NCBI RefSeq assembly: GCF_036010665.1
Contig: NZ_CP108581.1
Coordinates: 3,949,501-4,013,500, forward strand
DNA: 64,000 nt
Direction of reading: 5' to 3'
From: Microbispora sp. NBC_01189
GTDB taxonomy: Bacteria > Actinomycetota > Actinomycetes > Streptosporangiales > Streptosporangiaceae
Shown here: positions 1 to 64,000 of the stretch, in pieces
How the letters are laid out: every line of letters starts with the position of its first letter
Numbering within the stretch: the first letter of the stretch is position 1
The notes under the pieces: generated by a model
The model's input: the letters and a program-made list of their open reading frames with translations, nothing else
Database searches by the model: none
What the model was told of the DNA's origin: nothing
Position numbers and translations under genes: made by a program

Positions 1-311
1 GGATCGGCACGGAGATGCACATGGACCCCTGGGTGGCCAACCACGGCCGTCCCGGGCGCGGCCCCAAGTTCGAGGCGGGCATGTGCTTCGCGATCGAGCC
101 GATGGTGAACCTCGGCACCGACAGGACCCGCGTGCTCGACGACGACTGGACGGTCGTCACCATGGACGGCCGGCCCTCCGCCCACTTCGAGCACAGTGTC
201 GCGGTGACGGAGGACGGGCCGCTCGTGCTCACCGCGCTGGACGGCGGCGCCTCCCGATTCCCCCGGGCCGGGGCAGGGGTGACCCCAGAGACCGGAGAGA
301 CCGGTCTCTGA
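1..311 (+). CDS. map: Methionine aminopeptidase type I, C-terminal part (cut by window edge)
   Basis: The reading frame is open from the first bases and ends at a TGA. It encodes the C-terminal half of a type I methionine aminopeptidase, the cytosolic metalloenzyme that removes the initiator Met from new proteins. The GTEMHMDP stretch carries a conserved active-site His. The FAIEPMV motif and the later FEHSVAV motif carry the two Glu metal ligands of the family. The position just upstream of infA is the classical place of map in the actinobacterial spc operon. The N-terminal half lies outside the window, so the start cannot be judged. Confidence -1.
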
Positions 312-375
312 TCGCTCGCCCGGACGAGGCGTGAACCATAATGGAGCGTAACGTTCCGATGACCGGGAGATGGTG

Positions 376-819
376 ATGGCGGCTACGCCCGACATGCGGG
401 CCTCGGACGGCGACCGGGACCGGGTCGCCGCGGCTCTGCGGGAGCACGTGGCCGAGGGCAGGCTCAGCGTCGAGGAGTTCAACGAGCGGCTGGAGCAGCT
501 CTACCGGAGCCGCACGTACGGCGAGCTGGCCACGCTGACCGCCGACCTGCCCGAGATGGACCTGCACCGCCTGCCCGCCGCGGCGAAAGGCGACGCGCCC
601 CCGCCGGCCCGGCGCAACAAGGCGCGGACCGCGGTGAAGGTGGCGTGGGCCACCTGGGCCAGTGCCGTCGCCGTGAACTGGGTGGTCTGGCTGATCATCG
701 GACTCACCGGCGGGCACTTCGTCTACCCCTGGCCGCTCTGGGTCATGGGCCCCTGGGGCACCGTCCTCCTCGTCGGCACCGTGTTCGGCACCATCGGCCA
801 GCCCCGGCCGCGTCGCTGA
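376..819 (+). CDS. DUF1707 (SHOCT-like) membrane protein with two C-terminal helices
   Basis: The first ~60 residues form a DUF1707 domain (MRASDGDRDRVAAALREHVA onward, then EEFNERL and YGELATLTADLP), a small helical domain common in actinobacterial membrane proteins. A basic linker follows, then two predicted transmembrane segments (about residues 90-110 and 118-140), resembling the 2TM domain. The ATG at 376 is preferred over the ATG at 370 because GGGAG at 365-369 lies six bases before it. The molecular role of the family is unknown. The gene sits between map and infA, so it interrupts the translation cluster without obviously being part of it. Confidence -1.
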   Translation: MAATPDMRASDGDRDRVAAALREHVAEGRLSVEEFNERLEQLYRSRTYGELATLTADLPEMDLHRLPAAAKGDAPPPARRNKARTAVKVAWATWASAVAVNWVVWLIIGLTGGHFVYPWPLWVMGPWGTVLLVGTVFGTIGQPRPRR

Positions 820-1070
820 TCCGGGCCCGCCGTCCCGGCGGGCACTGGCCGTACGCCCTCCCTGGGGGGTACTCTGTCATCTGGTTGTGTCGCGACCCCT
901 GCCGTCGTTTCGCATTTCGGCCCGGGTTGTCGTACACTCCTTTGTCGGTTCACTATGACCTTTCGCGCTCAGGCGACCTGGCTGGTCGCCGCTCTCTGGA
1001 AGCGCCCGAAGGTCGCGGCTGCTTAGTGTTCCGAAGCCTCTGACGATCCGATCAGCGAAACGCGAGGGCC

Positions 1071-1292
1071 ATGGCCAAGAAAGACGGCGCCATCGAGATT
1101 GAGGGCACTGTTATTGAGTCGCTTCCGAACGCCATGTTCCGGGTGCAACTCGACAACGGTCACAAGGTCCTGGCCCACATCAGCGGGCGGATGCGGATGC
1201 ACTACATCCGGATCCTTCCCGATGACCGGGTGGTCGTGGAACTGAGCCCTTACGACCTCAGCCGTGGGCGGATCGTCTACCGGTACAAGTAG
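1071..1292 (+). CDS. infA: Translation initiation factor IF-1
   Basis: The product is a 73-residue single OB-fold (S1-like) protein that binds the A site of the 30S subunit during initiation. Length and sequence are canonical, with [26 protein letters not shown] and GRIVYRYK motifs at the usual places. A gap of about 250 bp separates it from the previous gene, so it probably has its own promoter, as in other actinomycetes. It is followed by rpmJ after 45 bp. Identification is secure. Confidence -1.
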
Positions 1293-1337
1293 CCCTTCCG
1301 TCGTCGGACGGGCCCGTATGCGGAACGAATAAGGACT

Positions 1338-1451
1338 ATGAAGGTCAAGCCGAGCGTCAAGAAGATCTGCGACAAGTGCAAGGTGATCCGCCGGCACGGT
1401 CGTGTCATGGTGATCTGCGACAACCTGCGCCACAAGCAGCGCCAGGGCTGA
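1338..1451 (+). CDS. rpmJ: 50S ribosomal protein L36
   Basis: This is a 37-residue protein of the 50S subunit. It carries the zinc-binding set of the C+ form of L36: Cys11, Cys14, Cys27 and the His near residue 32. The sequence starts [15 protein letters not shown] and ends in basic residues. It lies between infA and rpsM as in most bacteria. The 220 bp that follow hold no gene and probably form the rpsM leader. Confidence -1.
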
Positions 1452-1672
1452 GTCTCTCAGACACGTCGCCACCAGGCCCGCAGGTGAGTCCGTCCAGGTG
1501 ACGGGCTCGGCCCGCGTGAGGGCCGAACACTGTAGTCGCGTCTCGCACCCGCGCAGGCGGCGAAAGCCGTACCACGCGGGAGACCCCCGGTCGGAGGCCG
1601 GGGCCCTCGCCCGGGCATGGGAGGGGAAGCGAGGCGTAAGACCTCCGCCACATCGAAGGAGAATGCCCGACC

Positions 1673-2053
1673 ATGGCTCGCCTGGTTGGCGTCGACCTCC
1701 CCCGCGACAAGCGGCTGGAGATCGCTCTCACCTACATTTTCGGAATCGGCCGCACCCGCGCCCAGGAGATCCTGGACGCGACCGGCATCAGCCCCGATCT
1801 GCGCGTCCACCAGCTCACGGACGCCGAGATCATCCCGATGCGTGACTTCATCGAGGCGAACTACAAGATCGAGGGTGACCTCCGGCGCGAGGTCCAGGCC
1901 GACATCCGGCGCAAGATCGAGATCGGCTGTTACCAGGGCATCCGGCACCGCAAGGGCCTGCCCGTCCACGGTCAGCGGACGCAGACGAACGCGCGCACCC
2001 GCAAGGGTAAGAAGAAGACCGTCGCCGGCAAGAAGAAGCCCGGCAAGAAGTAG
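1673..2053 (+). CDS. rpsM: 30S ribosomal protein S13
   Basis: A 126-residue S13 that binds 16S rRNA in the head of the 30S subunit and contacts the P-site tRNA and the 50S bridge B1. [14 protein letters not shown], the helix-two-turn-helix [11 protein letters not shown], and a lysine-rich tail are typical. An AAGGAG ribosome-binding site lies about 12 bp before the ATG. It begins the rpsM-rpsK-rpsD-rpoA-rplQ alpha operon. Confidence -1.
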
Positions 2054-2147
2054 TCCTTAGGCCCCGGCCCGAGGATCTTGCCGGTCGTACCGGTTGGAAG
2101 GTCCAGGGGATGGGGCAAGCAGCCACATTCCAGGAGACAGCGCTTAA

Positions 2148-2552
2148 ATGCCGCCGAAGAGCCGCCAGGGCGCACCGAAGAAGGTGCGCCGCAAGGAAAA
2201 GAAGAACGTCGCTCACGGGCACGCCCACATCAAGAGCACGTTCAACAACACGATCGTATCGATCACCGACCCGAACGGGAACGTGATCTCCTGGGCCAGC
2301 GCCGGCCACGTCGGGTTCAAGGGCTCCCGCAAGTCCACCCCGTTCGCCGCGCAGATGGCGGCCGAGAACGCCGCCCGCCGCGCCATGGAGCACGGCATGC
2401 GGAAGGTCGACGTCTTCGTCAAGGGCCCCGGTTCCGGCCGTGAGACCGCGATCCGGTCGCTGCAGGCGACCGGCCTCGAGGTCGGGTCCATCCAGGACGT
2501 GACCCCGGTTCCGCACAACGGCTGCCGTCCGCCCAAGCGCCGCCGCGTCTGA
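2148..2552 (+). CDS. rpsK: 30S ribosomal protein S11
   Basis: A 134-residue S11 located on the 30S platform, where it touches the mRNA exit region. The basic N-terminus and the motifs [29 protein letters not shown] and [13 protein letters not shown] are family hallmarks. The gene follows rpsM after 94 bp and precedes rpsD by 20 bp, in standard alpha-operon order. Confidence -1.
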
Positions 2553-2572
2553 GCTCAGGAGAATAGAGAGAA

Positions 2573-3199
2573 ATGGCTCGTTACACGGGTCCGGACTGCA
2601 AGCTCTGCCGTCGTGAGAAGACCAAGCTCTTCCTCAAGGGTAAGAAGTGCGAGTCCGCCAAGTGCCCCATCGAGATCCGGCCGTACCCGCCGGGTGAGCA
2701 CGGCCGCGGCCGTCCGAAGGAGTCGGAGTACCAGCTCCAGCTCCGTGAGAAGCAGAAGACCCGCCGGATCTACGGCGTCCTCGAGAAGCAGTTCCACAAC
2801 TACTACGAGGAAGCCAACCGCAAGGCCGGCAAGACGGGTGAGAACCTCCTCCAGATCCTGGAGAGCCGTCTCGACAACGTGGTCTACCGCGCCGGCTTCG
2901 CCGAGTCGCGGGACGCGGCCCGCCAGCAGGTGCGCCACGGCCACTTCCTCGTGAACGGCAAGAAGGTCGACATCCCGTCGTACCGCGTGCGCGAGCACGA
3001 CATCGTCGAGGTCCGCGAGAAGTCGCGCAACCTGCTCCCGTACGAGGTGGCCCGCGCGACCGCCGGCGACAAGACCGTCCCGGCCTGGCTGGGCGCCTCC
3101 GCCGAGAACATGCGCGTCCTCGTGCACCAGCTCCCGGTCCGCCAGCAGATCGACACGCTGGTCCAGGAGCAGCTCATCGTCGAGCTCTACTCGAAGTAA
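2573..3199 (+). CDS. rpsD: 30S ribosomal protein S4
   Basis: A 208-residue S4, an assembly initiator of the 30S subunit that binds the 16S rRNA 5' domain. Near the N-terminus it has a [15 protein letters not shown]...CESAKCPI arrangement, the four-cysteine zinc-binding (C+) form of S4. The central [20 protein letters not shown] region is the S4 RNA-binding fold. GAGAATAGAGAG precedes the ATG. In many bacteria S4 autoregulates this operon. No leader was assigned here. Confidence -1.
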
Positions 3200-3356
3200 C
3201 AGAGCCCGGCGACCTCGTGACGCCGTACGGCCCGGCGCATTCCCGGCCGTACGGCATCATTGGTTGTAGGCGAGCGGCGTCAAATAGCGGGCGTCGCCGT
3301 AACCGAGGGGCCCCTCGTTCGGAGCGACACGGGGGATCCCGGTCAGGAGTAACCAC

Positions 3357-4373
3357 ATGCTCATCGCACAGCGCCCGAGCCTCCAGGAGGAGTCGCTCGA
3401 GGAGCATCGGTCCAGGTTCATCATCGAGCCGCTGGAGCCGGGCTTCGGCTACACCATCGGCAACTCGCTGCGGCGCACGCTGCTGTCCTCCATCCCGGGG
3501 GCGGCGGTCACCAGCATCCGCATCGAGGGCGTGCTGCACGAGTTCTCGACCGTGCCCGGGGTCAAGGAAGACGTCACCGACATCATCCTGAACCTCAAGT
3601 CGCTGGTCGTCTCCTCCGAGCACGACGAGCCCGTGGTGATGTACCTGCGCAAGCAGGGCCCGGGTGAGGTGACCGCGGCCGACATCGCGCCGCCGGCCGG
3701 TGTCGAGGTGCACAACCCCGACCTGCACATCGCCACGCTGAACGGCAAGGCGAAGCTGGAGATGGAGCTGACCGTCGAGCGCGGTCGCGGCTACGTCTCC
3801 GCCGCGCAGAACAAGCAGCCGGGACAGGAGATCGGGCGGATTCCGATCGACTCGATCTACTCCCCGGTTCTCAAGGTCACCTACAAGGTCGAGGCGACCC
3901 GTGTCGAGCAGCGCACGGACTTCGACCGCCTGATCCTCGACGTCGAGACCAAGCCGTCCATGAAGCCCCGCGACGCGGTGGCCTCGGCCGGCAAGACCCT
4001 GGTCGAGCTGTTCGGCCTGGCCCGCGAGCTCAACGTCGAGGCCGAGGGCATCGACATCGGCCCGTCGCCGACGGACGCCGCCCTGGCGGCGGACCTGGCG
4101 CTGCCGATCGAGGAGCTCAACCTCACGGTTCGCTCCTACAACTGCCTCAAGCGCGAGGGCATCCACACCGTGGGTGAGCTCGTCGCCCGCAGCGAGCAGG
4201 ACCTGCTGGACATCCGCAACTTCGGCGCCAAGTCGATCGAAGAGGTCAAGCAGAAGCTGCACGAGATGGGCCTCGCTCTCAAGGACTCCCCGCCCGGGTT
4301 CGACCCCTCCGCCGTGGCCGGCGGCGGGTACGACGACGAGGACGGCGGGTTCATCGAGACCGAGCAGTACTGA
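3357..4373 (+). CDS. rpoA: RNA polymerase alpha subunit
   Basis: A 338-residue alpha subunit of RNA polymerase, the scaffold of the core enzyme. The N-terminal domain (about 1-230) carries the dimerisation and beta/beta' contact motifs, for example [21 protein letters not shown] linker follows, then the C-terminal domain (about 250-315), which holds the UP-element and activator contact residues in [11 protein letters not shown] and [13 protein letters not shown]. The tail is acidic. A 157-bp gap after rpsD separates it from the ribosomal genes and may hold an internal promoter. Confidence -1.
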
Positions 4374-4520
4374 TCGCCCGTTCTCCGAGCAGCGGCACCA
4401 CCGTTTCGTGCCGCCCCGCGAGGCGGCACGAGACGGCGATGACAGTCACGACCGGTATGCCGGTCGGCCCGACCCCGGTACCTGACACGGCCGGGGCGGG
4501 TTATCCATGAGGAGCATGAA

Positions 4521-5057
4521 ATGCCCAAGCCCACCAAGGGCCCCCGCTTCGGCGGCAGCCCGGCCCACGAGCGGCTGATCCTGGCGAACCTCGCCACCGC
4601 GCTGTTCGAGAACGGCCGGGTGCGCACCACCGAGGCCAAGGCGAAGCGCCTCCGCCCGCTCGCGGAGAAGCTGATCACCAAGGCGAAGAAGGGCGACATC
4701 CACAACCGTCGCCAGGTGCTGACGGTCATCCGTGACAAGGGTGTCCTCCACCACCTCTTCACCGAGATCGCGCCGACGTTCGCCGAGCGTCCCGGTGGCT
4801 ACACCCGGATCACCAAGCTGGGCCCCCGCAAGGGCGACGCCGCCCCCATGGCGGTCATCGAGCTGGTGACCGAGCAGCTCAACCCGGTGCGGACCACCCG
4901 TACGGCTCCGGCCGCGCAGGCGGTGCCCGCCGCCGCTCCGGTGGAGGCGGACGTCGAGGAGACGCCCGCGGCGCAGGACGAGGCGGCCGAGGCTCCCGAG
5001 GCCGCCGAGGAGTCGGCCCAGGAGACGGCGCAGGGTGAGAAGAAGGACGAGGCCTGA
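4521..5057 (+). CDS. rplQ: 50S ribosomal protein L17 with Ala/Glu-rich tail
   Basis: The first ~120 residues are a normal L17 ([19 protein letters not shown], then [16 protein letters not shown] and [14 protein letters not shown]). It is a 50S protein at the tunnel exit. Residues ~125-178 form a low-complexity extension rich in Ala, Glu and Pro, as in many actinobacteria. GGAG precedes the ATG by a short spacer. It closes the alpha operon and is followed by a terminator-like hairpin. Confidence -1.
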
Positions 5058-5072
5058 TCCGACAGGCTCCGT

Positions 5073-5114
5073 GAGCGGGCTCAGCTTCCCTTCCGGGGGA
5101 CGCTGGGCCCGTTC
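5073..5114 (+). terminator. Hairpin terminator after rplQ
   Basis: GAGCGGGCTCAGC (5073-5085) pairs with GCTGGGCCCGTTC (5102-5114). This gives a 13-bp stem that includes two G-U pairs. It starts 16 bp after the rplQ stop and is followed by a short T-containing stretch. It probably ends the alpha-operon transcript, although truA begins directly after it and read-through is likely. Confidence -1.
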
Positions 5115-5144
5115 TTCGTGTTCCGGACCGGTATGAGGGATGTC

Positions 5145-6062
5145 GTGGAGCGAGAACTACGGCTGAGGCTGGACCTCGGCTACGACGGCACCGACTTCTC
5201 GGGATGGGCCCGCCAGCCCGGGCGGCGGACCGTGCAGGGGGAGATCGAGGACGCGCTCGGCCGGATCCTTCGCCTGGATCCCGCGCCGTCGCTGACCGTC
5301 GCGGGCCGCACCGACGCGGGCGTCCACGCGCGGGGTCAGGTGGCGCACGTCGACGTGCCGCTCGCCGCGACCGTCGCGTTCTCGTCCGGGCGCGGGCCCG
5401 CCCCCGGGAACGCCGAGAACGCCGAGAACGCCGAGGATCCCGAGGAGGCCTGGCGCGAGCGCGGCGCTGAGCTGCTCGCTGTGCTGACGCGGCGGCTGGC
5501 CGGGGTGCTGCCGCCCGATGTGCGGGTGCACGCCGTCAGCGTCGCGCCCGAGGGCTTCGACGCCCGCTTCTCCGCGCTGTCGCGCCGGTACGGCTACCGC
5601 GTCGGCGACGCGCCGGGAGGGATCGACCCGCTGCGGCGGCGCGAGGTGCTCTGGTACGCCCGGCCGCTCGACGTCGGCCTGCTGAACGCCGCCGCCGCCC
5701 GCCTGCTGGGGGAGCACGACTTCGCCGCGTTCTGCCGGAGACGGGAGGGCGCGACCACGATCCGCGAGCTGCAGCGGCTCGACTGGGTCAGGGGCGAGGA
5801 CGGCATCCTGCTCGCCACCGTGGTCGCCGACGCCTTCTGCCACTCCATGGTCCGGGCGCTGGTCGGCTCGCTGCTGGCCGTCGGGGAGGGCAGGCGGCCC
5901 GTCGAGTGGCCCGGCGAGGTGCTGGCGACAGCCGTACGCGACTCGGGGGTGCACGTCGCGCCCGCGCACGGGCTGACGCTGGAGGAGGTGCGCTACCCGG
6001 AGCCGGGGGAACTGGCCCGGCGCGCCGCCGCCACGCGCCGGGTGCGTACGCCGGCCGCCTGA
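5145..6062 (+). CDS. truA: tRNA pseudouridine(38-40) synthase TruA
   Basis: TruA converts uridines 38-40 of the tRNA anticodon arm to pseudouridine. [17 protein letters not shown] holds the catalytic Asp, and the [15 protein letters not shown] and [14 protein letters not shown] motifs also fit. The GTG at 5145 is chosen because GAGGGA ends four bases before it. In-frame starts at 5118 (GTG) and 5133 (ATG) are possible. Between the two domains the protein carries a short insertion with a threefold Asn-Ala-Glu repeat (NAENAENAE), encoded by a 9-bp tandem repeat around 5409-5435. Its place downstream of rplQ is conserved. Confidence -1.
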
Positions 6063-6075
6063 GGCCCCACCGGGC

Positions 6076-9000
6076 TCAGCGGGTGGCGCGCTTCTGGATG
6101 ACCTTGGTCATGTGGTCGCGGAAGGCACCGCTGACCGGGCCGAGGCCCGTGTCCTTGGCGTCCGGCGTGTGCCCGTCGGCGTAGGTGGCGTAACTGAAGA
6201 CGATGTAGCGTCCCCAGACCATCCCCGCCGCGTAGCCGCCGGAGATCGTCACCTTGTCGGCCCCGCTCGCCCGCGTGCCGTTGAGGCCGCGGAACCAGAC
6301 GTTGGCGCCGAGGTTCTTCTCCCGGTCCACGGCGAGCGCCGCCACCTTGCTGGGCAGCACCGCGATGCCCGCGGTGACCGCGTAGTCGCGCTTGCCGTCC
6401 ACGTACGTGGCCCTGAGCACCCGCCGGCACTGCTGGTCGGTGAGGGCGGTGGCGAACGCGCCCGCGGCCGCCTTCCCGCAGTCGTCGGTCACGTCGACCT
6501 TCACGCGGCGGTAGGTGCGTCCGTCCAGCGTCACCTTCTCGTCGGGGAACGCCTCGCCGGGCTTGAGGGTCCGGGGATCGGTCTGCTCGGTGTCCAGGAT
6601 GGTGGAGGCGACCGCGGCGCTCGGCCGCGGCGCCGCGGAGGACGGAGCGGCGCCGGCCGGCGATGTGCGGGGCCGCGGGCCGCTTTCCGGCTCGCCCGCG
6701 TACGCGAAGTAGGCCGCGGTGCCGATGGCGCCCACGACGACCACCGCTCCGGCGGCCATCAGGATCCGCTTGACCTTCCCACCCTGGGGGGGAGGGGTGG
6801 TGGACCCGAGCGTCGCGGGAAGGGCGCTGCCGGGTGCCGTCGGGGCCGGTCCGAAACCGGGCGGAGGGGCGGGCCTGCCCGCCTTGGCCGGGGTCACCGG
6901 CGTGAACGCGAACGGGGTCTCGCCGTTCGGCTGAGTGGAGGAGCCGGTCGCGGGGGAGGTCGTTGGCATCTGTCCTAAATCGGTGTCGGGGGAGGCCGGC
7001 CGCTTGGCGTCGTCGGTCTCGGACAGGCTCACGGGCGGCGCGTCGTACGGTGCCGTGCCGGGGTCCGGCGCGGCGGGCGGAGCGTCCCCGGGGGACGTTC
7101 CGGACGGTGTGTAGCCGGGAGGCAGGCCCGGAATCTGGCCCGGAATCTGGCCTGGGACCTGGCCCGGGAGGTGGTTCGGCGCCTGGCCGGGCGGCTGCTG
7201 CGATGGTGTGGTGTAGGGGCCCTCGGGGGACGGCGGGGGCACCGGCCACGTGCCCTCCTGCGGGGGGCCGCCGTACGGGCCGCCCTGGTCGTGGTGGGCG
7301 GCGTGCTGACCCGCGTACGGGACGGGCTGACCGGGCTCGTACGGCCCGCCCGGCATCGGGAACCCCTCGATCGGGGTGACGGCCTGGCCGATCTCCGCTC
7401 CGAAGCCCGCGGGCGGCCCCGCCGGAAGGGCGTACGGGCCGGATGCGGCACCGGCACCGGCACCGGCGTCGGCGGCTCCGGGCGGCAGGGCGCCATGGGG
7501 CGAGGAGGGGCTCCAGCCCGTCTCGTCTCTGCCAGCCTCGCCCCTGTGCGCGTCGTCCCTGTGCGCGTTGTCCCTGTGCGCGTCGTTCCCGTCCACGTCG
7601 TCCCTGTCCTGAGAGGACGGCCGGTCACCGGCGCCCTGAGGGTACGGCGCGGGACCGGAGCCGGGATCGCCGGGCAGGGCGCCGGAGGCCGAGGCCGCGT
7701 TGCCTGCCGTCTCGTCCACCGGGCCGTCCGATACGCCGGAGTGCTCGCCGGACGGGCCGGCCTGGTCACCGGCAATGCCGGGTTGCCCGGTGACGGTGGA
7801 GGAACCGGTTGGTCCGCTTCCGCCGCTCCGAGCACCGCTTCGATCGTTGTCGTGGCCGCTGCCGCTGCCGATGCCGCTGCCGCCGGCACCGGCCGGGCTG
7901 CTGTCGCCGCTCGCGTGCGCGCCTCGGTAGACGCTTGAGGGTGGCCACGAACTCCCAACCCGGCCCTCGCCCTGGGGATCGGGCTCACCCGGCAGCCTCG
8001 GCGGCCACACGGGCACGTCGCCGGGTTCCCCGGGGCGGGTCGACGCGGCCGAGGAGGCGTGGGCCTCGCCGTACGCGCCGCCCGGCTCGCCCGGAGCCGG
8101 GAGCAGGTCGCCGGGCCGGGCGGGCACCGGGGTGCCCGGAGCGGCGGGCGCGTCCGGGGGCGGCGGGGGCACGGGCGCGGCGCCGCCGCTGACGTCCCGC
8201 GCCGGTTCCGCCGGTCGATCGGCTTGCGCCGGTTGCGCGGGCACGCTCTGGGCTCCCGGCTGACCGGGGTCTCCAGGTGCCCACCTCGCGTCTTCCGCCG
8301 GTCGGTCCTCCACGGGGCCCGGCGTCCACGCGGCGAACGACGGCACGCCAGGCGAGGGCTCGTCGGATCGTGGGGCCTCGGCCTGCGTCCCGTCGGGGCC
8401 CACCTGTCGCCACCAGGGAGCCTGGGGCTCCTGCGGCGGCTGCCACGACGACGGGGGCCGTGCGTCCTGCGGCGGCGGCCATTCGGTCGCGCCGGGGTTC
8501 TGCTGAGGCGGGACCGGGCCGGGATGGGCCACTCGCTGCCAGGCCGGTGGTCCCCCCTGGGCGGGAGACTGCCAGGCCGGTGGTCCGCTCTGCGCGGGAG
8601 GCTGCCAGGACGGCGTGCCCCCGCCCTGGTGTGCTGGGGGCAGGTCCGGCCCGGACGCGGGTTGCCGAGGAACCCAGCCGACGCCCGGTTCGGCGTCGCC
8701 CGGACGGCGCGGCGCGGGGAGAGCCCCGGCGTCCGGCTGAGGACCGGGCGGGACATGCTGGATGCCGGGCATGCCGGGCATGCCGGGCTGCGGGGCGGGA
8801 GGGCCGGGCCGCGTCCCCGGCGGAAGAGGGTGAGCGCCGTACGGGCCGTACTGTGCGCCCGGCGGGCCAGACTGGTTCAACGGGCCGGGAGGGACGGCGT
8901 GACCGCCGGGCGGAGGAGGCTGCGCGCCCGGCGGGCCAGGCTGCGGGCCGGGGGGAACGGGCTGACCGCCGGGCGGGCCGGGAGGAGCGGAGTGGGCGCC

Positions 9001-9372
9001 GTGGGCGGGGGCCCCACCCCCCTCGGCCGGGGGGGCGTCATAGGCCGGGATGGCCCTGAACCTGTTCGTGTTCTCCGGGTCGTCATCGTCGTCGTAGCCG
9101 CCCTGCGCCCGCAGGCCGCCCTGGAAGCCGTACCGGGTCGGATAGGGGACGGCCGGCGGCGTCCACGGGTCTGTCTCGCCCGCCGCGCGGGTGGCGTCGG
9201 AAGCCCGGGCGGGGTCCTCGTCCGGCTCCGCCCGGCCGCCGCCGGGCGGCGGCGTCTGCCCGAAGCTCGGCGGTGGCGTCGCGGGTGTCGTCGCCGAGCC
9301 GTCGGCGTCCGCCTCGTCGCGAGTCCACCCCGTGTCATGTTCGTGCTCGGAACCGGAATCCTTGCCACGCAT
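6076..9372 (-). CDS. Large proline-rich single-pass membrane protein with paralogous C-terminal domain
   Basis: A 1098-residue protein. Residues 1 to about 900 are low-complexity and rich in Pro, Gly and Gln, with short repeats such as GPPAWQSPAQ and AHRDD. One transmembrane segment follows (around ILMAAGAVVVVGAIGTAAYFAY). After it comes an extracellular domain of about 190 residues containing two spaced cysteines, DDCGKAAAGAF and QQCRRVLRATYVDG. That domain is clearly related to the one in the neighbouring gene at 9479-10663. The cytoplasmic part resembles the disordered N-termini of actinobacterial envelope proteins. Function is not known. The ATG at 9372 is the first start after a clear intergenic region. 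Confidence -1.
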   Translation of the reverse strand: MRGKDSGSEHEHDTGWTRDEADADGSATTPATPPPSFGQTPPPGGGRAEPDEDPARASDATRAAGETDPWTPPAVPYPTRYGFQGGLRAQGGYDDDDDPENTNRFRAIPAYDAPPAEGGGAPAHGAHSAPPGPPGGQPVPPGPQPGPPGAQPPPPGGHAVPPGPLNQSGPPGAQYGPYGAHPLPPGTRPGPPAPQPGMPGMPGIQHVPPGPQPDAGALPAPRRPGDAEPGVGWVPRQPASGPDLPPAHQGGGTPSWQPPAQSGPPAWQSPAQGGPPAWQRVAHPGPVPPQQNPGATEWPPPQDARPPSSWQPPQEPQAPWWRQVGPDGTQAEAPRSDEPSPGVPSFAAWTPGPVEDRPAEDARWAPGDPGQPGAQSVPAQPAQADRPAEPARDVSGGAAPVPPPPPDAPAAPGTPVPARPGDLLPAPGEPGGAYGEAHASSAASTRPGEPGDVPVWPPRLPGEPDPQGEGRVGSSWPPSSVYRGAHASGDSSPAGAGGSGIGSGSGHDNDRSGARSGGSGPTGSSTVTGQPGIAGDQAGPSGEHSGVSDGPVDETAGNAASASGALPGDPGSGPAPYPQGAGDRPSSQDRDDVDGNDAHRDNAHRDDAHRGEAGRDETGWSPSSPHGALPPGAADAGAGAGAASGPYALPAGPPAGFGAEIGQAVTPIEGFPMPGGPYEPGQPVPYAGQHAAHHDQGGPYGGPPQEGTWPVPPPSPEGPYTTPSQQPPGQAPNHLPGQVPGQIPGQIPGLPPGYTPSGTSPGDAPPAAPDPGTAPYDAPPVSLSETDDAKRPASPDTDLGQMPTTSPATGSSTQPNGETPFAFTPVTPAKAGRPAPPPGFGPAPTAPGSALPATLGSTTPPPQGGKVKRILMAAGAVVVVGAIGTAAYFAYAGEPESGPRPRTSPAGAAPSSAAPRPSAAVASTILDTEQTDPRTLKPGEAFPDEKVTLDGRTYRRVKVDVTDDCGKAAAGAFATALTDQQCRRVLRATYVDGKRDYAVTAGIAVLPSKVAALAVDREKNLGANVWFRGLNGTRASGADKVTISGGYAAGMVWGRYIVFSYATYADGHTPDAKDTGLGPVSGAFRDHMTKVIQKRATR

Positions 9373-9478
9373 AGCCGGAAGCGTAACGGCGCGGACGCGA
9401 TCGGCGTGCCTTCATGGGGGTTTCGGTCTGCCTTCCCGGACGCGCCCGCGCCGCGCTCACCTCAGTGAACGTGTGGTC

Positions 9479-10663
9479 TCAGCTGGGACCGCCGTTGAGC
9501 GCACGCGTGTCGAGGGCAGGGTAAACAGACGCGTCGGCTATGTCCGTCGCCGCCTGGTACAGCTTTTTGAGCTCGCTCTTGGTGGGTTTGTGGCCGTCCT
9601 TGAACTGGAACCACAACAGCACCGCATAGTGCCCGTACGTCCAGCCTCCCGCGGACGCCTCACCGCTGCCGAGATGCTTGGTGGCCTCGTCCTTGCCGGG
9701 GAGCGGTTTGAGGAAGTCCTTGCGCTCGTCACCGGCTCCGGCGGAGGCGACCTTCTTCGCCATCGCCGAGGTCCTGACGTTGGCGACCCCCACGGTGCCG
9801 ATGATCGTGCCCTTGGCGTCCGCGAAGCTCGCGCGCAGCAACTGCGTGCAGCCGGCCGCCTTGAGCGCCTTCGTGATCTTCTCGCCGGTGACGCCGTCCG
9901 CGCACTTCTTCTCCCTGCGCGTCGCCGTGCGGACGTACACCCGCTTGTTGTTGACCGGCTTGGGCCTGCCGAAGATCTCTCGCAGCGACAACGGGCTCTT
10001 GTCGGTCGTCCGTGAGGCCGCGTAGCCGTACTTGGTCATCGGGCGGTCGGGCACGAGCGCTGTGGGACGGGCCGTGGGACCCGGGTCCGGCGGGGGCGGC
10101 TCCTCGTTCTGGGCGGCGTACCACAGACCGGTGAGAAGCGCGCCGATCAGTGCCAGCAGGGCGAGACCGAGCACCCAGGGACGGCGCCACAGAGGTCCGC
10201 GGTCGTCGGGGTCCCACTGGGGCTCGGGTGGGGGCGGCACCCGCGGAACGGCGGCTTCGCGCCGCACCTCGCGGTTCTCCTGGGCCTGGTCCGGACCGAT
10301 CTCACCCGCCCGGGGCGCGCTCGCGGGGTCGTACGGCCCGCCCGGCCCGCCCGGGCCGGCCTCCCGGCGCGCGCCGTAGAGCGACTGATCGCGGCCGGAG
10401 TACGGCGAAGGCGCCCGGCCGGCGTACGGGGGCTGCTCGCGGTTCCCGTAGGACTGCTCCTCCCGCCCCTGCTCCTCCCGCCCCTGCTCCCACCCGTGCT
10501 CACGGTTCCCGTACGGAGGCTGCTCGCCGCCGTAGGGCGCCTCGCGGCGGGAGGGGGAGCGGGGCGAGTCGTCCCCGGCTCCGTACGGCGGCAGGTCCCG
10601 CCTGCGGGGATCGGGGGGGAAGTGCGGCTGGCGGGGTGGTTGCTGGTCGCCGGGATAACCCAT
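9479..10663 (-). CDS. Proline/tyrosine-rich single-pass membrane protein, paralogue of the next gene
   Basis: A 394-residue protein with a disordered N-terminal half (many RxxPYxxR and QSYGNREQPPY-like segments). A single transmembrane helix follows around residues 170-190 (WVLGLALLALIGALLTGLW), then an extracellular domain of about 180 residues. The pattern VRTATRREKKCADG...AAGCTQLLRASFADAKG matches the C-terminal domain of the 1098-residue neighbour, so the two genes arose by duplication. Both read on the minus strand, with about 100 bp between them. No enzyme motif is visible. A cell-envelope role is an inference from topology. Confidence -1.
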   Translation of the reverse strand: MGYPGDQQPPRQPHFPPDPRRRDLPPYGAGDDSPRSPSRREAPYGGEQPPYGNREHGWEQGREEQGREEQSYGNREQPPYAGRAPSPYSGRDQSLYGARREAGPGGPGGPYDPASAPRAGEIGPDQAQENREVRREAAVPRVPPPPEPQWDPDDRGPLWRRPWVLGLALLALIGALLTGLWYAAQNEEPPPPDPGPTARPTALVPDRPMTKYGYAASRTTDKSPLSLREIFGRPKPVNNKRVYVRTATRREKKCADGVTGEKITKALKAAGCTQLLRASFADAKGTIIGTVGVANVRTSAMAKKVASAGAGDERKDFLKPLPGKDEATKHLGSGEASAGGWTYGHYAVLLWFQFKDGHKPTKSELKKLYQAATDIADASVYPALDTRALNGGPS

Positions 10664-10712
10664 GGCGCTGAGATTAGTCGGCGATCCGGACAGATGAGGA
10701 GATGGGGAAGGG

Positions 10713-11501
10713 TCAGGAATAACCGAAGTCCTCGGTCCACCACGGGCCTCCGGGGCCCGCGCTCACGCCGACGCCGGTCGCGACCAGGCGGCAGTTGAGC
10801 AGTGTGGCGCGGTCGGTGGGGTCGGCCATCCAGCCGCGTACGACCTGCTCGGCGGTGTCGTAGCCGCGCGCGATCGTCTCGGCCCCGCCATCGCGGTAAC
10901 CCGCGGCCCCCATGCGGTCCCAGGGGGTGGCTCCGCCCGGCGAGGTGTGCCGGAACCGGTTGCCCGCCGCCATCTCCTCCGAGTGCGCGCGGGCGGATCC
11001 GACCAGGCGGGGGTCCACGCGCAGCGGCCGGCATCCGTGCCTGCGGCGCTCGGCGTTCACCAGGCGCACCAGCTCGGCCTCGATCGAGGCGAAGCGCATC
11101 GGGTCCTCGCCGTAGGAGCCGCCTTCCCCGCCTGTTTCCGGGGTGAGCGTGGTGTACGACGAGCCGCCGCCGGAGCCGTCGATCATGGTCGACGGCCGCT
11201 CGCGCCGGGAGGATCTGGGCACCGGGGTCGTCCTGGTGACGACCTGGGGCGCCTCGGTGCGCGCCACGTGATCGAGGGGAGGCCGGTCCCCCCGCGCCGG
11301 CGCGAGGGCGTCCGCGCTGGGAGACGGCGGCCCGGGCTGCGACTCGCGAAGGTAGACGTTCCCGGCGCGGTCCGGGGCGGCGGTCACCCGGCCGATGACG
11401 ACGCCGGTGAGAAGGACGGCGACGGCGCACGCCAGCAAACCCATCTGAGTCACCCGGAAGGGGCCCCGAAGGGTATTCCTTTTGTGAGGGGTCTGCCACA
11501 T
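10713..11501 (-). CDS. CAP-domain (SCP-like) secreted or membrane-anchored protein
   Basis: From the ATG at 11501 the protein has 262 residues. It has one N-terminal hydrophobic segment (MGLLACAVAVLLTGVVIGRV) acting as signal or anchor, a Pro/Ser-rich stretch, and a CAP domain over roughly the last 125 residues. FASIEAELVRLVNAERRRHG, ARAHSEEMAAGNRFRHTSPG and WTEDFGY fit the CAP fold, and the His and Glu of its cavity are present. The frame is open further upstream to 11798. That part overlaps the rplM promoter and has low coding character, so the shorter start is preferred. CAP proteins are extracellular and their bacterial substrates are mostly unknown. Confidence -1.
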   Translation of the reverse strand: MWQTPHKRNTLRGPFRVTQMGLLACAVAVLLTGVVIGRVTAAPDRAGNVYLRESQPGPPSPSADALAPARGDRPPLDHVARTEAPQVVTRTTPVPRSSRRERPSTMIDGSGGGSSYTTLTPETGGEGGSYGEDPMRFASIEAELVRLVNAERRRHGCRPLRVDPRLVGSARAHSEEMAAGNRFRHTSPGGATPWDRMGAAGYRDGGAETIARGYDTAEQVVRGWMADPTDRATLLNCRLVATGVGVSAGPGGPWWTEDFGYS

Positions 11502-11610
11502 GCCGTCATCAAATATAGGGACCTGCGGCAGGGAGGAAGAAGGGGCGCATGGGGATGGATTTGATGAACGTTCAATTGTGTCGTTCCAGACACCCCTTCC
11601 GTCCGTCGTT

Positions 11611-11639
11611 TTGACCGTGCGAGACGGGGGCGGTAGTCT
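11611..11639 (+). promoter_or_regulatory. Promoter of rplM-rpsI-glmM
   Basis: TTGACC (11611-11616) and TAGTCT (11634-11639) are separated by 17 bp, a good housekeeping sigma promoter for this group. The start would be near 11646, giving a leader of about 137 nt before the rplM GTG. Confidence -1.
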
Positions 11640-11658
11640 GCGAGTTCGTTGTGTGTGG

Positions 11659-11680
11659 ACCGGTCTGCCCGCAGACCGGT
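11659..11680 (+). promoter_or_regulatory. Leader hairpin of rplM
   Basis: ACCGGTCTGC (11659-11668) and GCAGACCGGT (11671-11680) form a perfect 10-bp stem with a tiny loop about 13 nt into the predicted transcript. Ribosomal protein L13 leaders that mediate autoregulation are known in Firmicutes. Whether this hairpin serves the same purpose is inference. Confidence -1.
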
Positions 11681-11782
11681 GCACGGCGCGTCCGGCGTCT
11701 TCTCCCGTACATGTGGAGACGGAGGTTGTCGCCGTGCCTGCGCAACCTACCGAGAGTTCACATTCCGACAGAAGGCACTGCC

Positions 11783-12226
11783 GTGCGCACGTTCTCACCG
11801 AAGCCCAACGACGTCGAACGTCAGTGGTACGTCATCGACGCGACCGACGTCGTGCTCGGCCGGCTGGCCAGTCAGGTGGCGATCCTGCTCCGCGGGAAGC
11901 ACAAGCCGATCTTCGCCCCGCATGTCGACACGGGTGACTTCGTCGTCGTCATCAACGCCGGCAAGGTCGCCCTCAGCGGCAACAAGCTGGAGCAGAAGAA
12001 GGCGTACCGCCACTCGGGTTACCCCGGCGGTCTGCGCGCCGTCAGCTACGGCGAGCTCATGGAGAAGCGTCCCGACCGGGCTGTCGAGAAGGCCGTCCGG
12101 GGCATGCTTCCCAAAAACTCCCTGGGCCGGAAGATGGCCAAGAAGCTGAAGGTCTACGCCGGTGCCGAGCACCCGCACCAGGCCCAGCAGCCGGTGGACT
12201 TCCAGATCACCCAGATCGCCCAGTAA
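11783..12226 (+). CDS. rplM: 50S ribosomal protein L13
   Basis: The product is a 147-residue L13, an early-assembly 50S protein. It begins with the GTG at 11783 ([20 protein letters not shown]), which matches the conserved N-terminus of the family. The frame is open upstream, but that part is leader. [19 protein letters not shown] and [19 protein letters not shown] are signature stretches. It is followed by rpsI after 30 bp, the usual pair. Confidence -1.
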
Positions 12227-12256
12227 TCGCGAGCCAGGAAAGTTAAGAGGAGAACC

Positions 12257-12778
12257 GTGGCCGAGCCCACCGGTATCGAGACGCTCGTCGAGGGCGAGCC
12301 GGAAGACTACTCCCCGGAGGAGTTCCCCTCCGAGTACACCACCGAGTCGGCCCCCGCCGGCGAGGGCGCCGCACGCAAGCCCGTCACCACGGGCAACTCG
12401 TACGGCACCGGCCGCCGCAAGGAGGCCATCGCCCGGGTTCGCATCGTGCCGGGCACCGGCAAGTGGACCATCAACGGCCGCTCGCTGGAGAGCTACTTCC
12501 CGAACAAGGTGCACCAGCAGCTCATCAACGAGCCGTTCGTCGTCCTCGGGGCCGAGGACGCGTTCGACGTCATCGCACGTATCGACGGCGGTGGCGTGAC
12601 CGGCCAGGCCGGCGCCCTGCGCATGGGCCTGTCCCGCGCGCTCGCCATCCTGGACGCCGAGGTCAACCGCCCGCCGCTGAAGAAGGCCGGCTTCCTCACC
12701 CGTGACGCCCGCGCCACGGAGCGGAAGAAGTACGGCCTGAAGAAGGCCCGCAAGGCTCCGCAGTACAGCAAGCGCTAA
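12257..12778 (+). CDS. rpsI: 30S ribosomal protein S9
   Basis: A 173-residue S9. The C-terminal ~128 residues are the conserved protein, with [18 protein letters not shown] and a C-terminal [16 protein letters not shown] tail that reaches the P-site tRNA. The first ~45 residues are an acidic extension ([20 protein letters not shown]) seen in many actinobacterial S9 proteins. The GTG at 12257 follows an AAGAGGAG ribosome-binding site. It is separated by one base from glmM. Confidence -1.
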
Positions 12779-12779
12779 C

Positions 12780-14165
12780 GTGTCGCGGGAGCCCGTAGGC
12801 GCCTCCTCCGGGGGGCGCCTCTTCGGCACCGACGGGGTACGTGGGGTCGCCGGGCGCGACCTCACCGCGGAACTGGCCATGGATCTCTCCGTGGCCGCCG
12901 CGCACGTGCTCGGAGACGCCGGGGCGTTCCACGCGAGTGTCGGGCGGCGCGGCCGCCCGATGGCCGTCGTAGGCCGGGACCCGCGGGCTTCAGGAGAGTT
13001 CCTGGAGGCCGCCGTGGTCGCCGGCCTCGCGTCGTCCGGCGTGGACGTCCTGCGACTCGGTGTGCTGCCCACCCCGGCGGTCGCGTACCTGACCAACGCC
13101 CTGGGCGCCGACCTCGGTGTCATGCTCTCGGCGTCGCACAACCCCGCGCCCGACAACGGCATCAAGTTCTTCACGCGGGGCGGCTACAAGCTGCCGGACG
13201 TGGTGGAGAACGAGATCGAGCAGCGGCTCGGGGAGAAGTGGGACCGCCCGGTGGGCCCGGCCGTGGGCCGGGTCCGGGAGGCGTACGGCGAGGCGGACAG
13301 ATATGTCTCGCACCTGCTGACCACCCTGCCCCACCGTCTCGACGGGCTGCGGATCGTCGTCGACTGCGCGCACGGCGCGGCGCACATGGTCGCCCCGGAG
13401 GCGCTGCTGCGCGCGGGCGCGGCCGTGGAGACCATCGGCGCCGCACCCGACGGGCTGAACATCAACGACGGTGTGGGCTCGACCCACCTCGCCCCCCTGC
13501 GGGAGGCCGTCGCCGAACGCGGCGCCGACCTCGGCATCGCCTACGACGGCGACGCCGACCGCTGCCTCACGGTGACCGCCGCGGGCGAGGAGATCGACGG
13601 CGACCAGATCATGGCGATCCTGGCCCTGGCGATGCACGCCGACGGCCGCCTCGCCAAGGACACGGTCGTCGCCACGGTGATGTCCAACCTCGGGTTCAAG
13701 ATCGCCCTGCGGGAGGCCGGCCTGTCCGTGGTGGAGACCACGGTCGGCGACCGGTACGTCCTGGAGGCGATGCAGGACGGCGGTTACAACCTCGGCGGCG
13801 AGCAGTCCGGTCACGTGATCATGCTGGACCACGCCACGACCGGCGACGGCCTGCTCACCTCGCTGCACCTGATGGCGGAGGTGGCGCGGCAGGGCCGTTC
13901 CCTCGCCGATCTGGCGTCGGTGATGACGAAGCTGCCGCAGGTGCTCGTCAACGTGCGGGACGTGGCCAGGTCCAAGGCGTCGGCGCCCGAGCTGCGGGCG
14001 GCCGTCGCGAAGGCGGAGTCCGAGCTCGGGGAGACTGGGCGGGTGCTCATCCGGCCGAGCGGCACCGAGCCCATGATCCGGGTCATGGTCGAGGCCGCGT
14101 CACAGGAGCAGGCCAGGACCGTGGCGGACCACCTCGCGGGGGTCGTCCGAGAGGTCTGCGCCTGA
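12780..14165 (+). CDS. glmM: Phosphoglucosamine mutase
   Basis: GlmM interconverts glucosamine-6-phosphate and glucosamine-1-phosphate, the second step toward UDP-GlcNAc for peptidoglycan. The 461-residue protein has LFGTDGVRG near the N-terminus, the phosphoserine loop [13 protein letters not shown], the metal loop YDGDADRCL, and the C-terminal phosphate-binding [12 protein letters not shown]. The GTG start directly abuts the rpsI stop, so translation is probably coupled. A perfect terminator follows. The glmS partner is not seen in this window. Confidence -1.
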
Positions 14166-14220
14166 CCCCCATCGGTATGGACGGCGCGCCCCGACGCGCC
14201 TGACACCACGACACTCCAAG

Positions 14221-14250
14221 GACCCCGCCGGGCACCCACCCGGCGGGGTC
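14221..14250 (+). terminator. Bidirectional terminator between glmM and the ABC operon
   Basis: GACCCCGCCGGG (14221-14232) and CCCGGCGGGGTC (14239-14250) form a perfect 12-bp stem with a 6-nt loop. It lies between the convergent glmM and the small gene ending at 14257, so it can serve both transcripts. Confidence -1.
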
Positions 14251-14256
14251 CTCACG

Positions 14257-14436
14257 TCAGAACGTGGGCGGGCGACTGTCACGGATTCGACGCCCTGTAT
14301 CCGTAGACGCGGATCTCGGCCCCGGCTCGCCGCTCCGGCCCTTGTCGAGTTCGGCGAGGATGTCGCTCGTGGAGACACCGTCGGTAGCTTCGGCTTCGGC
14401 GAGTTCCAGGAATTCCTCCGGCGTCGGCTGGGTCAT
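14257..14436 (-). CDS. Small uncharacterised protein coupled to the ABC transporter genes
   Basis: A 59-residue acidic protein (MTQPTPEEFLELAEAEATDG, then VSTSDILAELDKGRSG and a basic tail). It contains no membrane segment. Its ATG overlaps the stop of the preceding permease gene as TGATG, so it is translated from the same mRNA and may be a regulator or accessory factor of the transporter. No family is recognised. Confidence -1.
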   Translation of the reverse strand: MTQPTPEEFLELAEAEATDGVSTSDILAELDKGRSGEPGPRSASTDTGRRIRDSRPPTF

Positions 14437-15152
14437 CAGTCGTCGCCGGTGAGGGAGAGGGAGCGCAGGCGCTGGCCGGTCCACAGGACCGCCCCGACGG
14501 TGACGATGACCATGGCCGGTACGGCGAAGCCCAGCGTCACCTCGGTGGTGAAGAAGGCCGACGAGGAGACGTGGTCGGCGAGCGACTGGGCCCACTGCTG
14601 GATGGAGAACTTGCGCGCTCCGGGCACGTAGCCGCCGACGACGCCCTCCCAGACGAGGGCGTAGATCACGCCGATCGCGACCGCGTGCCGGGTGAGCACG
14701 CCCAGGAGCAGGAACACCGCCGCGTACGCGACCCCGCCGAACAGCGCCCCGAGCGTGAACCCGGTCGCGACGCCCGACTCCATGCCGGTCAGGAGGTAGG
14801 CGGCGGCGAACGTGGAGACCGCCGCGAATACCGCGATGATGGAGGCCGCGACCACGAACTTCGTCACCGCGATCACCGGGCGGGAGATCGGCTTGGACAG
14901 CAGGTGGATGATCGTGCCGTCCTCGATCTCCGGGGCGATGACGCCCGTCCCGCCGATCAGCCCGAGCAGCGGCAGCATCGTGCCGATCGCGAAGCTCTTC
15001 ATCAGCGTCACGGCCGTCTGCTCGGACGGGCCGTTCATGAGCCTGAGCAGCAGCGCGATCACAACGAGCGCCACCGGGAGCAGCACCAGCAGCCAGATCC
15101 GCTTGCGTCCGAGCATGGCCCGGTACGTGATGTCCGCGACCACGGTGTTCAT
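14436..15152 (-). CDS. ABC-2 type transporter permease
   Basis: A 238-residue integral membrane protein with about six predicted helices (IWLLVLLPVALVVIALLLRL, then several more). The extracytoplasmic-side motif PEIEDGTIIHLLSKPISRPVI is typical of ABC-2 permeases related to NosY and other export systems. The ATG at 15152 overlaps the stop of the ATPase gene (ATGA), so the two are co-translated. Its partner is most likely the ATPase at 15149-16102. The substrate is unknown. Confidence -1.
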   Translation of the reverse strand: MNTVVADITYRAMLGRKRIWLLVLLPVALVVIALLLRLMNGPSEQTAVTLMKSFAIGTMLPLLGLIGGTGVIAPEIEDGTIIHLLSKPISRPVIAVTKFVVAASIIAVFAAVSTFAAAYLLTGMESGVATGFTLGALFGGVAYAAVFLLLGVLTRHAVAIGVIYALVWEGVVGGYVPGARKFSIQQWAQSLADHVSSSAFFTTEVTLGFAVPAMVIVTVGAVLWTGQRLRSLSLTGDD

Positions 15153-16102
15153 CGGGAGCTCCCGGAGATGAGGTAGGAGAAGACGCTTTCCAGGTCCTCG
15201 TCGGTGGGGGAGACCTGCCACAGGTGGACGTCGAGGTCGCGGGCCGTCCGGGGCAGCAGCGCGGTGAAGCGCGCGAAGTCGGTGACCTGCACCTCGATGC
15301 CCTGCTCCGTCAGCGAGACGGCGCTGGAGGACAGATCGGCGATGAGGGCGGCGGCGAGCCGCCGGTCGTCGCTCGACCTGACCCGGAACTGATGCGGCCG
15401 GTCGGCCATGCGCCGCCGGATCTCCCGGTAGTCGCCCGACGCGGCGTGCCGTCCGGCGACCAGGACCTCGATGTGGTGGGCCACCCGCTCGACCTCTTCG
15501 AGGATGTGCGAGCTGAACAGGATCGTCCGGCCCTCCTCGCCCATCCGGCGGACGAGGTCCATCAGGTGGAGCCGCTGCCGCGGATCCATGCCGTTGAACG
15601 GCTCGTCCAGCAGCAGCACCTGCGGGTCGTGGACGAGGGCCGCGGCGACCTTCACGCGCTGCCGCATGCCCTTGGAGTACGTCTCGATGCGGCGGCCGGA
15701 CGCCTCCGTCATCTCCACCAGGTCGAGGGCCCGGCGGGCCGCGTCGGCGGGAGACGGCAGGCCGTGCAGCCGGGCCGCCGACAGCACGAACTGCCGGCCG
15801 GTGAGGAAGCCGTACACGGCCTCCTTCTCGGGCACCAGGCCGATCTGCCGGTAGATGTCGTGGTTGTGCCAGATCTGGCGGCCGTCCAGGGTCGCGGTGC
15901 CGTTCGACGGCGCGAGGAACCCGGCCATCATGTGCAGCAGCGTCGACTTGCCGGCGCCGTTCGGGCCGAGCAGGCCGGTGACGCCGGGCCCGATCGTCAT
16001 CGTGACGTCGTTGACCGCCACGACGTTGCCGTACCAGCGGGAGACCTGGGCGAGTTCCAGCACGCCCTGGCGGGTGGTCACGGGGGGACTCGTGGTGGTC
16101 AC
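15149..16102 (-). CDS. ABC transporter ATP-binding protein (second of two)
   Basis: A 317-residue ATPase. Walker A is GPNGAGKST (about residues 46-54), the signature is YSKGMRQRV, and Walker B is VLLLDEPFNGMD, followed by the H-loop SSHIL. The ~90-residue C-terminal extension is common in ABC-2 exporters. The start is the GTG at 16102, which overlaps the permease stop (GTGA). The frame is open far upstream but that is the shadow of the neighbouring permease. It pairs with the permease at 14436-15152. Confidence -1.
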   Translation of the reverse strand: MTTTSPPVTTRQGVLELAQVSRWYGNVVAVNDVTMTIGPGVTGLLGPNGAGKSTLLHMMAGFLAPSNGTATLDGRQIWHNHDIYRQIGLVPEKEAVYGFLTGRQFVLSAARLHGLPSPADAARRALDLVEMTEASGRRIETYSKGMRQRVKVAAALVHDPQVLLLDEPFNGMDPRQRLHLMDLVRRMGEEGRTILFSSHILEEVERVAHHIEVLVAGRHAASGDYREIRRRMADRPHQFRVRSSDDRRLAAALIADLSSSAVSLTEQGIEVQVTDFARFTALLPRTARDLDVHLWQVSPTDEDLESVFSYLISGSSR

Positions 16103-16965
16103 GACGCCGCCTTCCGGTAGCGCAGGAGGACGCCCGTCACGGCCAGGGCGGTCACGGCCAGCAGGATCAGGCCCGAGGCGATGCCCGCGGGGTATGCCTC
16201 GCCGCCCGCCGGTTCGGTGCCGAACAGCGCCGACTGGACGGCGTCGACGAGGAAGAACGGGTTGAGGAGCAGGGCCCAGGGGGCCACGTCGTCCCGGCCG
16301 GTCGAGGCGAGCACGGCGTAGAAGAGCCCGGAGACGGCGGCGGTGAACATGTAGAACGCGATCACGACGGCGACCCCGAGGCCGCGGCGCGGGGTGAACG
16401 ACGCCAGCGCGACACCCAGGGCGGCCAGCAGCACCGCGCGCAGGACCGTGCCGCCCAGCGCGCCGAGGAAGTCGCCCGTGTGCAGCGGCATCGGCATGTC
16501 GATCAGCATCTCGCCGACGAACTGGATCGTGATCGGGATCGCCATCAGGCAGAACAGCGCGACCGCCAGCGCGGCCAGCTTCGCCACGACGTAGTCGGTC
16601 ACCGTCAGCGGGCGGGAAAGATACAGCGGCAGTACGCGGAACCGCAGGTCCGGCGCGACCAGGTACGGCGCCTGTGCGGCCAGGAAGACGGCGATCACCG
16701 CCTGCATGAAGACGGCGTACTGCGCATAGGGCATGACGAACTGCTTGGCGAGCGCCATCACGCCGATCGACACGACGGTCGGCATCAGCATGATCGCGGC
16801 CAGCAGCAGTGGCATGATCTTGGCGCGGACGGTGCGGCCCAGCCCGAACACGCCGCGCAGGCTCTGCACGCCGAGGGCGAGCGTCGCCCGGCCGCGCCCG
16901 AGCCGTACGCCGTCGTAGTGGCGGTATCCGATGTCGTGGATGACCGCGGTCGGCTCGATCGTCAT
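16099..16965 (-). CDS. ABC-2 type transporter permease
   Basis: A 288-residue membrane protein beginning MTIEPTAVIHDIGYRHYDG. The N-terminal residues preceding the first helix (YRHYDGVRLGR) are a hallmark of one actinobacterial ABC-2 permease group. At least six hydrophobic segments follow. Its ATG overlaps the stop of the upstream ATPase gene (ATGA). It probably works with the ATPase at 16962-17888. The substrate is unknown. Confidence -1.
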   Translation of the reverse strand: MTIEPTAVIHDIGYRHYDGVRLGRGRATLALGVQSLRGVFGLGRTVRAKIMPLLLAAIMLMPTVVSIGVMALAKQFVMPYAQYAVFMQAVIAVFLAAQAPYLVAPDLRFRVLPLYLSRPLTVTDYVVAKLAALAVALFCLMAIPITIQFVGEMLIDMPMPLHTGDFLGALGGTVLRAVLLAALGVALASFTPRRGLGVAVVIAFYMFTAAVSGLFYAVLASTGRDDVAPWALLLNPFFLVDAVQSALFGTEPAGGEAYPAGIASGLILLAVTALAVTGVLLRYRKAAS

Positions 16966-17888
16966 GCCACCGGCTCCTTGAACACATCTTCGATGCGGCC
17001 CCGGCGCTGCTCCAGTCGCAGGAGGCTGAGACCGAGGTCGCTGACGGCGTCGCGCACCGCGTCGTAGGTGCGGCCGGGGTCGTCGGCGGACACCTGCACC
17101 GTCAGCAGCCTGCCCTGCACCGCCACCGTCTCGCCGCCGCCCGTGAGGCGGTCGGCCAGTTGCTGCTGCCCCTCCTCGACCTCCACCGCGATGGTCTGCT
17201 CGGCCCGGGTGAACTCCCGGATCGCCGAGGAGCGCAGCAGCCGCCCGCCGTCGATGACGATCACGTGGTCGCACACCCGCTCAAGCTCGCCGAGCAGGTG
17301 GGAGGTGACCAGGACGCTGATGCCGAACTCGGTGCCGACCCGCCGGATCAGCCCCAGCATGTCGTCGCGGCCCTGCGGGTCGAGCCCGTTGGTGGGCTCG
17401 TCGAGGAAGACCAGCCGAGGGTCGTGGACGAGGGCCTGGGCGAGTTTGACGCGCTGCCGCATGCCGGTGGAGTAGCTCCCCATCGGGCGGTAGCGCTCCT
17501 CGTCCAGCCCGACGTGGCGCAGCGTGTCCGCGGCGCGCTCGCGGGCCGCGGTGCGCGGCAGGCCGGACATCTGGGCCATGTGGACCACGAACTCGGTCGC
17601 CGAGATGTCCGGGGGCAGGCAGTCGTGCTCGGGCATGTAGCCCACCGTCCGCCGGATCTCCAGGCCCTGGGTGGCCGTGTCCAGGCCCAGCACCGAGGCG
17701 CTCCCCGAGGTGGGCGGCACCAGGCCGAGCAGGATCTTGATCAGGGTGGACTTGCCCGCGCCGTTCGCGCCGACCAGGCCGGTCACGCCGGTCCCGGCCG
17801 CGACGGTGAGGTGGTCGAGCGCCGTGACGCGGGGGAACCGCTTGGTCAGCCCCTCGGTCGCGATGCATGGAGTCGCGCTCGCTGTCAT
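16962..17888 (-). CDS. ABC transporter ATP-binding protein (first of two)
   Basis: A 308-residue ATPase with Walker A GANGAGKST (about 40-48), signature YSTGMRQRVKLAQ, Walker B LVFLDEPTNGLD and an H-loop TSHLL. It heads a minus-strand operon of five genes in which each start overlaps or touches the previous stop. Together they encode two ATPase/permease pairs. The ATG at 17888 is used here. A GTG at 17897 is also in frame. Confidence -1.
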   Translation of the reverse strand: MTASATPCIATEGLTKRFPRVTALDHLTVAAGTGVTGLVGANGAGKSTLIKILLGLVPPTSGSASVLGLDTATQGLEIRRTVGYMPEHDCLPPDISATEFVVHMAQMSGLPRTAARERAADTLRHVGLDEERYRPMGSYSTGMRQRVKLAQALVHDPRLVFLDEPTNGLDPQGRDDMLGLIRRVGTEFGISVLVTSHLLGELERVCDHVIVIDGGRLLRSSAIREFTRAEQTIAVEVEEGQQQLADRLTGGGETVAVQGRLLTVQVSADDPGRTYDAVRDAVSDLGLSLLRLEQRRGRIEDVFKEPVA

Positions 17889-17953
17889 GACTGGCACCCT
17901 ACTCGGCGGGGTGACCGCCTGGCCTCCGTCTGATGGAGGAACCGATCTACGTC

Positions 17954-18895
17954 TCAGGTACGGCGGAGCCGTACGTGGGTGACCGAGTGGTCGGACCCCT
18001 TGTGGAGGATCAGCCCGGCCCGCTCGCGCGTCGGCGCGATGTTCTCCACCAGGTTGCGCTCGTTGACATCCCGCCAGACGGCCTCCGCGAACGCGGTCGC
18101 CTCCTCGTGCGAGAGCGCCGCGATGTGCCGGAAGTAGGACTTCGGGTCGGAGAAGGCCGTACGGCGCAGCTTGTGGAAGCGCTCGACGTACCAGGTCCGG
18201 ATGTCCTCGATCCGGGCGTCGACGTAGATGGAGAAGTCGAAGTAGTCGTAGACGGCGAGGGCGTCCGGCGGCGCGGGCTGCAGGACGTTGAGCCCCTCCA
18301 CGATCAGGATGTCCGGCCGGTCGACGACGTGTGTCGCGCCGGGCACGATGTCGTACTCCAGATGGCTGTAGACGGGCGCCTCGACCGCGGGACGGCCCGC
18401 CTTCACGTCGGCCACGAAACTCACCAGCGCCCGCCGGTCGTAGCTCTCCGGGAAGCCCTTGCGGTGCGTGATCCCGCGCTCCTCCAGCACCTTGTTGGGG
18501 TGGAGGAAGCTGTCGGTGGTGATCAGGTCGACGCGGGGGTGCTCGGGCCAGCGGGCGAGCAGCGTGTGCAGCAGCCGCGCCGTGGTCGACTTGCCGACCG
18601 CGACGCTGCCAGCGATGCCCAGCACGTACGGCGGGGGTGCGCTGTGCTCACCGAGGAACGCGCCGACGGCGGCGCCGCGCTGCCGCGAGCCGGTGAAGTG
18701 CAGGTTCAGCAGCCGGGTGAGCGGCAGGTAGACGTCGGTGACCTCGGAGAGGTCGATCGGGTCGTGGACGCCGCGCAGCTCCCGCAGCTCCGCCTCGGTG
18801 AGCGTGAGCGGCGTGTTCCTGCGCAGGTCACGCCACTGCTCCCGGCTGAGCTCGACGTATGGGTCCCCATCTGCCACGACGGCAAGCGTAGCCAT
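17954..18895 (-). CDS. coaA: Pantothenate kinase, type I
   Basis: CoaA phosphorylates pantothenate, the first and regulated step of coenzyme A synthesis. The 313-residue protein has the P-loop [15 protein letters not shown] (about 93-107), the TTDSFLHPN segment, the [11 protein letters not shown] substrate region and the IVEGLNVLQ motif of the prokaryotic type I family. It stands alone and is divergent from the CRISPR array. In other actinomycetes coaA lies next to cell-wall and CoA genes near acpS and alr, as here apart from the inserted island. Confidence -1.
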
Positions 18896-19017
18896 GACTC
18901 CTCGACTGCCTCACCGAGGGGCTCATGCCCAGCGGTTCAGGTGACGCCAATAGCGTCAGTTCGTACTCAAGGGCGTACGGGCAGCCTCGGTTGCCGGCCA
19001 GGCGGACCAGCCCTGGC

Positions 19018-19937
19018 GGAACTATCCCCGCGTGCGCGGGGAGCACAGCGTGCCGACCTCGGTCCGGCCCAGGGCGATGGGACCATCCCCGCGTGCGGGA
19101 GCGCCCGGCCAACCGCATCAGCTCCTCCTCGGACAGGGGAGCAGGGGCTGCGCGGCACGCCGCTGGCCGAGGAGCTGGGACCATCCCCGCATGCGCGGGG
19201 AGCACCTCATCGTCGGCGCGATGGTGCTCGGGCCCGAGGGACCATCCCCGCGTGCGCGGGGAGAACCGTGCGTCGCTGCCAGCTCTTCGGGGCCTACCGG
19301 GACCATCCCCGCGTGTGCGGGGAGCACAAAGCCTCGCGCAGCAGCCGGTCGATCGCGTAGGGACCATCCCCGCGTGCGCGGGGAGCACCCGCGCTGGGGT
19401 CACCGCGGTCAGGGCGACTGGGGACCATCCCCGCGTGCGCGGGGAGCACAGAACGGCGTCCACTGTTACCTCCTCCCGAGCGGGACCATCCCCGCGTGCG
19501 CGGGGAGCACAGATGCAGAAGCTCGTACGCGACTTCGGCAAGGGGACCATCCCCGCGTGCGCGGGGAGCACTTCGACGCCGCGACCCCCATGGTGACCGG
19601 CGGGGGACCATCCCCGCGTGCGCGGGGAGCACATATACGTTGCCGTGCTGTTGGCCCGGCCCGCGGGACCATCCCCGCGTGCGCGGGGAGCACTTCTGTC
19701 CGATTCGGATCACGGCCCGGGTCACGGGACCATCCCCGCGTGCGCGGGGAGCACTCCTTCTTCGCGAACCGGGAGGCGCTGATGTTGGGACCATCCCCGC
19801 GTGCGCGGGGAGCACAGCCCGGCCGCAGGCGCGGACATCGACAAGGCGGGACCATCCCCGCGTGCGCGGGGAGCACGAGGCGTACGCCGTCCGCGACGAT
19901 CCTGGCGCGGGACCATCCCCGCGTGCGCGGGGAGCAC
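19018..19937 (-). CRISPR. Type I-E CRISPR array 1 (15 repeats, transcribed leftward)
   Basis: Thirteen near-identical 29-bp repeats start every 61 bp from 19177 to 19909, so the spacers are 32 nt. Two more at the left are damaged: 19018 (mismatched beginning) and 19079 (broken after GCGTGCGGGA). On the minus strand the repeat begins GTGCTCCCCGCGCACG and ends GGATGGTCCC, the type I-E form in actinobacteria, with an 8-nt handle ATGGTCCC. The leader is therefore on the right and the decayed trailer end on the left, which agrees with where the degenerate repeats are. Variant repeats are those at 19177 (GCATGC core), 19238 (ends GAGAAC) and 19299 (GCGTGTGC core). Spacer targets cannot be determined from sequence alone. 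Confidence -1.
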
Positions 19938-20040
19938 ACTTCGCCACCTGCGGAAACGCGACCCATGTGACGAAATTCCGAGCACTTTCATGGATCCGGG
20001 CATTTCGGACTCGGCTTTTGATCTTGGAAGATTGATCGCC
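19938..20040 (-). promoter_or_regulatory. Leader of CRISPR array 1
   Basis: The region right of the last intact repeat, read on the minus strand, ends GCAGGTGGCGAAGT before the first repeat and carries AAGTGCTC exactly 50 to 43 bases from the repeat. Both elements occur at the same distances before array 2, although the sequence between them has diverged. It should hold the pre-crRNA promoter and the integration signals for Cas1-Cas2. Confidence -1.
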
Positions 20041-20073
20041 CTGCCAGCCCCGGAGGGCCGCCAGGGCTGGCAG
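20041..20073. terminator. Strong hairpin between mini-CRISPR and array 1
   Basis: CTGCCAGCCC (20041-20050) and GGGCTGGCAG (20064-20073) form a perfect 10-bp stem with a 13-nt loop. It lies 48 bp beyond the degenerate repeat pair in the minus direction. It could end the short mini-CRISPR RNA before the array 1 promoter. No T tract is present, so its role is inferred. Confidence -1.
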
Positions 20074-20121
20074 CGTGAGGGCGGCCACTCGCAGCGCGGT
20101 GGGCTCGCGGCGTCGCAAGCT

Positions 20122-20200
20122 GGGGTTATCCCCGCGTGCGCGGGGAGCAGGGTTGTAACTATCGTCCGCATGGGACCATCCCCAAGCCATGGGGAGCATG
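20122..20200 (-). ncRNA. Degenerate mini-CRISPR: candidate Cascade-guided regulatory RNA (CreR/CreA-like)
   Basis: Two isolated degenerate I-E repeats flank a 21-nt segment. Read on the minus strand, the first (20200-20172) keeps the handle ATGGTCCC and a hairpin in which CCCCA pairs with TGGGG. The normal G-C pair at the stem end has become A-U, so base pairing was preserved despite change. The second (20150-20122) keeps the full CCCCGCG/CGCGGGG stem and has an altered 3' end. The 21 nt between them start ATGCGGACGATAG. Those 13 nt match 20355-20367 on the plus strand at 12 positions, with a single mismatch at position 6, and the trinucleotide before the match is AAC. Short spacer, degenerate repeats, and a partial match to a promoter next to cas genes are the marks of Cas-regulating RNAs and CreA antitoxin RNAs. 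Transcription is not proven. Confidence -1.
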
Positions 20201-20319
20201 TCATCTACCATGATGGCCTACTTGAATGAGCGGTTTGCACGGCGGCTGAACTGGAACGATGACTCTTCGTGAACTTGGCCGCCGACGAGGAGCCCTTCTC
20301 GTGCTCTTGGCGGTGGTTC

Positions 20320-20367
20320 TTCTTATGGTAGATTTTCGTTCGTAGAATGGCAACATGCGAACGATAG
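20320..20367 (+). promoter_or_regulatory. Predicted promoter with embedded mini-crRNA target site
   Basis: TAGAAT (20343-20348) is a good -10 element. TTCTTA (20320-20325), 17 bp upstream, is a weak -35. The start would fall near 20355, which is exactly where the 13-nt seed match to the mini-CRISPR begins (20355-20367), preceded by AAC as a potential PAM. The inverted repeat TCGTTCG/CGAACGA brackets the -10 region. A bound Cascade would cover the transcription start. Confidence -1.
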
Positions 20368-20394
20368 AGCTTCACCATCCCCTCAGGAGGTTCT

Positions 20395-20580
20395 ATGGCA
20401 AAGGAACCGGAGCCGCTCCTCGACTTGAAGAGCTTCGTGCTCCTCCTGTTCGCGACCTTGGTCGGCTGCGCCACGGGCGTCCTCACTCACCTCGCCGGCG
20501 GGAATCAGCCGCAGTCCGTGATCGCGGGCGGGGCTGCCGCCGGCGCGGCGCTCATCTGGGCACAGAAGTTGCTGCGCTAG
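20395..20580 (+). CDS. Small membrane protein under the mini-CRISPR target promoter
   Basis: A 61-residue protein starting MAKEPEPLLDLKSF with two hydrophobic segments (about 13-33 and 42-58) and the end WAQKLLR. An AGGAGG ribosome-binding site ends four bases before the ATG, so translation should be strong. It sits between the mini-CRISPR and cas3, on the cas strand. No terminator is seen before cas3, so it may be the first gene of the cas transcript. No known family is recognised. It could be a toxin kept silent by Cascade (CreT-like role), a membrane partner of the CRISPR system, or a passenger. Only its location and regulation argue for a link. Confidence -1.
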   Translation: MAKEPEPLLDLKSFVLLLFATLVGCATGVLTHLAGGNQPQSVIAGGAAAGAALIWAQKLLR

Positions 20581-20667
20581 CGCCGAGAAGACGGTCGCGA
20601 GTGATGGCTCATCGCGGGCCGGTCTGGCGCAAATTCGCTTAGAGCGGACAAAAGTGCGAGTCCGTCC

Positions 20668-23600
20668 ATGGGTGACAAGAACAGGTCAATCCGTAGTTCG
20701 TCCTTGAAGAGCACCTCTCCTCTGTTACGTTTCAGGTTGTCACGAATTCGGAGTGACACACAGGCCGTCGCTGCTTATTGGGATGATTCTGTGGTCGATG
20801 AAGAGCCAGTAGGTGCCGAGCTCGCCAAAGCGCTTTCCAGGGCGGCGCGAGCGGTGTGGGCCAAGCATGACCGTGACAGCGATGGCTGGTTGCCGTTGTG
20901 GCGGCATATGGCTGACAGCGGGGCCGTAGCCGGGTTGTTGTGGGATGAGTGGGTCCCGGTTCAGGTACGGCGGATACTGTCGGACGCGCTTTCCGGCGGT
21001 GAAGCGGATGCTCGTCGTCTCGTGGTGTGGTCGGCGATGACGCACGATATCGGCAAGGCAACGCCGGCTTTCGCATGTCAGGTGGAGTTGCTTGCCGACG
21101 GCATGCGGGCGGAAGGGCTGGACATGCCGCTCCAGAAGCGGTTCCCCGACCGGAAGATCGCCCCGCATGGTCTCGCCGGCCTGGTTCTCTTGCAGGAGTG
21201 GCTGGCGGAGCGGTACGGCTGGCGAAAGTCGTGCGCTCTGCAGTTCGCGATCGTCGCCGGTGGCCACCATGGGGTGCCGCCGACGGCCCTGGATATCAAG
21301 CAGGTGGTCGATCGCCCGCAGTTGCTTCGTACGCGGGAATGCGCGGTGCTGTGGCGAGAGGTTCAATGGGAGTTTCTTGACCGGTGTGCTGATCTGTGCC
21401 GACTTCGGGAAAGATTTCCGGCGTGGCAGTCGGTTAAACTGCCACAGCAAGCGCAGGTGCTTTTGACCGGCCTGGTCATCGTCGCTGATTGGATCGCCAG
21501 CAACCCCGATCTCTTCCCGTATTTCCCCGATGCTCAAAGCGTTAGTGACCAGGAACGCGTCAGTGCGGCGTGGGACGGCCTGAATCTGCCGGCACCGTGG
21601 CACGCGGCGCATCCGGCCGGCGATGTGGCGGAGCTGTTCTTCTCGCGTTTTGCCTTGCCCGCTGACGCGAAAGTTCGACCGGTACAGCGCTCCGCCGTCG
21701 AGATCGCGAGATCCATGGCCCGCCCGGGTCTCCTTGTCATTGAGGCTCCGATGGGCGAAGGCAAGACCGAAGCGGCCCTGGCTGTGGCGGAGGTCTTCGC
21801 CCACCAGTCGGGAGCCGGCGGGTGTTTCGTCGCACTGCCCACGATGGCGACGGGCAACGCGATGTTTCCCCGGCTGCTGACGTGGCTGGGCAGGGTCTTC
21901 TCAGGCCAGGAGGCACGGCACTCGGTACACCTGGCGCATTCCAAGGCGGCGCTCAACGAGGCGTACGCCGACTTGATCCGGGCCGGCCGGCGGTCAGTGC
22001 GTGGAGTCGACACCGACGGCGGCGGAGAGGTGTGGCGTCCGGGTAGCGATGATCGGGCGGCCTCGGCTGAGTTGATCGCGCACCAGTGGCTGCGGGGCCG
22101 GAAGAAGGCGATGTTGGCCTCGTTCGGTGTGGGGACGATCGATCAGCTCCTGTTCATGGGGTTGAAGAGCCGTCATCTGGCGCTGCGTCATCTGGCCCTG
22201 GCCGGCAAGGTGGTCGTGATCGACGAGGCGCACGCCTACGACTCCTATATGAACTCCTATCTGGACCGGGTGCTGTCCTGGCTCGGCGCGTACGGCGTGC
22301 CGGTGGTGGTGCTCTCGGCGACGCTCCCGGCCCGGCGACGCCGCGAGCTGGCCGAGGCGTACGCGGGGACGGCCGGGTTCGCTGAGATCGAGGCCGCCGA
22401 CGACTACCCGCTGCTCACAGCGGTTGAACGAGACCGGCCGCCGGTGATCGAAGCGGTGGAGGGTTCCGGGCGCACGACCGACGTGCACCTTGAGCCTCTC
22501 GCCGACGACCTGCCGACGCTGGGGGATCGCCTGGCGCAGGAGTTGGCCGAGGGCGGTTGCGCGCTGGTGATCCGCAGCACGGTGGACCGGGTGCTGGAAA
22601 CCGCGGCCTACCTGCGCGAACGATTCGAGCATGTGACCGTGGCCCATGCCCGCTTCCTGGACCTGGACCGTTTGGCGAAGGACGCCCTGCTGCTGGAGCT
22701 TTTCGGACCTCCGGACAAAAGCCACAACCGGCCCACCACCGCGCACATCGTCGTTGCGAGCCAAGTCGCTGAGCAGTCCTTGGACGTCGACTTCGACCTC
22801 CTCGTGTCTGATCTGTGCCCGATTGACCTTCTGTTGCAGCGGATGGGGAGACTCCACCGCCACCAGCGAGGCGAAGACCAAGCTGACCGCCCCGTACGGC
22901 TGCGGACGGCCCGATGCCTGGTGACCGGCGCGGACTGGGCGGCCGTGCCGGTCGAGCCGGTGCCCGGCTCCAAGCGCGTCTACCGCCTCCACGCCCTGCT
23001 GCGGTCGGCCGCTGTGCTGGAGCCCTTCCTCACCGGTACCGCGCCGACCGGTCACATCGTCCCACTGCCGGACGACATCAGCCCGCTTGTGCAGCGCGCC
23101 TACGGCGCCGGGCAGATCGGCCCGCAGGCGTGGCAGGAGGCGATGGCCCGCGCCCGCGTCGCCCACGAGCTGCACCGGGCGAAGCAGCGCGAGAAGGCCG
23201 ACGCTTTCCAGATCAGTCCGGTGGGCAGGCCCGGCCGTGCCCTTGTCGGCTGGGTGGAGGCCGGGGTCGGGGACGCCGACGACACCCGTAAGGGCCGCGC
23301 CCAGGTCCGGGATACCAAAGAGTCGCTGGAGGTCCTGGTCGTCCAGCGTCGCCGCGACGGAACCCAGACCACGGTGCCGTGGCTGTCGCAAGGACGAGGC
23401 GGCGTGGAGTTGCCCACGGATTCGGTGCCTGAGCCCAAGGTCGCCCGCATCGTGGCCGCGTGCGCCCTGCGACTCCCGCACCACTTCTCGGTTCCCGAGA
23501 CGATGGACCGGGCGATCGCGCAGCTGGAGGCCGAATGCGTCCCGGCCTGGCAGTCGAAGGAGAGCCACTGGTTGGCCGGAGAGCTGATCCTCACGCTCGA

Positions 23601-23682
23601 CGAGAACTGTCGGACCCACCTGGCAGGCTACGCCCTGCATTACTCCCACGAGGACGGTCTGAAGGTGACTGATGCGCGCTGA
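20668..23682 (+). CDS. cas3: CRISPR-associated nuclease/helicase Cas3 (type I-E)
   Basis: Cas3 is recruited to the R-loop made by Cascade, nicks the displaced strand and degrades DNA while translocating. The N-terminal HD nuclease domain shows WRHMADS (about residue 80) and the metal motif THDIGKA (about 125-131), followed by GGHHGVP. The SF2 helicase part has Walker A APMGEGKTEAA, the DEAH box IDEAHAYDS, SATLP, and motif VI QRMGRLHRH. The 1004-residue length assumes the ATG at 20668. Its first ~41 residues are Ser/Arg-rich without family similarity and lack a good ribosome-binding site, so the GTG at 20791 is a serious alternative. The stop overlaps cse1 by 11 bp. Confidence -1.
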   Translation: MGDKNRSIRSSSLKSTSPLLRFRLSRIRSDTQAVAAYWDDSVVDEEPVGAELAKALSRAARAVWAKHDRDSDGWLPLWRHMADSGAVAGLLWDEWVPVQVRRILSDALSGGEADARRLVVWSAMTHDIGKATPAFACQVELLADGMRAEGLDMPLQKRFPDRKIAPHGLAGLVLLQEWLAERYGWRKSCALQFAIVAGGHHGVPPTALDIKQVVDRPQLLRTRECAVLWREVQWEFLDRCADLCRLRERFPAWQSVKLPQQAQVLLTGLVIVADWIASNPDLFPYFPDAQSVSDQERVSAAWDGLNLPAPWHAAHPAGDVAELFFSRFALPADAKVRPVQRSAVEIARSMARPGLLVIEAPMGEGKTEAALAVAEVFAHQSGAGGCFVALPTMATGNAMFPRLLTWLGRVFSGQEARHSVHLAHSKAALNEAYADLIRAGRRSVRGVDTDGGGEVWRPGSDDRAASAELIAHQWLRGRKKAMLASFGVGTIDQLLFMGLKSRHLALRHLALAGKVVVIDEAHAYDSYMNSYLDRVLSWLGAYGVPVVVLSATLPARRRRELAEAYAGTAGFAEIEAADDYPLLTAVERDRPPVIEAVEGSGRTTDVHLEPLADDLPTLGDRLAQELAEGGCALVIRSTVDRVLETAAYLRERFEHVTVAHARFLDLDRLAKDALLLELFGPPDKSHNRPTTAHIVVASQVAEQSLDVDFDLLVSDLCPIDLLLQRMGRLHRHQRGEDQADRPVRLRTARCLVTGADWAAVPVEPVPGSKRVYRLHALLRSAAVLEPFLTGTAPTGHIVPLPDDISPLVQRAYGAGQIGPQAWQEAMARARVAHELHRAKQREKADAFQISPVGRPGRALVGWVEAGVGDADDTRKGRAQVRDTKESLEVLVVQRRRDGTQTTVPWLSQGRGGVELPTDSVPEPKVARIVAACALRLPHHFSVPETMDRAIAQLEAECVPAWQSKESHWLAGELILTLDENCRTHLAGYALHYSHEDGLKVTDAR
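20738..20758. promoter_or_regulatory. Inverted repeat near the alternative cas3 start
   Basis: TGTCAC (20738-20743) and GTGACA (20753-20758) are inverted with a 9-bp gap. If cas3 starts at GTG 20791, this is an upstream operator-like site. If it starts at 20668, it is inside the gene. No regulator can be named. Confidence -1.
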
Positions 23683-25339
23683 TCCGTCGTTCGACCTGAC
23701 TCGGTGTCGCTGGCTCCCGGTCCGGATGCGGGACGGCACCGAGGACGAGCTGTCGCTGCGAGAGGTCTTCGAACAGGCCGCGGAGGTGCAGCGGCTGGTG
23801 GGTGATATTCCCACCCAGGAGTTCGCGCTGCTGCGCCTGCTGCTCGCGATCACGCACGACGCGATCCAGGGCCCGGTCGACCTGGACCATTGGCAGGAGC
23901 TGTGGGACGGCGGCCTCCCCATCAAGGACATCACCGACTATCTGGACGAGCATCGGCACCGGTTCGATCTGCTGAACCCCACCGAGCCCTTCCTTCAGTG
24001 CGCTCGCCTGGAGATCGCAGGCGAGGCAGGCTCGCCTGACCGCATCGTCGCCGATGTCCCCAACGGCGCGCCGTTCTTCACCATGCGTGCCCGCGGCGCG
24101 TCCCGGCTCGGCTTCGCCGAGGCCGCACGCTGGCTCTTGCACGCGCATGCCTTCGACACCTCGGGCATCAAGACCGGAGCCAAGGGCGACCCGAGGGTGA
24201 AGAACGGCAAGGTCTACCCCCTCGGTGTCGGCTGGGCCGGCAACCTCGGTGGCGTTCTCGTGGAAGGCGGCACCCTCAGCGAGACGCTGCTGCTCAACCT
24301 GGTCGCCTTCGACACCGACAACATGCGCAACGACCCCGATCGCGACCTCCCGGCCTGGCGTCACCCGTCCCCGGGTCCCGGGCAGATGGATCCGCTGGAG
24401 CTGAGCAGCCGCCCGGCGGGTGTGCGGGACCTGTACACGTGGCAGTCCCGGCGGGTGCGGCTGACCTACGACGCGCACGGCGTGACGGGGGCGATTCTCG
24501 GCTACGGCGATCCCCTCGCCCCGCACAACAAGCATCAGTTGGAGCCGATGACCGGCTGGCGGCGCAGCCCGGCCCAGGAGAAGAAGCTGGGCCTGGCCCA
24601 GGTGTACTGGCCGCGCGAGCATGATCCCAACCGCAGCGCCTGGCGCGGGCTCGGCGCGCTGATCGCCGGCAACGCCCCCGGCGGGCAGCAGCGCGGGGAG
24701 GCCGCCGCCATCGTGCGGCCCCGGATCCTGGACTGGGCGGCCCGTCTCAGCGTCGAAGGCGACCTGCCCGCCTTCCTGATCCGGGCACGCCTGTTCGGCG
24801 CCGCGTACGGCACGCAGCAGTCGGTCATCGACGAGATCATTGACGATTCCGTCACCATGCCGCTCGTACTGCTGCACCGAGAAGATCACGGGTTGGGGCA
24901 GGCGGCCGTCGACGCGGTCGCCGACGCCGAGGCCGCGGTGAGCGCGCTGGGTTACTTCGCCGCCGACCTCGCCTTCGCCGCCGGGGCCGAGACCGAACCA
25001 CCCAAGGAGGCGGCACGGCATCTCGCGTTCGCCACTCTCGATGGACCGTTCCGCGCATGGCTCGCCGATCTCCGTCCGCAGGACGACCCCAGCCGGGTGC
25101 GCGCGGTCTGGCAGCAGCAAGCCCACGACATGGTCAGGCGACTGGGCTATGAGGTGCTGCGCGAGGCCGGTGACGCCGCATGGGAAGGGCGCGTGATCGA
25201 AACCAAGCAGGGTCAGGCTCTGTGGTTGAACGCACCGGGTGCCGAGCGGAGCTTCCACGCCAGGTTACGCAAAGCGCTGCCGCTGGCCGCGACCGATTCA
25301 CCCGGCAAGGCTCTCGACGAACTGGAGGCACGGACATGA
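23672..25339 (+). CDS. casA: Cascade large subunit Cas8e (Cse1/CasA)
   Basis: Cse1 recognises the PAM and helps open the target DNA in the type I-E Cascade. The 555-residue protein fits the family in length and in conserved segments such as LLRLLLAITHDAI, FDLLNPTEPFLQ, NLVAFDTDNM and DPLAPHNKHQLEPMTGWR. It overlaps cas3 at its start and the cse2 ATG at its end (ATGA), so the operon is translationally coupled. Confidence -1.
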   Translation: MRADPSFDLTRCRWLPVRMRDGTEDELSLREVFEQAAEVQRLVGDIPTQEFALLRLLLAITHDAIQGPVDLDHWQELWDGGLPIKDITDYLDEHRHRFDLLNPTEPFLQCARLEIAGEAGSPDRIVADVPNGAPFFTMRARGASRLGFAEAARWLLHAHAFDTSGIKTGAKGDPRVKNGKVYPLGVGWAGNLGGVLVEGGTLSETLLLNLVAFDTDNMRNDPDRDLPAWRHPSPGPGQMDPLELSSRPAGVRDLYTWQSRRVRLTYDAHGVTGAILGYGDPLAPHNKHQLEPMTGWRRSPAQEKKLGLAQVYWPREHDPNRSAWRGLGALIAGNAPGGQQRGEAAAIVRPRILDWAARLSVEGDLPAFLIRARLFGAAYGTQQSVIDEIIDDSVTMPLVLLHREDHGLGQAAVDAVADAEAAVSALGYFAADLAFAAGAETEPPKEAARHLAFATLDGPFRAWLADLRPQDDPSRVRAVWQQQAHDMVRRLGYEVLREAGDAAWEGRVIETKQGQALWLNAPGAERSFHARLRKALPLAATDSPGKALDELEART

Positions 25340-26019
25340 CCGCACCCACCCCGACCCGCCGTCCTGTCGGCCAGGTGGTCGGCGAGGTCGCGGGCGCCTA
25401 CATCGCCGAACTGCAGGCGGGATACCTCGCCGATCGGAGCGCGGCAGTCGCCACCTTGGCAAGGCTGCGACGTGGCGCCGGCAAACTCCCCCAGGAGGCC
25501 CCGGACCTGTGGGGCATCGCCGGAATCGAGCGGCTGTACGGCGAGCAAGGGCTCAGCGAGCGTGACTCCGAGCAGGTGAAGGACAGGGCCGAGTCCGCCC
25601 TGTTCCTGGCGGTGACCCTGTACGCGCTGCACCAGCAGTCGCGCAAGACGGACAGGATGCACCGCCCCCGGGCAGACCTGGGCGCCGCCGTCCGCCGGCT
25701 GATGCCCAAGGGCGGGATCGACGAGCCGATCCGGCGCCGCTTCGTCCGTACGGGCACCGCCACCTCTCTCGACGCGCTCGCCTACCGGCTGCGGGAGATC
25801 GTCTCCCTGCTGCGCGGAGCCTCCATCCCGCTGGACTACGGCCTGCTCGCCCGGCAGCTCTACCAGGCCCAGTGGCCCGAGGGGCTGCGCCAGGTCCGCC
25901 ACAGCTGGGGACGCGGCTTTCACGCCTACCTCCCTCCCGCCTCTTCAGACGGCTCCTCCGACAGCACCCCGGACAGCTCCTCCGTGAGCGACGACGACCC
26001 CATCGACAAGGACATGTGA
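25336..26019 (+). CDS. casB: Cascade small subunit Cse2 (CasB)
   Basis: Cse2 forms a dimer along the Cascade belly and stabilises the displaced strand. The 227-residue protein has the family helices with RLRRGAGKLPQEAPDLWGI and LDYGLLARQLYQAQWPE. It ends in a Ser/Asp-rich tail of about 25 residues not found in short homologues. The ATG at 25336 overlaps the cse1 stop. The frame is open further upstream, but that part only shadows cse1. Its stop overlaps the cas7 ATG (TGATG). Confidence -1.
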   Translation: MTAPTPTRRPVGQVVGEVAGAYIAELQAGYLADRSAAVATLARLRRGAGKLPQEAPDLWGIAGIERLYGEQGLSERDSEQVKDRAESALFLAVTLYALHQQSRKTDRMHRPRADLGAAVRRLMPKGGIDEPIRRRFVRTGTATSLDALAYRLREIVSLLRGASIPLDYGLLARQLYQAQWPEGLRQVRHSWGRGFHAYLPPASSDGSSDSTPDSSSVSDDDPIDKDM

Positions 26020-27215
26020 TGACGCGCACCATCGTGGAAGTACACGCCCTGCAGACCGTCCCTCCCAGCTGCCTCAACCGGGACGACACCGGCACCCCCA
26101 AGAGCGCCGTGTACGGCGGAGTGCGCAGGGCCCGGGTGTCGAGCCAGGCCTGGAAGCGAGCCACCCGGCACGCCTTCCACGGGCGGCTGGACCCCGCCGA
26201 GCTGGGGGTCCGCACCCGGCGAGTGGCCGAGGTGCTCGCCGAGCACATCGCCGAACTGGACGACTCGATCGAGCAGGCCCAGGCGTGGAAGCTGGCCGCC
26301 GAGACGATCCAGACGGCGACCGGATCCAAGGTCGAGGTGCCCAAGCGCAAGGCGACCGCGGCCAAGGACAACCCGGAGCCGCCCGCACCGGAGTCGAAGT
26401 ACCTGATGTTCCTCAGCGCCCACCAACTGCGGGGCCTGGCCGAGCTCGCGGTCAAGGCGCACGGCTCCGGCCCGGACTTCTTCAAGGACAAGGCCAACAA
26501 GGACCGCGCCCGCCAGATCGCCAACACCCGGCACTCGGTCGACATCGCCCTGTTCGGCCGGATGGTGGCCGACGGTTCCGACATCAACGTCGACGCCGCC
26601 GCACAGGTCGCCCACGCCCTCAGCGTGCACCCGGTGGACATCGAGTCCGACTACTACACCGCGGTCGACGACTACAAGGAGCGCGAGGACGACGACCGGG
26701 GCGCGGGCATGATCGGAACGGTCGAGTTCAATTCCGCCACCCTCTACCGCTACGCCGCGCTCGACGTGGACCTGTTGCGCGCCAACCTCGGCAAAGGGCT
26801 GCGCGACGACGAGCCGGTGACCGAGCCGGTGCGCCGCGCCACCGAGGCGTTCGTCGAGTGCTTCCTGACCTCGCTGCCCACCGGAAAGATCAACACCTTT
26901 GGCAACCACACCATGCCCGACGCGGTGGTCGTGAAGCTGCGCACCTCACGGCCCATCAACGTCGTCGCGGCCTTCGAGGAGCCCTGCCGGGCCGAGCCGG
27001 AGATCGGCGGCCACATGCGGCAGGCGTGTGAGCGGCTCGCCGCCTACATCCCCGAGATCGAAGGCGCCTACGGCATCGCACAGGACACTCCCACCTGGGT
27101 GCTGCGAGTCGGCGGAAACACTGAGGCACTGGCCGGTCTCGGCACCGTGCTGTCCCTGCCGGACCTGGTCGCGGAGGTCGGCGCGGAGGTCACCCGCAGG
27201 CAGGCCGGTGCATGA
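26019..27215 (+). CDS. casC: Cascade backbone subunit Cas7e (Cse4/CasC)
   Basis: Cas7e polymerises along the crRNA spacer, six copies in a standard complex. The product has 398 residues. VEVHALQTVPPSCLNRDDTG, AVYGGVRRARVSSQAWKR, RHSVDIALFGRM and GKINTFGNHTMPDAVV are characteristic. A lysine-rich linker (VEVPKRKATAAKDN) interrupts the fold around residue 105. Fewer copies would fit on the 21-nt spacer of the mini-CRISPR than on the 32-nt array spacers. Confidence -1.
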   Translation: MTRTIVEVHALQTVPPSCLNRDDTGTPKSAVYGGVRRARVSSQAWKRATRHAFHGRLDPAELGVRTRRVAEVLAEHIAELDDSIEQAQAWKLAAETIQTATGSKVEVPKRKATAAKDNPEPPAPESKYLMFLSAHQLRGLAELAVKAHGSGPDFFKDKANKDRARQIANTRHSVDIALFGRMVADGSDINVDAAAQVAHALSVHPVDIESDYYTAVDDYKEREDDDRGAGMIGTVEFNSATLYRYAALDVDLLRANLGKGLRDDEPVTEPVRRATEAFVECFLTSLPTGKINTFGNHTMPDAVVVKLRTSRPINVVAAFEEPCRAEPEIGGHMRQACERLAAYIPEIEGAYGIAQDTPTWVLRVGGNTEALAGLGTVLSLPDLVAEVGAEVTRRQAGA

Positions 27216-27928
27216 GTGTTCTGCTGATACAGCTCGCCGGACCCTTGCAGGCGTGGGGCTCCTCCTCCCGCTTCGCCCGCCGATCCACCGAGGCCGCCCC
27301 CACCAAGAGCGGGGTCGTCGGGCTGCTCGCCGCCGCTCAGGGCCGTCTGCGGGGCGACGACCTCGCCGACCTGGCCGCGCTGAAGTTCGGCGTACGGATC
27401 GACCAGCCCGGCATGCGCCTGCGCGACTTCCACACCGCCCACCGCTTCGACACCGACGCGGCCATGCCGGTGTCGGAGCGGTACTACCTTGCCGACGCGG
27501 TCTTCGTGGCAGGCGTCGAAGGTGAGCAGGGCCTGGTGGAGGAGCTGCACCGGGCGCTGCGCGACCCGGTCTTCCTTCCCTACCTCGGACGCCGCTCCTG
27601 TCCGCCGTCCCGGCCCGTTGATCTGGGCGTTCGGCACGACCTCACCCTTGAGGATGCGCTCGCGCGGCAGGAGTGGCGGGCATCCCGCTGGTACCAGCGG
27701 CGACACCGAACCCAACAGCACGTCGAACTCGAAGCGCTGATCGAAGCCACACCGGCGGACGGCGCGGTCGACACCCTGCGTGACCAGCCGCTGAGCTTCG
27801 ACCCGCTGCACCGCCGCTACGCCCTGCGCGGCGTCCGGCGGATCACCGTCCCTGGGGTGCCCAACCCCACCGCACGCGTTCCGCTCCCACTGAGCCACGA
27901 CCCCACCGCCGTCCTGCGAGGCGCCTGA
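27212..27928 (+). CDS. casD: Cascade subunit Cas5e (CasD)
   Basis: Cas5e caps the 5' end of the crRNA and holds the 8-nt handle. The 238-residue protein begins MSVLLIQLAGPLQAWGSSSR, the standard N-terminus, and has TKSGVVGLLAAAQGR and DFHTAHRFDT motifs. It overlaps cas7 by 4 bp and cas6e by one base. Confidence -1.
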   Translation: MSVLLIQLAGPLQAWGSSSRFARRSTEAAPTKSGVVGLLAAAQGRLRGDDLADLAALKFGVRIDQPGMRLRDFHTAHRFDTDAAMPVSERYYLADAVFVAGVEGEQGLVEELHRALRDPVFLPYLGRRSCPPSRPVDLGVRHDLTLEDALARQEWRASRWYQRRHRTQQHVELEALIEATPADGAVDTLRDQPLSFDPLHRRYALRGVRRITVPGVPNPTARVPLPLSHDPTAVLRGA

Positions 27929-28617
27929 TGTACCTGACCCGCTTCCGCATCAACACCGCCCGCGTTGGCGCCCGGCGGCTGCTGTCCTCACCCCAACGGA
28001 TGCACGCGGCGGTGATGTCGTCCTTCGCGGAGATCCCCGCGCCCGCCGGACAGGGCCCCCGCGTTCTGTGGCGCATCGATCAGGACAGCCCCACCGCGAC
28101 ACACCTGCACATCGTCAGCCCCGCCAAGCCCGACCTCACCCACCTCGTGGAACAGGTCGGCTGGCCGCAGACCGGCCGCTGGGAGACCTTCGACTACGGG
28201 CCGTTCCTCGACCGGCTCGCGGCCGGCCAGCGGTGGGCGTTCCGGCTTACCGCCAACCCCGTCCACACCGCCCGCCGTAGGGACGACGAACCCACCAAGA
28301 TCACCGCGCACGTCGGAGTACGGCACCAGATGGGCTGGCTCCTGCAGCGCCAGGACAACGCCGGATTCCGTGTCATTGAGAAGGCATCGGAGCATCAGCT
28401 GGTCCCCGAACGGGACCGCCACGAACTCGTCGTCCGCAACCGGCGGGAGCTCGCTTTCACCAAGGCCGGTCAAGGCAAGCCGGTCACTCTGGTCTCCGTC
28501 ACCTTTGACGGACGCCTGGAGGTGACCGACCCCGCCGTACTGCGGCGTACCCTCACTCACGGCCTGGGCAAGGCCAAAGGCTACGGCTGTGGCCTGATGA
28601 CTCTGGTCAAGGCGTGA
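27928..28617 (+). CDS. casE: crRNA-processing endoribonuclease Cas6e (Cse3/CasE)
   Basis: Cas6e cuts the pre-crRNA at the base of the repeat hairpin and stays bound to the 3' stem. The 229-residue RAMP protein begins MYLTRFRINTARVGARRLLS. It has His26 in PQRMHAAVM, the position of the catalytic His in characterised Cas6e enzymes. The C-terminal glycine-rich loop GLGKAKGYGCGLMTL is intact. It would also be the enzyme that processes the mini-CRISPR RNA. Confidence -1.
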   Translation: MYLTRFRINTARVGARRLLSSPQRMHAAVMSSFAEIPAPAGQGPRVLWRIDQDSPTATHLHIVSPAKPDLTHLVEQVGWPQTGRWETFDYGPFLDRLAAGQRWAFRLTANPVHTARRRDDEPTKITAHVGVRHQMGWLLQRQDNAGFRVIEKASEHQLVPERDRHELVVRNRRELAFTKAGQGKPVTLVSVTFDGRLEVTDPAVLRRTLTHGLGKAKGYGCGLMTLVKA

Positions 28618-28620
28618 CTC

Positions 28621-29583
28621 ATGGCGACAGTAGGCCGGCGAGGAGCCTCCTCACCTCGCGAACTCACCCGAATCAGTGACCGGATCTCCTTCATCTACCT
28701 CGAACGTTGCACCCTGCACCGCGAGGACAACGCCATCACCGCCGAAGACGCCAACGGCATCACCCACATCCCCTCCGCCACCATCGGAACCCTGCTGCTG
28801 GGCCCCGGTACCCGGGTCACCCATCAGGCGATGAGCGTCCTCGGGGACAGTGGAGCGGGAGTCGTATGGGTGGGGGAGCACGGCGTGCGCTTCTATTCCG
28901 GCGGCCGATCCCTCAACCGGTCCTCCACCTTCGTCGAGGCGCAGGCCACCAAGTGGGCCAACCGGCGCACGCGCCTGGAAGTCGCCCGCGAGATGTACCG
29001 CATGCGCTTCCCGAACGAGAACCCCGACGGCCTCACCCGGCACGAACTTCTCGGCAGGGAAGGCCGCCGGGTCAAAGATTCCTACCGGGCCCAGGCCGCC
29101 CGCGTCGGGATCCCCTGGAACGGGCGCGTCTACACCCCCGGCTCATTCGACTCCGGCGACCCCGTCAACCAGGCGGTCACCGCGGCCGCCCAATGCATGT
29201 ACGGCATCGCCCAGACCACCGTGCACGCCCTGGGCTGCGCCCCCGGCCTCGGATTCATCCACTCCGGCCACGAACTGGCCTTCGTACTGGACATCGCCGA
29301 CCTGTACAAGACCGAGATCGCCCTGCCGATCGCCTTCGACATCGCCGCAGAAAGCCCTGAAGACGTCGGCTCTTTCACCCGCCGCGCCATCCGCGATCAC
29401 GTGAACAAGATCGGTCTCCTGCGGCGGTGTGTGAAGGACATCAAGCATCTCCTCCTGACCGACGGAGGAGGCGACGACCCCACCGGAAACGACATCGACC
29501 GAGTCACACTCCAAAGTGACCACGGCGTAGAACTCGAGGCCGGCCGTAACTACGACGGCGAATACTACGAGGTGGACTGGTGA
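28621..29583 (+). CDS. cas1: CRISPR integrase Cas1 (type I-E)
   Basis: Cas1 integrates new spacers at the leader end with Cas2. The 320-residue protein has the N-terminal beta domain (ISFIYLERCTLHREDNAI), then the helical catalytic domain with AAQCMYGIAQTTVHALGCAP and IHSGHELAFVLDIADLYK. The last supplies the conserved His and Asp metal ligands. It follows cas6e by 3 bp and overlaps cas2. Confidence -1.
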   Translation: MATVGRRGASSPRELTRISDRISFIYLERCTLHREDNAITAEDANGITHIPSATIGTLLLGPGTRVTHQAMSVLGDSGAGVVWVGEHGVRFYSGGRSLNRSSTFVEAQATKWANRRTRLEVAREMYRMRFPNENPDGLTRHELLGREGRRVKDSYRAQAARVGIPWNGRVYTPGSFDSGDPVNQAVTAAAQCMYGIAQTTVHALGCAPGLGFIHSGHELAFVLDIADLYKTEIALPIAFDIAAESPEDVGSFTRRAIRDHVNKIGLLRRCVKDIKHLLLTDGGGDDPTGNDIDRVTLQSDHGVELEAGRNYDGEYYEVDW

Positions 29584-29948
29584 CGGTCATCGTCCTCACC
29601 CGCTGCCCTGCCGGCCTACGAGGCTTCCTCACCCGGTGGCTGATGGAAATCTCCCCCGGCGTCTTCATCGGCGGCCCCTCCGCACGGATTCGGGAAGCGC
29701 TCTGGAACGAGGTCCAGCACTACGCCGACACCGGCCGCGCCCTTCTGGCCTACACCACGGACAACGAGCAGGGCTTCACCTTCGAGACCTACGACCATAA
29801 GTGGCATCCGATTGATCACGAAGGCCTCATCCTGCTCCGTCGTCCCAAGGACCAGCCCACCGTGAGCGCCACGCCCGCTCCCTCCGGCTGGAGCAAGGCC
29901 GCACAACGCCGCCGCTACGGCCGCGGAGGCCAGACCAAGCCAGGGTAG
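29580..29948 (+). CDS. cas2: CRISPR adaptation protein Cas2 (type I-E)
   Basis: Cas2e is the dimeric centre of the Cas1-Cas2 integrase. The 122-residue protein has the usual MTVIVLTRCPAGLRGFLTRW start, the EISPGVFIG strand and a C-terminal extension after LILLRRPKDQ that ends in a basic GRGGQTKPG tail. The start is a GTG that overlaps the cas1 stop (GTGA). Array 2 begins 119 bp downstream. Confidence -1.
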   Translation: MTVIVLTRCPAGLRGFLTRWLMEISPGVFIGGPSARIREALWNEVQHYADTGRALLAYTTDNEQGFTFETYDHKWHPIDHEGLILLRRPKDQPTVSATPAPSGWSKAAQRRRYGRGGQTKPG

Positions 29949-30067
29949 GAAACCGCACAGCTGACATTCGCAGAACTGGCTCATCGCCGGGCGTGCCGGA
30001 AATGTCCAAATTCACGCAAGTGCTCAAAACTGGGCTCTCACTCAGATAAAGCAGCAGGTCAGCCAGT
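29949..30067 (+). promoter_or_regulatory. Leader of CRISPR array 2
   Basis: This AT-richer stretch between cas2 and the first repeat has AAGTGCTC at 30018-30025 and GCAGGTCAGCCAGT at 30054-30067, directly before the repeat. The same blocks lie at the same distances before array 1. It should carry the promoter and the Cas1-Cas2 integration signals. Confidence -1.
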
Positions 30068-32090
30068 GTGCTCCCCGCGTACGCGGGGATGGTCCCCCTC
30101 TCCGGATCAAGGCCACCGTCACCGTCTCGTGCTCCCCGCGTACGCGGGGATGGTCCCCCCACCCAGGCCGATGTTCCTGGGCAGGTCAGGTGCTCCCCGC
30201 GTACGCGGGGATGGTCCGCGTCTCGGCCAGGTCGTGCGTCTCGTACGGGCGTGCTCCCCGCGTACGCGGGGATGGTCCCTTCCCGTGGTCCCTCGGGTGC
30301 AGGGCCTCGTTGTGCTCCCCGCGTACGCGGGGATGGTCCCCGGGCGACCATGCGCGGGAAGGTCATCGGGGGGTGCTCCCCGCGTACGCGGGGATGGTCC
30401 CAGCCCGAGAATCGACGGGTACGGGCACCCGGCGTGCTCCCCGCGTACGCGGGGATGGTCCCCATGAGCGGCGCAGCCCGAGGCGCGCGGCGAAGTGCTC
30501 CCCGCGTACGCGGGGATGGTCCTCTGCCGGCGTACGGGCCGGCTCCGGCGGGGTAGTGCTCCCCGCGTACGCGGGGATGGTCCCGTCGAGGCGGGGTTGG
30601 TGTACGCCAGCCGGTCGTGCTCCCCGCGTACGCGGGGATGGTCCCCTGCCGAGAAAAGCCCTCAGCCTGCCCAGAAAGTGCTCCCCGCGTACGCGGGGAT
30701 GGTCCCCCCGCGATCACCATGTATGAGAGCGCGGCGAGGTGCTCCCCGCGTACGCGGGGATGGTCCCGGGACGGAGCCGGAGTTCGGGGAGTTGGTCCGG
30801 TGCTCCCCGCGTACGCGGGGATGGTCCCATGCGGCGGGCCCGCACCACCGCCACCTCGTCGTGCTCCCCGCGTACGCGGGGATGGTCCCACCATTGCGCC
30901 GAAAATCGCATGGCTGCACAAGTGCTCCCCGCGTACGCGGGGATGGTCCCGACGTCTTCGGCCTCAAGCCCAAGTCGACGCTGTGCTCCCCGCGTACGCG
31001 GGGATGGTCCCGCTTGGACGTCCGTGACCTCCGGGTGCCAATGGTGCTCCCCGCGTACGCGGGGATGGTCCCGGCACCGGGACCGTCTGGGCGAACGCTG
31101 ACTAGTGCTCCCCGCGTACGCGGGGATGGTCCCCCGCGAATGGGCCTCATCGGCGGTGAGCGGCTGTGCTCCCCGCGTACGCGGGGATGGTCCCACCTGG
31201 CACGACACCCACTGGGGTGTGTGCCGGTGCTCCCCGCGTACGCGGGGATGGTCCCCTGGCGAAGCCCGACCCGGCCGGGATCGACATGTGCTCCCCGCGT
31301 ACGCGGGGATGGTCCCTGGACAGTCAACGCCACATGGCCGGTGCCGGCGTGCTCCCCGCGTACGCGGGGATGGTCCCGTGAGTGTCGCGGTGACCGTCAT
31401 CGACGTCGAGTGCTCCCCGCGTACGCGGGGATGGTCCCGGCGCGAACCCGCCGGACCTGGTCGAGGTCGCGTGCTCCCCGCGTACGCGGGGATGGTCCCG
31501 CGTAGTCCTCACGCATGTTGCGCGCCAACTCGTGCTCCCCGCGTACGCGGGGATGGTCCCAGGCGCCCGATCAGCGGGTAGCGCTCGGCGAGGTGCTCCC
31601 CGCGTACGCGGGGATGGTCCCCCCTGATCTCCTGCCCGCACCATCGGGCGGGCGTGCTCCCCGCGTACGCGGGGATGGTCCCCACTGCGGGGAATGCCCG
31701 GCGACCTCCGTCAGGTGCTCCCCGCGTACGCGGGGATAGTCCCGGTCCTGGCTACTGTCCAGCCGGTGGCGGCCCGTGCTCCCCGCGCACGCGGGGATGG
31801 TCCCTCGCGCTCCATGACCTTGGTGGCCGGGCCCGGGTGCTCCCCGCGTGCGCGGGGATGGTCCCCGGAGACGTACGCGGCGCGGGGCCGGGATCGAGTG
31901 CTCCCCGCGCACGCGGGGATGGTCCCTCCCAGGACCCCGCGAGGTCTCCGAGCACGACGTGCTCCCCGCGCACGCGGGGATGGTCCTGGCGCGTTCGAGC
32001 GATACATCATCGCGCTGGTGTGCTCCCCGCGTGCGCGGGGATGGTCCACCGAGTCGATCCGGCTCACCCGCCGGGCCGGGGTGCTCCCCG
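30068..32090 (+). CRISPR. Type I-E CRISPR array 2 (33 full repeats plus a truncated one)
   Basis: 29-bp repeats start every 61 bp from 30068 to 32020 without exception, giving 33 spacers of 32 nt. The terminal repeat at 32081 is cut after GTGCTCCCCG. The first 28 repeats have the core CCCCGCGTACGCGGGG. The repeat at 31715 has GATAGTCCC in place of GATGGTCCC. The five distal repeats (31776, 31837, 31898, 31959, 32020) have GCGCAC or GCGTGC cores like array 1. Spacers appear unique by eye. The orientation is downstream of cas2 with the leader at 29949-30067, so the array is probably active in acquisition. Confidence -1.
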
Positions 32091-32181
32091 CTCATGAGAA
32101 CGGACACGAGAAACACCTGCTCAGCGGACAGGGAATTCGTGGCTGATGGACGTGTAGTCCGCGCTGGCGGTCATCGGAACT

Positions 32182-33905
32182 GGATCTGGCCCACATCTCG
32201 TGATCGTTACGACCCCCTGCACCTGGATTTCTGTGATCATGACTCGGGTGTGATCAGCCTGGGCTTGGAGCCCTCCTTCCTCACCTTGCCGGCGTCGTTG
32301 TTGACCGCGTGGAGGTGGCCGAGGCGTACGTGACGATCTGGGTTCGTCCCCGTGCCGAGCAGGGCACATGCCCGAAGTGCGGGTGCGTCTCCACTCGTGT
32401 GCATAGTCACTATGAGCGACGGCTCGCTGATGCGGCGCTCGGCGGTCGCAGGGTGCTGATCCGGGTGCTGTCCCGCCGGTTCTTCTGCGACAACAGCCTC
32501 TGCCCCGCCCAGACGTTCGCCGAGCAGATCGCAGGCTTGACCAGGCCGTACGCGCGGAGGAGCCCGTTGTTGACCGGGATGCTGGATGCGATCGCGCTGG
32601 CGTTGGCGGGCCGCGCGGGTGCCCGCCTGGCCGACCTGCTCGGGCTGAGGACCAGCCGCAGCACGCTGCTGCGCCGGATCCGGGCGATGCCCGATCCGGA
32701 GATCGGTGTGGTGACTGTGCTCGGGGTGGACGATTTCGCGTTCCGCCGTGGCCACGTCTACGGAACGATCCTGATCAACATGGACACCCATGACCCGGTC
32801 GACGTGCTGCCCGACCGGGAGGCCGAGACGCTGGCCGCATGGCTGCGCGCGCACCCGGGCGTCGAGGTGATCTGCCGGGACCGCGCCGGAGCCTATGCCG
32901 ACGGCGCCCGTACCGGCGCACCGGACGCCATCCAGACTGCTGACCGCTGGCATCTGTGGAACAACCTGGGCAAATACGTGGAGAAGACGGTGGCCGCCCA
33001 CCACCACTGTCTGCGCCGCGCCGACCCTGCCCAGCCAGCCCCGGTCGCCGGCAAACCCGACCGCGACCTGCAGCAACTGGCCGACAACGCGGCTAAGGCC
33101 CGCGCGGAGACCAGCGCGATCGTGGTCCGCACGCGCGAACGCTACGCCAAGGTCCAGGCGTTGAAGGCCGCAGGTAAGGGCATCAAGCCGATCATGCGCG
33201 AGCTCGGCCTGGCCAAGGAGACCGTCCGCCGGTTCTACCGCGCCGAGACGGCCGAGGACGTCGTGGCCACCAGCGTGGCCGGGCGGCCGAGCAAGCTTGA
33301 CCCGTACAAGCCTCACCTGCATGAACGCTGGAACCAGGGCTGTACCAATGTCCTGGAACTGCACCGCGAGATCGCCGCGCGGGGGTACCGAGGCAGCTAC
33401 GGCTCGGTCCGCGACTACCTGGCCCCGTTCCGCGAGACCGGCGTCGCGCCGCCCGCCGTCACCAAGCCGCCCAAGGTGCGCACCCTCACCGCGTGGATCA
33501 TGACCCATCCCGACAACCTCGACAGCGACGACCAACTCGCCCTCAAGCAGGCACTCGCCGACTGCCCGCACCTGGATGTCCTTGCCGGGCATGTACAGGG
33601 CTTCGCCCAGATGATGCTCGAACGTCGCGGCGATCGGCTCGACGACTGGATGGCGAAGGTAGACGCCGACGACCTGCCCTACCTGCGGTCCTTCACCAAA
33701 GGCCTCCGACAAGACCACGCGGCCGTCCTCAACGGCCTGACCCTGCAGCACAGCTCCGGCGCTGTCGAGGGCAACGTCAACCGGCTCAAGTGCTCAAGCG
33801 GCAGACCTACGGCCGCGCCACCTTCGACCTGCTTCGCAAGCGCGTGCTCCTCACAACGTGATGCTCACAGGGGGTCGTGATGATCACGAGATGTGGGCCA
33901 GATCC
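32182..33905 (+). mobile_element. ISL3-family insertion sequence with 8-bp target duplication
   Basis: Inverted ends begin GGATCTGGCCCACATCTCGT at 32182 and, in reverse complement, at 33905. About 38 bp match with two differences. TCGGAACT is duplicated on both sides (32174-32181 and 33906-33913), the 8-bp duplication typical of ISL3 elements. The 1724-bp element contains one transposase gene. It interrupts an older IS21-like end. The intact duplication shows a single recent insertion. Confidence -1.
32309..33880 (+). pseudogene. ISL3 transposase, probably frameshifted at the C-terminus
   Basis: The frame encodes the N-terminal zinc-binding part (CPKCGCVSTRVHS, then CDNSLCPAQTF), a helical HTH and the DDE catalytic domain (VLGVDDFAFRRG, then ICRDRAGAYADGA and SSGAVEGNVNRLK). 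After NRLK the expected Met-Leu-Lys-Arg-Gln sequence is found in another frame (it continues as KRQTYGRATFDLLRKRVLL to 33861). This suggests loss of one base near 33790. Homology also extends upstream of the GTG at 32309 (LLPHLAGVVVDR) without any start codon. The gene is therefore probably damaged at both ends. Confidence -1.
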
Positions 33906-33913
33906 TCGGAACT

Positions 33914-34053
33914 GACCCCGTGGGGACGGCTGAAAGCTGACCCCCTCCCCTCAAAAGCTATGCGGGGTGATCAAGGTGGAAGACTGGGCGAAGATCCGCC
34001 GCCTGCACCAGGCCACGGGCATGGTGACGTTGGCCGGTCCTCTCTCGGGCTCA
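33914..34053 (+). mobile_element. IS21-like left-end remnant with the start of istA
   Basis: Right of the ISL3 duplication are repeats of CTGACCCC (33912-33919 and 33938-33945), the kind of multiple terminal repeat found at IS21-family ends. A GTG at 33967 then opens a frame VIKVEDWAKIRRLHQATGM, which resembles the N-terminus of IS21 transposases. Similarity stops after about 19 residues, where the sequence runs into the IS256 remnant. The left part of this end probably lies before the ISL3 element (about 32140-32181). The exact IS21 boundary is not certain. Confidence -1.
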
Positions 34054-34981
34054 CCGCGGCCGGGTACCTGGCCTCCAGCGCCTCCACCACATGGCGGTGC
34101 TGGGCGTGGACCGAGGCGGCGTCCGGCTGCTCGAAGACGGTCCGCAGCATCGTCGCCACCCACGGCTGCGCCGACTTCGGGACGCGGCACAACAAGTTGC
34201 GGGCGTAGTGCGTGCGACACCTCTGCCAGGACGCGCCCGGCAGTGTGGCGGCGATCGCATCGCGCAGCCCGGCATGACAGTCGGAGACGACCAGCTCAAC
34301 GCCGGACAGGCCGCGGGCGACCAGGCCGCGTAGGAAGGCCAGCCAGCCGGCGCCGTCTTCGGAGGAGGTGACGTCCAGGCCGAGGATCTCCCGGTGGCCG
34401 TCGGCGTTGACGCCGGTGGCGACCAGGGCGTGCACGGTGACCGTCCGCCCGCCCTCACGGACCTTCTGGGTGAGGGCGTCGATCCACACGAAGGTGTAGG
34501 GGCCGCCGTCCAGCGGGCGGGACCGGAACTGCTCCACCATCCCGTCCAGCTCAGCGGCCATCGCTGAGACCTGCGACTTCGACAGGCTGGTGATGCCCAT
34601 CGATTCGGCGAGCTTTTCCACCCGGCGGGTGGATGCGCCCAGCAGGTAGGAGGTGGCCACCACGCTGGTCAGCGCCCGCTCAGCCCGGCGCCGCTTGTCC
34701 AGCAGGAAGTCGGGGAAGTAGGAGCCGGACCGCAGCCGGGGCACCGCCAGCTCGATCGACCCTGCCCGGGTGTCCCATGGCCTGCTCCGGTAGCCGTTGC
34801 GGGTGTTGACCCGCTGGTCACTGACTTCGCCGTAGCCGGCCCCGCACAGCTGCTCGACCTCGGCGTCCATCATCCGCTGGGCGAACTCCCGGATCATCGT
34901 GCGCAGCAGGTCCGGGCTCGCCGCGGCCAGGGTCTCCTCGAAGTACTCCCCGGCAGCGGGCACAATGTCATTGACGGCCAT
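34054..34981 (-). pseudogene. IS256-family (mutator) transposase, C-terminus lost
   Basis: From the ATG at 34981 the frame encodes about 309 residues of an IS256-type transposase (MAVNDIVPAAGEYFEETLAA, RNGYRSRPWDTRAGSIELAV, LLGASTRRVEKLAESMGI). The catalytic Asp residues are seen in VWIDALTQKV and VVSDCHAGLRDAI. After EARYPAAV the family sequence stops and unrelated codons follow. The last ~100 residues with the catalytic Glu are missing, so the element cannot move on its own. The upstream end lies near 35040. Confidence -1.
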
Positions 34982-35050
34982 TTCGTCCCCTTCGTGTTGA
35001 TGTGAGCGAATCGAAGGATTACGGAGTGGCCGTCTCATGTCACATTGATC

Positions 35051-35158
35051 TCACCCGCACCAGCCGCAGGGCTTGATCACCCGCACACCATCTCCCTGGA
35101 CGTGAACCTGCGGTTTCAGCCATCGCAGCTTCTGGGCGTCAGGCTGCGGATCAGGCAC
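35051..35158 (-). CDS. Possible 35-residue protein ending in CGWCG
   Basis: A GTG at 35158 opens a short frame (MPDPQPDAQKLRWLKPQVHV, then QGDGVRVIKPCGWCG). It starts 27 bp after the stop of the 35185-35445 gene and ends just before the IS256 edge. The codon use and the conserved-looking KPCGWCG tail suggest a real small gene, possibly part of the regulatory cluster. A conserved tail with two cysteines could be a metal site or a peptide to be modified. No family can be named. Confidence -1.
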   Translation of the reverse strand: MPDPQPDAQKLRWLKPQVHVQGDGVRVIKPCGWCG

Positions 35159-35184
35159 GTGGATGCCGTGATACGACGGGGGGA

Positions 35185-35445
35185 TCACTCCTTCCCCACG
35201 TGTTCGTCCGCGAGCCGGGTCTGCTCTTCGAGCTGCCGGGCCAGGTCGGCGAGATCGGACGCGTAGATCGTCATGGTCAGGTCGCTCTTGACAAGCACAC
35301 TGAAGGGGAGCTGACATCGCCTCGTCGCCGACGGCCACGGTTGGCGTCGGACGACCCAGTCGCCGCAGTACGCGTCGACGAGCCGGCGAAATGACCAATC
35401 GTCATCGGGGTCGGGCGGGGCGGAGGGCGTGCGGTTGTTGTCCAC
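35185..35445 (-). CDS. Small uncharacterised protein beside the ATP-binding regulator
   Basis: From the GTG at 35445 the product has 86 residues (MDNNRTPSAPPDPDDDWSFR onward), with a Trp-rich beginning and a C-terminal helix LADLARQLEEQTRLADEH. A TTG at 35472 is also in frame. It follows the ATP-binding protein gene by about 60 bp in the same direction and is probably co-transcribed. No domain is recognised. Confidence -1.
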   Translation of the reverse strand: MDNNRTPSAPPDPDDDWSFRRLVDAYCGDWVVRRQPWPSATRRCQLPFSVLVKSDLTMTIYASDLADLARQLEEQTRLADEHVGKE

Positions 35446-35506
35446 GGTCAGGACCTCGGTTCCTGATCTCAAGAGCCCGTCCAGCGGGGGGCAGCTTCGG
35501 ACGCGC

Positions 35507-35938
35507 CTACTCGGTGAGCAGACGCCGATTTATGGATTCAGAGCCAGGGGTCGCGGTGTCCGCGCGGCGTCGACCTTCGGAACCTGAGGGAACTGCTGGT
35601 TCCTTCAGCTCGGCCCACGTCATGTGTCCGTCCCGAGTGCGGCTGCAGCCGTACCACGGCGTGAGCTCCGACACCTCTGACCATTCGTCTCTCTCGTCGC
35701 CTGCCACGGTCTTACCTGGGTCGCGAACATCCACCCGGAGGCCGCCGTCGCCCGAGGTGATCGTGATCGCGATCACCCCGTCCTCAGGCGTGCGCCGCAC
35801 TGCGTTCGCCACCAGCCGGGACGCCACGCGTCCACACAAATCAGCAAGTTCCGGGTCGTACCTGCTCGCTGTGCTGCGTGCCCACAACCGCACCCTGTCG
35901 GCCGCCTCCGGGCGCCCAGGCAAAGTTCGCTTGTACAT
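35507..35938 (-). CDS. ATP-binding (HATPase_c, anti-sigma-like) protein
   Basis: A 143-residue protein with the GHKL fold of SpoIIAB/RsbW-like serine kinases. LADLCGRVASRLVANAVRRT corresponds to the N-box, where the usual Asn is present in VANAV, and GLRVDVRDPGK to the G1 box. The C-terminal third is poorly conserved and charged. Such proteins are very numerous in filamentous actinomycetes, where they act as anti-sigma or switch factors. The partner is unknown. It is divergent from the GntR gene, and the shared ~85 bp should contain both promoters. Confidence -1.
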   Translation of the reverse strand: MYKRTLPGRPEAADRVRLWARSTASRYDPELADLCGRVASRLVANAVRRTPEDGVIAITITSGDGGLRVDVRDPGKTVAGDERDEWSEVSELTPWYGCSRTRDGHMTWAELKEPAVPSGSEGRRRADTATPGSESINRRLLTE

Positions 35939-35942
35939 CAAG
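35930..35942. promoter_or_regulatory. Candidate operator between the ATP-binding and GntR genes
   Basis: CTTGTACATCAAG has inverted CTTG/CAAG arms around TACAT. It covers the start codon of the ATP-binding gene and lies upstream of the GntR gene, a suitable place for repression by the GntR protein. This rests on position and symmetry only. Confidence -1.
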
Positions 35943-36024
35943 GGACCGCCTAAGCTGGTGGCACTGGTCTTACTTCTGGGTCATCAGCTTGCAGGCTGGG
36001 GACACAGCCTGTCAACCTGTTCCG

Positions 36025-36798
36025 GTGGATCACCCTGATCGCCCGCTGTGGCTGCGCATCGTTGAACACTTCCGGCAGCAGATCGCCACGGGTCAACTGC
36101 CTCCGGGCGCACGCCTGCCGTCCCGTCCGGAGATCATGCGCGAGTTCGGTGTGTCGGATGCGGTCGCCAAGCAGGCCGCCCGGGTGCTGATCTCTGAGGG
36201 TCTGGCCGTGGCCAGGCCTGGTTCCGGCACGTATGTACGTGGCAAGCCCGAGCTGCAACGTCTGGTACGGGCTTGGTATCGAGGCAATCGCTCCGGAAGC
36301 CCCTTCGCTGGTGAGATGGAAGCCCAGGGTCGCCGGGCCGCATGGGACTACACCTCGCGCACCACGCAGGCACCCACCTCGATCCGGGAACGGCTGCGCT
36401 TGAGCGAACCGGCCGGGGACGTGCCCGATGTGCTCCGCACCGACTACGTCTTCTCCGCAGACGGGCACCCGGTCATGCTCTCCACGAGTTGGGAGCCGCT
36501 CGACATCACCAGGGGCACGCCAGTCGTCATGCCGGAGGAGGGTCCGCACGCGGGGCGCGGCGTGGCCGAGCGGATGCTCGTCATCGGTCATCCCGTCGAC
36601 GACTGGAGAGAGACCGTCGGAGCGCGATTGGGGACTGCGGAGGAGTGCGCGAAGCTCGCTCACCCGCAGGGGTCTGTCATGCTGACGATCGAGCGGGTTT
36701 ACGAATCGCGTGGCCGGGCGGTCGAGACGGCCGACATCGTCTTGCCGGCGGATCTGTATCTGCTGGAATACTCCGCCCGGATGGGCGCGGTGAAGTGA
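36025..36798 (+). CDS. GntR-family transcriptional regulator with UTRA domain
   Basis: From the GTG at 36025 the protein has 257 residues. The N-terminal winged helix (LWLRIVEHFRQQIATGQLPP, then RLPSRPEIMREFGVSDAVAK and GSGTYVRGK) is a GntR DNA-binding domain. The rest is a UTRA ligand-binding domain (RTDYVFSADGHPVMLSTSWE, LTIERVYESRGRAVETADIV) as in the HutC subfamily. No strong ribosome-binding site precedes the GTG and the frame is open upstream, so the start is not certain. The ligand is unknown. It may control the divergent ATP-binding gene. Confidence -1.
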   Translation: MDHPDRPLWLRIVEHFRQQIATGQLPPGARLPSRPEIMREFGVSDAVAKQAARVLISEGLAVARPGSGTYVRGKPELQRLVRAWYRGNRSGSPFAGEMEAQGRRAAWDYTSRTTQAPTSIRERLRLSEPAGDVPDVLRTDYVFSADGHPVMLSTSWEPLDITRGTPVVMPEEGPHAGRGVAERMLVIGHPVDDWRETVGARLGTAEECAKLAHPQGSVMLTIERVYESRGRAVETADIVLPADLYLLEYSARMGAVK

Positions 36799-36901
36799 TT
36801 CGCCGGCCCGGCTGGCAGCGTCGTGCACAGGCTGTGGACAAAAACCGATGGATTACTTTCGCGCGTGATGGGGAAAGGCCAGTGCCCCGTACGCTGGCGG
36901 T

Positions 36902-37252
36902 GTGATCGTGGGCATCGGGGTGGACGTAGTCGAGGTCGCGCGGCTGCGCGCGGCGCTGGAGCGCACGCCCGGTCTGCGACGACGCCTGTTCACCGAGGCC
37001 GAGGCGGCGCTGTCGCCGGAGTCGCTGGCGGCGCGGTTCGCCGCCAAGGAGGCGGTGGCCAAGGCCCTCGGAGCCCCGCCGGGCCTGAGCCACCTCGACG
37101 CGGAGGTGGTGCGCGGCGGGCACGGCCGTCCCGAGGTGCGGGTCACCGGCAGGGCCGCGGAGGTGGCGCGGGGCCTCGGCGTGCGCCGGTGGCACGTCTC
37201 CCTGTCACACGACGGCGGCATCGCCGTCGCCTACGTGATCGCCGAGTCCTGA
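36902..37252 (+). CDS. acpS: Holo-[acyl-carrier-protein] synthase
   Basis: AcpS transfers 4'-phosphopantetheine from CoA to acyl carrier protein. The 116-residue protein has the conserved [15 protein letters not shown] start, with its metal-binding Asp, and [13 protein letters not shown], with the catalytic Glu-Lys region, followed by [16 protein letters not shown]. It marks the return to housekeeping genes after the island and is followed by nnr and alr as in other actinomycetes. Confidence -1.
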
Positions 37253-37397
37253 TGCCTCCGAATCGCCGGATTCCGACATCTCCGCGTCCTGAGGCCGCCA
37301 AGCGCTGACAGGCCGTCGGGCGCTGACACGGCGTCTTCCGGGCGACCGGTGGGCGCGGTGATCGCGATCGCCGTGGCGGGAGGCTACGGTCGGACGC

Positions 37398-38942
37398 ATG
37401 CGGACCGCCTACACCTCCGACCAGATCCGGACCGCCGAGACGGCGCTGATGGCGAGGCTCCCCGAGGGGACCCTGATGAGCCGGGCCGCCGCCGGGCTCG
37501 CCATGGTCTGCGCGAACCTGCTCAAAGGCGTGCGCGGCCGGGTGTACGGCTCCCACGTGGCGCTGCTGGTCGGCGGCGGCGACAACGGCGGCGACACCCT
37601 GTACGCCGGGGCCCTCCTGGCCCGCAGGGGAGCCCGGGTGGAGGCCGTGCTGGCCGGTTCACGCGGCCACGAGGGCGGCCTGGCCGCGCTGCTCGCGGCC
37701 GGTGGACGGGCGGGCCCCTTCGATCCCCATAAAGCCGCCGACCTGCTCGCGCGGGCCGACGTGGTGCTCGACGGCCTCGTCGGCATCGGGGGCGGCGGAG
37801 CGCTGCGGGAGCCGTACGGCACGCTCGCGGAGCTGACCGCCGGGGCCGCGGGTCTCGTCGTGGCGGTCGACGTGCCGAGCGGGGTGGACGCGAGCAGCGG
37901 GCGGGTCGAGGGGCCGGCGGTCCGCGCTCACCTGACGGTGACGTTCGGGGCCTACAAGGCCGGTCTGCTCGTCGATCCGGGAGCCTCCCACGCGGGATCG
38001 GTCGAGCTGGTGGACATCGGCCTCGGGCCGCACCTGCCGGACCCCGAGGTGACCGCGCCGACCGGCGACGACGTGGCCGGTCTGCTGCCCCGGCCGGGCG
38101 CCGACAGCGACAAGTACCGCCGGGGGGTCGTCGGGATCGCCGCGGGCAGCGACAGGTACACGGGAGCCGCCGTGCTCTCGGTCGGCGGCGCGGTGCGCGC
38201 CGGGGCGGGCATGGTCCGCTTCGCGAGCGCTTCCGAGCCGGTGCGGCTGGTCAGGGCCCGCTGGCCCGAGGCGGTCACGACCGTGCTCGACCCGTCGTCG
38301 TCCCCCGACAGCCTGCTGGAGGAGGTCGGGCGGGTGCAGGCGTGGGTGCTCGGGCCCGGGCTCGGCACCGGCCCGGAGGCGCACGCGGTGGCCCGCGCCG
38401 TGCTTTCGGCCGACGTGCCCGTGCTGGTGGACGCCGACGGGCTCACTCTGGTCGCCAAGGACCGGACGCTGCTGCGCAGGTCCCCTCCCACCGTGCTCAC
38501 GCCGCACGCGGGCGAGCTGTCGCGGCTGCTCGGCGTGCCCAGAGAGCAGATCGAGGCGGCCAGGCTCGGCCATGTGCGGCGGGCCGCCAAGGAGCTGGGG
38601 GCGACGGTGCTGCTGAAGGGCTCGACCACCCTCGTCGCGGAGGAGCACCGGCCGGTGCGGGTCAACACCACCGGGACGCCCTGGCTCGCCACGGGCGGCA
38701 CGGGCGACGTCCTGTCCGGGATCACGGGCGCCCTGCTCGCCGCCGGCCTGTCCGGCTACGACGCGGCCTCGTGCGCCGCGTACGTCCACGGCCTGGCCGC
38801 GCGGATCGCCGCCAGGGGCGGTGGCGAAAGCAGAAGAGACGCCGAGGCCGGGTATGGGGCCGGTGATGGGGGCCGCGGGGAGGCCCCGATCGCGGCCCTC
38901 GACGTCGCCGAGGCGATCCCGGCGGCCCTGCGCATGCTCTGA
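37398..38942 (+). CDS. nnr: Bifunctional NAD(P)H-hydrate epimerase/dehydratase
   Basis: The protein repairs damaged NADHX and NADPHX. The N-terminal YjeF domain (about 1-210) is the epimerase with LLVGGGDNGGDTLYAG and VDVPSGVDASSG. The C-terminal domain (about 220-514) is the ADP/ATP-dependent dehydratase of the ribokinase-like fold, with VLGPGLG, LTPHAGELSRLLG and ATGGTGDVLSGI. Length 514 is normal. A short Gly/Arg/Asp-rich insertion lies near residue 480. It precedes alr by about 50 bp. Confidence -1.
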   Translation: MRTAYTSDQIRTAETALMARLPEGTLMSRAAAGLAMVCANLLKGVRGRVYGSHVALLVGGGDNGGDTLYAGALLARRGARVEAVLAGSRGHEGGLAALLAAGGRAGPFDPHKAADLLARADVVLDGLVGIGGGGALREPYGTLAELTAGAAGLVVAVDVPSGVDASSGRVEGPAVRAHLTVTFGAYKAGLLVDPGASHAGSVELVDIGLGPHLPDPEVTAPTGDDVAGLLPRPGADSDKYRRGVVGIAAGSDRYTGAAVLSVGGAVRAGAGMVRFASASEPVRLVRARWPEAVTTVLDPSSSPDSLLEEVGRVQAWVLGPGLGTGPEAHAVARAVLSADVPVLVDADGLTLVAKDRTLLRRSPPTVLTPHAGELSRLLGVPREQIEAARLGHVRRAAKELGATVLLKGSTTLVAEEHRPVRVNTTGTPWLATGGTGDVLSGITGALLAAGLSGYDAASCAAYVHGLAARIAARGGGESRRDAEAGYGAGDGGRGEAPIAALDVAEAIPAALRML

Positions 38943-38994
38943 CGTGCGGCGTCTATGGGCGCATCCACCCGGGTCCACCTGACACACTGGGAAA

Positions 38995-40140
38995 GTGAGC
39001 TTCTCGACGGCGGGCGCGGCCACCCCGGCTGAGGCACGGGTGGACCTGTCCGCGATCAGGGACAACGTGCGGCTGCTGGCCGGGCGTGCGGGCGGCGCCG
39101 AGATGATGGCCGTGGTCAAGGCCGACGCGTACGGGCACGGCCTGGTGCCGGTGGCGAACGCGTGCCTGGAGGCGGGCGCGGCCCGGCTCGGCACCGCCTT
39201 CGTACGCGAGGCGCTGGCCCTGCGCGATGCGGGGATCACGGCGCCGGTCATGTCGTGGCTCATCACGCCGGGCGAGCCGCTGGACGCCGCGCTGCTCGCG
39301 GACGTCGACCTGTCCGCCGGCGCCCCCTGGGTCGTGGACGAGATCGTCGCGGCCGCCGGCCGGACCGGGCGCACCGCCCGGGTCCACCTGAAGATCGACA
39401 CCGGCATCTCGCGGGGCGGCGCCACCGTCGCCGACTGGCCGTCGCTGGTCGAGCACGCCCTCGCCGCGCGGGCGACCGGCGCCGTCGACATCGTGGGCAT
39501 CTGGTCGCACCTCGCGTGCGCCGACATCCCGGGCCATCCCTCCATCGAGGCCCAGCTCGCCGCGTTCGACGAGGCGCTCGCCGTCGCGGACAAGGCCGGG
39601 GTGCCGAGCGACGCCGTCCGGCACATCGCCAACTCCGCCGCGACCGTCACGCTGCCGCAGGCGAGGTACGACATGGTCCGCCCCGGCATCGCGATCTACG
39701 GGCTGAGCCCGGTCCCCGAGCTCGGCGACTTCGGGCTCCGGCCCGCGATGACCCTGACCGCCAGGCTCGCGAGCGTGAAGCGGGTCGCCCCCGGGACGGG
39801 CGTGTCGTACGGGCACCTGTACGTCACCGACCGGCAAACGACGCTTGGCCTCGTTCCTCTCGGGTATGCGGACGGCATCCTGCGAAACGGGACCAATCGG
39901 GCGGAGGTGCTGGCGGCGGGCCGGCGGCGGCGGATCGTCGGCCGGGTGTGCATGGACCAGTTCGTCGTCGACCTCGGCGACGACGCGGCGGAATCGGGGG
40001 ACGAGGTGATCCTTTTCGGCCCCGGTGGCCACGGAGAGCCGACCTGTCAGGAGTGGGCGGATTCCCTGGGCACGATTACTCATGAGATCGTGACGAGGAT
40101 CGGATCCCGCGTGCCTCGCGTCCACACGGACGGACGCTGA
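38995..40140 (+). CDS. alr: Alanine racemase
   Basis: A PLP enzyme that makes D-alanine for peptidoglycan. The 381-residue protein has the PLP lysine in MMAVVKADAYGHG, the RPGIAIYG segment and the C-terminal domain with MTLTARLASVKRV and a catalytic Tyr in GVSYGHLY. The GTG at 38995 gives a typical length. It is followed by an alpha/beta hydrolase gene after 25 bp. Confidence -1.
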   Translation: MSFSTAGAATPAEARVDLSAIRDNVRLLAGRAGGAEMMAVVKADAYGHGLVPVANACLEAGAARLGTAFVREALALRDAGITAPVMSWLITPGEPLDAALLADVDLSAGAPWVVDEIVAAAGRTGRTARVHLKIDTGISRGGATVADWPSLVEHALAARATGAVDIVGIWSHLACADIPGHPSIEAQLAAFDEALAVADKAGVPSDAVRHIANSAATVTLPQARYDMVRPGIAIYGLSPVPELGDFGLRPAMTLTARLASVKRVAPGTGVSYGHLYVTDRQTTLGLVPLGYADGILRNGTNRAEVLAAGRRRRIVGRVCMDQFVVDLGDDAAESGDEVILFGPGGHGEPTCQEWADSLGTITHEIVTRIGSRVPRVHTDGR

Positions 40141-40165
40141 GCATGCGGCTGCGAGGAGGGCAGGC

Positions 40166-41218
40166 ATGAGAACACGTCGCAAGGTCGGGATCGCCGGCGC
40201 GGTCTTCGGCGCGGCGTCGGCGGGGGTGGCGGCGGCCACGCTCGCCAAGAGATACGCCGTGGGCCGCATCCGCCTGCGGCCCGACCTGGAGGGGAGCGAG
40301 CCCTTCGGGGAGCTGCGCGGACGGCCGGTGACGCTCACCACCTCCGACGGAGTCCAGATCCACGCCGAGGTCGACGGCGTGGAGGACGCGCCGCTGACCG
40401 TGGTGCTGTGCCACGGCTACTGCCTGTCCTCCGACTCCTGGCACTACCAGCGGCGCGTCCTGCGCGACTCCTACCGTCTGGTGGTGTGGGACCAGCGCTG
40501 CCACGGGCTGTCGGCCCGCGCGCCGTCGAGCGACTGCACGATCGAGCGGCTCGGCGAGGACCTCGCGCTGGTGCTCGACGAGCTCGTCCCCGGGCCCTGC
40601 GTGGTGGTCGGCCACTCGATGGGCGGCATGACGATCATGGCTCTGGCGGAGCGGCGGCCCGAGCTGTTCGGCGACAAGATCCGCGGTGTGTCGCTGATCG
40701 CGACCTCGGCCGGCAAGCTCGCCGAGATCACCCTGGGCCTGCCCGCCCTGGTCTCCAAGGTGGTCAACCTCGCGGTGCCGTCCGCCGTCACGGTCATGCG
40801 CCGGAGCGGCGCGCTCGTCGACCGCGGCCGGGAGGCCGGCACCGACCTGTCGTTCCTCGCGCTGCGCCATCTCGCGTTCGGTGATTCCAAGAGTGTCAGC
40901 CCGACGGTCGTGGACTTCGTCGAGTCGATGATCCGGGCCACTCCCTCCGAGGTGATCGCCGACTTCTACCCGGCGCTCATGTCGCACGACAAGCTGACCG
41001 CGCTCGACGTGCTGAACAAGGTGCCGACCGCCATCATCGTCGGTGAGGGCGACTGGCTGACGCCGCTCGACCACAGCAGGGCGATCGCGGCCGCCGTGCC
41101 CACCGCCCAGCTCACCACCGTGCCGGAGACGTCGCATCTCGTGCAGCTCGAACGGCCCGACGCCGTGAACGAGGCGCTGCGCGAGCTGCTGAAGCGGGCC
41201 GAGAGGGGAAACGCGTGA
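40166..41218 (+). CDS. Alpha/beta hydrolase with N-terminal membrane segment
   Basis: A 350-residue hydrolase. The nucleophile elbow is GHSMGGMT, the oxyanion region is LCHGYCLSSDSW, and the C-terminal part has GEGDWLTP (Asp) and ETSHLVQLE (His). It begins with a hydrophobic stretch (VGIAGAVFGAASAGVAAATL) that may anchor it. Its place between alr and tsaE is conserved in actinomycetes. The substrate is unknown. Its stop overlaps the tsaE GTG. Confidence -1.
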   Translation: MRTRRKVGIAGAVFGAASAGVAAATLAKRYAVGRIRLRPDLEGSEPFGELRGRPVTLTTSDGVQIHAEVDGVEDAPLTVVLCHGYCLSSDSWHYQRRVLRDSYRLVVWDQRCHGLSARAPSSDCTIERLGEDLALVLDELVPGPCVVVGHSMGGMTIMALAERRPELFGDKIRGVSLIATSAGKLAEITLGLPALVSKVVNLAVPSAVTVMRRSGALVDRGREAGTDLSFLALRHLAFGDSKSVSPTVVDFVESMIRATPSEVIADFYPALMSHDKLTALDVLNKVPTAIIVGEGDWLTPLDHSRAIAAAVPTAQLTTVPETSHLVQLERPDAVNEALRELLKRAERGNA

Positions 41219-41766
41219 CCACCGGCGCGTCCCGGGCCGCCGAGTCCGGGACCGCTGGGTCCCAAGCCGCTGAGTCCCAAGCCGAGGAGTTCCGCACCGC
41301 TGAGTTCCGCACCGCTGAGCTTCGGGCCGCGACCGCCGAGGAGATGCGGACGCTGGGCGCGCGGCTTTCCGCGCTGCTGGGGCCGGGAGACCTGGTCATG
41401 CTGAGCGGGCCGCTCGGCGCCGGGAAGACCACCCTGGTGCAGGGCCTCGCCGAGGGACTCAAGGTGCGCGGGCCGATCACCTCCCCCACCTTCGTGATCG
41501 CCAGGGTCCACCCGTCCCTGTCGGGCGGGCCCGCGCTGGTTCACGTGGACGCCTACCGGCTCGGCGGCTGCGTGGAGATGGACGACCTCGATCTCGACGC
41601 CTCGCTGGAGGAGTCGGTCACCGTGGTCGAATGGGGCGAGGGCCTGGTCGAGGGGCTGTCGGAGGACCGCCTGGAGGTCCACATCGAGCGCGGCGCCGAG
41701 GGCGAGGAACGGCTCGTACGGCTGTCGGGCGTGGGCCCGCGGTGGGCCGCCGTCACCCTCGCCTGA
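41215..41766 (+). CDS. tsaE: tRNA t6A biosynthesis ATPase TsaE
   Basis: TsaE is the ATPase of the TsaB-TsaD-TsaE complex that adds threonylcarbamoyl to A37 of ANN-reading tRNAs. Walker A is GPLGAGKTTLVQG, followed by GPITSPTFVIAR and HVDAYRL and a Walker-B-like TVVEWGEG. About 35 N-terminal residues are a repetitive Ala/Glu/Ser extension (EFRTAEFRTAELRAA) encoded by 15-bp tandem repeats near 41260-41330. GTGA overlap with the previous gene indicates coupling. Confidence -1.
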   Translation: MTTGASRAAESGTAGSQAAESQAEEFRTAEFRTAELRAATAEEMRTLGARLSALLGPGDLVMLSGPLGAGKTTLVQGLAEGLKVRGPITSPTFVIARVHPSLSGGPALVHVDAYRLGGCVEMDDLDLDASLEESVTVVEWGEGLVEGLSEDRLEVHIERGAEGEERLVRLSGVGPRWAAVTLA

Positions 41767-41910
41767 GGGCGTTGGCCGTACGCGATTCAGACCGGTCCGC
41801 CGCGCAGTCCTTGACGCCTGTCCGCGTTCCTGTGGATCATCGGGGCACGGAAGATCCTCGGTCATGAATCGGTCTGGATTTTCTGGGTAAGGGACCTGGG
41901 TGGAAGAGGT

Positions 41911-42564
41911 GTGCGGTTGAGCAGGGTCACGCAGGTCGCCGTCGCGGGAGCCCTCCTGGCCGGGGCAATGGGCTGCACCGCGCAGGCCTCGGTGCAGGCC
42001 GAACCGACCATGACGCTGACCCCGGCCCTGCCGACGCCGCTCGTCTCGATCTCGCGCCAGGACATCCGGGTGACGGTCGAGCCGAAGCGGATCACGGGAG
42101 GCGCGACCAGGAGCGTGCGCGTCAGCGCCCGCTGCCCGCTGTCGGAAGGCGGTCCCGAATATCGCGCGACCGCGCGTTCCGACGCGTTCACGGGGCTCGT
42201 CACGCTCGTGCCGCCGCCGGCGAAGTCGGGCACCCCGGCCTCCGCCACGGCCATGCCGCTCGTGACGGGCAGCGCGACCGTACGGGCCGGCGCGAAGGCG
42301 GGCGGCTACCGCGTGCAGGTGCGGTGCGAGGCCACCAACGACGTCGGCGAAGCGTCGTTCCGGATCGTCGCGCCGCAAGGGGAGCCGGACGGCACCGAGG
42401 ACCACACGAGGATTCCCACCCGCGCTCCGCACGCGGGTGGCGGCGGCACGGCCGCCGGGGGCCCCGAGGACGCGTCCGGCCCGCCGGTGGGCGTCACCGT
42501 CGTCGTGCTGCTGGCCGCGCTCGGCGTCGGCGTCGGGGTGGCCCGCAGGCGCTCCGGAGCCTGA
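41911..42564 (+). CDS. Lipoprotein-like surface protein with C-terminal anchor
   Basis: A 217-residue protein. The N-terminal signal ends in a lipobox-like LAGAMGC (Cys22). A beta-rich extracellular part follows (IRVTVEPKRITGGATRSVRV, YRVQVRCEATNDVGEASFRI), then a Gly/Pro-rich stretch and a C-terminal hydrophobic helix with a basic end (VVLLAALGVGVGVARRR). The tail has the layout of a sortase sorting signal but no LPXTG. It lies 2 bp before a sortase gene, which suggests it is its substrate or partner. Function is unknown. Confidence -1.
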   Translation: MRLSRVTQVAVAGALLAGAMGCTAQASVQAEPTMTLTPALPTPLVSISRQDIRVTVEPKRITGGATRSVRVSARCPLSEGGPEYRATARSDAFTGLVTLVPPPAKSGTPASATAMPLVTGSATVRAGAKAGGYRVQVRCEATNDVGEASFRIVAPQGEPDGTEDHTRIPTRAPHAGGGGTAAGGPEDASGPPVGVTVVVLLAALGVGVGVARRRSGA

Positions 42565-42566
42565 CG

Positions 42567-43121
42567 TTGGCGCTGTCCACCCGGGGGGTGATCGTCGCCG
42601 GGGTGGTCACCGGGCTCGTCTTCGCCGTGATCACCGGGGGCGGGAACGCGGGTGACCAGGCGGAGGTCAGAACGTTCGTCGTCCCCAAGCGGATCGACAT
42701 CCCGGCGCTCCGCCTCAAGGCGCCGCTGATGAAGCTCGGCCTCTCCGACGAGGGCGACGTGGAGTTGCCGCCCTTCGACAAGCCGACCACGGCGGGCTGG
42801 TACACCGGCAGCGCCGTGCCGGGCGACCCCGGCGCCTCCGTGATCATCGGCCATGTGGACACCAAGACCGCTCCCGCCGTCTTCTACCACCTGCGCGACC
42901 TGCGCAGGGGAGCGGTCGTGAAGGTGGTGCGCAGCGACGGCAGGACCGCCTCCTACACGGTGGACTCCGTGGAGCGCGTGCCCAAGAACGACTTCCCGGC
43001 CGAGCGCGTCTACACCGAGGACGGCCTGCGTCTGATCACCTGCGGCGGCGACTTCGACTGGAAACAGCACGAATACCGCGACAACGTCATCGTCTACGCC
43101 TCCCTGGCCCGCTCCGCCTGA
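42567..43121 (+). CDS. Sortase (class E/F type)
   Basis: Sortases are membrane-bound transpeptidases that attach proteins to the wall. A TTG at 42567, seven bases after GGAG, gives 184 residues with one N-terminal helix (VIVAGVVTGLVFAVI). The catalytic His is in VIIGHVDT, the Cys in LRLITCGGDF, and the Arg in EYRDNVIVYA. The size and motifs fit the small actinobacterial sortases of class E or F. Together with the previous gene it interrupts the order tsaE-tsaB. Confidence -1.
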   Translation: MALSTRGVIVAGVVTGLVFAVITGGGNAGDQAEVRTFVVPKRIDIPALRLKAPLMKLGLSDEGDVELPPFDKPTTAGWYTGSAVPGDPGASVIIGHVDTKTAPAVFYHLRDLRRGAVVKVVRSDGRTASYTVDSVERVPKNDFPAERVYTEDGLRLITCGGDFDWKQHEYRDNVIVYASLARSA

Positions 43122-43154
43122 CGGTGTCCGGCCGCCTGAGCGGAGCGACTACGC

Positions 43155-43886
43155 TTGACCTTCGTGCTTGTCTTGGCCTTCGACACCGCCACTCCCGCCG
43201 TCACCGCCGCGCTGCACGACGGCGAGCGTGTGGTGGCGGAGTCGACGACGATCGACGCGCGGCGGCACGGGGAGCTTCTCGCGCCCGCCGTCGAGCAGGT
43301 CCTGCGTGAGTCCGGGGCGACGCTCAGGGACGTCACCGCCATCGTCGCGGGGACCGGGCCGGGGCCGTACACCGGTTTGCGGGTCGGCCTGATGACGGCG
43401 ACGGCGCTGGCGCTGACGGCGGGCGTGCCGGCGTTCGGGGTGTGCACGCTCGACGCCCTCGCGTACGCCGCGGAGGAGAGCGGGCCGTTCCTGGTCGCGA
43501 CCGACGCGCGCCGCAAGGAGGTCTTCTGGGCCCGGTACGGCGACCCGCGCACGCGGCTCGACGGGCCGCGCGTGGACCGGCCGCACGACCTGCCCGGCGA
43601 ACTGCCGGTGATCGGCGCGGGCGGCGCCATGTACGCGGACGTCATCGGCGCCGACCGGACACGCGGCCCGCTGCACCCCTCGGCCGGAGCGCTCGCGGCC
43701 CTGGCGGCCGGGCGCCTCGCCACGCTGAGCGAGGCGGAGGCGGCCGAGATCGCCCGCGTGCCCGAGGGGCGGGTCGACTCCGTGGAGAAGGCGCGGGAGC
43801 TGTCCGTGCTCGGGCCGCCGCGGCCGATCTACCTGCGGCGTCCCGACGCGCAGGTGCCCGGGACGCCGAAGAGGGTGACGGCGTGA
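43155..43886 (+). CDS. tsaB: tRNA t6A biosynthesis protein TsaB
   Basis: TsaB is the non-catalytic paralogue of TsaD that holds the t6A complex together. The 243-residue protein begins near VLAFDTATPAVTAAL and has GTGPGPYTGLRVGLM and ATDARRKEVFWARY. A TTG at 43155 and a GTG at 43164 are both possible starts. It is followed by rimI after about 19 bp. Confidence -1.
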   Translation: MTFVLVLAFDTATPAVTAALHDGERVVAESTTIDARRHGELLAPAVEQVLRESGATLRDVTAIVAGTGPGPYTGLRVGLMTATALALTAGVPAFGVCTLDALAYAAEESGPFLVATDARRKEVFWARYGDPRTRLDGPRVDRPHDLPGELPVIGAGGAMYADVIGADRTRGPLHPSAGALAALAAGRLATLSEAEAAEIARVPEGRVDSVEKARELSVLGPPRPIYLRRPDAQVPGTPKRVTA

Positions 43887-43905
43887 CCCGCGCCGGGGAG
43901 GCGCC

Positions 43906-44421
43906 GTGAGGCAGGCGGAGGTCGTCCTGCGTCAGATGACCGCGGCGGACCTGCCCGCGGTCATGGAGATCGAGCGGGCCACGTTCCCGGCGGACGCCTG
44001 GAGCGAGGCCATGCTGCGGGGCGAGTTGCGCGACCAGCCGCGCACCCGGCACTACCTGGTCGCGGAGGTGGACGAGCGGGTCGTGGGGTACGCCGGGCTC
44101 GCGGTGGCGGCGGACCAGGCGGACGTGCAGACGATCGCCGTCCTCGCCGCGCACCGCCGCGCCGGCGTCGGCGCCGCGCTGATGGACGCGCTGCTCGCCG
44201 AGGCGGCACGGCGCGGCGCGACCGCGGTGTTCCTGGAGGTACGCGCGGACAACCCCCCGGCACAGGCGATGTACGAGCGGTTCGGCTTCCGCCGCCTCGG
44301 CCTGCGAAGGCGCTACTACGAGGACGGAACGGACGCCATCACCATGACGAAGGACCTCGGGAGTGAGCGTCCCGACGCTGAGCGTCCCGATGGTGAGCGG
44401 GAAACACAGAAGGAGTCATGA
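43906..44421 (+). CDS. rimI: Ribosomal protein S18 alanine N-acetyltransferase RimI
   Basis: A GNAT-fold acetyltransferase that acts on the N-terminus of S18. The acetyl-CoA loop is [15 protein letters not shown], and [20 protein letters not shown] and [13 protein letters not shown] are characteristic. The normal domain ends at about residue 150. The last ~20 residues are a tandem-like charged tail ([19 protein letters not shown]). The stop overlaps the tsaD ATG. The gene is always near tsaB and tsaD in actinobacteria. Confidence -1.
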
Positions 44422-45455
44422 TGGGGCGCGACGAGCCGATCGTGCTGGGGATCGAGACGTCCTGCGACGAGACGGGCGTGGGCATCGTCCGCGGCCACAC
44501 GCTGCTGGCCAACACCATCGCCTCCAGCATGGACGAGCACGCCCGGTTCGGCGGGGTGGTGCCCGAGGTGGCCTCACGGGCGCACCTGGAGGCGATGACG
44601 CCGACGGTCGAGGGCGCGCTGGCCGCCGCCGGGCTGCGGTTCTCCGACATCGACGCGGTCGCCGTGACGGCGGGCCCGGGCCTCGCGGGCGCGCTGCTCG
44701 TCGGCGTGGCCGCCGCCAAGGCGTACGCGCTGGGCCTCGGCGTTCCGCTCTACGGGGTCAACCACCTCGCCGCGCACGTCGCGGTCGACCAGCTCGAACA
44801 CGGCCCGCTGCCCAAGCCCGCGATCGCGCTGCTGGTGTCGGGCGGGCACTCCTCGTTGCTCCTCGTGCCGGACGTCGCGCAGGACGTGATCTCGCTCGGC
44901 TCCACCGTGGACGACGCGGCGGGCGAGGCGTTCGACAAGGTGGCCCGGGTGCTGGGGCTGCCGTTCCCCGGCGGGCCGCACATCGACCGGGCCGCCCGCG
45001 AGGGCTCGGGCTCGGCGGTGGCCTTCCCGCGCGGCAAGCACGACGACGGCACGCTCGACTTCTCCTTCTCCGGCCTGAAGACGGCCGTGGCCCGGTGGGT
45101 CGAGGCCCGCGAGGCGTCGGGCGAACCGGTGCCGGTGGCCGACGTCGCCGCGTCGTTCCAGGAGGCGGTCGTGGACGTGCTGACCCGCAAGGCGCTGCAG
45201 GCGTGCGCCCGCCACGACGTGAAGGACCTGCTGATCGGTGGTGGCGTGGCGGCCAACTCGCGGCTGCGGGCGTTGGCCCAGGAGCGCTGCGACGCGGCGG
45301 GGGTGCGCCTGCGGGTGCCCCGGCCGGGCCTGTGCACGGACAACGGCGCGATGGTGGCGGCGCTCGGCGCCGACCTGGTCGCGGCCGGGGCCACGCCCTC
45401 GACGCTGCGGATCCCGGCCGACTCGTCCCTCCCGATCACCGTCGTCCACGTCTGA
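44418..45455 (+). CDS. tsaD: tRNA N6-threonylcarbamoyladenosine transferase TsaD
   Basis: TsaD carries out the last step of t6A synthesis. The 345-residue protein starts ATG at 44418, overlapping rim[17 protein letters not shown]-like N-terminus, the metal motif [10 protein letters not shown] (two His), [21 protein letters not shown] and [11 protein letters not shown] are all present. It is the last gene of the cluster before a convergent coiled-coil gene. Confidence -1.
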
Positions 45456-45480
45456 GCATCGGCGGAGTCAGGCGACGGAG

Positions 45481-46491
45481 TCAGTCGGCGCGGTCGCGGG
45501 GGTGACCGTGGCCTGAGCTGTGGCCGGCGCCGTGGGCTGAGCTGTGGCCGTGGACGGGGCCGGGGCCGTGGACGGGGCGCAGCAGGGCCTCCGCGAGCGC
45601 CAGCATGGTCTCCTCCAGCGCGGCGAGCCGCCGGGCCACGTCGCCGCGTGCGGGCTCCATGGCGCCGGTGACCGCGTCCGAGACGGTCTCGGCGATCTGC
45701 TCGCGGTCGGGCCTGCTCCGCACCGCCTCCGCGAGCGGGGCAACCGCCCCCGCCGTGAGGGTGAGGTCGGCGTTCATGCCCGCCATGGTCGTGCTCATCT
45801 CGTCCACGCTCGCGGTGACGTCTCCCACTCCGGCGCTCAGCCCGGCCACGGTGGTGTTCACGCCGTCCACGCTGGAGCCCAGCCCCGCCACGGCGCCGCG
45901 CAGGTCTCCGATGCCCAGTTCGGCGGGGAGCATCCCGACGCGTTCGCCGACCGCCTCGACGCCGCTCTCCACCGCCTCGATCCTGCCGCCGACCGACTCC
46001 AGCCGCTCGATCACGACGGCCTCCAGCCGTTCGGTCCGCTCGGTGAGCGAGGTGAGGGCCTTGTCGAGCCGGGTGAAGCGCCCGGCGGCCGCCTCCATGC
46101 CGCCCTGGAACTTGCCGAGCCGATGCGCGAACTCCGTCATCCGGTCGGCCAGCCCCTGGGTCCGGCCGCCGGCCTCCTCCACGTGGCCGCGCAGCAGTTC
46201 CACGTGCTGGGCGAGACCTTCGGCCCAGGCCGGCGGCCTGGCGGCCAGGTCGTCGAGCCGTTGCGTGATCGCCTCCAGCGCCGCGCCGAGGCCGCCGAGC
46301 TCACGCTCGCGCACCTCGCGGAGCAGCCATTCCATGCCCTCCAGCCGCTGGCGGATGTCGTCGAGCGCGGCGCCCTGCGTCCGCTGCTCGTAGACGTGGT
46401 CCTGGGCCGCACGGGCGAGCAGTTCGCGCATCCGGTCGGAGATGGCGGTCTGGCTGCCCGCCTGGAGGAGGTTGTGGCTGGAATGCTCCAC
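45481..46491 (-). CDS. Coiled-coil protein with His/Gly tail
   Basis: From the GTG at 46491 (AAGGAG eight bases before it) the protein has 336 residues. It is helical with long coiled-coil stretches (RMRELLARAAQDHVYEQRTQ, SVGGRIEAVESGVEAVGERV, GSSVDGVNTTVAGLSAGVGD) and hydrophobic heptads resembling apolipoprotein- or chemoreceptor-like repeats. The end is a low-complexity PVHGHSSAHGAGHSSGHGH region. No transmembrane helix or enzyme motif is seen. It is convergent with tsaD, about 25 bp away. Confidence -1.
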   Translation of the reverse strand: MEHSSHNLLQAGSQTAISDRMRELLARAAQDHVYEQRTQGAALDDIRQRLEGMEWLLREVRERELGGLGAALEAITQRLDDLAARPPAWAEGLAQHVELLRGHVEEAGGRTQGLADRMTEFAHRLGKFQGGMEAAAGRFTRLDKALTSLTERTERLEAVVIERLESVGGRIEAVESGVEAVGERVGMLPAELGIGDLRGAVAGLGSSVDGVNTTVAGLSAGVGDVTASVDEMSTTMAGMNADLTLTAGAVAPLAEAVRSRPDREQIAETVSDAVTGAMEPARGDVARRLAALEETMLALAEALLRPVHGPGPVHGHSSAHGAGHSSGHGHPRDRAD

Positions 46492-46650
46492 CGAGGTTGC
46501 TCCTTCAGCTCGCCGAACCGCTGTGTCCGGCCCGGTCTCGCGCAGACGAACGAGCAGGCGGCACTGCCCGACGGCCAACTGTAGGCCCTGGCCCGCGGCC
46601 GTCAGGCGTGGACTGGGAAAGGCGATGATTGCCGGTGAAATGCCGGGAGT

Positions 46651-47910
46651 TCAGCCCTTCTGGCTGGTCACAGGCTGACAAAGCAACACGAAGGGCCGCT
46701 CCTCTATCCGGGTGAGCACTATCACCACGGATGCACCCCCGGAAAGCCGGAGGTCTTTCCGCAGCCGTTCGACATCGACCGCGGACCCGCGCTTTTTGAT
46801 CGTCACCGCGCCGACGCCCCGCTCGCGCAGCGCCGCGCGCAGCCGCTTCAACGAGAAGGGCATCACGTCGGTGACCTCGTAACACGCGGCCCACGGCGTG
46901 GGCACAAGGCGATCGCCGGTGATGTAGGCGATGCGCGGATCGACGAGGTGGCCCGACACGAGGGCCGCCACCTCGGCGACCAGGTGCGCCCGTACGGCGG
47001 CGCCGTCGGGCTCGTAGAGATAACGGCTCACCGGCCCGACATCGGCCTCCGCGCCCGAGTCCGTGAGCGTGGCGCCGGAGGGCAGCAGGGTGGCGCGCCG
47101 GCCGCCCGTTCCCATCCCGGTCCAGATGGCCGCCTCCTTCACCTCACCCCGGTATGAGACCCACTCGGCCTCGGCGCCCTCCGGGATGAACTCGTACGGG
47201 ATGCCGGGGGCCGTCTTCAGACAGGCGGCCGGAGCACGGGCGACCAGGTCGAGCACAACCTGCCACGAGGGGGAGTAGGCCCTCGGGTCGAACGTCCGTC
47301 CTCTCGCCCCCCTCCTGGCCGGGTCGGCGAACAGCAGGTCGTATCCCCCCGGCTCCGCCGCCGCGGCGTCCGCCGTACGGACCGTCACCAGGGACGACAG
47401 GCCGAGCGCCGCCGCGTTGGCACGGGCGATCTCCACCGTCAGCGGGTCGAGGTCGATCGCGTCCACCGGGCATCCCGCGCGGGCCAGCGCGAGCAGGTCG
47501 CCGCCGATGCCGCAGCATACGTCGAGCACCCGCGGCCCCTCCGGGGCCTCCGGGACTCCGGCAGGTCCCACGCCGGTCGGCCCCGGTCCGGTGACTCCGG
47601 GCCCGGCGGCCCCGATCCCGGCGGCCCCGATCCTGGCGGCGCGGTGGGCGGCGACCTCGGGACGGGTGGCCTGCTCCAGCCCATGCGGGGTGAAGTACAT
47701 GACGGCGGCGTCGGCGCCGAACTTGACCTCGGCACGCCGCCGCAGCGACGCCTGCGTGAGCGCCGCGGCGGCGAGCTCGGGGGAGTGGGATCGGCGCAGC
47801 GCGCTCGCGGCCGCCACCGGGTCCGCGCCGTCGGCGAGGATCCGCACGGCGTCGTCCAGGGCCGCGCGCCCGGCGGGCGCGAACAGCATGCGCAGGGTGT
47901 CCAGATCCAC
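46651..47910 (-). CDS. Class I SAM-dependent methyltransferase with THUMP-like C-terminal domain
   Basis: A 419-residue protein. The SAM-binding motif is VLDVCCGIGGDLLALA, followed by DAIDLDPLTVEIARANA and LLFADPARRG. The C-terminal domain (DRLVPTPWAACYEVTDVMPF, AVTIKKRGSAVDVERLRKDL) is the THUMP-like fold of a family of actinobacterial methyltransferases. Between an N-terminal helical part and the SAM domain there is a repetitive linker IGAAGIGAAGPGVTGPGPTG. The target is not known. The GTG at 47910 is preferred. Confidence -1.
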   Translation of the reverse strand: MDLDTLRMLFAPAGRAALDDAVRILADGADPVAAASALRRSHSPELAAAALTQASLRRRAEVKFGADAAVMYFTPHGLEQATRPEVAAHRAARIGAAGIGAAGPGVTGPGPTGVGPAGVPEAPEGPRVLDVCCGIGGDLLALARAGCPVDAIDLDPLTVEIARANAAALGLSSLVTVRTADAAAAEPGGYDLLFADPARRGARGRTFDPRAYSPSWQVVLDLVARAPAACLKTAPGIPYEFIPEGAEAEWVSYRGEVKEAAIWTGMGTGGRRATLLPSGATLTDSGAEADVGPVSRYLYEPDGAAVRAHLVAEVAALVSGHLVDPRIAYITGDRLVPTPWAACYEVTDVMPFSLKRLRAALRERGVGAVTIKKRGSAVDVERLRKDLRLSGGASVVIVLTRIEERPFVLLCQPVTSQKG

Positions 47911-47954
47911 GCCCGCGACGCTACCGCCTCCGCGCCCCACCTCACGGCAGGCGA

Positions 47955-48470
47955 TCAGTGGGAACGGACGTCGCCGAGTGAGGTGAGCAGTTTGCAGAGC
48001 AGGACGGACAGCTGCTCCCTGTCTCCGGGGGTGAGGCCGGAGAGCAGCCGGTTCTCGTTGGCCACGTGGCCCTCCAGCAGTTCGTCGACCACCGCGCGGC
48101 CCTCGCCTGTGAGAGTGATCATGACCATGCGGCGGTTCGACGGCGCGGTCTCGCGATGCACCAGGCCCTTCGCCACCAGGCGGTCCACGCGGTTGGTGAG
48201 GGCGGCGGAGCTGACCATCGCGGCGGTGGCGAGGTCGCCCATGCAGAGCCGGTGATCGGCGTTGGCGCGCAGGAGCGTGGCGAGCACGTCGAACTCCCAC
48301 GGCTCCAGATCATGCCGGGCGAAGTAGTCCTTGACGCCCCTGTCCAGCAGCCGGGACGCCCGGGAGATCCGCCCGGCCACCCCCAGCGCCGCACAGTCCA
48401 CGTCCGGACGCGCCCGGGCCCAGTCGCCGAGGATCTGCTCGACGGCATCGTTCAACAGGGTCTGGTTCAT
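47955..48470 (-). CDS. MarR-family transcriptional regulator
   Basis: A 171-residue protein starting ATG at 48470. The winged-helix part is FDVLATLLRANADHRLCMGD...LVAKGLVHRETAPSNRRMVMI. The N-terminal and C-terminal helices make the dimer. The shape fits the standard MarR family that responds to small phenolic compounds. A near-palindrome in its own upstream region suggests autorepression. Confidence -1.
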   Translation of the reverse strand: MNQTLLNDAVEQILGDWARARPDVDCAALGVAGRISRASRLLDRGVKDYFARHDLEPWEFDVLATLLRANADHRLCMGDLATAAMVSSAALTNRVDRLVAKGLVHRETAPSNRRMVMITLTGEGRAVVDELLEGHVANENRLLSGLTPGDREQLSVLLCKLLTSLGDVRSH

Positions 48471-48523
48471 AGTGCACGCGGCCGCTGGTCCGCCGCTCCT
48501 CCTGTCTCCATGATAGCGCTCAC

Positions 48524-48543
48524 TTTGACGTTTAAATGTCAGT
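48524..48543. promoter_or_regulatory. MarR-type operator upstream of the MarR gene
   Basis: TGACGTTTAAATGTCA (48526-48541) is palindromic apart from one pair and resembles the TTGAC/GTCAA operators of MarR proteins. TATCAT on the minus strand (48509-48514) is a possible -10, so the site would overlap the -35 region of the MarR promoter. Confidence -1.
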
Positions 48544-48798
48544 GAGGCATGCCCTGACCTCTTCGGAGTCCGCTCCGTTCCGTACGCCTGCGCACGGGGT
48601 GCGCGGCCCTCTTCCGATCGCGGCCCGCCGGAAGCGCCGCGCCGGCGGCGGGGGTGCGGTGGCAGGGTGGGGTGGCGGGGATGCGGTGGCAGGGTGGGCT
48701 GCCTGGGCGGGATGGTGACGCGCGGGCGGCGGAGGGCTGAACGGGGAGTCTCGGACGCGTTGCCGGGAGGTGGGTCTGACCTGCGGGGCGGGTTCGTG
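48544..48798. other. Gene-free G-rich spacer between MarR and groES
   Basis: No convincing gene is seen. Around 48655-48705 on the plus strand a G-rich segment carries two copies of GCGGTGGCAGGGTGGG. It may form unusual structures. The open frame through it has shadow-like composition. Confidence -1.
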
Positions 48799-48827
48799 TT
48801 GACTGTCGCGCGCCACTTGCATACTGT
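48799..48827 (+). promoter_or_regulatory. Heat-shock operon promoter of groES-groEL
   Basis: TTGACT (48799-48804) and TACTGT (48822-48827) are separated by 17 bp. The start would lie near 48834, at the beginning of the CIRCE element. Confidence -1.
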
Positions 48828-48833
48828 TTCGTG

Positions 48834-48860
48834 TTGGCACTCTGCCATTGAGAGTGCCAA
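48834..48860. promoter_or_regulatory. CIRCE element (HrcA operator)
   Basis: TTGGCACTC (48834-48842), nine bases, GAGTGCCAA (48852-48860): a perfect inverted repeat that differs from the TTAGCACTC consensus at one symmetric position. HrcA binds CIRCE and represses groESL until heat shock. hrcA is not in this window. Confidence -1.
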
Positions 48861-48949
48861 CAGCGACGAGACAGGTCTGACACCCGCGACGGCAGGCCGC
48901 TGGTCGCCTCTTCAGCTCATTCATCGCAATCTGAAGGGGAGGTCCGATC

Positions 48950-49261
48950 GTGACGACCGCCACCAAGGTTCCCGTTAAGCCGCTCGGCGACCGCATCGTG
49001 GTCCAGCCGCTTGAGGCCGAGCAGACCACCGCCTCCGGCCTGGTCATCCCGGACACCGCCAAGGAGAAGCCGCAGGAGGGCCGCGTGCTCGCTGTGGGCC
49101 CGGGCAACTGGGACGAGGACGGCGAGAAGCGGATTCCGCTCGACGTCAAGGAGGGCGACGTCGTCCTCTACAGCAAGTACGGCGGCACCGAGGTCAAGTA
49201 CGGCGGCGAGGAGTACCTGGTGCTCTCGGCTCGCGACGTGCTCGCCATCATCGAGAAGTAG
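48950..49261 (+). CDS. groES: Co-chaperonin GroES
   Basis: The 103-residue co-chaperonin forms the heptameric lid of GroEL. It has [20 protein letters not shown], the mobile loop [16 protein letters not shown] and [13 protein letters not shown]. The GTG at 48950 follows AGGGGAGG. It is first in the groES-groEL operon and is controlled by the CIRCE site 90 bp upstream. Confidence -1.
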
Positions 49262-49280
49262 TAGGCCGCGCAAGCCATGA

Positions 49281-49310
49281 GGAGCCCCGGGTCCACGTGC
49301 CCGGGGCTCC
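49281..49310 (+). promoter_or_regulatory. groES-groEL intercistronic hairpin
   Basis: GGAGCCCCGGG (49281-49291) and CCCGGGGCTCC (49300-49310) form an 11-bp perfect stem with an 8-nt loop. There is no T tract, and groEL starts 24 bp later. It may reduce groES-to-groEL transcription or mark a processing site. Confidence -1.
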
Positions 49311-49333
49311 GACGTGCTCACAAGGAGACCTGA

Positions 49334-51038
<1,705 letters not shown>

Positions 51039-51098
51039 CTGACAGCAGGCGATCGATCGGGAGCCGCTCGGCAGAGGCGGCCGATCGGATCGGCAACC

Positions 51099-51136
51099 GC
51101 GCCCCGCGCCGCCCTCACGGGCGGACCGCGGGGCGC
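51099..51136 (+). terminator. Terminator of groES-groEL
   Basis: GCGCCCCGCG (51099-51108) pairs with CGCGGGGCGC (51127-51136). Inside is a second stem, CCGCCC/GGGCGG. A TTT-containing stretch follows. It lies 143 bp after the groEL stop. Confidence -1.
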
Positions 51137-51202
51137 GCGCTTTCTCCGGGAGATTCCCCGAAACCCCTTTTTTGCCGAATCCTGGTCAATACGATCGTCG
51201 GC

Positions 51203-52357
51203 GTGCGATTCGGACTCAGAGCTCTTGCCGCCGCGCTGGTCTCGGGCACCGGTGCCTCCATGCGCGGCGTGACGACGGCCGGGATGACAACGGCCGTGAT
51301 GACACTGGCCACAGTGACGACGGCCGGGATGACACTGGCCGCGGTGACGGCTCCGCCCGCCGCCGCGGAATCCGTACCGGCGACGCGGGTGGGGAGCCTC
51401 AGGGGGACGGTTCCCGTGCCCCCCGAGGCGCGGCCCGCCGACGTCTCCCGCCCGACGACCGTCGTCGGCCGGGGCACGCCCGCGAGCTGCACCTCCCAGG
51501 CCTTCGTCGGCGCCGTCGCCCGTGGCGGCGTCATCACCTTCTCCTGCGGCCCCCGCCCGGTGACCATCAGGCTGACCGCCACGGCGAAGGTCCGAAACAC
51601 CAGCGCCCGCGTCGTCGTCGACGGCGGCGGGAAGGTGACGCTCAGCGGTGCGGGCCGGCGGCGCATCCTCTACATGAACACCTGTGACCGGGCCCAGGTG
51701 TGGACGACCTCGCACTGCGACGACCAGCCGACACCCGCGCTGACCCTGCAGAACCTGACGTTCGCCGACGGCGACTCCACCGGACAGAGGACCGACGGGG
51801 GCGGTGGCGGAGCGGTCTTCGCCCGCGGCGGCAGGCTCAAAGTGGTCAACTCGCGGTTCGTCCGCAACCGCTGCGACCGCACCGGCCCCGACCTGGGCGG
51901 CGCGGCGATCCGCGTGCTGGACCAGTGGCACGACCTGCCGGTGTACGTCGCGGGCAGCAGCTTCGAGAACGGCGTGTGCTCGAACGGGGGCGCGCTGAGC
52001 GGGATCGGCGTGTCCTGGCAGATCGTCAACAGTGTCTTCATCGGGAACCGGGCGGTCGGACGCGGCGCCAACCCGGCCACGGCCGGAACCCCGGGTGGCG
52101 GCAACGGCGGGGCCGTCTACGCGGACGGCAACAGGTACGCCATTCGGATCGCGGGCTCGCTGATGACCGGCAACCACGCCAACGAGGGCGGCGGGGCGGT
52201 GTTCTTCGTCAGCAACGACCGCAGCGGCTCTCTGCGCATCGAGCGCTCGACGCTGCGCGGCAACGTCAGCGGCGGGTTCGAGACGCGCGGCTTCCCCGGC
52301 GTCTTCTACCTCGGCGCCGGACGCGCCCCCCAGGTGGTCTCCTCCACCCTCCGGTGA
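51203..52357 (+). CDS. Secreted right-handed beta-helix protein
   Basis: A 384-residue protein with an N-terminal signal region that contains repeated Met-Thr-(Thr/Leu)-Ala segments (TTAGMTTAVMTLATVTTAGM), followed by a cleavage-like APPAAAES. The rest shows the parallel beta-helix pattern: LTLQNLTFADGDST, GGAVFARGGRLKVVNSRFVR, GGAVYADGNRYAIRIAGSLM, GGGAVFFVSND. Four cysteines suggest disulphides outside the cell. Such folds belong to carbohydrate-binding or -cleaving surface proteins, but no catalytic set is recognised. The GTG at 51203 is the likely start. Confidence -1.
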   Translation: MRFGLRALAAALVSGTGASMRGVTTAGMTTAVMTLATVTTAGMTLAAVTAPPAAAESVPATRVGSLRGTVPVPPEARPADVSRPTTVVGRGTPASCTSQAFVGAVARGGVITFSCGPRPVTIRLTATAKVRNTSARVVVDGGGKVTLSGAGRRRILYMNTCDRAQVWTTSHCDDQPTPALTLQNLTFADGDSTGQRTDGGGGGAVFARGGRLKVVNSRFVRNRCDRTGPDLGGAAIRVLDQWHDLPVYVAGSSFENGVCSNGGALSGIGVSWQIVNSVFIGNRAVGRGANPATAGTPGGGNGGAVYADGNRYAIRIAGSLMTGNHANEGGGAVFFVSNDRSGSLRIERSTLRGNVSGGFETRGFPGVFYLGAGRAPQVVSSTLR

Positions 52358-52660
52358 GGGCGGCGCCCGAACAGTGGTCTATACCGCTGGTATGCGCGCC
52401 GGCTCTCCGCCGGGGGTGCGTTCAGGCGGTGTGGTCCATACCGGTGCCGTACGGCGCCGAAGGGCCGCGCGGCAATAGGCAGACGCCGCATACTTCTTAA
52501 TACCTGTCAAGGCATCCGGCATATATCTCTCGAATTGGTCATTCTGGTTGGAATGTTCCAACGGTCGCGTGGCCGATTGATTACAAAGGGTTATCGACGC
52601 GTCAATGTGACCAATCCGTAGCCGTTAACCATGACGACATGAACGATCGCTGCGGGCATC
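52358..52660. other. Intergenic region with two GGTC(T/C)ATACC sites
   Basis: No gene is seen. TGGTCTATACC (52375-52385) and TGGTCCATACC (52432-52442) are spaced 57 bp and resemble DasR-type (dre) or chitinase-promoter elements. The rest turns AT-richer near 52500-52650 and likely holds the promoter of the sigma-factor gene. Confidence -1.
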
Positions 52661-53287
52661 ATGCCTAACGTGACCGAGGGATGCGTCGCCGACGCCGCAA
52701 CTGGGGTAAGGCTTGCGACGAGATCGGATGAGTCCGACCTCAGGGAACTGACCAGCCTTGCCGTACAAGGAGATCGCACCGCGATCGAATCACTGCTGGG
52801 ACAACTGCGCCCGATGGTGGTCCGGTACTGCAGGGCCCGACTGGGGCGGGTCTCCGGTCAGTACCACATCGCCGACGACGTGGCTCAGGAGGTGTGCATC
52901 GCGGTGCTGTCGGCGCTGCCACGCTACCGCGACATGGGCCGCCCCTTCGCCTCGTTCGTGTTCGGCATCGCTTCGCACAAGGTGGCGGACGCGTTGCGCA
53001 GTTCGGTGCGCTCCGCGGTGCCGACGCAGGATCTGCCGGACGGCCCCGACGAGGGCCCGGGGCCGGAGGAGACCGTGGTGCGCTACATCGAGGCGCAGCA
53101 CGCCCGGGACCTGCTGGCCCGGCTGCCGCACACCCAGCGCGAGCTTCTCATCCTGCGGGTCGTCTCGGGCCTTTCCGCCGAGGAGACGGGTAATGTACTC
53201 GGCATGACCCCTGGTGCCGTCCGGGTCGCGCAGCATCGTGCGCTCGCCAGGCTCCGGCAGCTGGCCGAGCTGGAGTCGATTGCGTGA
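52661..53287 (+). CDS. ECF RNA polymerase sigma factor (SigD/ShbA type)
   Basis: The 208-residue protein has sigma region 2 ([40 protein letters not shown]) and region 4 ([40 protein letters not shown]). Its position just ahead of guaB matches SigD of mycobacteria and ShbA of Streptomyces. The latter drives the principal sigma factor gene hrdB. Assignment to this group is from context. The GTG of the next gene overlaps its stop, as expected for a sigma/anti-sigma pair. Confidence -1.
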
Positions 53288-53499
53288 CCGTGAAACGTCG
53301 TCGTACGGCGGGCTTTCCCGGGCCGTACGGCGATGCCGACGTGGAGGGCGACGTAGTCCGGACGGACGCCCTCCTCGACGCCCTCGCCCGCCGGGAGCCC
53401 CTGGGCGGGACCGACGCGGCCCTCCGGCTGCTCGGCGCCCTGGTCGCCGACGTGGACAGTCAGCGGCTCTCCTCGGTGTCGATCACGCCGTCCACGTAG
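53284..53499 (+). CDS. Short RsdA-like anti-sigma factor (sigma-binding part only)
   Basis: A 71-residue frame with GTG overlapping the sigma-factor stop. [20 protein letters not shown] and [14 protein letters not shown] resemble the sigma-binding region of RsdA-type anti-sigma-D factors. The transmembrane and extracytoplasmic parts expected after DVD are absent. Instead the frame runs about 40 bp into the 3' end of the convergent DUF5319 gene. Either a deletion truncated the gene, or this lineage uses a soluble anti-sigma factor. Confidence -1.
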
Positions 53500-53837
53500 C
53501 CCCGGGCGTACTCCCAGCTCACGTAGTCGGACGGATCGGGGTGGAAGGCGGGCTCGTGGACCTGCGGCCGGCCGTTGTCGATCATCTGGCGCAGGTTGCC
53601 GCGCAGCAGGTCCCAGTCGAAGTAGTGCTGCTCGCCGCACTCGGGACAGTCGAGGACCAGCCCGAGCACGCCCTGGGGTTCAAGCAGGGAACGGAAGACC
53701 TCCACGTCGGCGAGATCGGTCAGTGCCTCATCGCGCTCGGCGAGCGAGAGCGGTTCCACGTCGTCGGGCGATCCGAGCTCCGCCGCGGGGTCGTCAGGGT
53801 CATCCGCGAACGGGTCGCGGGGGACGTCTTCCAGCAC
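53460..53837 (-). CDS. DUF5319 family protein
   Basis: From the GTG at 53837 the protein has 125 residues. It begins MLEDVPRDPFADDPDDPAAE and contains LADVEVFRSLLEPQGVLGLV, a CPECGEQHYFDWDLL motif, and [18 protein letters not shown]. These are conserved in an actinobacterial family found next to guaB and sigD. The CxxC could bind metal. Function is unknown. Its last 40 bp overlap the anti-sigma frame. Confidence -1.
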   Translation of the reverse strand: MLEDVPRDPFADDPDDPAAELGSPDDVEPLSLAERDEALTDLADVEVFRSLLEPQGVLGLVLDCPECGEQHYFDWDLLRGNLRQMIDNGRPQVHEPAFHPDPSDYVSWEYARGYVDGVIDTEESR

Positions 53838-53945
53838 GCATCCCACCTTATGACCACGGCCCCCTCCGGGAGCGAAAGTGCGCCTCATCTGCTCGTCAGG
53901 CCCTTCGCTCCGACGGAGTCACGCGCGGCCGGATCCACGGCCGGG

Positions 53946-54950
53946 TCACAGCCAGCCGCGGCGGGCGGCCTCGACCCCGGCGTGGAAGCGTGACTGGGTG
54001 CCCAGCTCCGCCATCGCCTCGGCGAACCTGGCCCGCACCGTGCGCACGGACACGCCGAGACGGCGGGCGACGGCGTCGTCGGAAAGCCCCTGCGCGGCGA
54101 GTCGCAGCACCTGCCGGGCGCCGCTGCGCGGGGAGATCGGGGCGGCCCGGGCCCACAGCTCCCCGAACAGGGCGCGCAGGGCTCCCGCCGCCGCCGGGGC
54201 GTGGACGACGCAGCAGTTGTAGGCGTTGTCGGGCAGGGGGACACCCCACTGGACCGGCAGCCAGGCGGTGCCGTCGCCGAGCGCGAGGAACCAGCTCGGC
54301 ACATCGTCGAGCGCGCGCAGATTCGCGCCCGCCGCCGTGAACCGTTCATACATCTCCCGTACGGCGGGCGACGACAGTGCGGCGTGCGGGACGATCGCGC
54401 GCAACCGCACGACGCCGTCCGCGGCGGCCCGGATCCACTGCGCGCCGTGGGTGTTCGCGAACCGCACCACGGTGCGGTGGTCCGGGACCGCCATGACGAG
54501 ATCGGCGGGAGGCGCCTTCAGGGCGTGGCCGATGACGCCCTCGTAGAGCGCGCCGGCGCCGCTCACCCGCTCGACCGGCAACCCCCCGCCCCGCCAGTCG
54601 CGCCCGGTGTCGTAGTGGCGGGCCAGGCGCCCGGCCGCCGCGATCATCTCGTCGAGCCGCCGGCTCTCCAGGGCCATGCGGTCCAGCCGTTCCGCGACCA
54701 GCCGGCCGATCACCGCGGCCGGATGCCGCGCGACGACCTCCTCCCGCCGCCGGTCGACCGCGCCGAGTCGTACGAGGGTGTCGAGGGCGTCGAGCACGTC
54801 GCCGGCGGGCCGGTCGACCGCCTCGGCGAGCTCGGCCGGGGTGGCCCGGTGGAGGCGGAGCGCGGCCGCGTAGAGGGCCGCCTGGCCGGGGGAGAGCCCG
54901 AGGCTTTCGAATGTGCCGGTCCGCGGGACGGCGTTTCCCGTCGTACTCAT
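53946..54950 (-). CDS. LuxR-family regulator with TrmB-like N-terminal helix domain
   Basis: A 334-residue protein. The first ~70 residues form a winged helix (FESLGLSPGQAALYAAALRL, ATPAELAEAVDRPAGDVLDA) like TrmB or sugar-responsive proteins. The middle holds a phospholipase-D-like or effector domain. The C-terminus is a LuxR HTH (RQVLRLAAQGLSDDAVARRL, SVRTVRARFAEAMAELGTQS). Proteins of this kind are common in Streptosporangiales. The target is unknown. Confidence -1.
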   Translation of the reverse strand: MSTTGNAVPRTGTFESLGLSPGQAALYAAALRLHRATPAELAEAVDRPAGDVLDALDTLVRLGAVDRRREEVVARHPAAVIGRLVAERLDRMALESRRLDEMIAAAGRLARHYDTGRDWRGGGLPVERVSGAGALYEGVIGHALKAPPADLVMAVPDHRTVVRFANTHGAQWIRAAADGVVRLRAIVPHAALSSPAVREMYERFTAAGANLRALDDVPSWFLALGDGTAWLPVQWGVPLPDNAYNCCVVHAPAAAGALRALFGELWARAAPISPRSGARQVLRLAAQGLSDDAVARRLGVSVRTVRARFAEAMAELGTQSRFHAGVEAARRGWL

Positions 54951-55330
54951 GCTCGCTCCGTCGGTGGTCGCACGTCGGTGGCCGCACGTTGGTGGCGCGC
55001 ACGTCGGTGGTCGCACGGCGGGAAGCGCGAACTCCCCGCTCAGATCCCCGTCACGCCTCGGGCCGCGAGAATAACCCGGCCTTTTCGCGTTGTCCGTTCC
55101 GTTCGCACATTCGGCATCGCCACACCCGATTGTTCATGCGTGAATGCGATGGTTTGTAATTGTTCCGGGCGGATCTTCGAATTGGCGGGGAATGCATCTT
55201 TGTGCAGTTGCAGCTTGCGACATTGCGCGTGGACGCTGCGTGACGCATTCTTGACGCAGCGTTAGCCGGAACGCCGCCTCGGCCGGGCGCGGAGGGGGGC
55301 TCGACGAGGCGGTGGGCGGGACGCACCCCG
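54951..55330. other. AT-richer gene-free region upstream of guaB
   Basis: No protein gene is seen. The stretch 55080-55260 is much poorer in GC than its neighbours. It contains the inverted repeat ACGCTGCGT (55233-55241)/ACGCAGCGT (55254-55262) and two TGACGCA copies 11 bp apart. Farther right, CCGCCTCG/CGAGGCGG (about 55273-55311) can pair. A short RNA ending at the terminator at 55331-55361 is possible. Confidence -1.
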
Positions 55331-55366
55331 AGTGGGGGGATCGGAATCCGGTCCCCCCACTTTTTC
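55331..55366 (+). terminator. Intrinsic terminator upstream of guaB
   Basis: AGTGGGGGGA (55331-55340) and TCCCCCCACT (55352-55361) form a perfect 10-bp stem with an 11-nt loop. TTTTC follows (55362-55366). It stops plus-strand transcripts 97 bp before the guaB ATG, so it ends something other than guaB or attenuates guaB. Confidence -1.
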
Positions 55367-55381
55367 TGTCGTCCCCCTTGA

Positions 55382-56947
<1,566 letters not shown>

Positions 56948-56981
56948 CCCGGTAGCGGAAGAAACAGAAAGAAAAGGCGAT

Positions 56982-58097
56982 ATGACTCAGGAGATCGGGC
57001 GCGGCAAGAGCGGACGGCGGGCCTACGCGCTGGACGAGATCGGCATCGTGCCCTCCCGGCGCACCCGCGACCCGGAGGAGGTGTCGATCTCCTGGCAGAT
57101 CGACGCCTACCGCTTCGACTCTCCGCTCGTGGCGAGCCCGATGGACAGCGTCGTGTCGCCCGCGACGGCGATCGAGATCGGCCGCCTGGGCGGCCTCGGC
57201 GTGCTCGACCTGGAAGGGCTCTGGACCCGCTACGAGGACCCGGCGCCGCTGCTGGAGGAGGTCGCCACCCTCGACCCGCCGGCCGCGACCAGGCGGCTGC
57301 AGGAGATCTACACCGCGCCCATCAAGGACGAGCTCATCGGCCGCCGGATCGAGGAGATCCGCGCCGGTGGCGTCACGACCGCCGTACGGCTGTCGCCCCA
57401 GCGGACGGTGCAGCACCACAAGGCCGTCATCGACGCGGGCGTGGACATCTTCGTCATCCGCGGCACGACCGTCTCCGCCGAGCACGTGTCGGGCCGGGCC
57501 GAGCCGCTCAACCTCAAGCAGTTCATCTACGAACTCGACGTCCCGGTGATCGTGGGCGGCTGCGCGACGTACACGGCCGCGCTGCACCTCATGCGGACCG
57601 GCGCGGCGGGCGTGCTGGTCGGCTTCGGCGGCGGCGCCTCGCACACCACCCGCAACGTGCTCGGCGTGGTCGTGCCGATGGCGACCGCGATCTCCGACGT
57701 CGCGGCGGCCCGCCGCGACTACATGGACGAGTCGGGCGGCCGGTACGTCCACGTCGTCGCCGACGGCAGCATGGGCGGCTCCGGCGACATCGCCAAGGCC
57801 ATCGCCTGCGGCGCCGACGCCGTGATGGTGGGCTCCCCGCTCGCCCGGGCCAGTGAGGCCCCCGGCCACGGCTTCCACTGGGGTTCGGAGGCCCACCACC
57901 CCGAGCTTCCGCGCGGCAAGCGGGTCGAGTTCGGAACGATCGGCACGCTGCGGGAGATCCTGCACGGCCCGTCGTCGCTGTCCGACGGCTCGATGAACCT
58001 GCTCGGCGCGCTGCGCCGCACGATGGCCACGGCCGGTTACTCCGATCTCAAGGAGTTCCAGCGCGTCGAGGTCGTCGTCGCCCCGCCGCAGCGCTGA
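56982..58097 (+). CDS. guaB3: GuaB3-family IMP dehydrogenase-like protein
   Basis: The 371-residue protein belongs to the GuaB3 group found beside guaB in actinobacteria. It lacks the CBS domains (compare 494 residues for GuaB). It starts MTQEIGRGKSGRRAYALDEI and has LVASPMDSVVSP, VIVGGCATYTAAL and VVADGSMGGSGDIAKAIACG. The typical GuaB cysteine loop is altered to GAAGVLVGFGGGA. Its precise role is unsettled. Confidence -1.
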   Translation: MTQEIGRGKSGRRAYALDEIGIVPSRRTRDPEEVSISWQIDAYRFDSPLVASPMDSVVSPATAIEIGRLGGLGVLDLEGLWTRYEDPAPLLEEVATLDPPAATRRLQEIYTAPIKDELIGRRIEEIRAGGVTTAVRLSPQRTVQHHKAVIDAGVDIFVIRGTTVSAEHVSGRAEPLNLKQFIYELDVPVIVGGCATYTAALHLMRTGAAGVLVGFGGGASHTTRNVLGVVVPMATAISDVAAARRDYMDESGGRYVHVVADGSMGGSGDIAKAIACGADAVMVGSPLARASEAPGHGFHWGSEAHHPELPRGKRVEFGTIGTLREILHGPSSLSDGSMNLLGALRRTMATAGYSDLKEFQRVEVVVAPPQR

Positions 58098-58222
58098 TCC
58101 GTCGCCGGGAGAGCCGGGCCGCCGGGCCCGGCCCCCGGCTTGCCGGCAACGCGATCAGAGACGGCGCTTCAGATCAGGGGCGGCGCTTTGATCAGGGGCA
58201 GGCGCGGGCAGGAATGAGCGCC

Positions 58223-59356
58223 TCAGGGGCGGCGGACCCAGGCGCCGCGCTTCATCACGCCCGCGACGCCCAGGTCCTCGTCGAGCACGACGAGGTCGGC
58301 GTACCTGCCGAGCGTGATCGAGCCGGTCTCGCCGTCCAGACCGAGGACCCGGGCGGGGGTGAGGGAGGCCATCCTGGCGGCGTCCACGAGTGAGCGCCCG
58401 ACCTCCCGCACCGTACGGCGGAACGCCGCGTCCATGGTGAGCGTGCTGCCGGCGATCGCGCCTCCCTCCGCGAGGCGGGCCACGCCGTCCTTCACGTCGA
58501 CGGTCATCGGGCCGAGCGGATAGCGCCCGTCGCCCATGCCCGCCGCCGCCATCGCGTCGGTGATCAGCGCCGTGCGGTCCGCGCCCGCGGCGTCCATGGC
58601 CAGGCGCAGCATGGCCGGGTGCACGTGGACCCCGTCGTTGATCAGTTCCACGGTCACCCGCTCGTCCTGCAGCAGCGCCGCGATGGGCCCCGGCGCGCGG
58701 TGGCCGAGCGGCGGCAGCGCGTTGTAGAGGTGGGTCGCCACGGTCGCGCCGGCCTCGATGCCGTCGAGCGTCTGCTCGTAGGTCGCGTCGCTGTGCCCCA
58801 GGGCGGCGACGACCCCCTCGGCGGCGGCCTCTCTCACCACGTCGAGCGCGTCCGGCAGTTCGGGCGCGATCGTCAGCATCCGGACATGGCCCCGCCCGGC
58901 CTTCACCAGCGCGCGGAACTCCGCCACGTCGGGCGCGCGCAGCAGCGTGGGTTCGTGCGCGCCGCAGCGCGACCTCGCGATGTACGGCCCCTCGAAGTGG
59001 ACGCCGGCGACGAGACCCTGCTCGCACAGGTCGGCGAGCACCGACGCGGCCCGCGCGAGGGTGCCCGGCGCGGCGGTGACCAGACTGGCCACGAGGGTGG
59101 TCGAGCCGCGCCCCAGATGGAAGGCGGCGACCTCGGCGGCGGTCTCCGGGTCGCCGTCCGGGAAACTCCCGCCCGCGCCCCCGTGTGAGTGGATGTCCAC
59201 GAAACCTGGGACGACCGTGCGCCCGCCCAGGTCGTGCCCGTCGCGAGGCGCCTGCCCGCGCCCGATGTGGGTGATCCTGCCGTCCTCGATGGTGAGCCAG
59301 CCGTCGTGGACGCCGTCGGGAGTGACGATGCGGGCACCGGAGAGAGTCGTGCTCAT
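58223..59356 (-). CDS. nagA: N-acetylglucosamine-6-phosphate deacetylase
   Basis: NagA converts GlcNAc-6-P to GlcN-6-P in amino-sugar use and recycling. The 377-residue protein has the metal motif VDIHSHGGAGG, HFEGPYIA, VAALGHSDATYEQ, and the catalytic Asp in LITDAMAAAGMGD. An ATG at 59356 is used. One at 59365 is also in frame. The gene is convergent with guaB3. Confidence -1.
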   Translation of the reverse strand: MSTTLSGARIVTPDGVHDGWLTIEDGRITHIGRGQAPRDGHDLGGRTVVPGFVDIHSHGGAGGSFPDGDPETAAEVAAFHLGRGSTTLVASLVTAAPGTLARAASVLADLCEQGLVAGVHFEGPYIARSRCGAHEPTLLRAPDVAEFRALVKAGRGHVRMLTIAPELPDALDVVREAAAEGVVAALGHSDATYEQTLDGIEAGATVATHLYNALPPLGHRAPGPIAALLQDERVTVELINDGVHVHPAMLRLAMDAAGADRTALITDAMAAAGMGDGRYPLGPMTVDVKDGVARLAEGGAIAGSTLTMDAAFRRTVREVGRSLVDAARMASLTPARVLGLDGETGSITLGRYADLVVLDEDLGVAGVMKRGAWVRRP

Positions 59357-59547
59357 GCCGCCCATCCTTCCGCGAACGGCCCGCGCCCGCCGCGCGGGGT
59401 GTCCACGCCGCCGCGAGATCCGCCGCAGGATCATCCCCGACTTCTCCGTAGATCATTTAGAAAGGGGGGGACATAGGGGGATTCCGGGGTATTTACCGGC
59501 GGGTAGATTTACCACGGCAGAGGCGAAGGGCGTACAGAGGAAACCCT

Positions 59548-61308
59548 ATGACGGCGAGGATGGGGACGGCGCGGCTGGGCCCGGAGGAACGGACCACCGC
59601 TCTGGGGCGGATGGCGGCGCAGGAGCTCGACGTGGTCGTGATCGGCGGCGGGGTGGTCGGCGCGGGCGTCGCGCTCGACGCCGCGACCCGCGGGCTCTCG
59701 GTGGGGCTGGTGGAGGCGCGCGACTTCGCCTCCGGCACGTCGTCGCGGTCCTCCAAACTGATCCACGGCGGGCTGCGCTATCTGGAGCAGCTCAACTTCG
59801 ACCTGGTCAGAGAGGCACTGAGGGAACGCTCCCTGCTGCTGAAGCGGATCGCGCCGCACCTGGTCAAGCCGGTGCCGTTCCTGTTCCCGCTAACGCACCA
59901 GGGCTGGGAGCGGCCGTACATCGGGGCGGGGCTCGTCCTCTACGACACGCTCGGGCTCTCCTTCGGCCTCAACCGGGGGGTGCCGGGGCACCGTCACCTG
60001 ACCCGGCGCCAGGCGCTGCGGGTCGCCCCCTCGCTGCGCAGGTCGGCGTTCACCGGGGCCGTGCAGTACTGGGACGCCCAGGTCGACGATGCCCGCTTCG
60101 TGATGACGACCCTGCGCACCGCCGCGACGTACGGCGCGCACGTGGCCTCGCGGGTGCAGGCCGTGGGGTTCCTGCGCGAGGGGGAGCGGGTCACCGGGGT
60201 GCGCGTGTGCGACCTGGAGACGGGCGCGGAGTTCGACGTGCGCGCCCGCCAGGTCGTCAACGCCACCGGCGTCTGGACCGACGACATCCAGCAGCTCGTC
60301 GGCGGCCGGGGGCAGATCCACGTGCGGGCGTCCAAGGGCATCCACCTCGTGGTGCCGCGCGACCGCATCCACTCGCTCAGCGGGCTGATCATGCGTACGG
60401 AGAAGTCCGTGCTGTTCGTCATCCCGTGGGGCCGGCACTGGATCCTCGGGACCACCGACACCCGCTGGACGCTCGACAAGGCCCATCCGGCGGCCTCCCG
60501 GGCGGACATCGACTATCTGCTCGACCGGGTCAACTCGGTCCTTTCCGTGCCGCTGACCAGGGACGACGTCGAGGGCGTTTACGCCGGGCTGCGCCCGCTG
60601 CTGGCGGGGGAGTCCGAGGAGACCAGCAAGCTCTCGCGCGAGCACGTCGTCACCCACCCCGTGGCCGGGCTCGTCATGGTGGCGGGCGGCAAGTTCACGA
60701 CGTACCGCGTCATGGCGGCCGACGCCGTGGACGCGGTCGCGCACGGGCTCGACCAGCGCGTCCCGCCGTCGTGCACCGACCAGGTGCCGCTCGTCGGGGC
60801 GGAGGGCTACCAGGCCCTGTGGAACTCCCGCCACCGCCTGGCGCGGTCCTCGGGGCTGCACGTGGCCCGGATCGAGCACCTGCTGGAGCGGTACGGCTCG
60901 CTGATCGACGAGCTGCTGGCGCTCGTCGAGAAGGACCCCTCGCTCGGCCGGCCGCTCGACGGCGCGGACGACTACCTGCGCGCGGAGATCGTGTACGCGG
61001 CGACGCACGAGGGCGCCGGGCACCTCAACGACGCGCTGACCCGGCGCACCCGCATCTCGATCGAGACCTTCCATCGGGGGACCGCGGTCGCCCAGGAGGC
61101 CGCCGAACTCATGGCCGGCCCCCTCGGCTGGGACGCCGACCAGGTCAAGCGGGAGGTCGAGTACTACACCAAGCGGGTCGAGGCGGAGCGGGCCTCCCAG
61201 GAGCAGGACACCGACCAGGAGGCCGACGCGATCCGCCTCGGCGCGCCGGAGATCGTGCCCGTCGCGCCTCCGCGTGATCTCGCCAAGGCGCCCTGGAACG
61301 CGGGCTGA
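59548..61308 (+). CDS. glpD: Glycerol-3-phosphate dehydrogenase (FAD)
   Basis: GlpD oxidises glycerol-3-phosphate to DHAP and passes electrons to quinone. The 586-residue protein has the FAD motif VVIGGGVVGAGVALDAATRG, SSRSSKLIHGGLRYLEQ and GGKFTTYRVMAADAVDAVA, with a normal C-terminal helical domain and a charged tail. The ATG follows GAGGAAACCCT. It is a single-gene unit. A regulator site was not assigned. Confidence -1.
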   Translation: MTARMGTARLGPEERTTALGRMAAQELDVVVIGGGVVGAGVALDAATRGLSVGLVEARDFASGTSSRSSKLIHGGLRYLEQLNFDLVREALRERSLLLKRIAPHLVKPVPFLFPLTHQGWERPYIGAGLVLYDTLGLSFGLNRGVPGHRHLTRRQALRVAPSLRRSAFTGAVQYWDAQVDDARFVMTTLRTAATYGAHVASRVQAVGFLREGERVTGVRVCDLETGAEFDVRARQVVNATGVWTDDIQQLVGGRGQIHVRASKGIHLVVPRDRIHSLSGLIMRTEKSVLFVIPWGRHWILGTTDTRWTLDKAHPAASRADIDYLLDRVNSVLSVPLTRDDVEGVYAGLRPLLAGESEETSKLSREHVVTHPVAGLVMVAGGKFTTYRVMAADAVDAVAHGLDQRVPPSCTDQVPLVGAEGYQALWNSRHRLARSSGLHVARIEHLLERYGSLIDELLALVEKDPSLGRPLDGADDYLRAEIVYAATHEGAGHLNDALTRRTRISIETFHRGTAVAQEAAELMAGPLGWDADQVKREVEYYTKRVEAERASQEQDTDQEADAIRLGAPEIVPVAPPRDLAKAPWNAG

Positions 61309-61372
61309 CCCCTCTCAGCCGAATGGGTCCACGCCCGGCCGGTGGCGCTGACGCGTGCCGGGGGCTCGCCGA

Positions 61373-61570
61373 TCAGGCCCGCCCGTACAGCGCGGGCAGG
61401 TCCACGAGCAGGACGGCGGGGTCCCGCGCGGCCTCGGCCCGCAGGTCGTCGTCGAAGCCGGCGCCGCCGAAGTGCGGCCCCATCACCTTCGACAGGAAAC
61501 GCTGACGGGAGCGCCGCCAGACCTCCTCGGCGAGGCCGAGGCCGAGGATGTGTCCCGGTTTGGCTACCAA
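61373..61570 (-). pseudogene. Remnant of a DUF234-like ATPase gene
   Basis: A short frame (VAKPGHILGLGLAEEVWRRS, then RQRFLSKVMGPHFGGAGFDD and LRAEAARDPAVLLVDLPALY) looks like two conserved parts of a larger ATPase joined by loss of the middle: the region ending GPHF and the last ~25 residues. No proper start is seen. The fragment lies after glpD and before a strong palindrome. The family name is tentative. Confidence -1.
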
Positions 61571-61582
61571 AAGCGATCACCC

Positions 61583-61623
61583 TGTCACTGAAATACGGTT
61601 CGCTCGACCGTATTTCAGTGACA
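61583..61623. promoter_or_regulatory. Perfect 17-bp inverted repeat
   Basis: TGTCACTGAAATACGGT (61583-61599) and ACCGTATTTCAGTGACA (61607-61623) are perfect inverted copies around TCGCTCG. It lies 10 bp beyond the stop of the beta-propeller gene and 13 bp before the ATPase remnant. It may be an operator of the lost ATPase gene or a factor-dependent stop site. Its composition is AT-richer than a normal terminator here. Confidence -1.
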
Positions 61624-61632
61624 TGTGCGTCG

Positions 61633-63618
61633 TCAGGCGAAGGGGATCCACGCCCGGTCGGCCAGAGTGGCGGCGTCGCTGACCTTGAGACCGGCGCCGG
61701 AGAGGGTCCACAGGTCGCCGCCGATGACGAGGGAACGGCGGATGCCCTGGCTGTCGGGAGCGAAGCCCTTCTTCGCGGCGGGCTTCGGGTGGGTCACGAC
61801 GCCCAGCCTGGTGATCTCCCGGTCGCCGACCCGCAGTGCGAGGGCGGCGCTCTCCGTGACCTCGCCGCCGGCCCAGCTCTGCAGCGGGAGCACGGCCAGC
61901 CCGGTGGCGGGCCAGTAGAGGAAGGCGTGCGGGTCCCACTCGGCCTCCGAGCCGGAGTCCTTCCAGTGGAACCGCGACAGTACGGCGGGCGCGGCCGGGT
62001 CGACGACGTCGAACAGCGAGATTTGGGTGCCGAGCGCACGGCCCGCCTCGCTCGCCTCCTGGCCGATGCCGATGAGCCGTCCCTCGCCCGCCGGGTGGAG
62101 ATAGGCGGAGAAACCGGTGATCTTCAGCTCGCCGGTCACCTTCGGCGCGGCCGGATCGCGCAGGTCCAGCGCGTACAGGGGGTCGGTCTGACGGAAGGTC
62201 ACCACGTAGCCGAGGCCGCCCGTGAACCGCACCGAGTAGATCCGCTCGCCCTTGCCGAGCCCCGTCACCGAGCCGGTCGGGGTGAGGGTGCCGGCGTCGA
62301 GCACGTACACGCCGCTCTCGCTCGTGCTCGGGCTCGCGCCGAACACCTCGGCGCCGCTGGTCGTCGCCACCCGCAGATGGCCGTCGTACTCCGACAAGGA
62401 GTACTGGTTCAGCAGCCGTCCGGGCACCGATCCCGAGGTGACGTAGCGCGGGGCGCCGGGCCCGGAGACGTCGAAGCGGTGCACCTCCGTGCGCTCGGGC
62501 GTCGGCGTGGGCGCGGGCACGGCCTCCGAGCTTTCCGGCCCTGAGCTTTCCGGGACCGAGCTTTCCGGGACCGGAACCACGTCGATAGGGCGGGCCGTCC
62601 ACCACCGCGGATTGCTGGTGACGTAGAGGCTGCCCGCCGTCCCGTACACGGTGTCGCCGTCGGCCGCGACAGCGATCGGCGACGCCGAGCCGAACGGCGC
62701 GGCGGCGGCCAGGTCGATCGTGTGGACGGTCAGCATCGAGGTGCCGGTGAAACTGTCGGGGTGGCTGACCTGGTCACACTCGACCCGCTCGGTGCGGCCC
62801 GCGCCGCCGGCACCGTCGCCGCTCTCGATCGCGTACGACGGCAGCCACGCGTCGGCAGGAGTGGCCAGCACGGCCCGCCGGTTGGCAGCGAGCATCTCCC
62901 CCTCCGACGCGCCCTCCTTCGGTGTCGGGAAGGTGACGTCCGGCTGGGACCGGACGACGAGCCGCACCGTGGAGCCGGACTGCCGGGCGTCGACGTGCTG
63001 CCCGTGCACGGTCATCGCGCCGAGGACGCGCGGCTCGCCGGAGAGGTCCACGAGCACGTACCTCGGGCCGTCCGGCCCGACCCGGGTCTTGGCCATCGCC
63101 CCGAACGGGATGATCCCGCCGCCCTGGAACAGCACGAGCGCGCGGTCACCGTCGACCAGCAGATCGGCCTCGGCCCACCACTGGTCGCGGGCGACGAGCC
63201 GAAGCGTCCCGGTGACCCGCCGGGTCCGCGCGTCCGCGACGCGCAGCACGCCCCCGGTGACCGTGATCACCCGATCGCCGTCGGTCTTGACCAGGTCGGG
63301 CTCGTCCACGCCCGCCTCGTGCGTGTTGGTGGTGGAGAACGGCTGTTCGGGGGCCGCCCGCTTCGCCCCGCCCGCGTCCTCGCGGGCCGCGAAGAGCATG
63401 GCGTCGCCGAATCCCCAGGGCGTCACGTTCCGCGCGGCAGCCCGTCGCAGCCCCTCCGTCATCTCCGCGCAGTCCGTGTACGAGACGAGCCGCACCTTCC
63501 CGGTCAGGTCCACCGGAGACGGCGGGGAGTCCTGCGCTGTACGGCCGCCCGCGCAGCCCGCGGCTCCCGTCACGAGCAGAGCGGCGAGCACGCCCGCCGT
63601 ACGGATCGATGTCCTCAT
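61633..63618 (-). CDS. Secreted beta-propeller domain lipoprotein
   Basis: A 661-residue protein with a signal peptide and lipobox-like end at Cys22 (LLVTGAAGCAGG). The rest matches the beta-propeller domain family of secreted bacterial proteins: repeated blade-like units (VDEPDLVKTDGDRVITVTGG, VYVLDAGTLTPTGSVTGLGK, YALDLRDPAAPKVTGELKIT). A Pro/Ser-rich loop with tandem PESS units (VPESSVPESSGPESSEAVPA) lies between blades. Function is unknown. Confidence -1.
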   Translation of the reverse strand: MRTSIRTAGVLAALLVTGAAGCAGGRTAQDSPPSPVDLTGKVRLVSYTDCAEMTEGLRRAAARNVTPWGFGDAMLFAAREDAGGAKRAAPEQPFSTTNTHEAGVDEPDLVKTDGDRVITVTGGVLRVADARTRRVTGTLRLVARDQWWAEADLLVDGDRALVLFQGGGIIPFGAMAKTRVGPDGPRYVLVDLSGEPRVLGAMTVHGQHVDARQSGSTVRLVVRSQPDVTFPTPKEGASEGEMLAANRRAVLATPADAWLPSYAIESGDGAGGAGRTERVECDQVSHPDSFTGTSMLTVHTIDLAAAAPFGSASPIAVAADGDTVYGTAGSLYVTSNPRWWTARPIDVVPVPESSVPESSGPESSEAVPAPTPTPERTEVHRFDVSGPGAPRYVTSGSVPGRLLNQYSLSEYDGHLRVATTSGAEVFGASPSTSESGVYVLDAGTLTPTGSVTGLGKGERIYSVRFTGGLGYVVTFRQTDPLYALDLRDPAAPKVTGELKITGFSAYLHPAGEGRLIGIGQEASEAGRALGTQISLFDVVDPAAPAVLSRFHWKDSGSEAEWDPHAFLYWPATGLAVLPLQSWAGGEVTESAALALRVGDREITRLGVVTHPKPAAKKGFAPDSQGIRRSLVIGGDLWTLSGAGLKVSDAATLADRAWIPFA

Positions 63619-63675
63619 GCCTCCATGACGGATCACGCCCGGCCCCGGTTCGACGGGCCGAAACCGCTTCCCTTG

Positions 63676-63692
63676 AGCTTGGAGTCCAAGCT
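63676..63692. promoter_or_regulatory. Palindromic operator upstream of the TetR gene
   Basis: AGCTTGGA-G-TCCAAGCT (63676-63692) is a perfect palindrome with 8-bp arms. A second palindrome, TAGGTA-AA-TACCTA (63708-63721), lies 16 bp downstream. Both are in the spacer ahead of the TetR gene and divergent from the beta-propeller gene. Confidence -1.
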
Positions 63693-63743
63693 AGGATCTA
63701 GGGTTATTAGGTAAATACCTAGACATAGAAGGATGGTGTACAC

Positions 63744-64000
63744 ATGGCACGGGCCGGGCTGACGGCCGACCGGGTGACGCTCATCGGCGCCGAACTGGCG
63801 GACGAGGTCGGGCTGGAGCACGTGACCATGTCGGCCGTCGCGCGACGGCTCGGGGTGAAGGACGCCAGTCTCTACGCGCACGTCCGCGGCCTGGAGGACC
63901 TGCGTGGCCGGATCGCGCTGCTGGCGGCGGAAGAGAAGACGATCCGCATCGCGGAGGCGATCGCCGGGCGGGCCGGCAAGGACGCGCTGGTGGCCTACGC
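63744..64000 (+). CDS. TetR-family regulator, N-terminal part (cut by window edge)
   Basis: The ATG at 63744 opens a frame that runs off the window. MARAGLTADRVTLIGAELAD, VGLEHVTMSAVARRLGVKDA and SLYAHVRGLEDLRGRIALLA give a TetR/AcrR DNA-binding domain (helix-turn-helix about residues 28-50). The ligand domain starts at the edge. Two palindromes upstream are likely its operators. Confidence -1.
   Translation, partial: MARAGLTADRVTLIGAELADEVGLEHVTMSAVARRLGVKDASLYAHVRGLEDLRGRIALLAAEEKTIRIAEAIAGRAGKDALVAY

Follow-up and report, generated by a model that had tools for sequence, protein, structure and literature searches.

A mini-CRISPR guide predicted to direct Cascade to a small membrane protein gene: a probable CreTA-type module of actinobacterial type I-E systems

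RESULTS

Features of the locus

The window analyzed here is a stretch of 64,000 nucleotides from the genome of Microbispora sp. NBC_01189, a single contig of 7.37 Mb. It contains a complete type I-E cas operon flanked by two ordinary CRISPR arrays. Between one of these arrays and cas3 lie a mini-CRISPR with two degenerate repeats, psi-R1 and psi-R2, and a small open reading frame (ORF). The features are listed below with the basis of each.

19018 to 19936, minus strand: ordinary CRISPR array, repeats oriented like those of the guide gene
20025 to 20100, minus strand: G+C-rich hairpin region 3' of the guide gene, possible transcript end (folding)
20122 to 20150, minus strand: psi-R2, second degenerate repeat, CTGCTCCCCGCGCACGCGGGGATAACCCC (read directly; hairpin)
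20151 to 20171, minus strand: guide segment of 21 nt, ATGCGGACGATAGTTACAACC (read directly)
20172 to 20200, minus strand: psi-R1, first degenerate I-E repeat, CATGCTCCCCATGGCTTGGGGATGGTCCC, with the handle ATGGTCCC (read directly; hairpin)
20325 to 20353, minus strand: promoter-like site, possible guide promoter, TTGCCA-17 nt-TACCAT (consensus match only)
20343 to 20348, plus strand: TAGAAT, possible -10 element of the membrane gene (sequence only)
20352 to 20354, plus strand: AAC, presumed PAM (sequence; the other matching loci likewise have AAC before their sites)
20355 to 20367, plus strand: predicted Cascade target site, ATGCGAACGATAG (match to the guide)
20395 to 20580, plus strand: 61-aa small membrane protein, the regulated gene in the proposed creT role (ORF, homologs, predicted helices)
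20668 to 29948, plus strand: cas3-cse1-cse2-cas7-cas5-cas6-cas1-cas2, complete type I-E operon (gene detection)

The preliminary description of this DNA had reported two degenerate I-E repeats around 21 nt, and direct reading confirmed their coordinates; the A-U pair described for the psi-R1 stem was likewise present, as the closing pair of the folded hairpin. Identity to the I-E repeat consensus used was 17/29 for psi-R1 and 23/29 for psi-R2. The automatic pair scan missed the pair because psi-R1 scored just under its threshold, and the pair was entered from direct reading. The psi-R1 and psi-R2 hairpins had folding energies of -10.2 and -14.3 kcal/mol and shuffle z values of -0.36 and -3.03, respectively, so that psi-R2 alone was unusual. 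As in CreTA and CrePA modules, the crRNA-like gene has degenerate repeats and is placed outside the main array; it departs from a canonical array in these repeats, in its segment of 21 nt, and in matching its own locus. No Rfam match was found in 19000 to 20700, and no terminator was called for the hairpin region at 20025 to 20100, where a T-run is absent. At the end of the ordinary array that is distant from cas (19018 to 19204), the repeats are damaged and their spacing is irregular (159 nt).

Guide match upstream of the membrane gene

Over its first 13 nt, the guide is identical to 20355 to 20367 at 12 positions, with position 6 as the sole mismatch, and AAC stands directly 5' of the site, both as had been described. 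The sequence ATGCGNACGATAG occurs in exactly two copies in the 7.37-Mb genome, one in the mini-CRISPR and one in the AAC-flanked site before the 61-aa ORF. When the ~150 nt preceding the ORF were base-shuffled 20,000 times, an AAC-flanked match this good never arose.

A promoter scan of 19940 to 20700 found one promoter-like site (0.1 expected) and listed none before the membrane ORF. The site found, on the minus strand from 20353 to 20325, faces the guide gene and touches the Cascade site. It is the sole promoter-like match that could serve the guide gene, and through this contact the guide may be self-limiting. The target had also been placed at the transcription start predicted from TAGAAT. 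The motif is present at 20343 to 20348, but the scan did not list it, and the start point of the 61-aa ORF is therefore a guess.

The small membrane protein

Two helices were predicted for the 61-aa protein, at residues 11 to 34 and 39 to 60 (mean pLDDT 72.7, 4 sequences). It matched no family in Pfam, NCBIfam, or PADLOC, and the absence of Pfam matches extends to the KilA-N domain that marks CrePA; PHROGs gave one match, at E 0.3. For these reasons, we use the word toxin for this protein by analogy. The dN/dS ratio was 0.12 to 0.36 in six pairs by NG86 and 0.19 to 0.50 in the four pairs computable by YN00. These low ratios show selection on the protein and not on an RNA alone, and such purifying selection argues, though not decisively, against a toxin that acts as RNA in the sense of type VIII CreTA.

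Recurrence among relatives

Homologs of the small membrane protein (smp) were detected in 54 of 345 genomes of the order (E 0.01); in the genus of the window, the protein was found in one of 15 genomes, the window's own. A phylum-wide profile search returned 6 of 396 genomes including the window's, and no cassette was seen near the other five. No relatives were found by tblastn in plasmid and phage collections at E 0.01. In the literature searched, no earlier description of the membrane-protein cassette was found; the original CreTA, CreR, and CrePA papers lay outside this scope, and a mention there is possible.

We inspected the loci of the best 30 matches in the order. I-E repeats were present in the ~3-kb stretch at 15 of these 30 and absent (within about 1.5 kb) at the other 15, which suggests that the smp family has members with another life. 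The smp matches without I-E repeats nearby are L011, L017 to L030, and L032 to L035; in L011, the neighboring gene encodes a LuxR/sigma region 4-like domain. Both repeats were present in 14 of the 15 repeat-bearing loci, the first repeat being lost in L013. Loci used below include L002 from Streptosporangium violaceochromogenes, L004 from Nonomuraea harbinensis, and L005 from Actinomadura roseirufa. Judged by Cse1, a cognate Cascade was found in every repeat-bearing smp genome but G256 (14 of 15).

Covariation of guides and sites

In 12 of the 14 two-repeat loci (L001 to L009, L012, L014, and L015), the guide seed matched an AAC-flanked site upstream of the locus's own ORF. These 12 loci hold 13 sites, two of them in L002, and AAC precedes all 13. 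By repeat scores, psi-R1 was more diverged than psi-R2 in nine of the 12. The guides are lineage-specific, except that L012 and L015 share an identical one. Scored over 10 seed positions (1 to 5 and 7 to 11), own pairs reached 10 in L001, L003, L004, L005, L006, L012, and L015 and 9 in L002, L007, L008, L009, and L014, so that all 12 matching loci stand at 9 to 10; L010 and L016, in which the match is absent, scored 7.

Guides and sites were then swapped between loci. Among the 182 swapped pairs, 177 scored 5 to 8, one scored 9, and four scored 10. Two of these four come from L012 and L015; the other two arise because L004 and L006 contain a stretch similar to the L005 guide, which AAC does not precede. 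Permuting the guides among the 14 loci 100,000 times gave sums of at most 123, against 129 observed. Covariation of seed and target in relatives with the same cassette, which the preliminary description had named as a check, was therefore found in 12 of 14 loci, and permuted guides fail.

Gene layouts and the common target

In the window and in L002 (layout i), the guide gene is on the opposite strand and the ORF is followed by cas3 with no guide gene between them. In L003 to L010, L012, and L014 to L016 (layout ii), ORF and guide gene share a strand, the guide gene being the downstream one. The guide gene stands directly before cas3 in L007, L008, L012, L015, and L016 and before cse1 in L004; cas lies kilobases from the cassette in L003, L006, L009, and L014 and on another contig in L005, and no cas genes were found in L010.

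Cse1 was found in 143 of the 345 genomes of the order, and we surveyed 60 stretches ahead of Cse1 matches, hand-picked from the upper part of the list. Four of these (L072, L081, L091, and L119) come from genomes of the smp set, and the other 56 were counted. A mini-CRISPR with an AAC-flanked site was present in 9 of the 56 (layout iii), eight found by a scan without a flank requirement and L099 by a looser scan requiring AAC. In L075, L089, L093, L096, and L099, a small ORF encoding a hydrophobic stretch lies 3' of the site and faces away from cas3; L068 has a similar open frame, also facing away from cas3, without an in-frame start. Profile E values, with 10,000 sequences assumed, make the L075 (1.6e-7) and L089 (0.0011) products relatives of the window's protein; L096 is marginal (0.017), and L068, L093, and L099 are not significant alone, with L093 reaching 0.0054 under a widened profile. 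L087 has an 87-aa membrane ORF, and nothing clear was seen in L107.

Other observations concern individual loci. In L065 (3733 to 4400, plus strand), a mini-CRISPR ahead of cas3 has its AAC site before a 197-aa gene that belongs to no recognized family, perhaps encoding a different Cascade-repressed protein; assignment of this gene to DUF3800 was unsupported, the first 160 aa having no Pfam match. Two AAC-flanked sites for one guide stand before the same gene in L040 (15126/15150), L075 (3760/3828), and L089 (5733/5774), and L087 may have a second, weaker site for its guide. On the minus strand of L089 and L096, ~200 to 270 nt after the site, a leader separates the site from the small membrane ORF; the leader contains, by eye, a G+C-rich inverted repeat, possibly a second layer of control.

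Outside layout i, the guide gene intervenes between ORF and cas, the ORF diverges from cas3, or cas lies kilobases off or on another contig. The common target would therefore be the membrane gene and not cas3, which makes CreTA rather than CreR the closest relative; direct control of cas3 is unlikely in most layouts. We also rejected the survey loci as CreR units in the cas3 leader, their sites being on the strand of the divergent small genes. Of the two roles first suggested for the guide, control of the small membrane gene is thus retained, whereas control of the whole cas operon is plausible only in the layout of the window and L002. There, the ORF ends 87 nt before cas3, so repression may partly reach the window's cas operon.

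Mismatch pattern along the guide

Mismatches were counted by position in 24 guide/site pairs, 13 from the 12 smp loci and 11 from the nine survey loci. The unflanked survey scan gave 38 matches, 26 of them after AAC. The 12 non-AAC matches were left out, as were two in L091 (the L045 locus), an array-edge match in L045, and an L053 match ~1.7 kb away; the pair of the window and that of L099 were then included. In the same scan, isolated repeat pairs with no match or only non-AAC matches were the first pairs of L053 and L099, two pairs of L083, and those of L071, L079, L080, L110, and L114. A control count of flanking trinucleotides was swamped by array repeats and is uninformative.

Over the 24 pairs, positions 1 to 5 had 0, 0, 2, 0, and 0 mismatches, and positions 7 to 11 had 0, 2, 4, 1, and 2. 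Position 6 was mismatched in 17 pairs, position 12 in 18, and position 13 in 5, with numbers rising beyond. Survey sites had been selected on positions 1 to 5 and 7 to 11 only, and among these 11 sites position 12 was mismatched in 8 and position 13 in 4. The smp-locus sites, except that of L003, had been ranked on the first 14 positions, which is a bias against mismatches at 6 and 12; even so ranked, the 13 sites had 9 mismatches at position 6 and 10 at position 12, against 1 at position 13. A permutation of the nine survey loci reached the observed sum once in 100,000, a value that is not independent because these loci were chosen for having a match.

In the available text on the CreA of Haloarcula hubeiense (PMC8501985), mutation shows that positions 1 to 5 and 7 to 11 are needed and positions 6 and 12 are not. 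The pattern found here is the same seed that was proven experimentally for CreA antitoxins. With guides and sites covarying and mismatches falling where Cascade leaves bases unpaired, the earlier proposal of a Cascade-guided RNA that targets the DNA ahead of the membrane ORF is supported. As to the flank, excerpted reports give AAC as a type I-E PAM in Bifidobacterium (PMC8482600) and AAG as that of the I-E system of Streptomyces avermitilis (PMC4762764).

Loci with lost or damaged parts

In N. harbinensis (genome G151, L004 and L042), smp, the guide, and a site with a 10/10 seed match stand directly before cse1-cse2-cas7-cas5-cas6, and cas3 is absent from the 20-kb stretch at this Cascade operon. 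The sole Cas3 match in G151 (E 1e-10, 37% identical) belongs to a second I-E-like system ~22 kb away, so Cas3 may act in trans. At 15321 to 15711 of L042, a truncated cas1 is followed by a few CRISPR repeats.

Genome G256 (L010), which is 96% complete, gave no matches to Cse1, Cas7, or Cas3; its second repeat is broken and its target site is gone. Such loss of site and guide in a Cascade-free genome is as expected for a harmful product. Two loci have kept the full cas operon beside a damaged ORF: L013 (G237) has an in-frame stop and lacks the first repeat, and L016 (G173) has no in-frame ATG, GTG, or TTG before the conserved part and no site, which suggests that loss of the module is tolerated there. 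L008 has a good guide/site match yet no usual in-frame start. Just 5' of the conserved part of the small ORF in L008 and L068, seven consecutive C separate an ATG from the conserved protein, and the two are in different frames, reflecting a frameshift, a phase-variable run, or a sequencing error.

DISCUSSION

We interpret the locus as a CreTA-type module of an actinobacterial type I-E system, in which Cascade represses a membrane protein that is probably a toxin, and we give this reading a probability of about 0.68. From the sequence comparisons, guidance of Cascade to the promoter region considered here is highly probable; given such guidance, it is likely, by analogy, that the membrane protein is a toxin in an addiction or abortive-infection module. 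In the proposed mechanism, processing at the degenerate repeats would turn a minus-strand RNA from 20200 to 20122 into a guide that resembles a crRNA, takes the creA role, and is loaded into Cascade. Guide nucleotides 1 to 5 and 7 to 11 would find the AAC-flanked site upstream of the membrane gene. As in CreTA, Cascade at the site would block transcription, the match presumably being too short for destruction by Cas3. Loss or mutation of Cascade, its inhibition by an anti-CRISPR, or its depletion by crRNAs would allow the 61-aa two-helix protein to be made. It would probably arrest or kill the cell, so that Cascade would become addictive or the infected cell would abort.

We compared this module with known systems through the available portions of the reports cited. 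With CreTA of Haloarcula (I-B) and Acinetobacter (I-F) it shares degenerate repeats around a guide (PMC8501985, PMC9458426, PMC10097628), a first repeat more diverged than the second, a seed of positions 1 to 5 and 7 to 11 with a PAM, and a place near cas. Those CreT toxins, however, are small RNAs, whereas here we find a conserved protein under purifying selection, a type I-E system, and AAC. In Citrobacter rodentium, a 96-bp ORF beside cas3 of a I-E system is toxic and Cascade-repressed; the toxin is translated, and repression needs Cascade and not cas3 (PMC12055562). The I-E type, the gene beside cas3, and the opposite-strand guide upstream are alike in the two cases. The Citrobacter toxin, in contrast, lies between cas3 and casA, has the PAM ATG, and has no homologs reported in the portion available (PMC12055562), whereas the 61-aa family recurs in the order with AAC as presumed PAM. 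CrePA (PMC12737573) likewise has a protein product under CreA-guided effector repression, but CreP is described there as a KilA-N-domain protein acting on FtsZ and ours is a small membrane protein. The guide of CreR (I-B, I-E, and V-A) is likewise crRNA-like, derives from a mini-CRISPR, and is complementary to the promoter to a limited extent (PMC12737573, PMC13131331); CreR acts on cas promoters and is uncoupled from a toxin gene, whereas here the common target is the membrane gene.

This last comparison raises the question of whether the guide serves autorepression of the cas operon in the manner of CreR, with the small ORF a mere leader gene. The window and L002, in which the ORF stands directly before cas3 with no guide gene between, would suit such a role, and CreRs have been reported for type I-E (PMC13131331, available text). 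In other smp loci, however, the guide gene lies between ORF and cas or the cassette is remote or on another contig (L003, L005, L006, L009, and L014), although transcriptional read-through past the guide is possible. In six survey loci, the site is followed by a small open frame that faces away from cas3, and the membrane protein is conserved and under purifying selection. Gene order thus makes CreR unlikely as the main function for most layouts, and we consider it an unlikely account overall. The match could also be an accident in a decayed array remnant. The repeats are degenerate, psi-R1 alone folds no better than shuffles, and two of 14 relatives lack a match, but such an accident would not explain why 12 of 14 loci have AAC-flanked matches of their own that swapped guides fail to reproduce, nor why mismatches concentrate at positions 6 and 12. 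We regard a 12-of-13 match by accident as very improbable and rejected it on the swapped-guide and mismatch tests.

A Cascade-regulated helper is a further candidate: a useful, non-toxic protein that would be made under Cascade shortage and serve, for example, in back-up defence or against stress. Toxicity is assigned by analogy, homologs exist away from CRISPR repeats, and in L013 and L016 the ORF or its start is damaged beside full cas operons, all of which a helper would accommodate. Against it stand the close analogy to CreTA, CrePA, and the I-E toxin of C. rodentium (PMC12055562, available text) and the loss of site and guide in Cascade-free G256; we hold it unlikely.

Returning to the CreTA-type reading, we lean, by a modest degree, toward a broader picture in which type I-E systems of the order to which Streptosporangium, Nonomuraea, and Actinomadura belong would possess a family of small membrane toxins under Cascade repression, arranged in three or more layouts and with guides re-tuned together with their sites. 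Cascade would then be both antitoxin and anti-CRISPR sensor, and the N. harbinensis Cascade operon would have been retained for this reason although its cas3 and the greater part of cas1 were lost. Experiments have so far supported the idea of Cascade as an antitoxin in few cases, and the toxins of these are unrelated. In the present loci, a single protein family lies beside I-E systems of several genera, and guide and site change together each time. The seed rule known from mutation work on archaeal I-B CreA emerges here independently from I-E evolution. Addiction, anti-CRISPR sensing, and the keeping of Cascade without its own cas3 become directly testable in actinobacteria.
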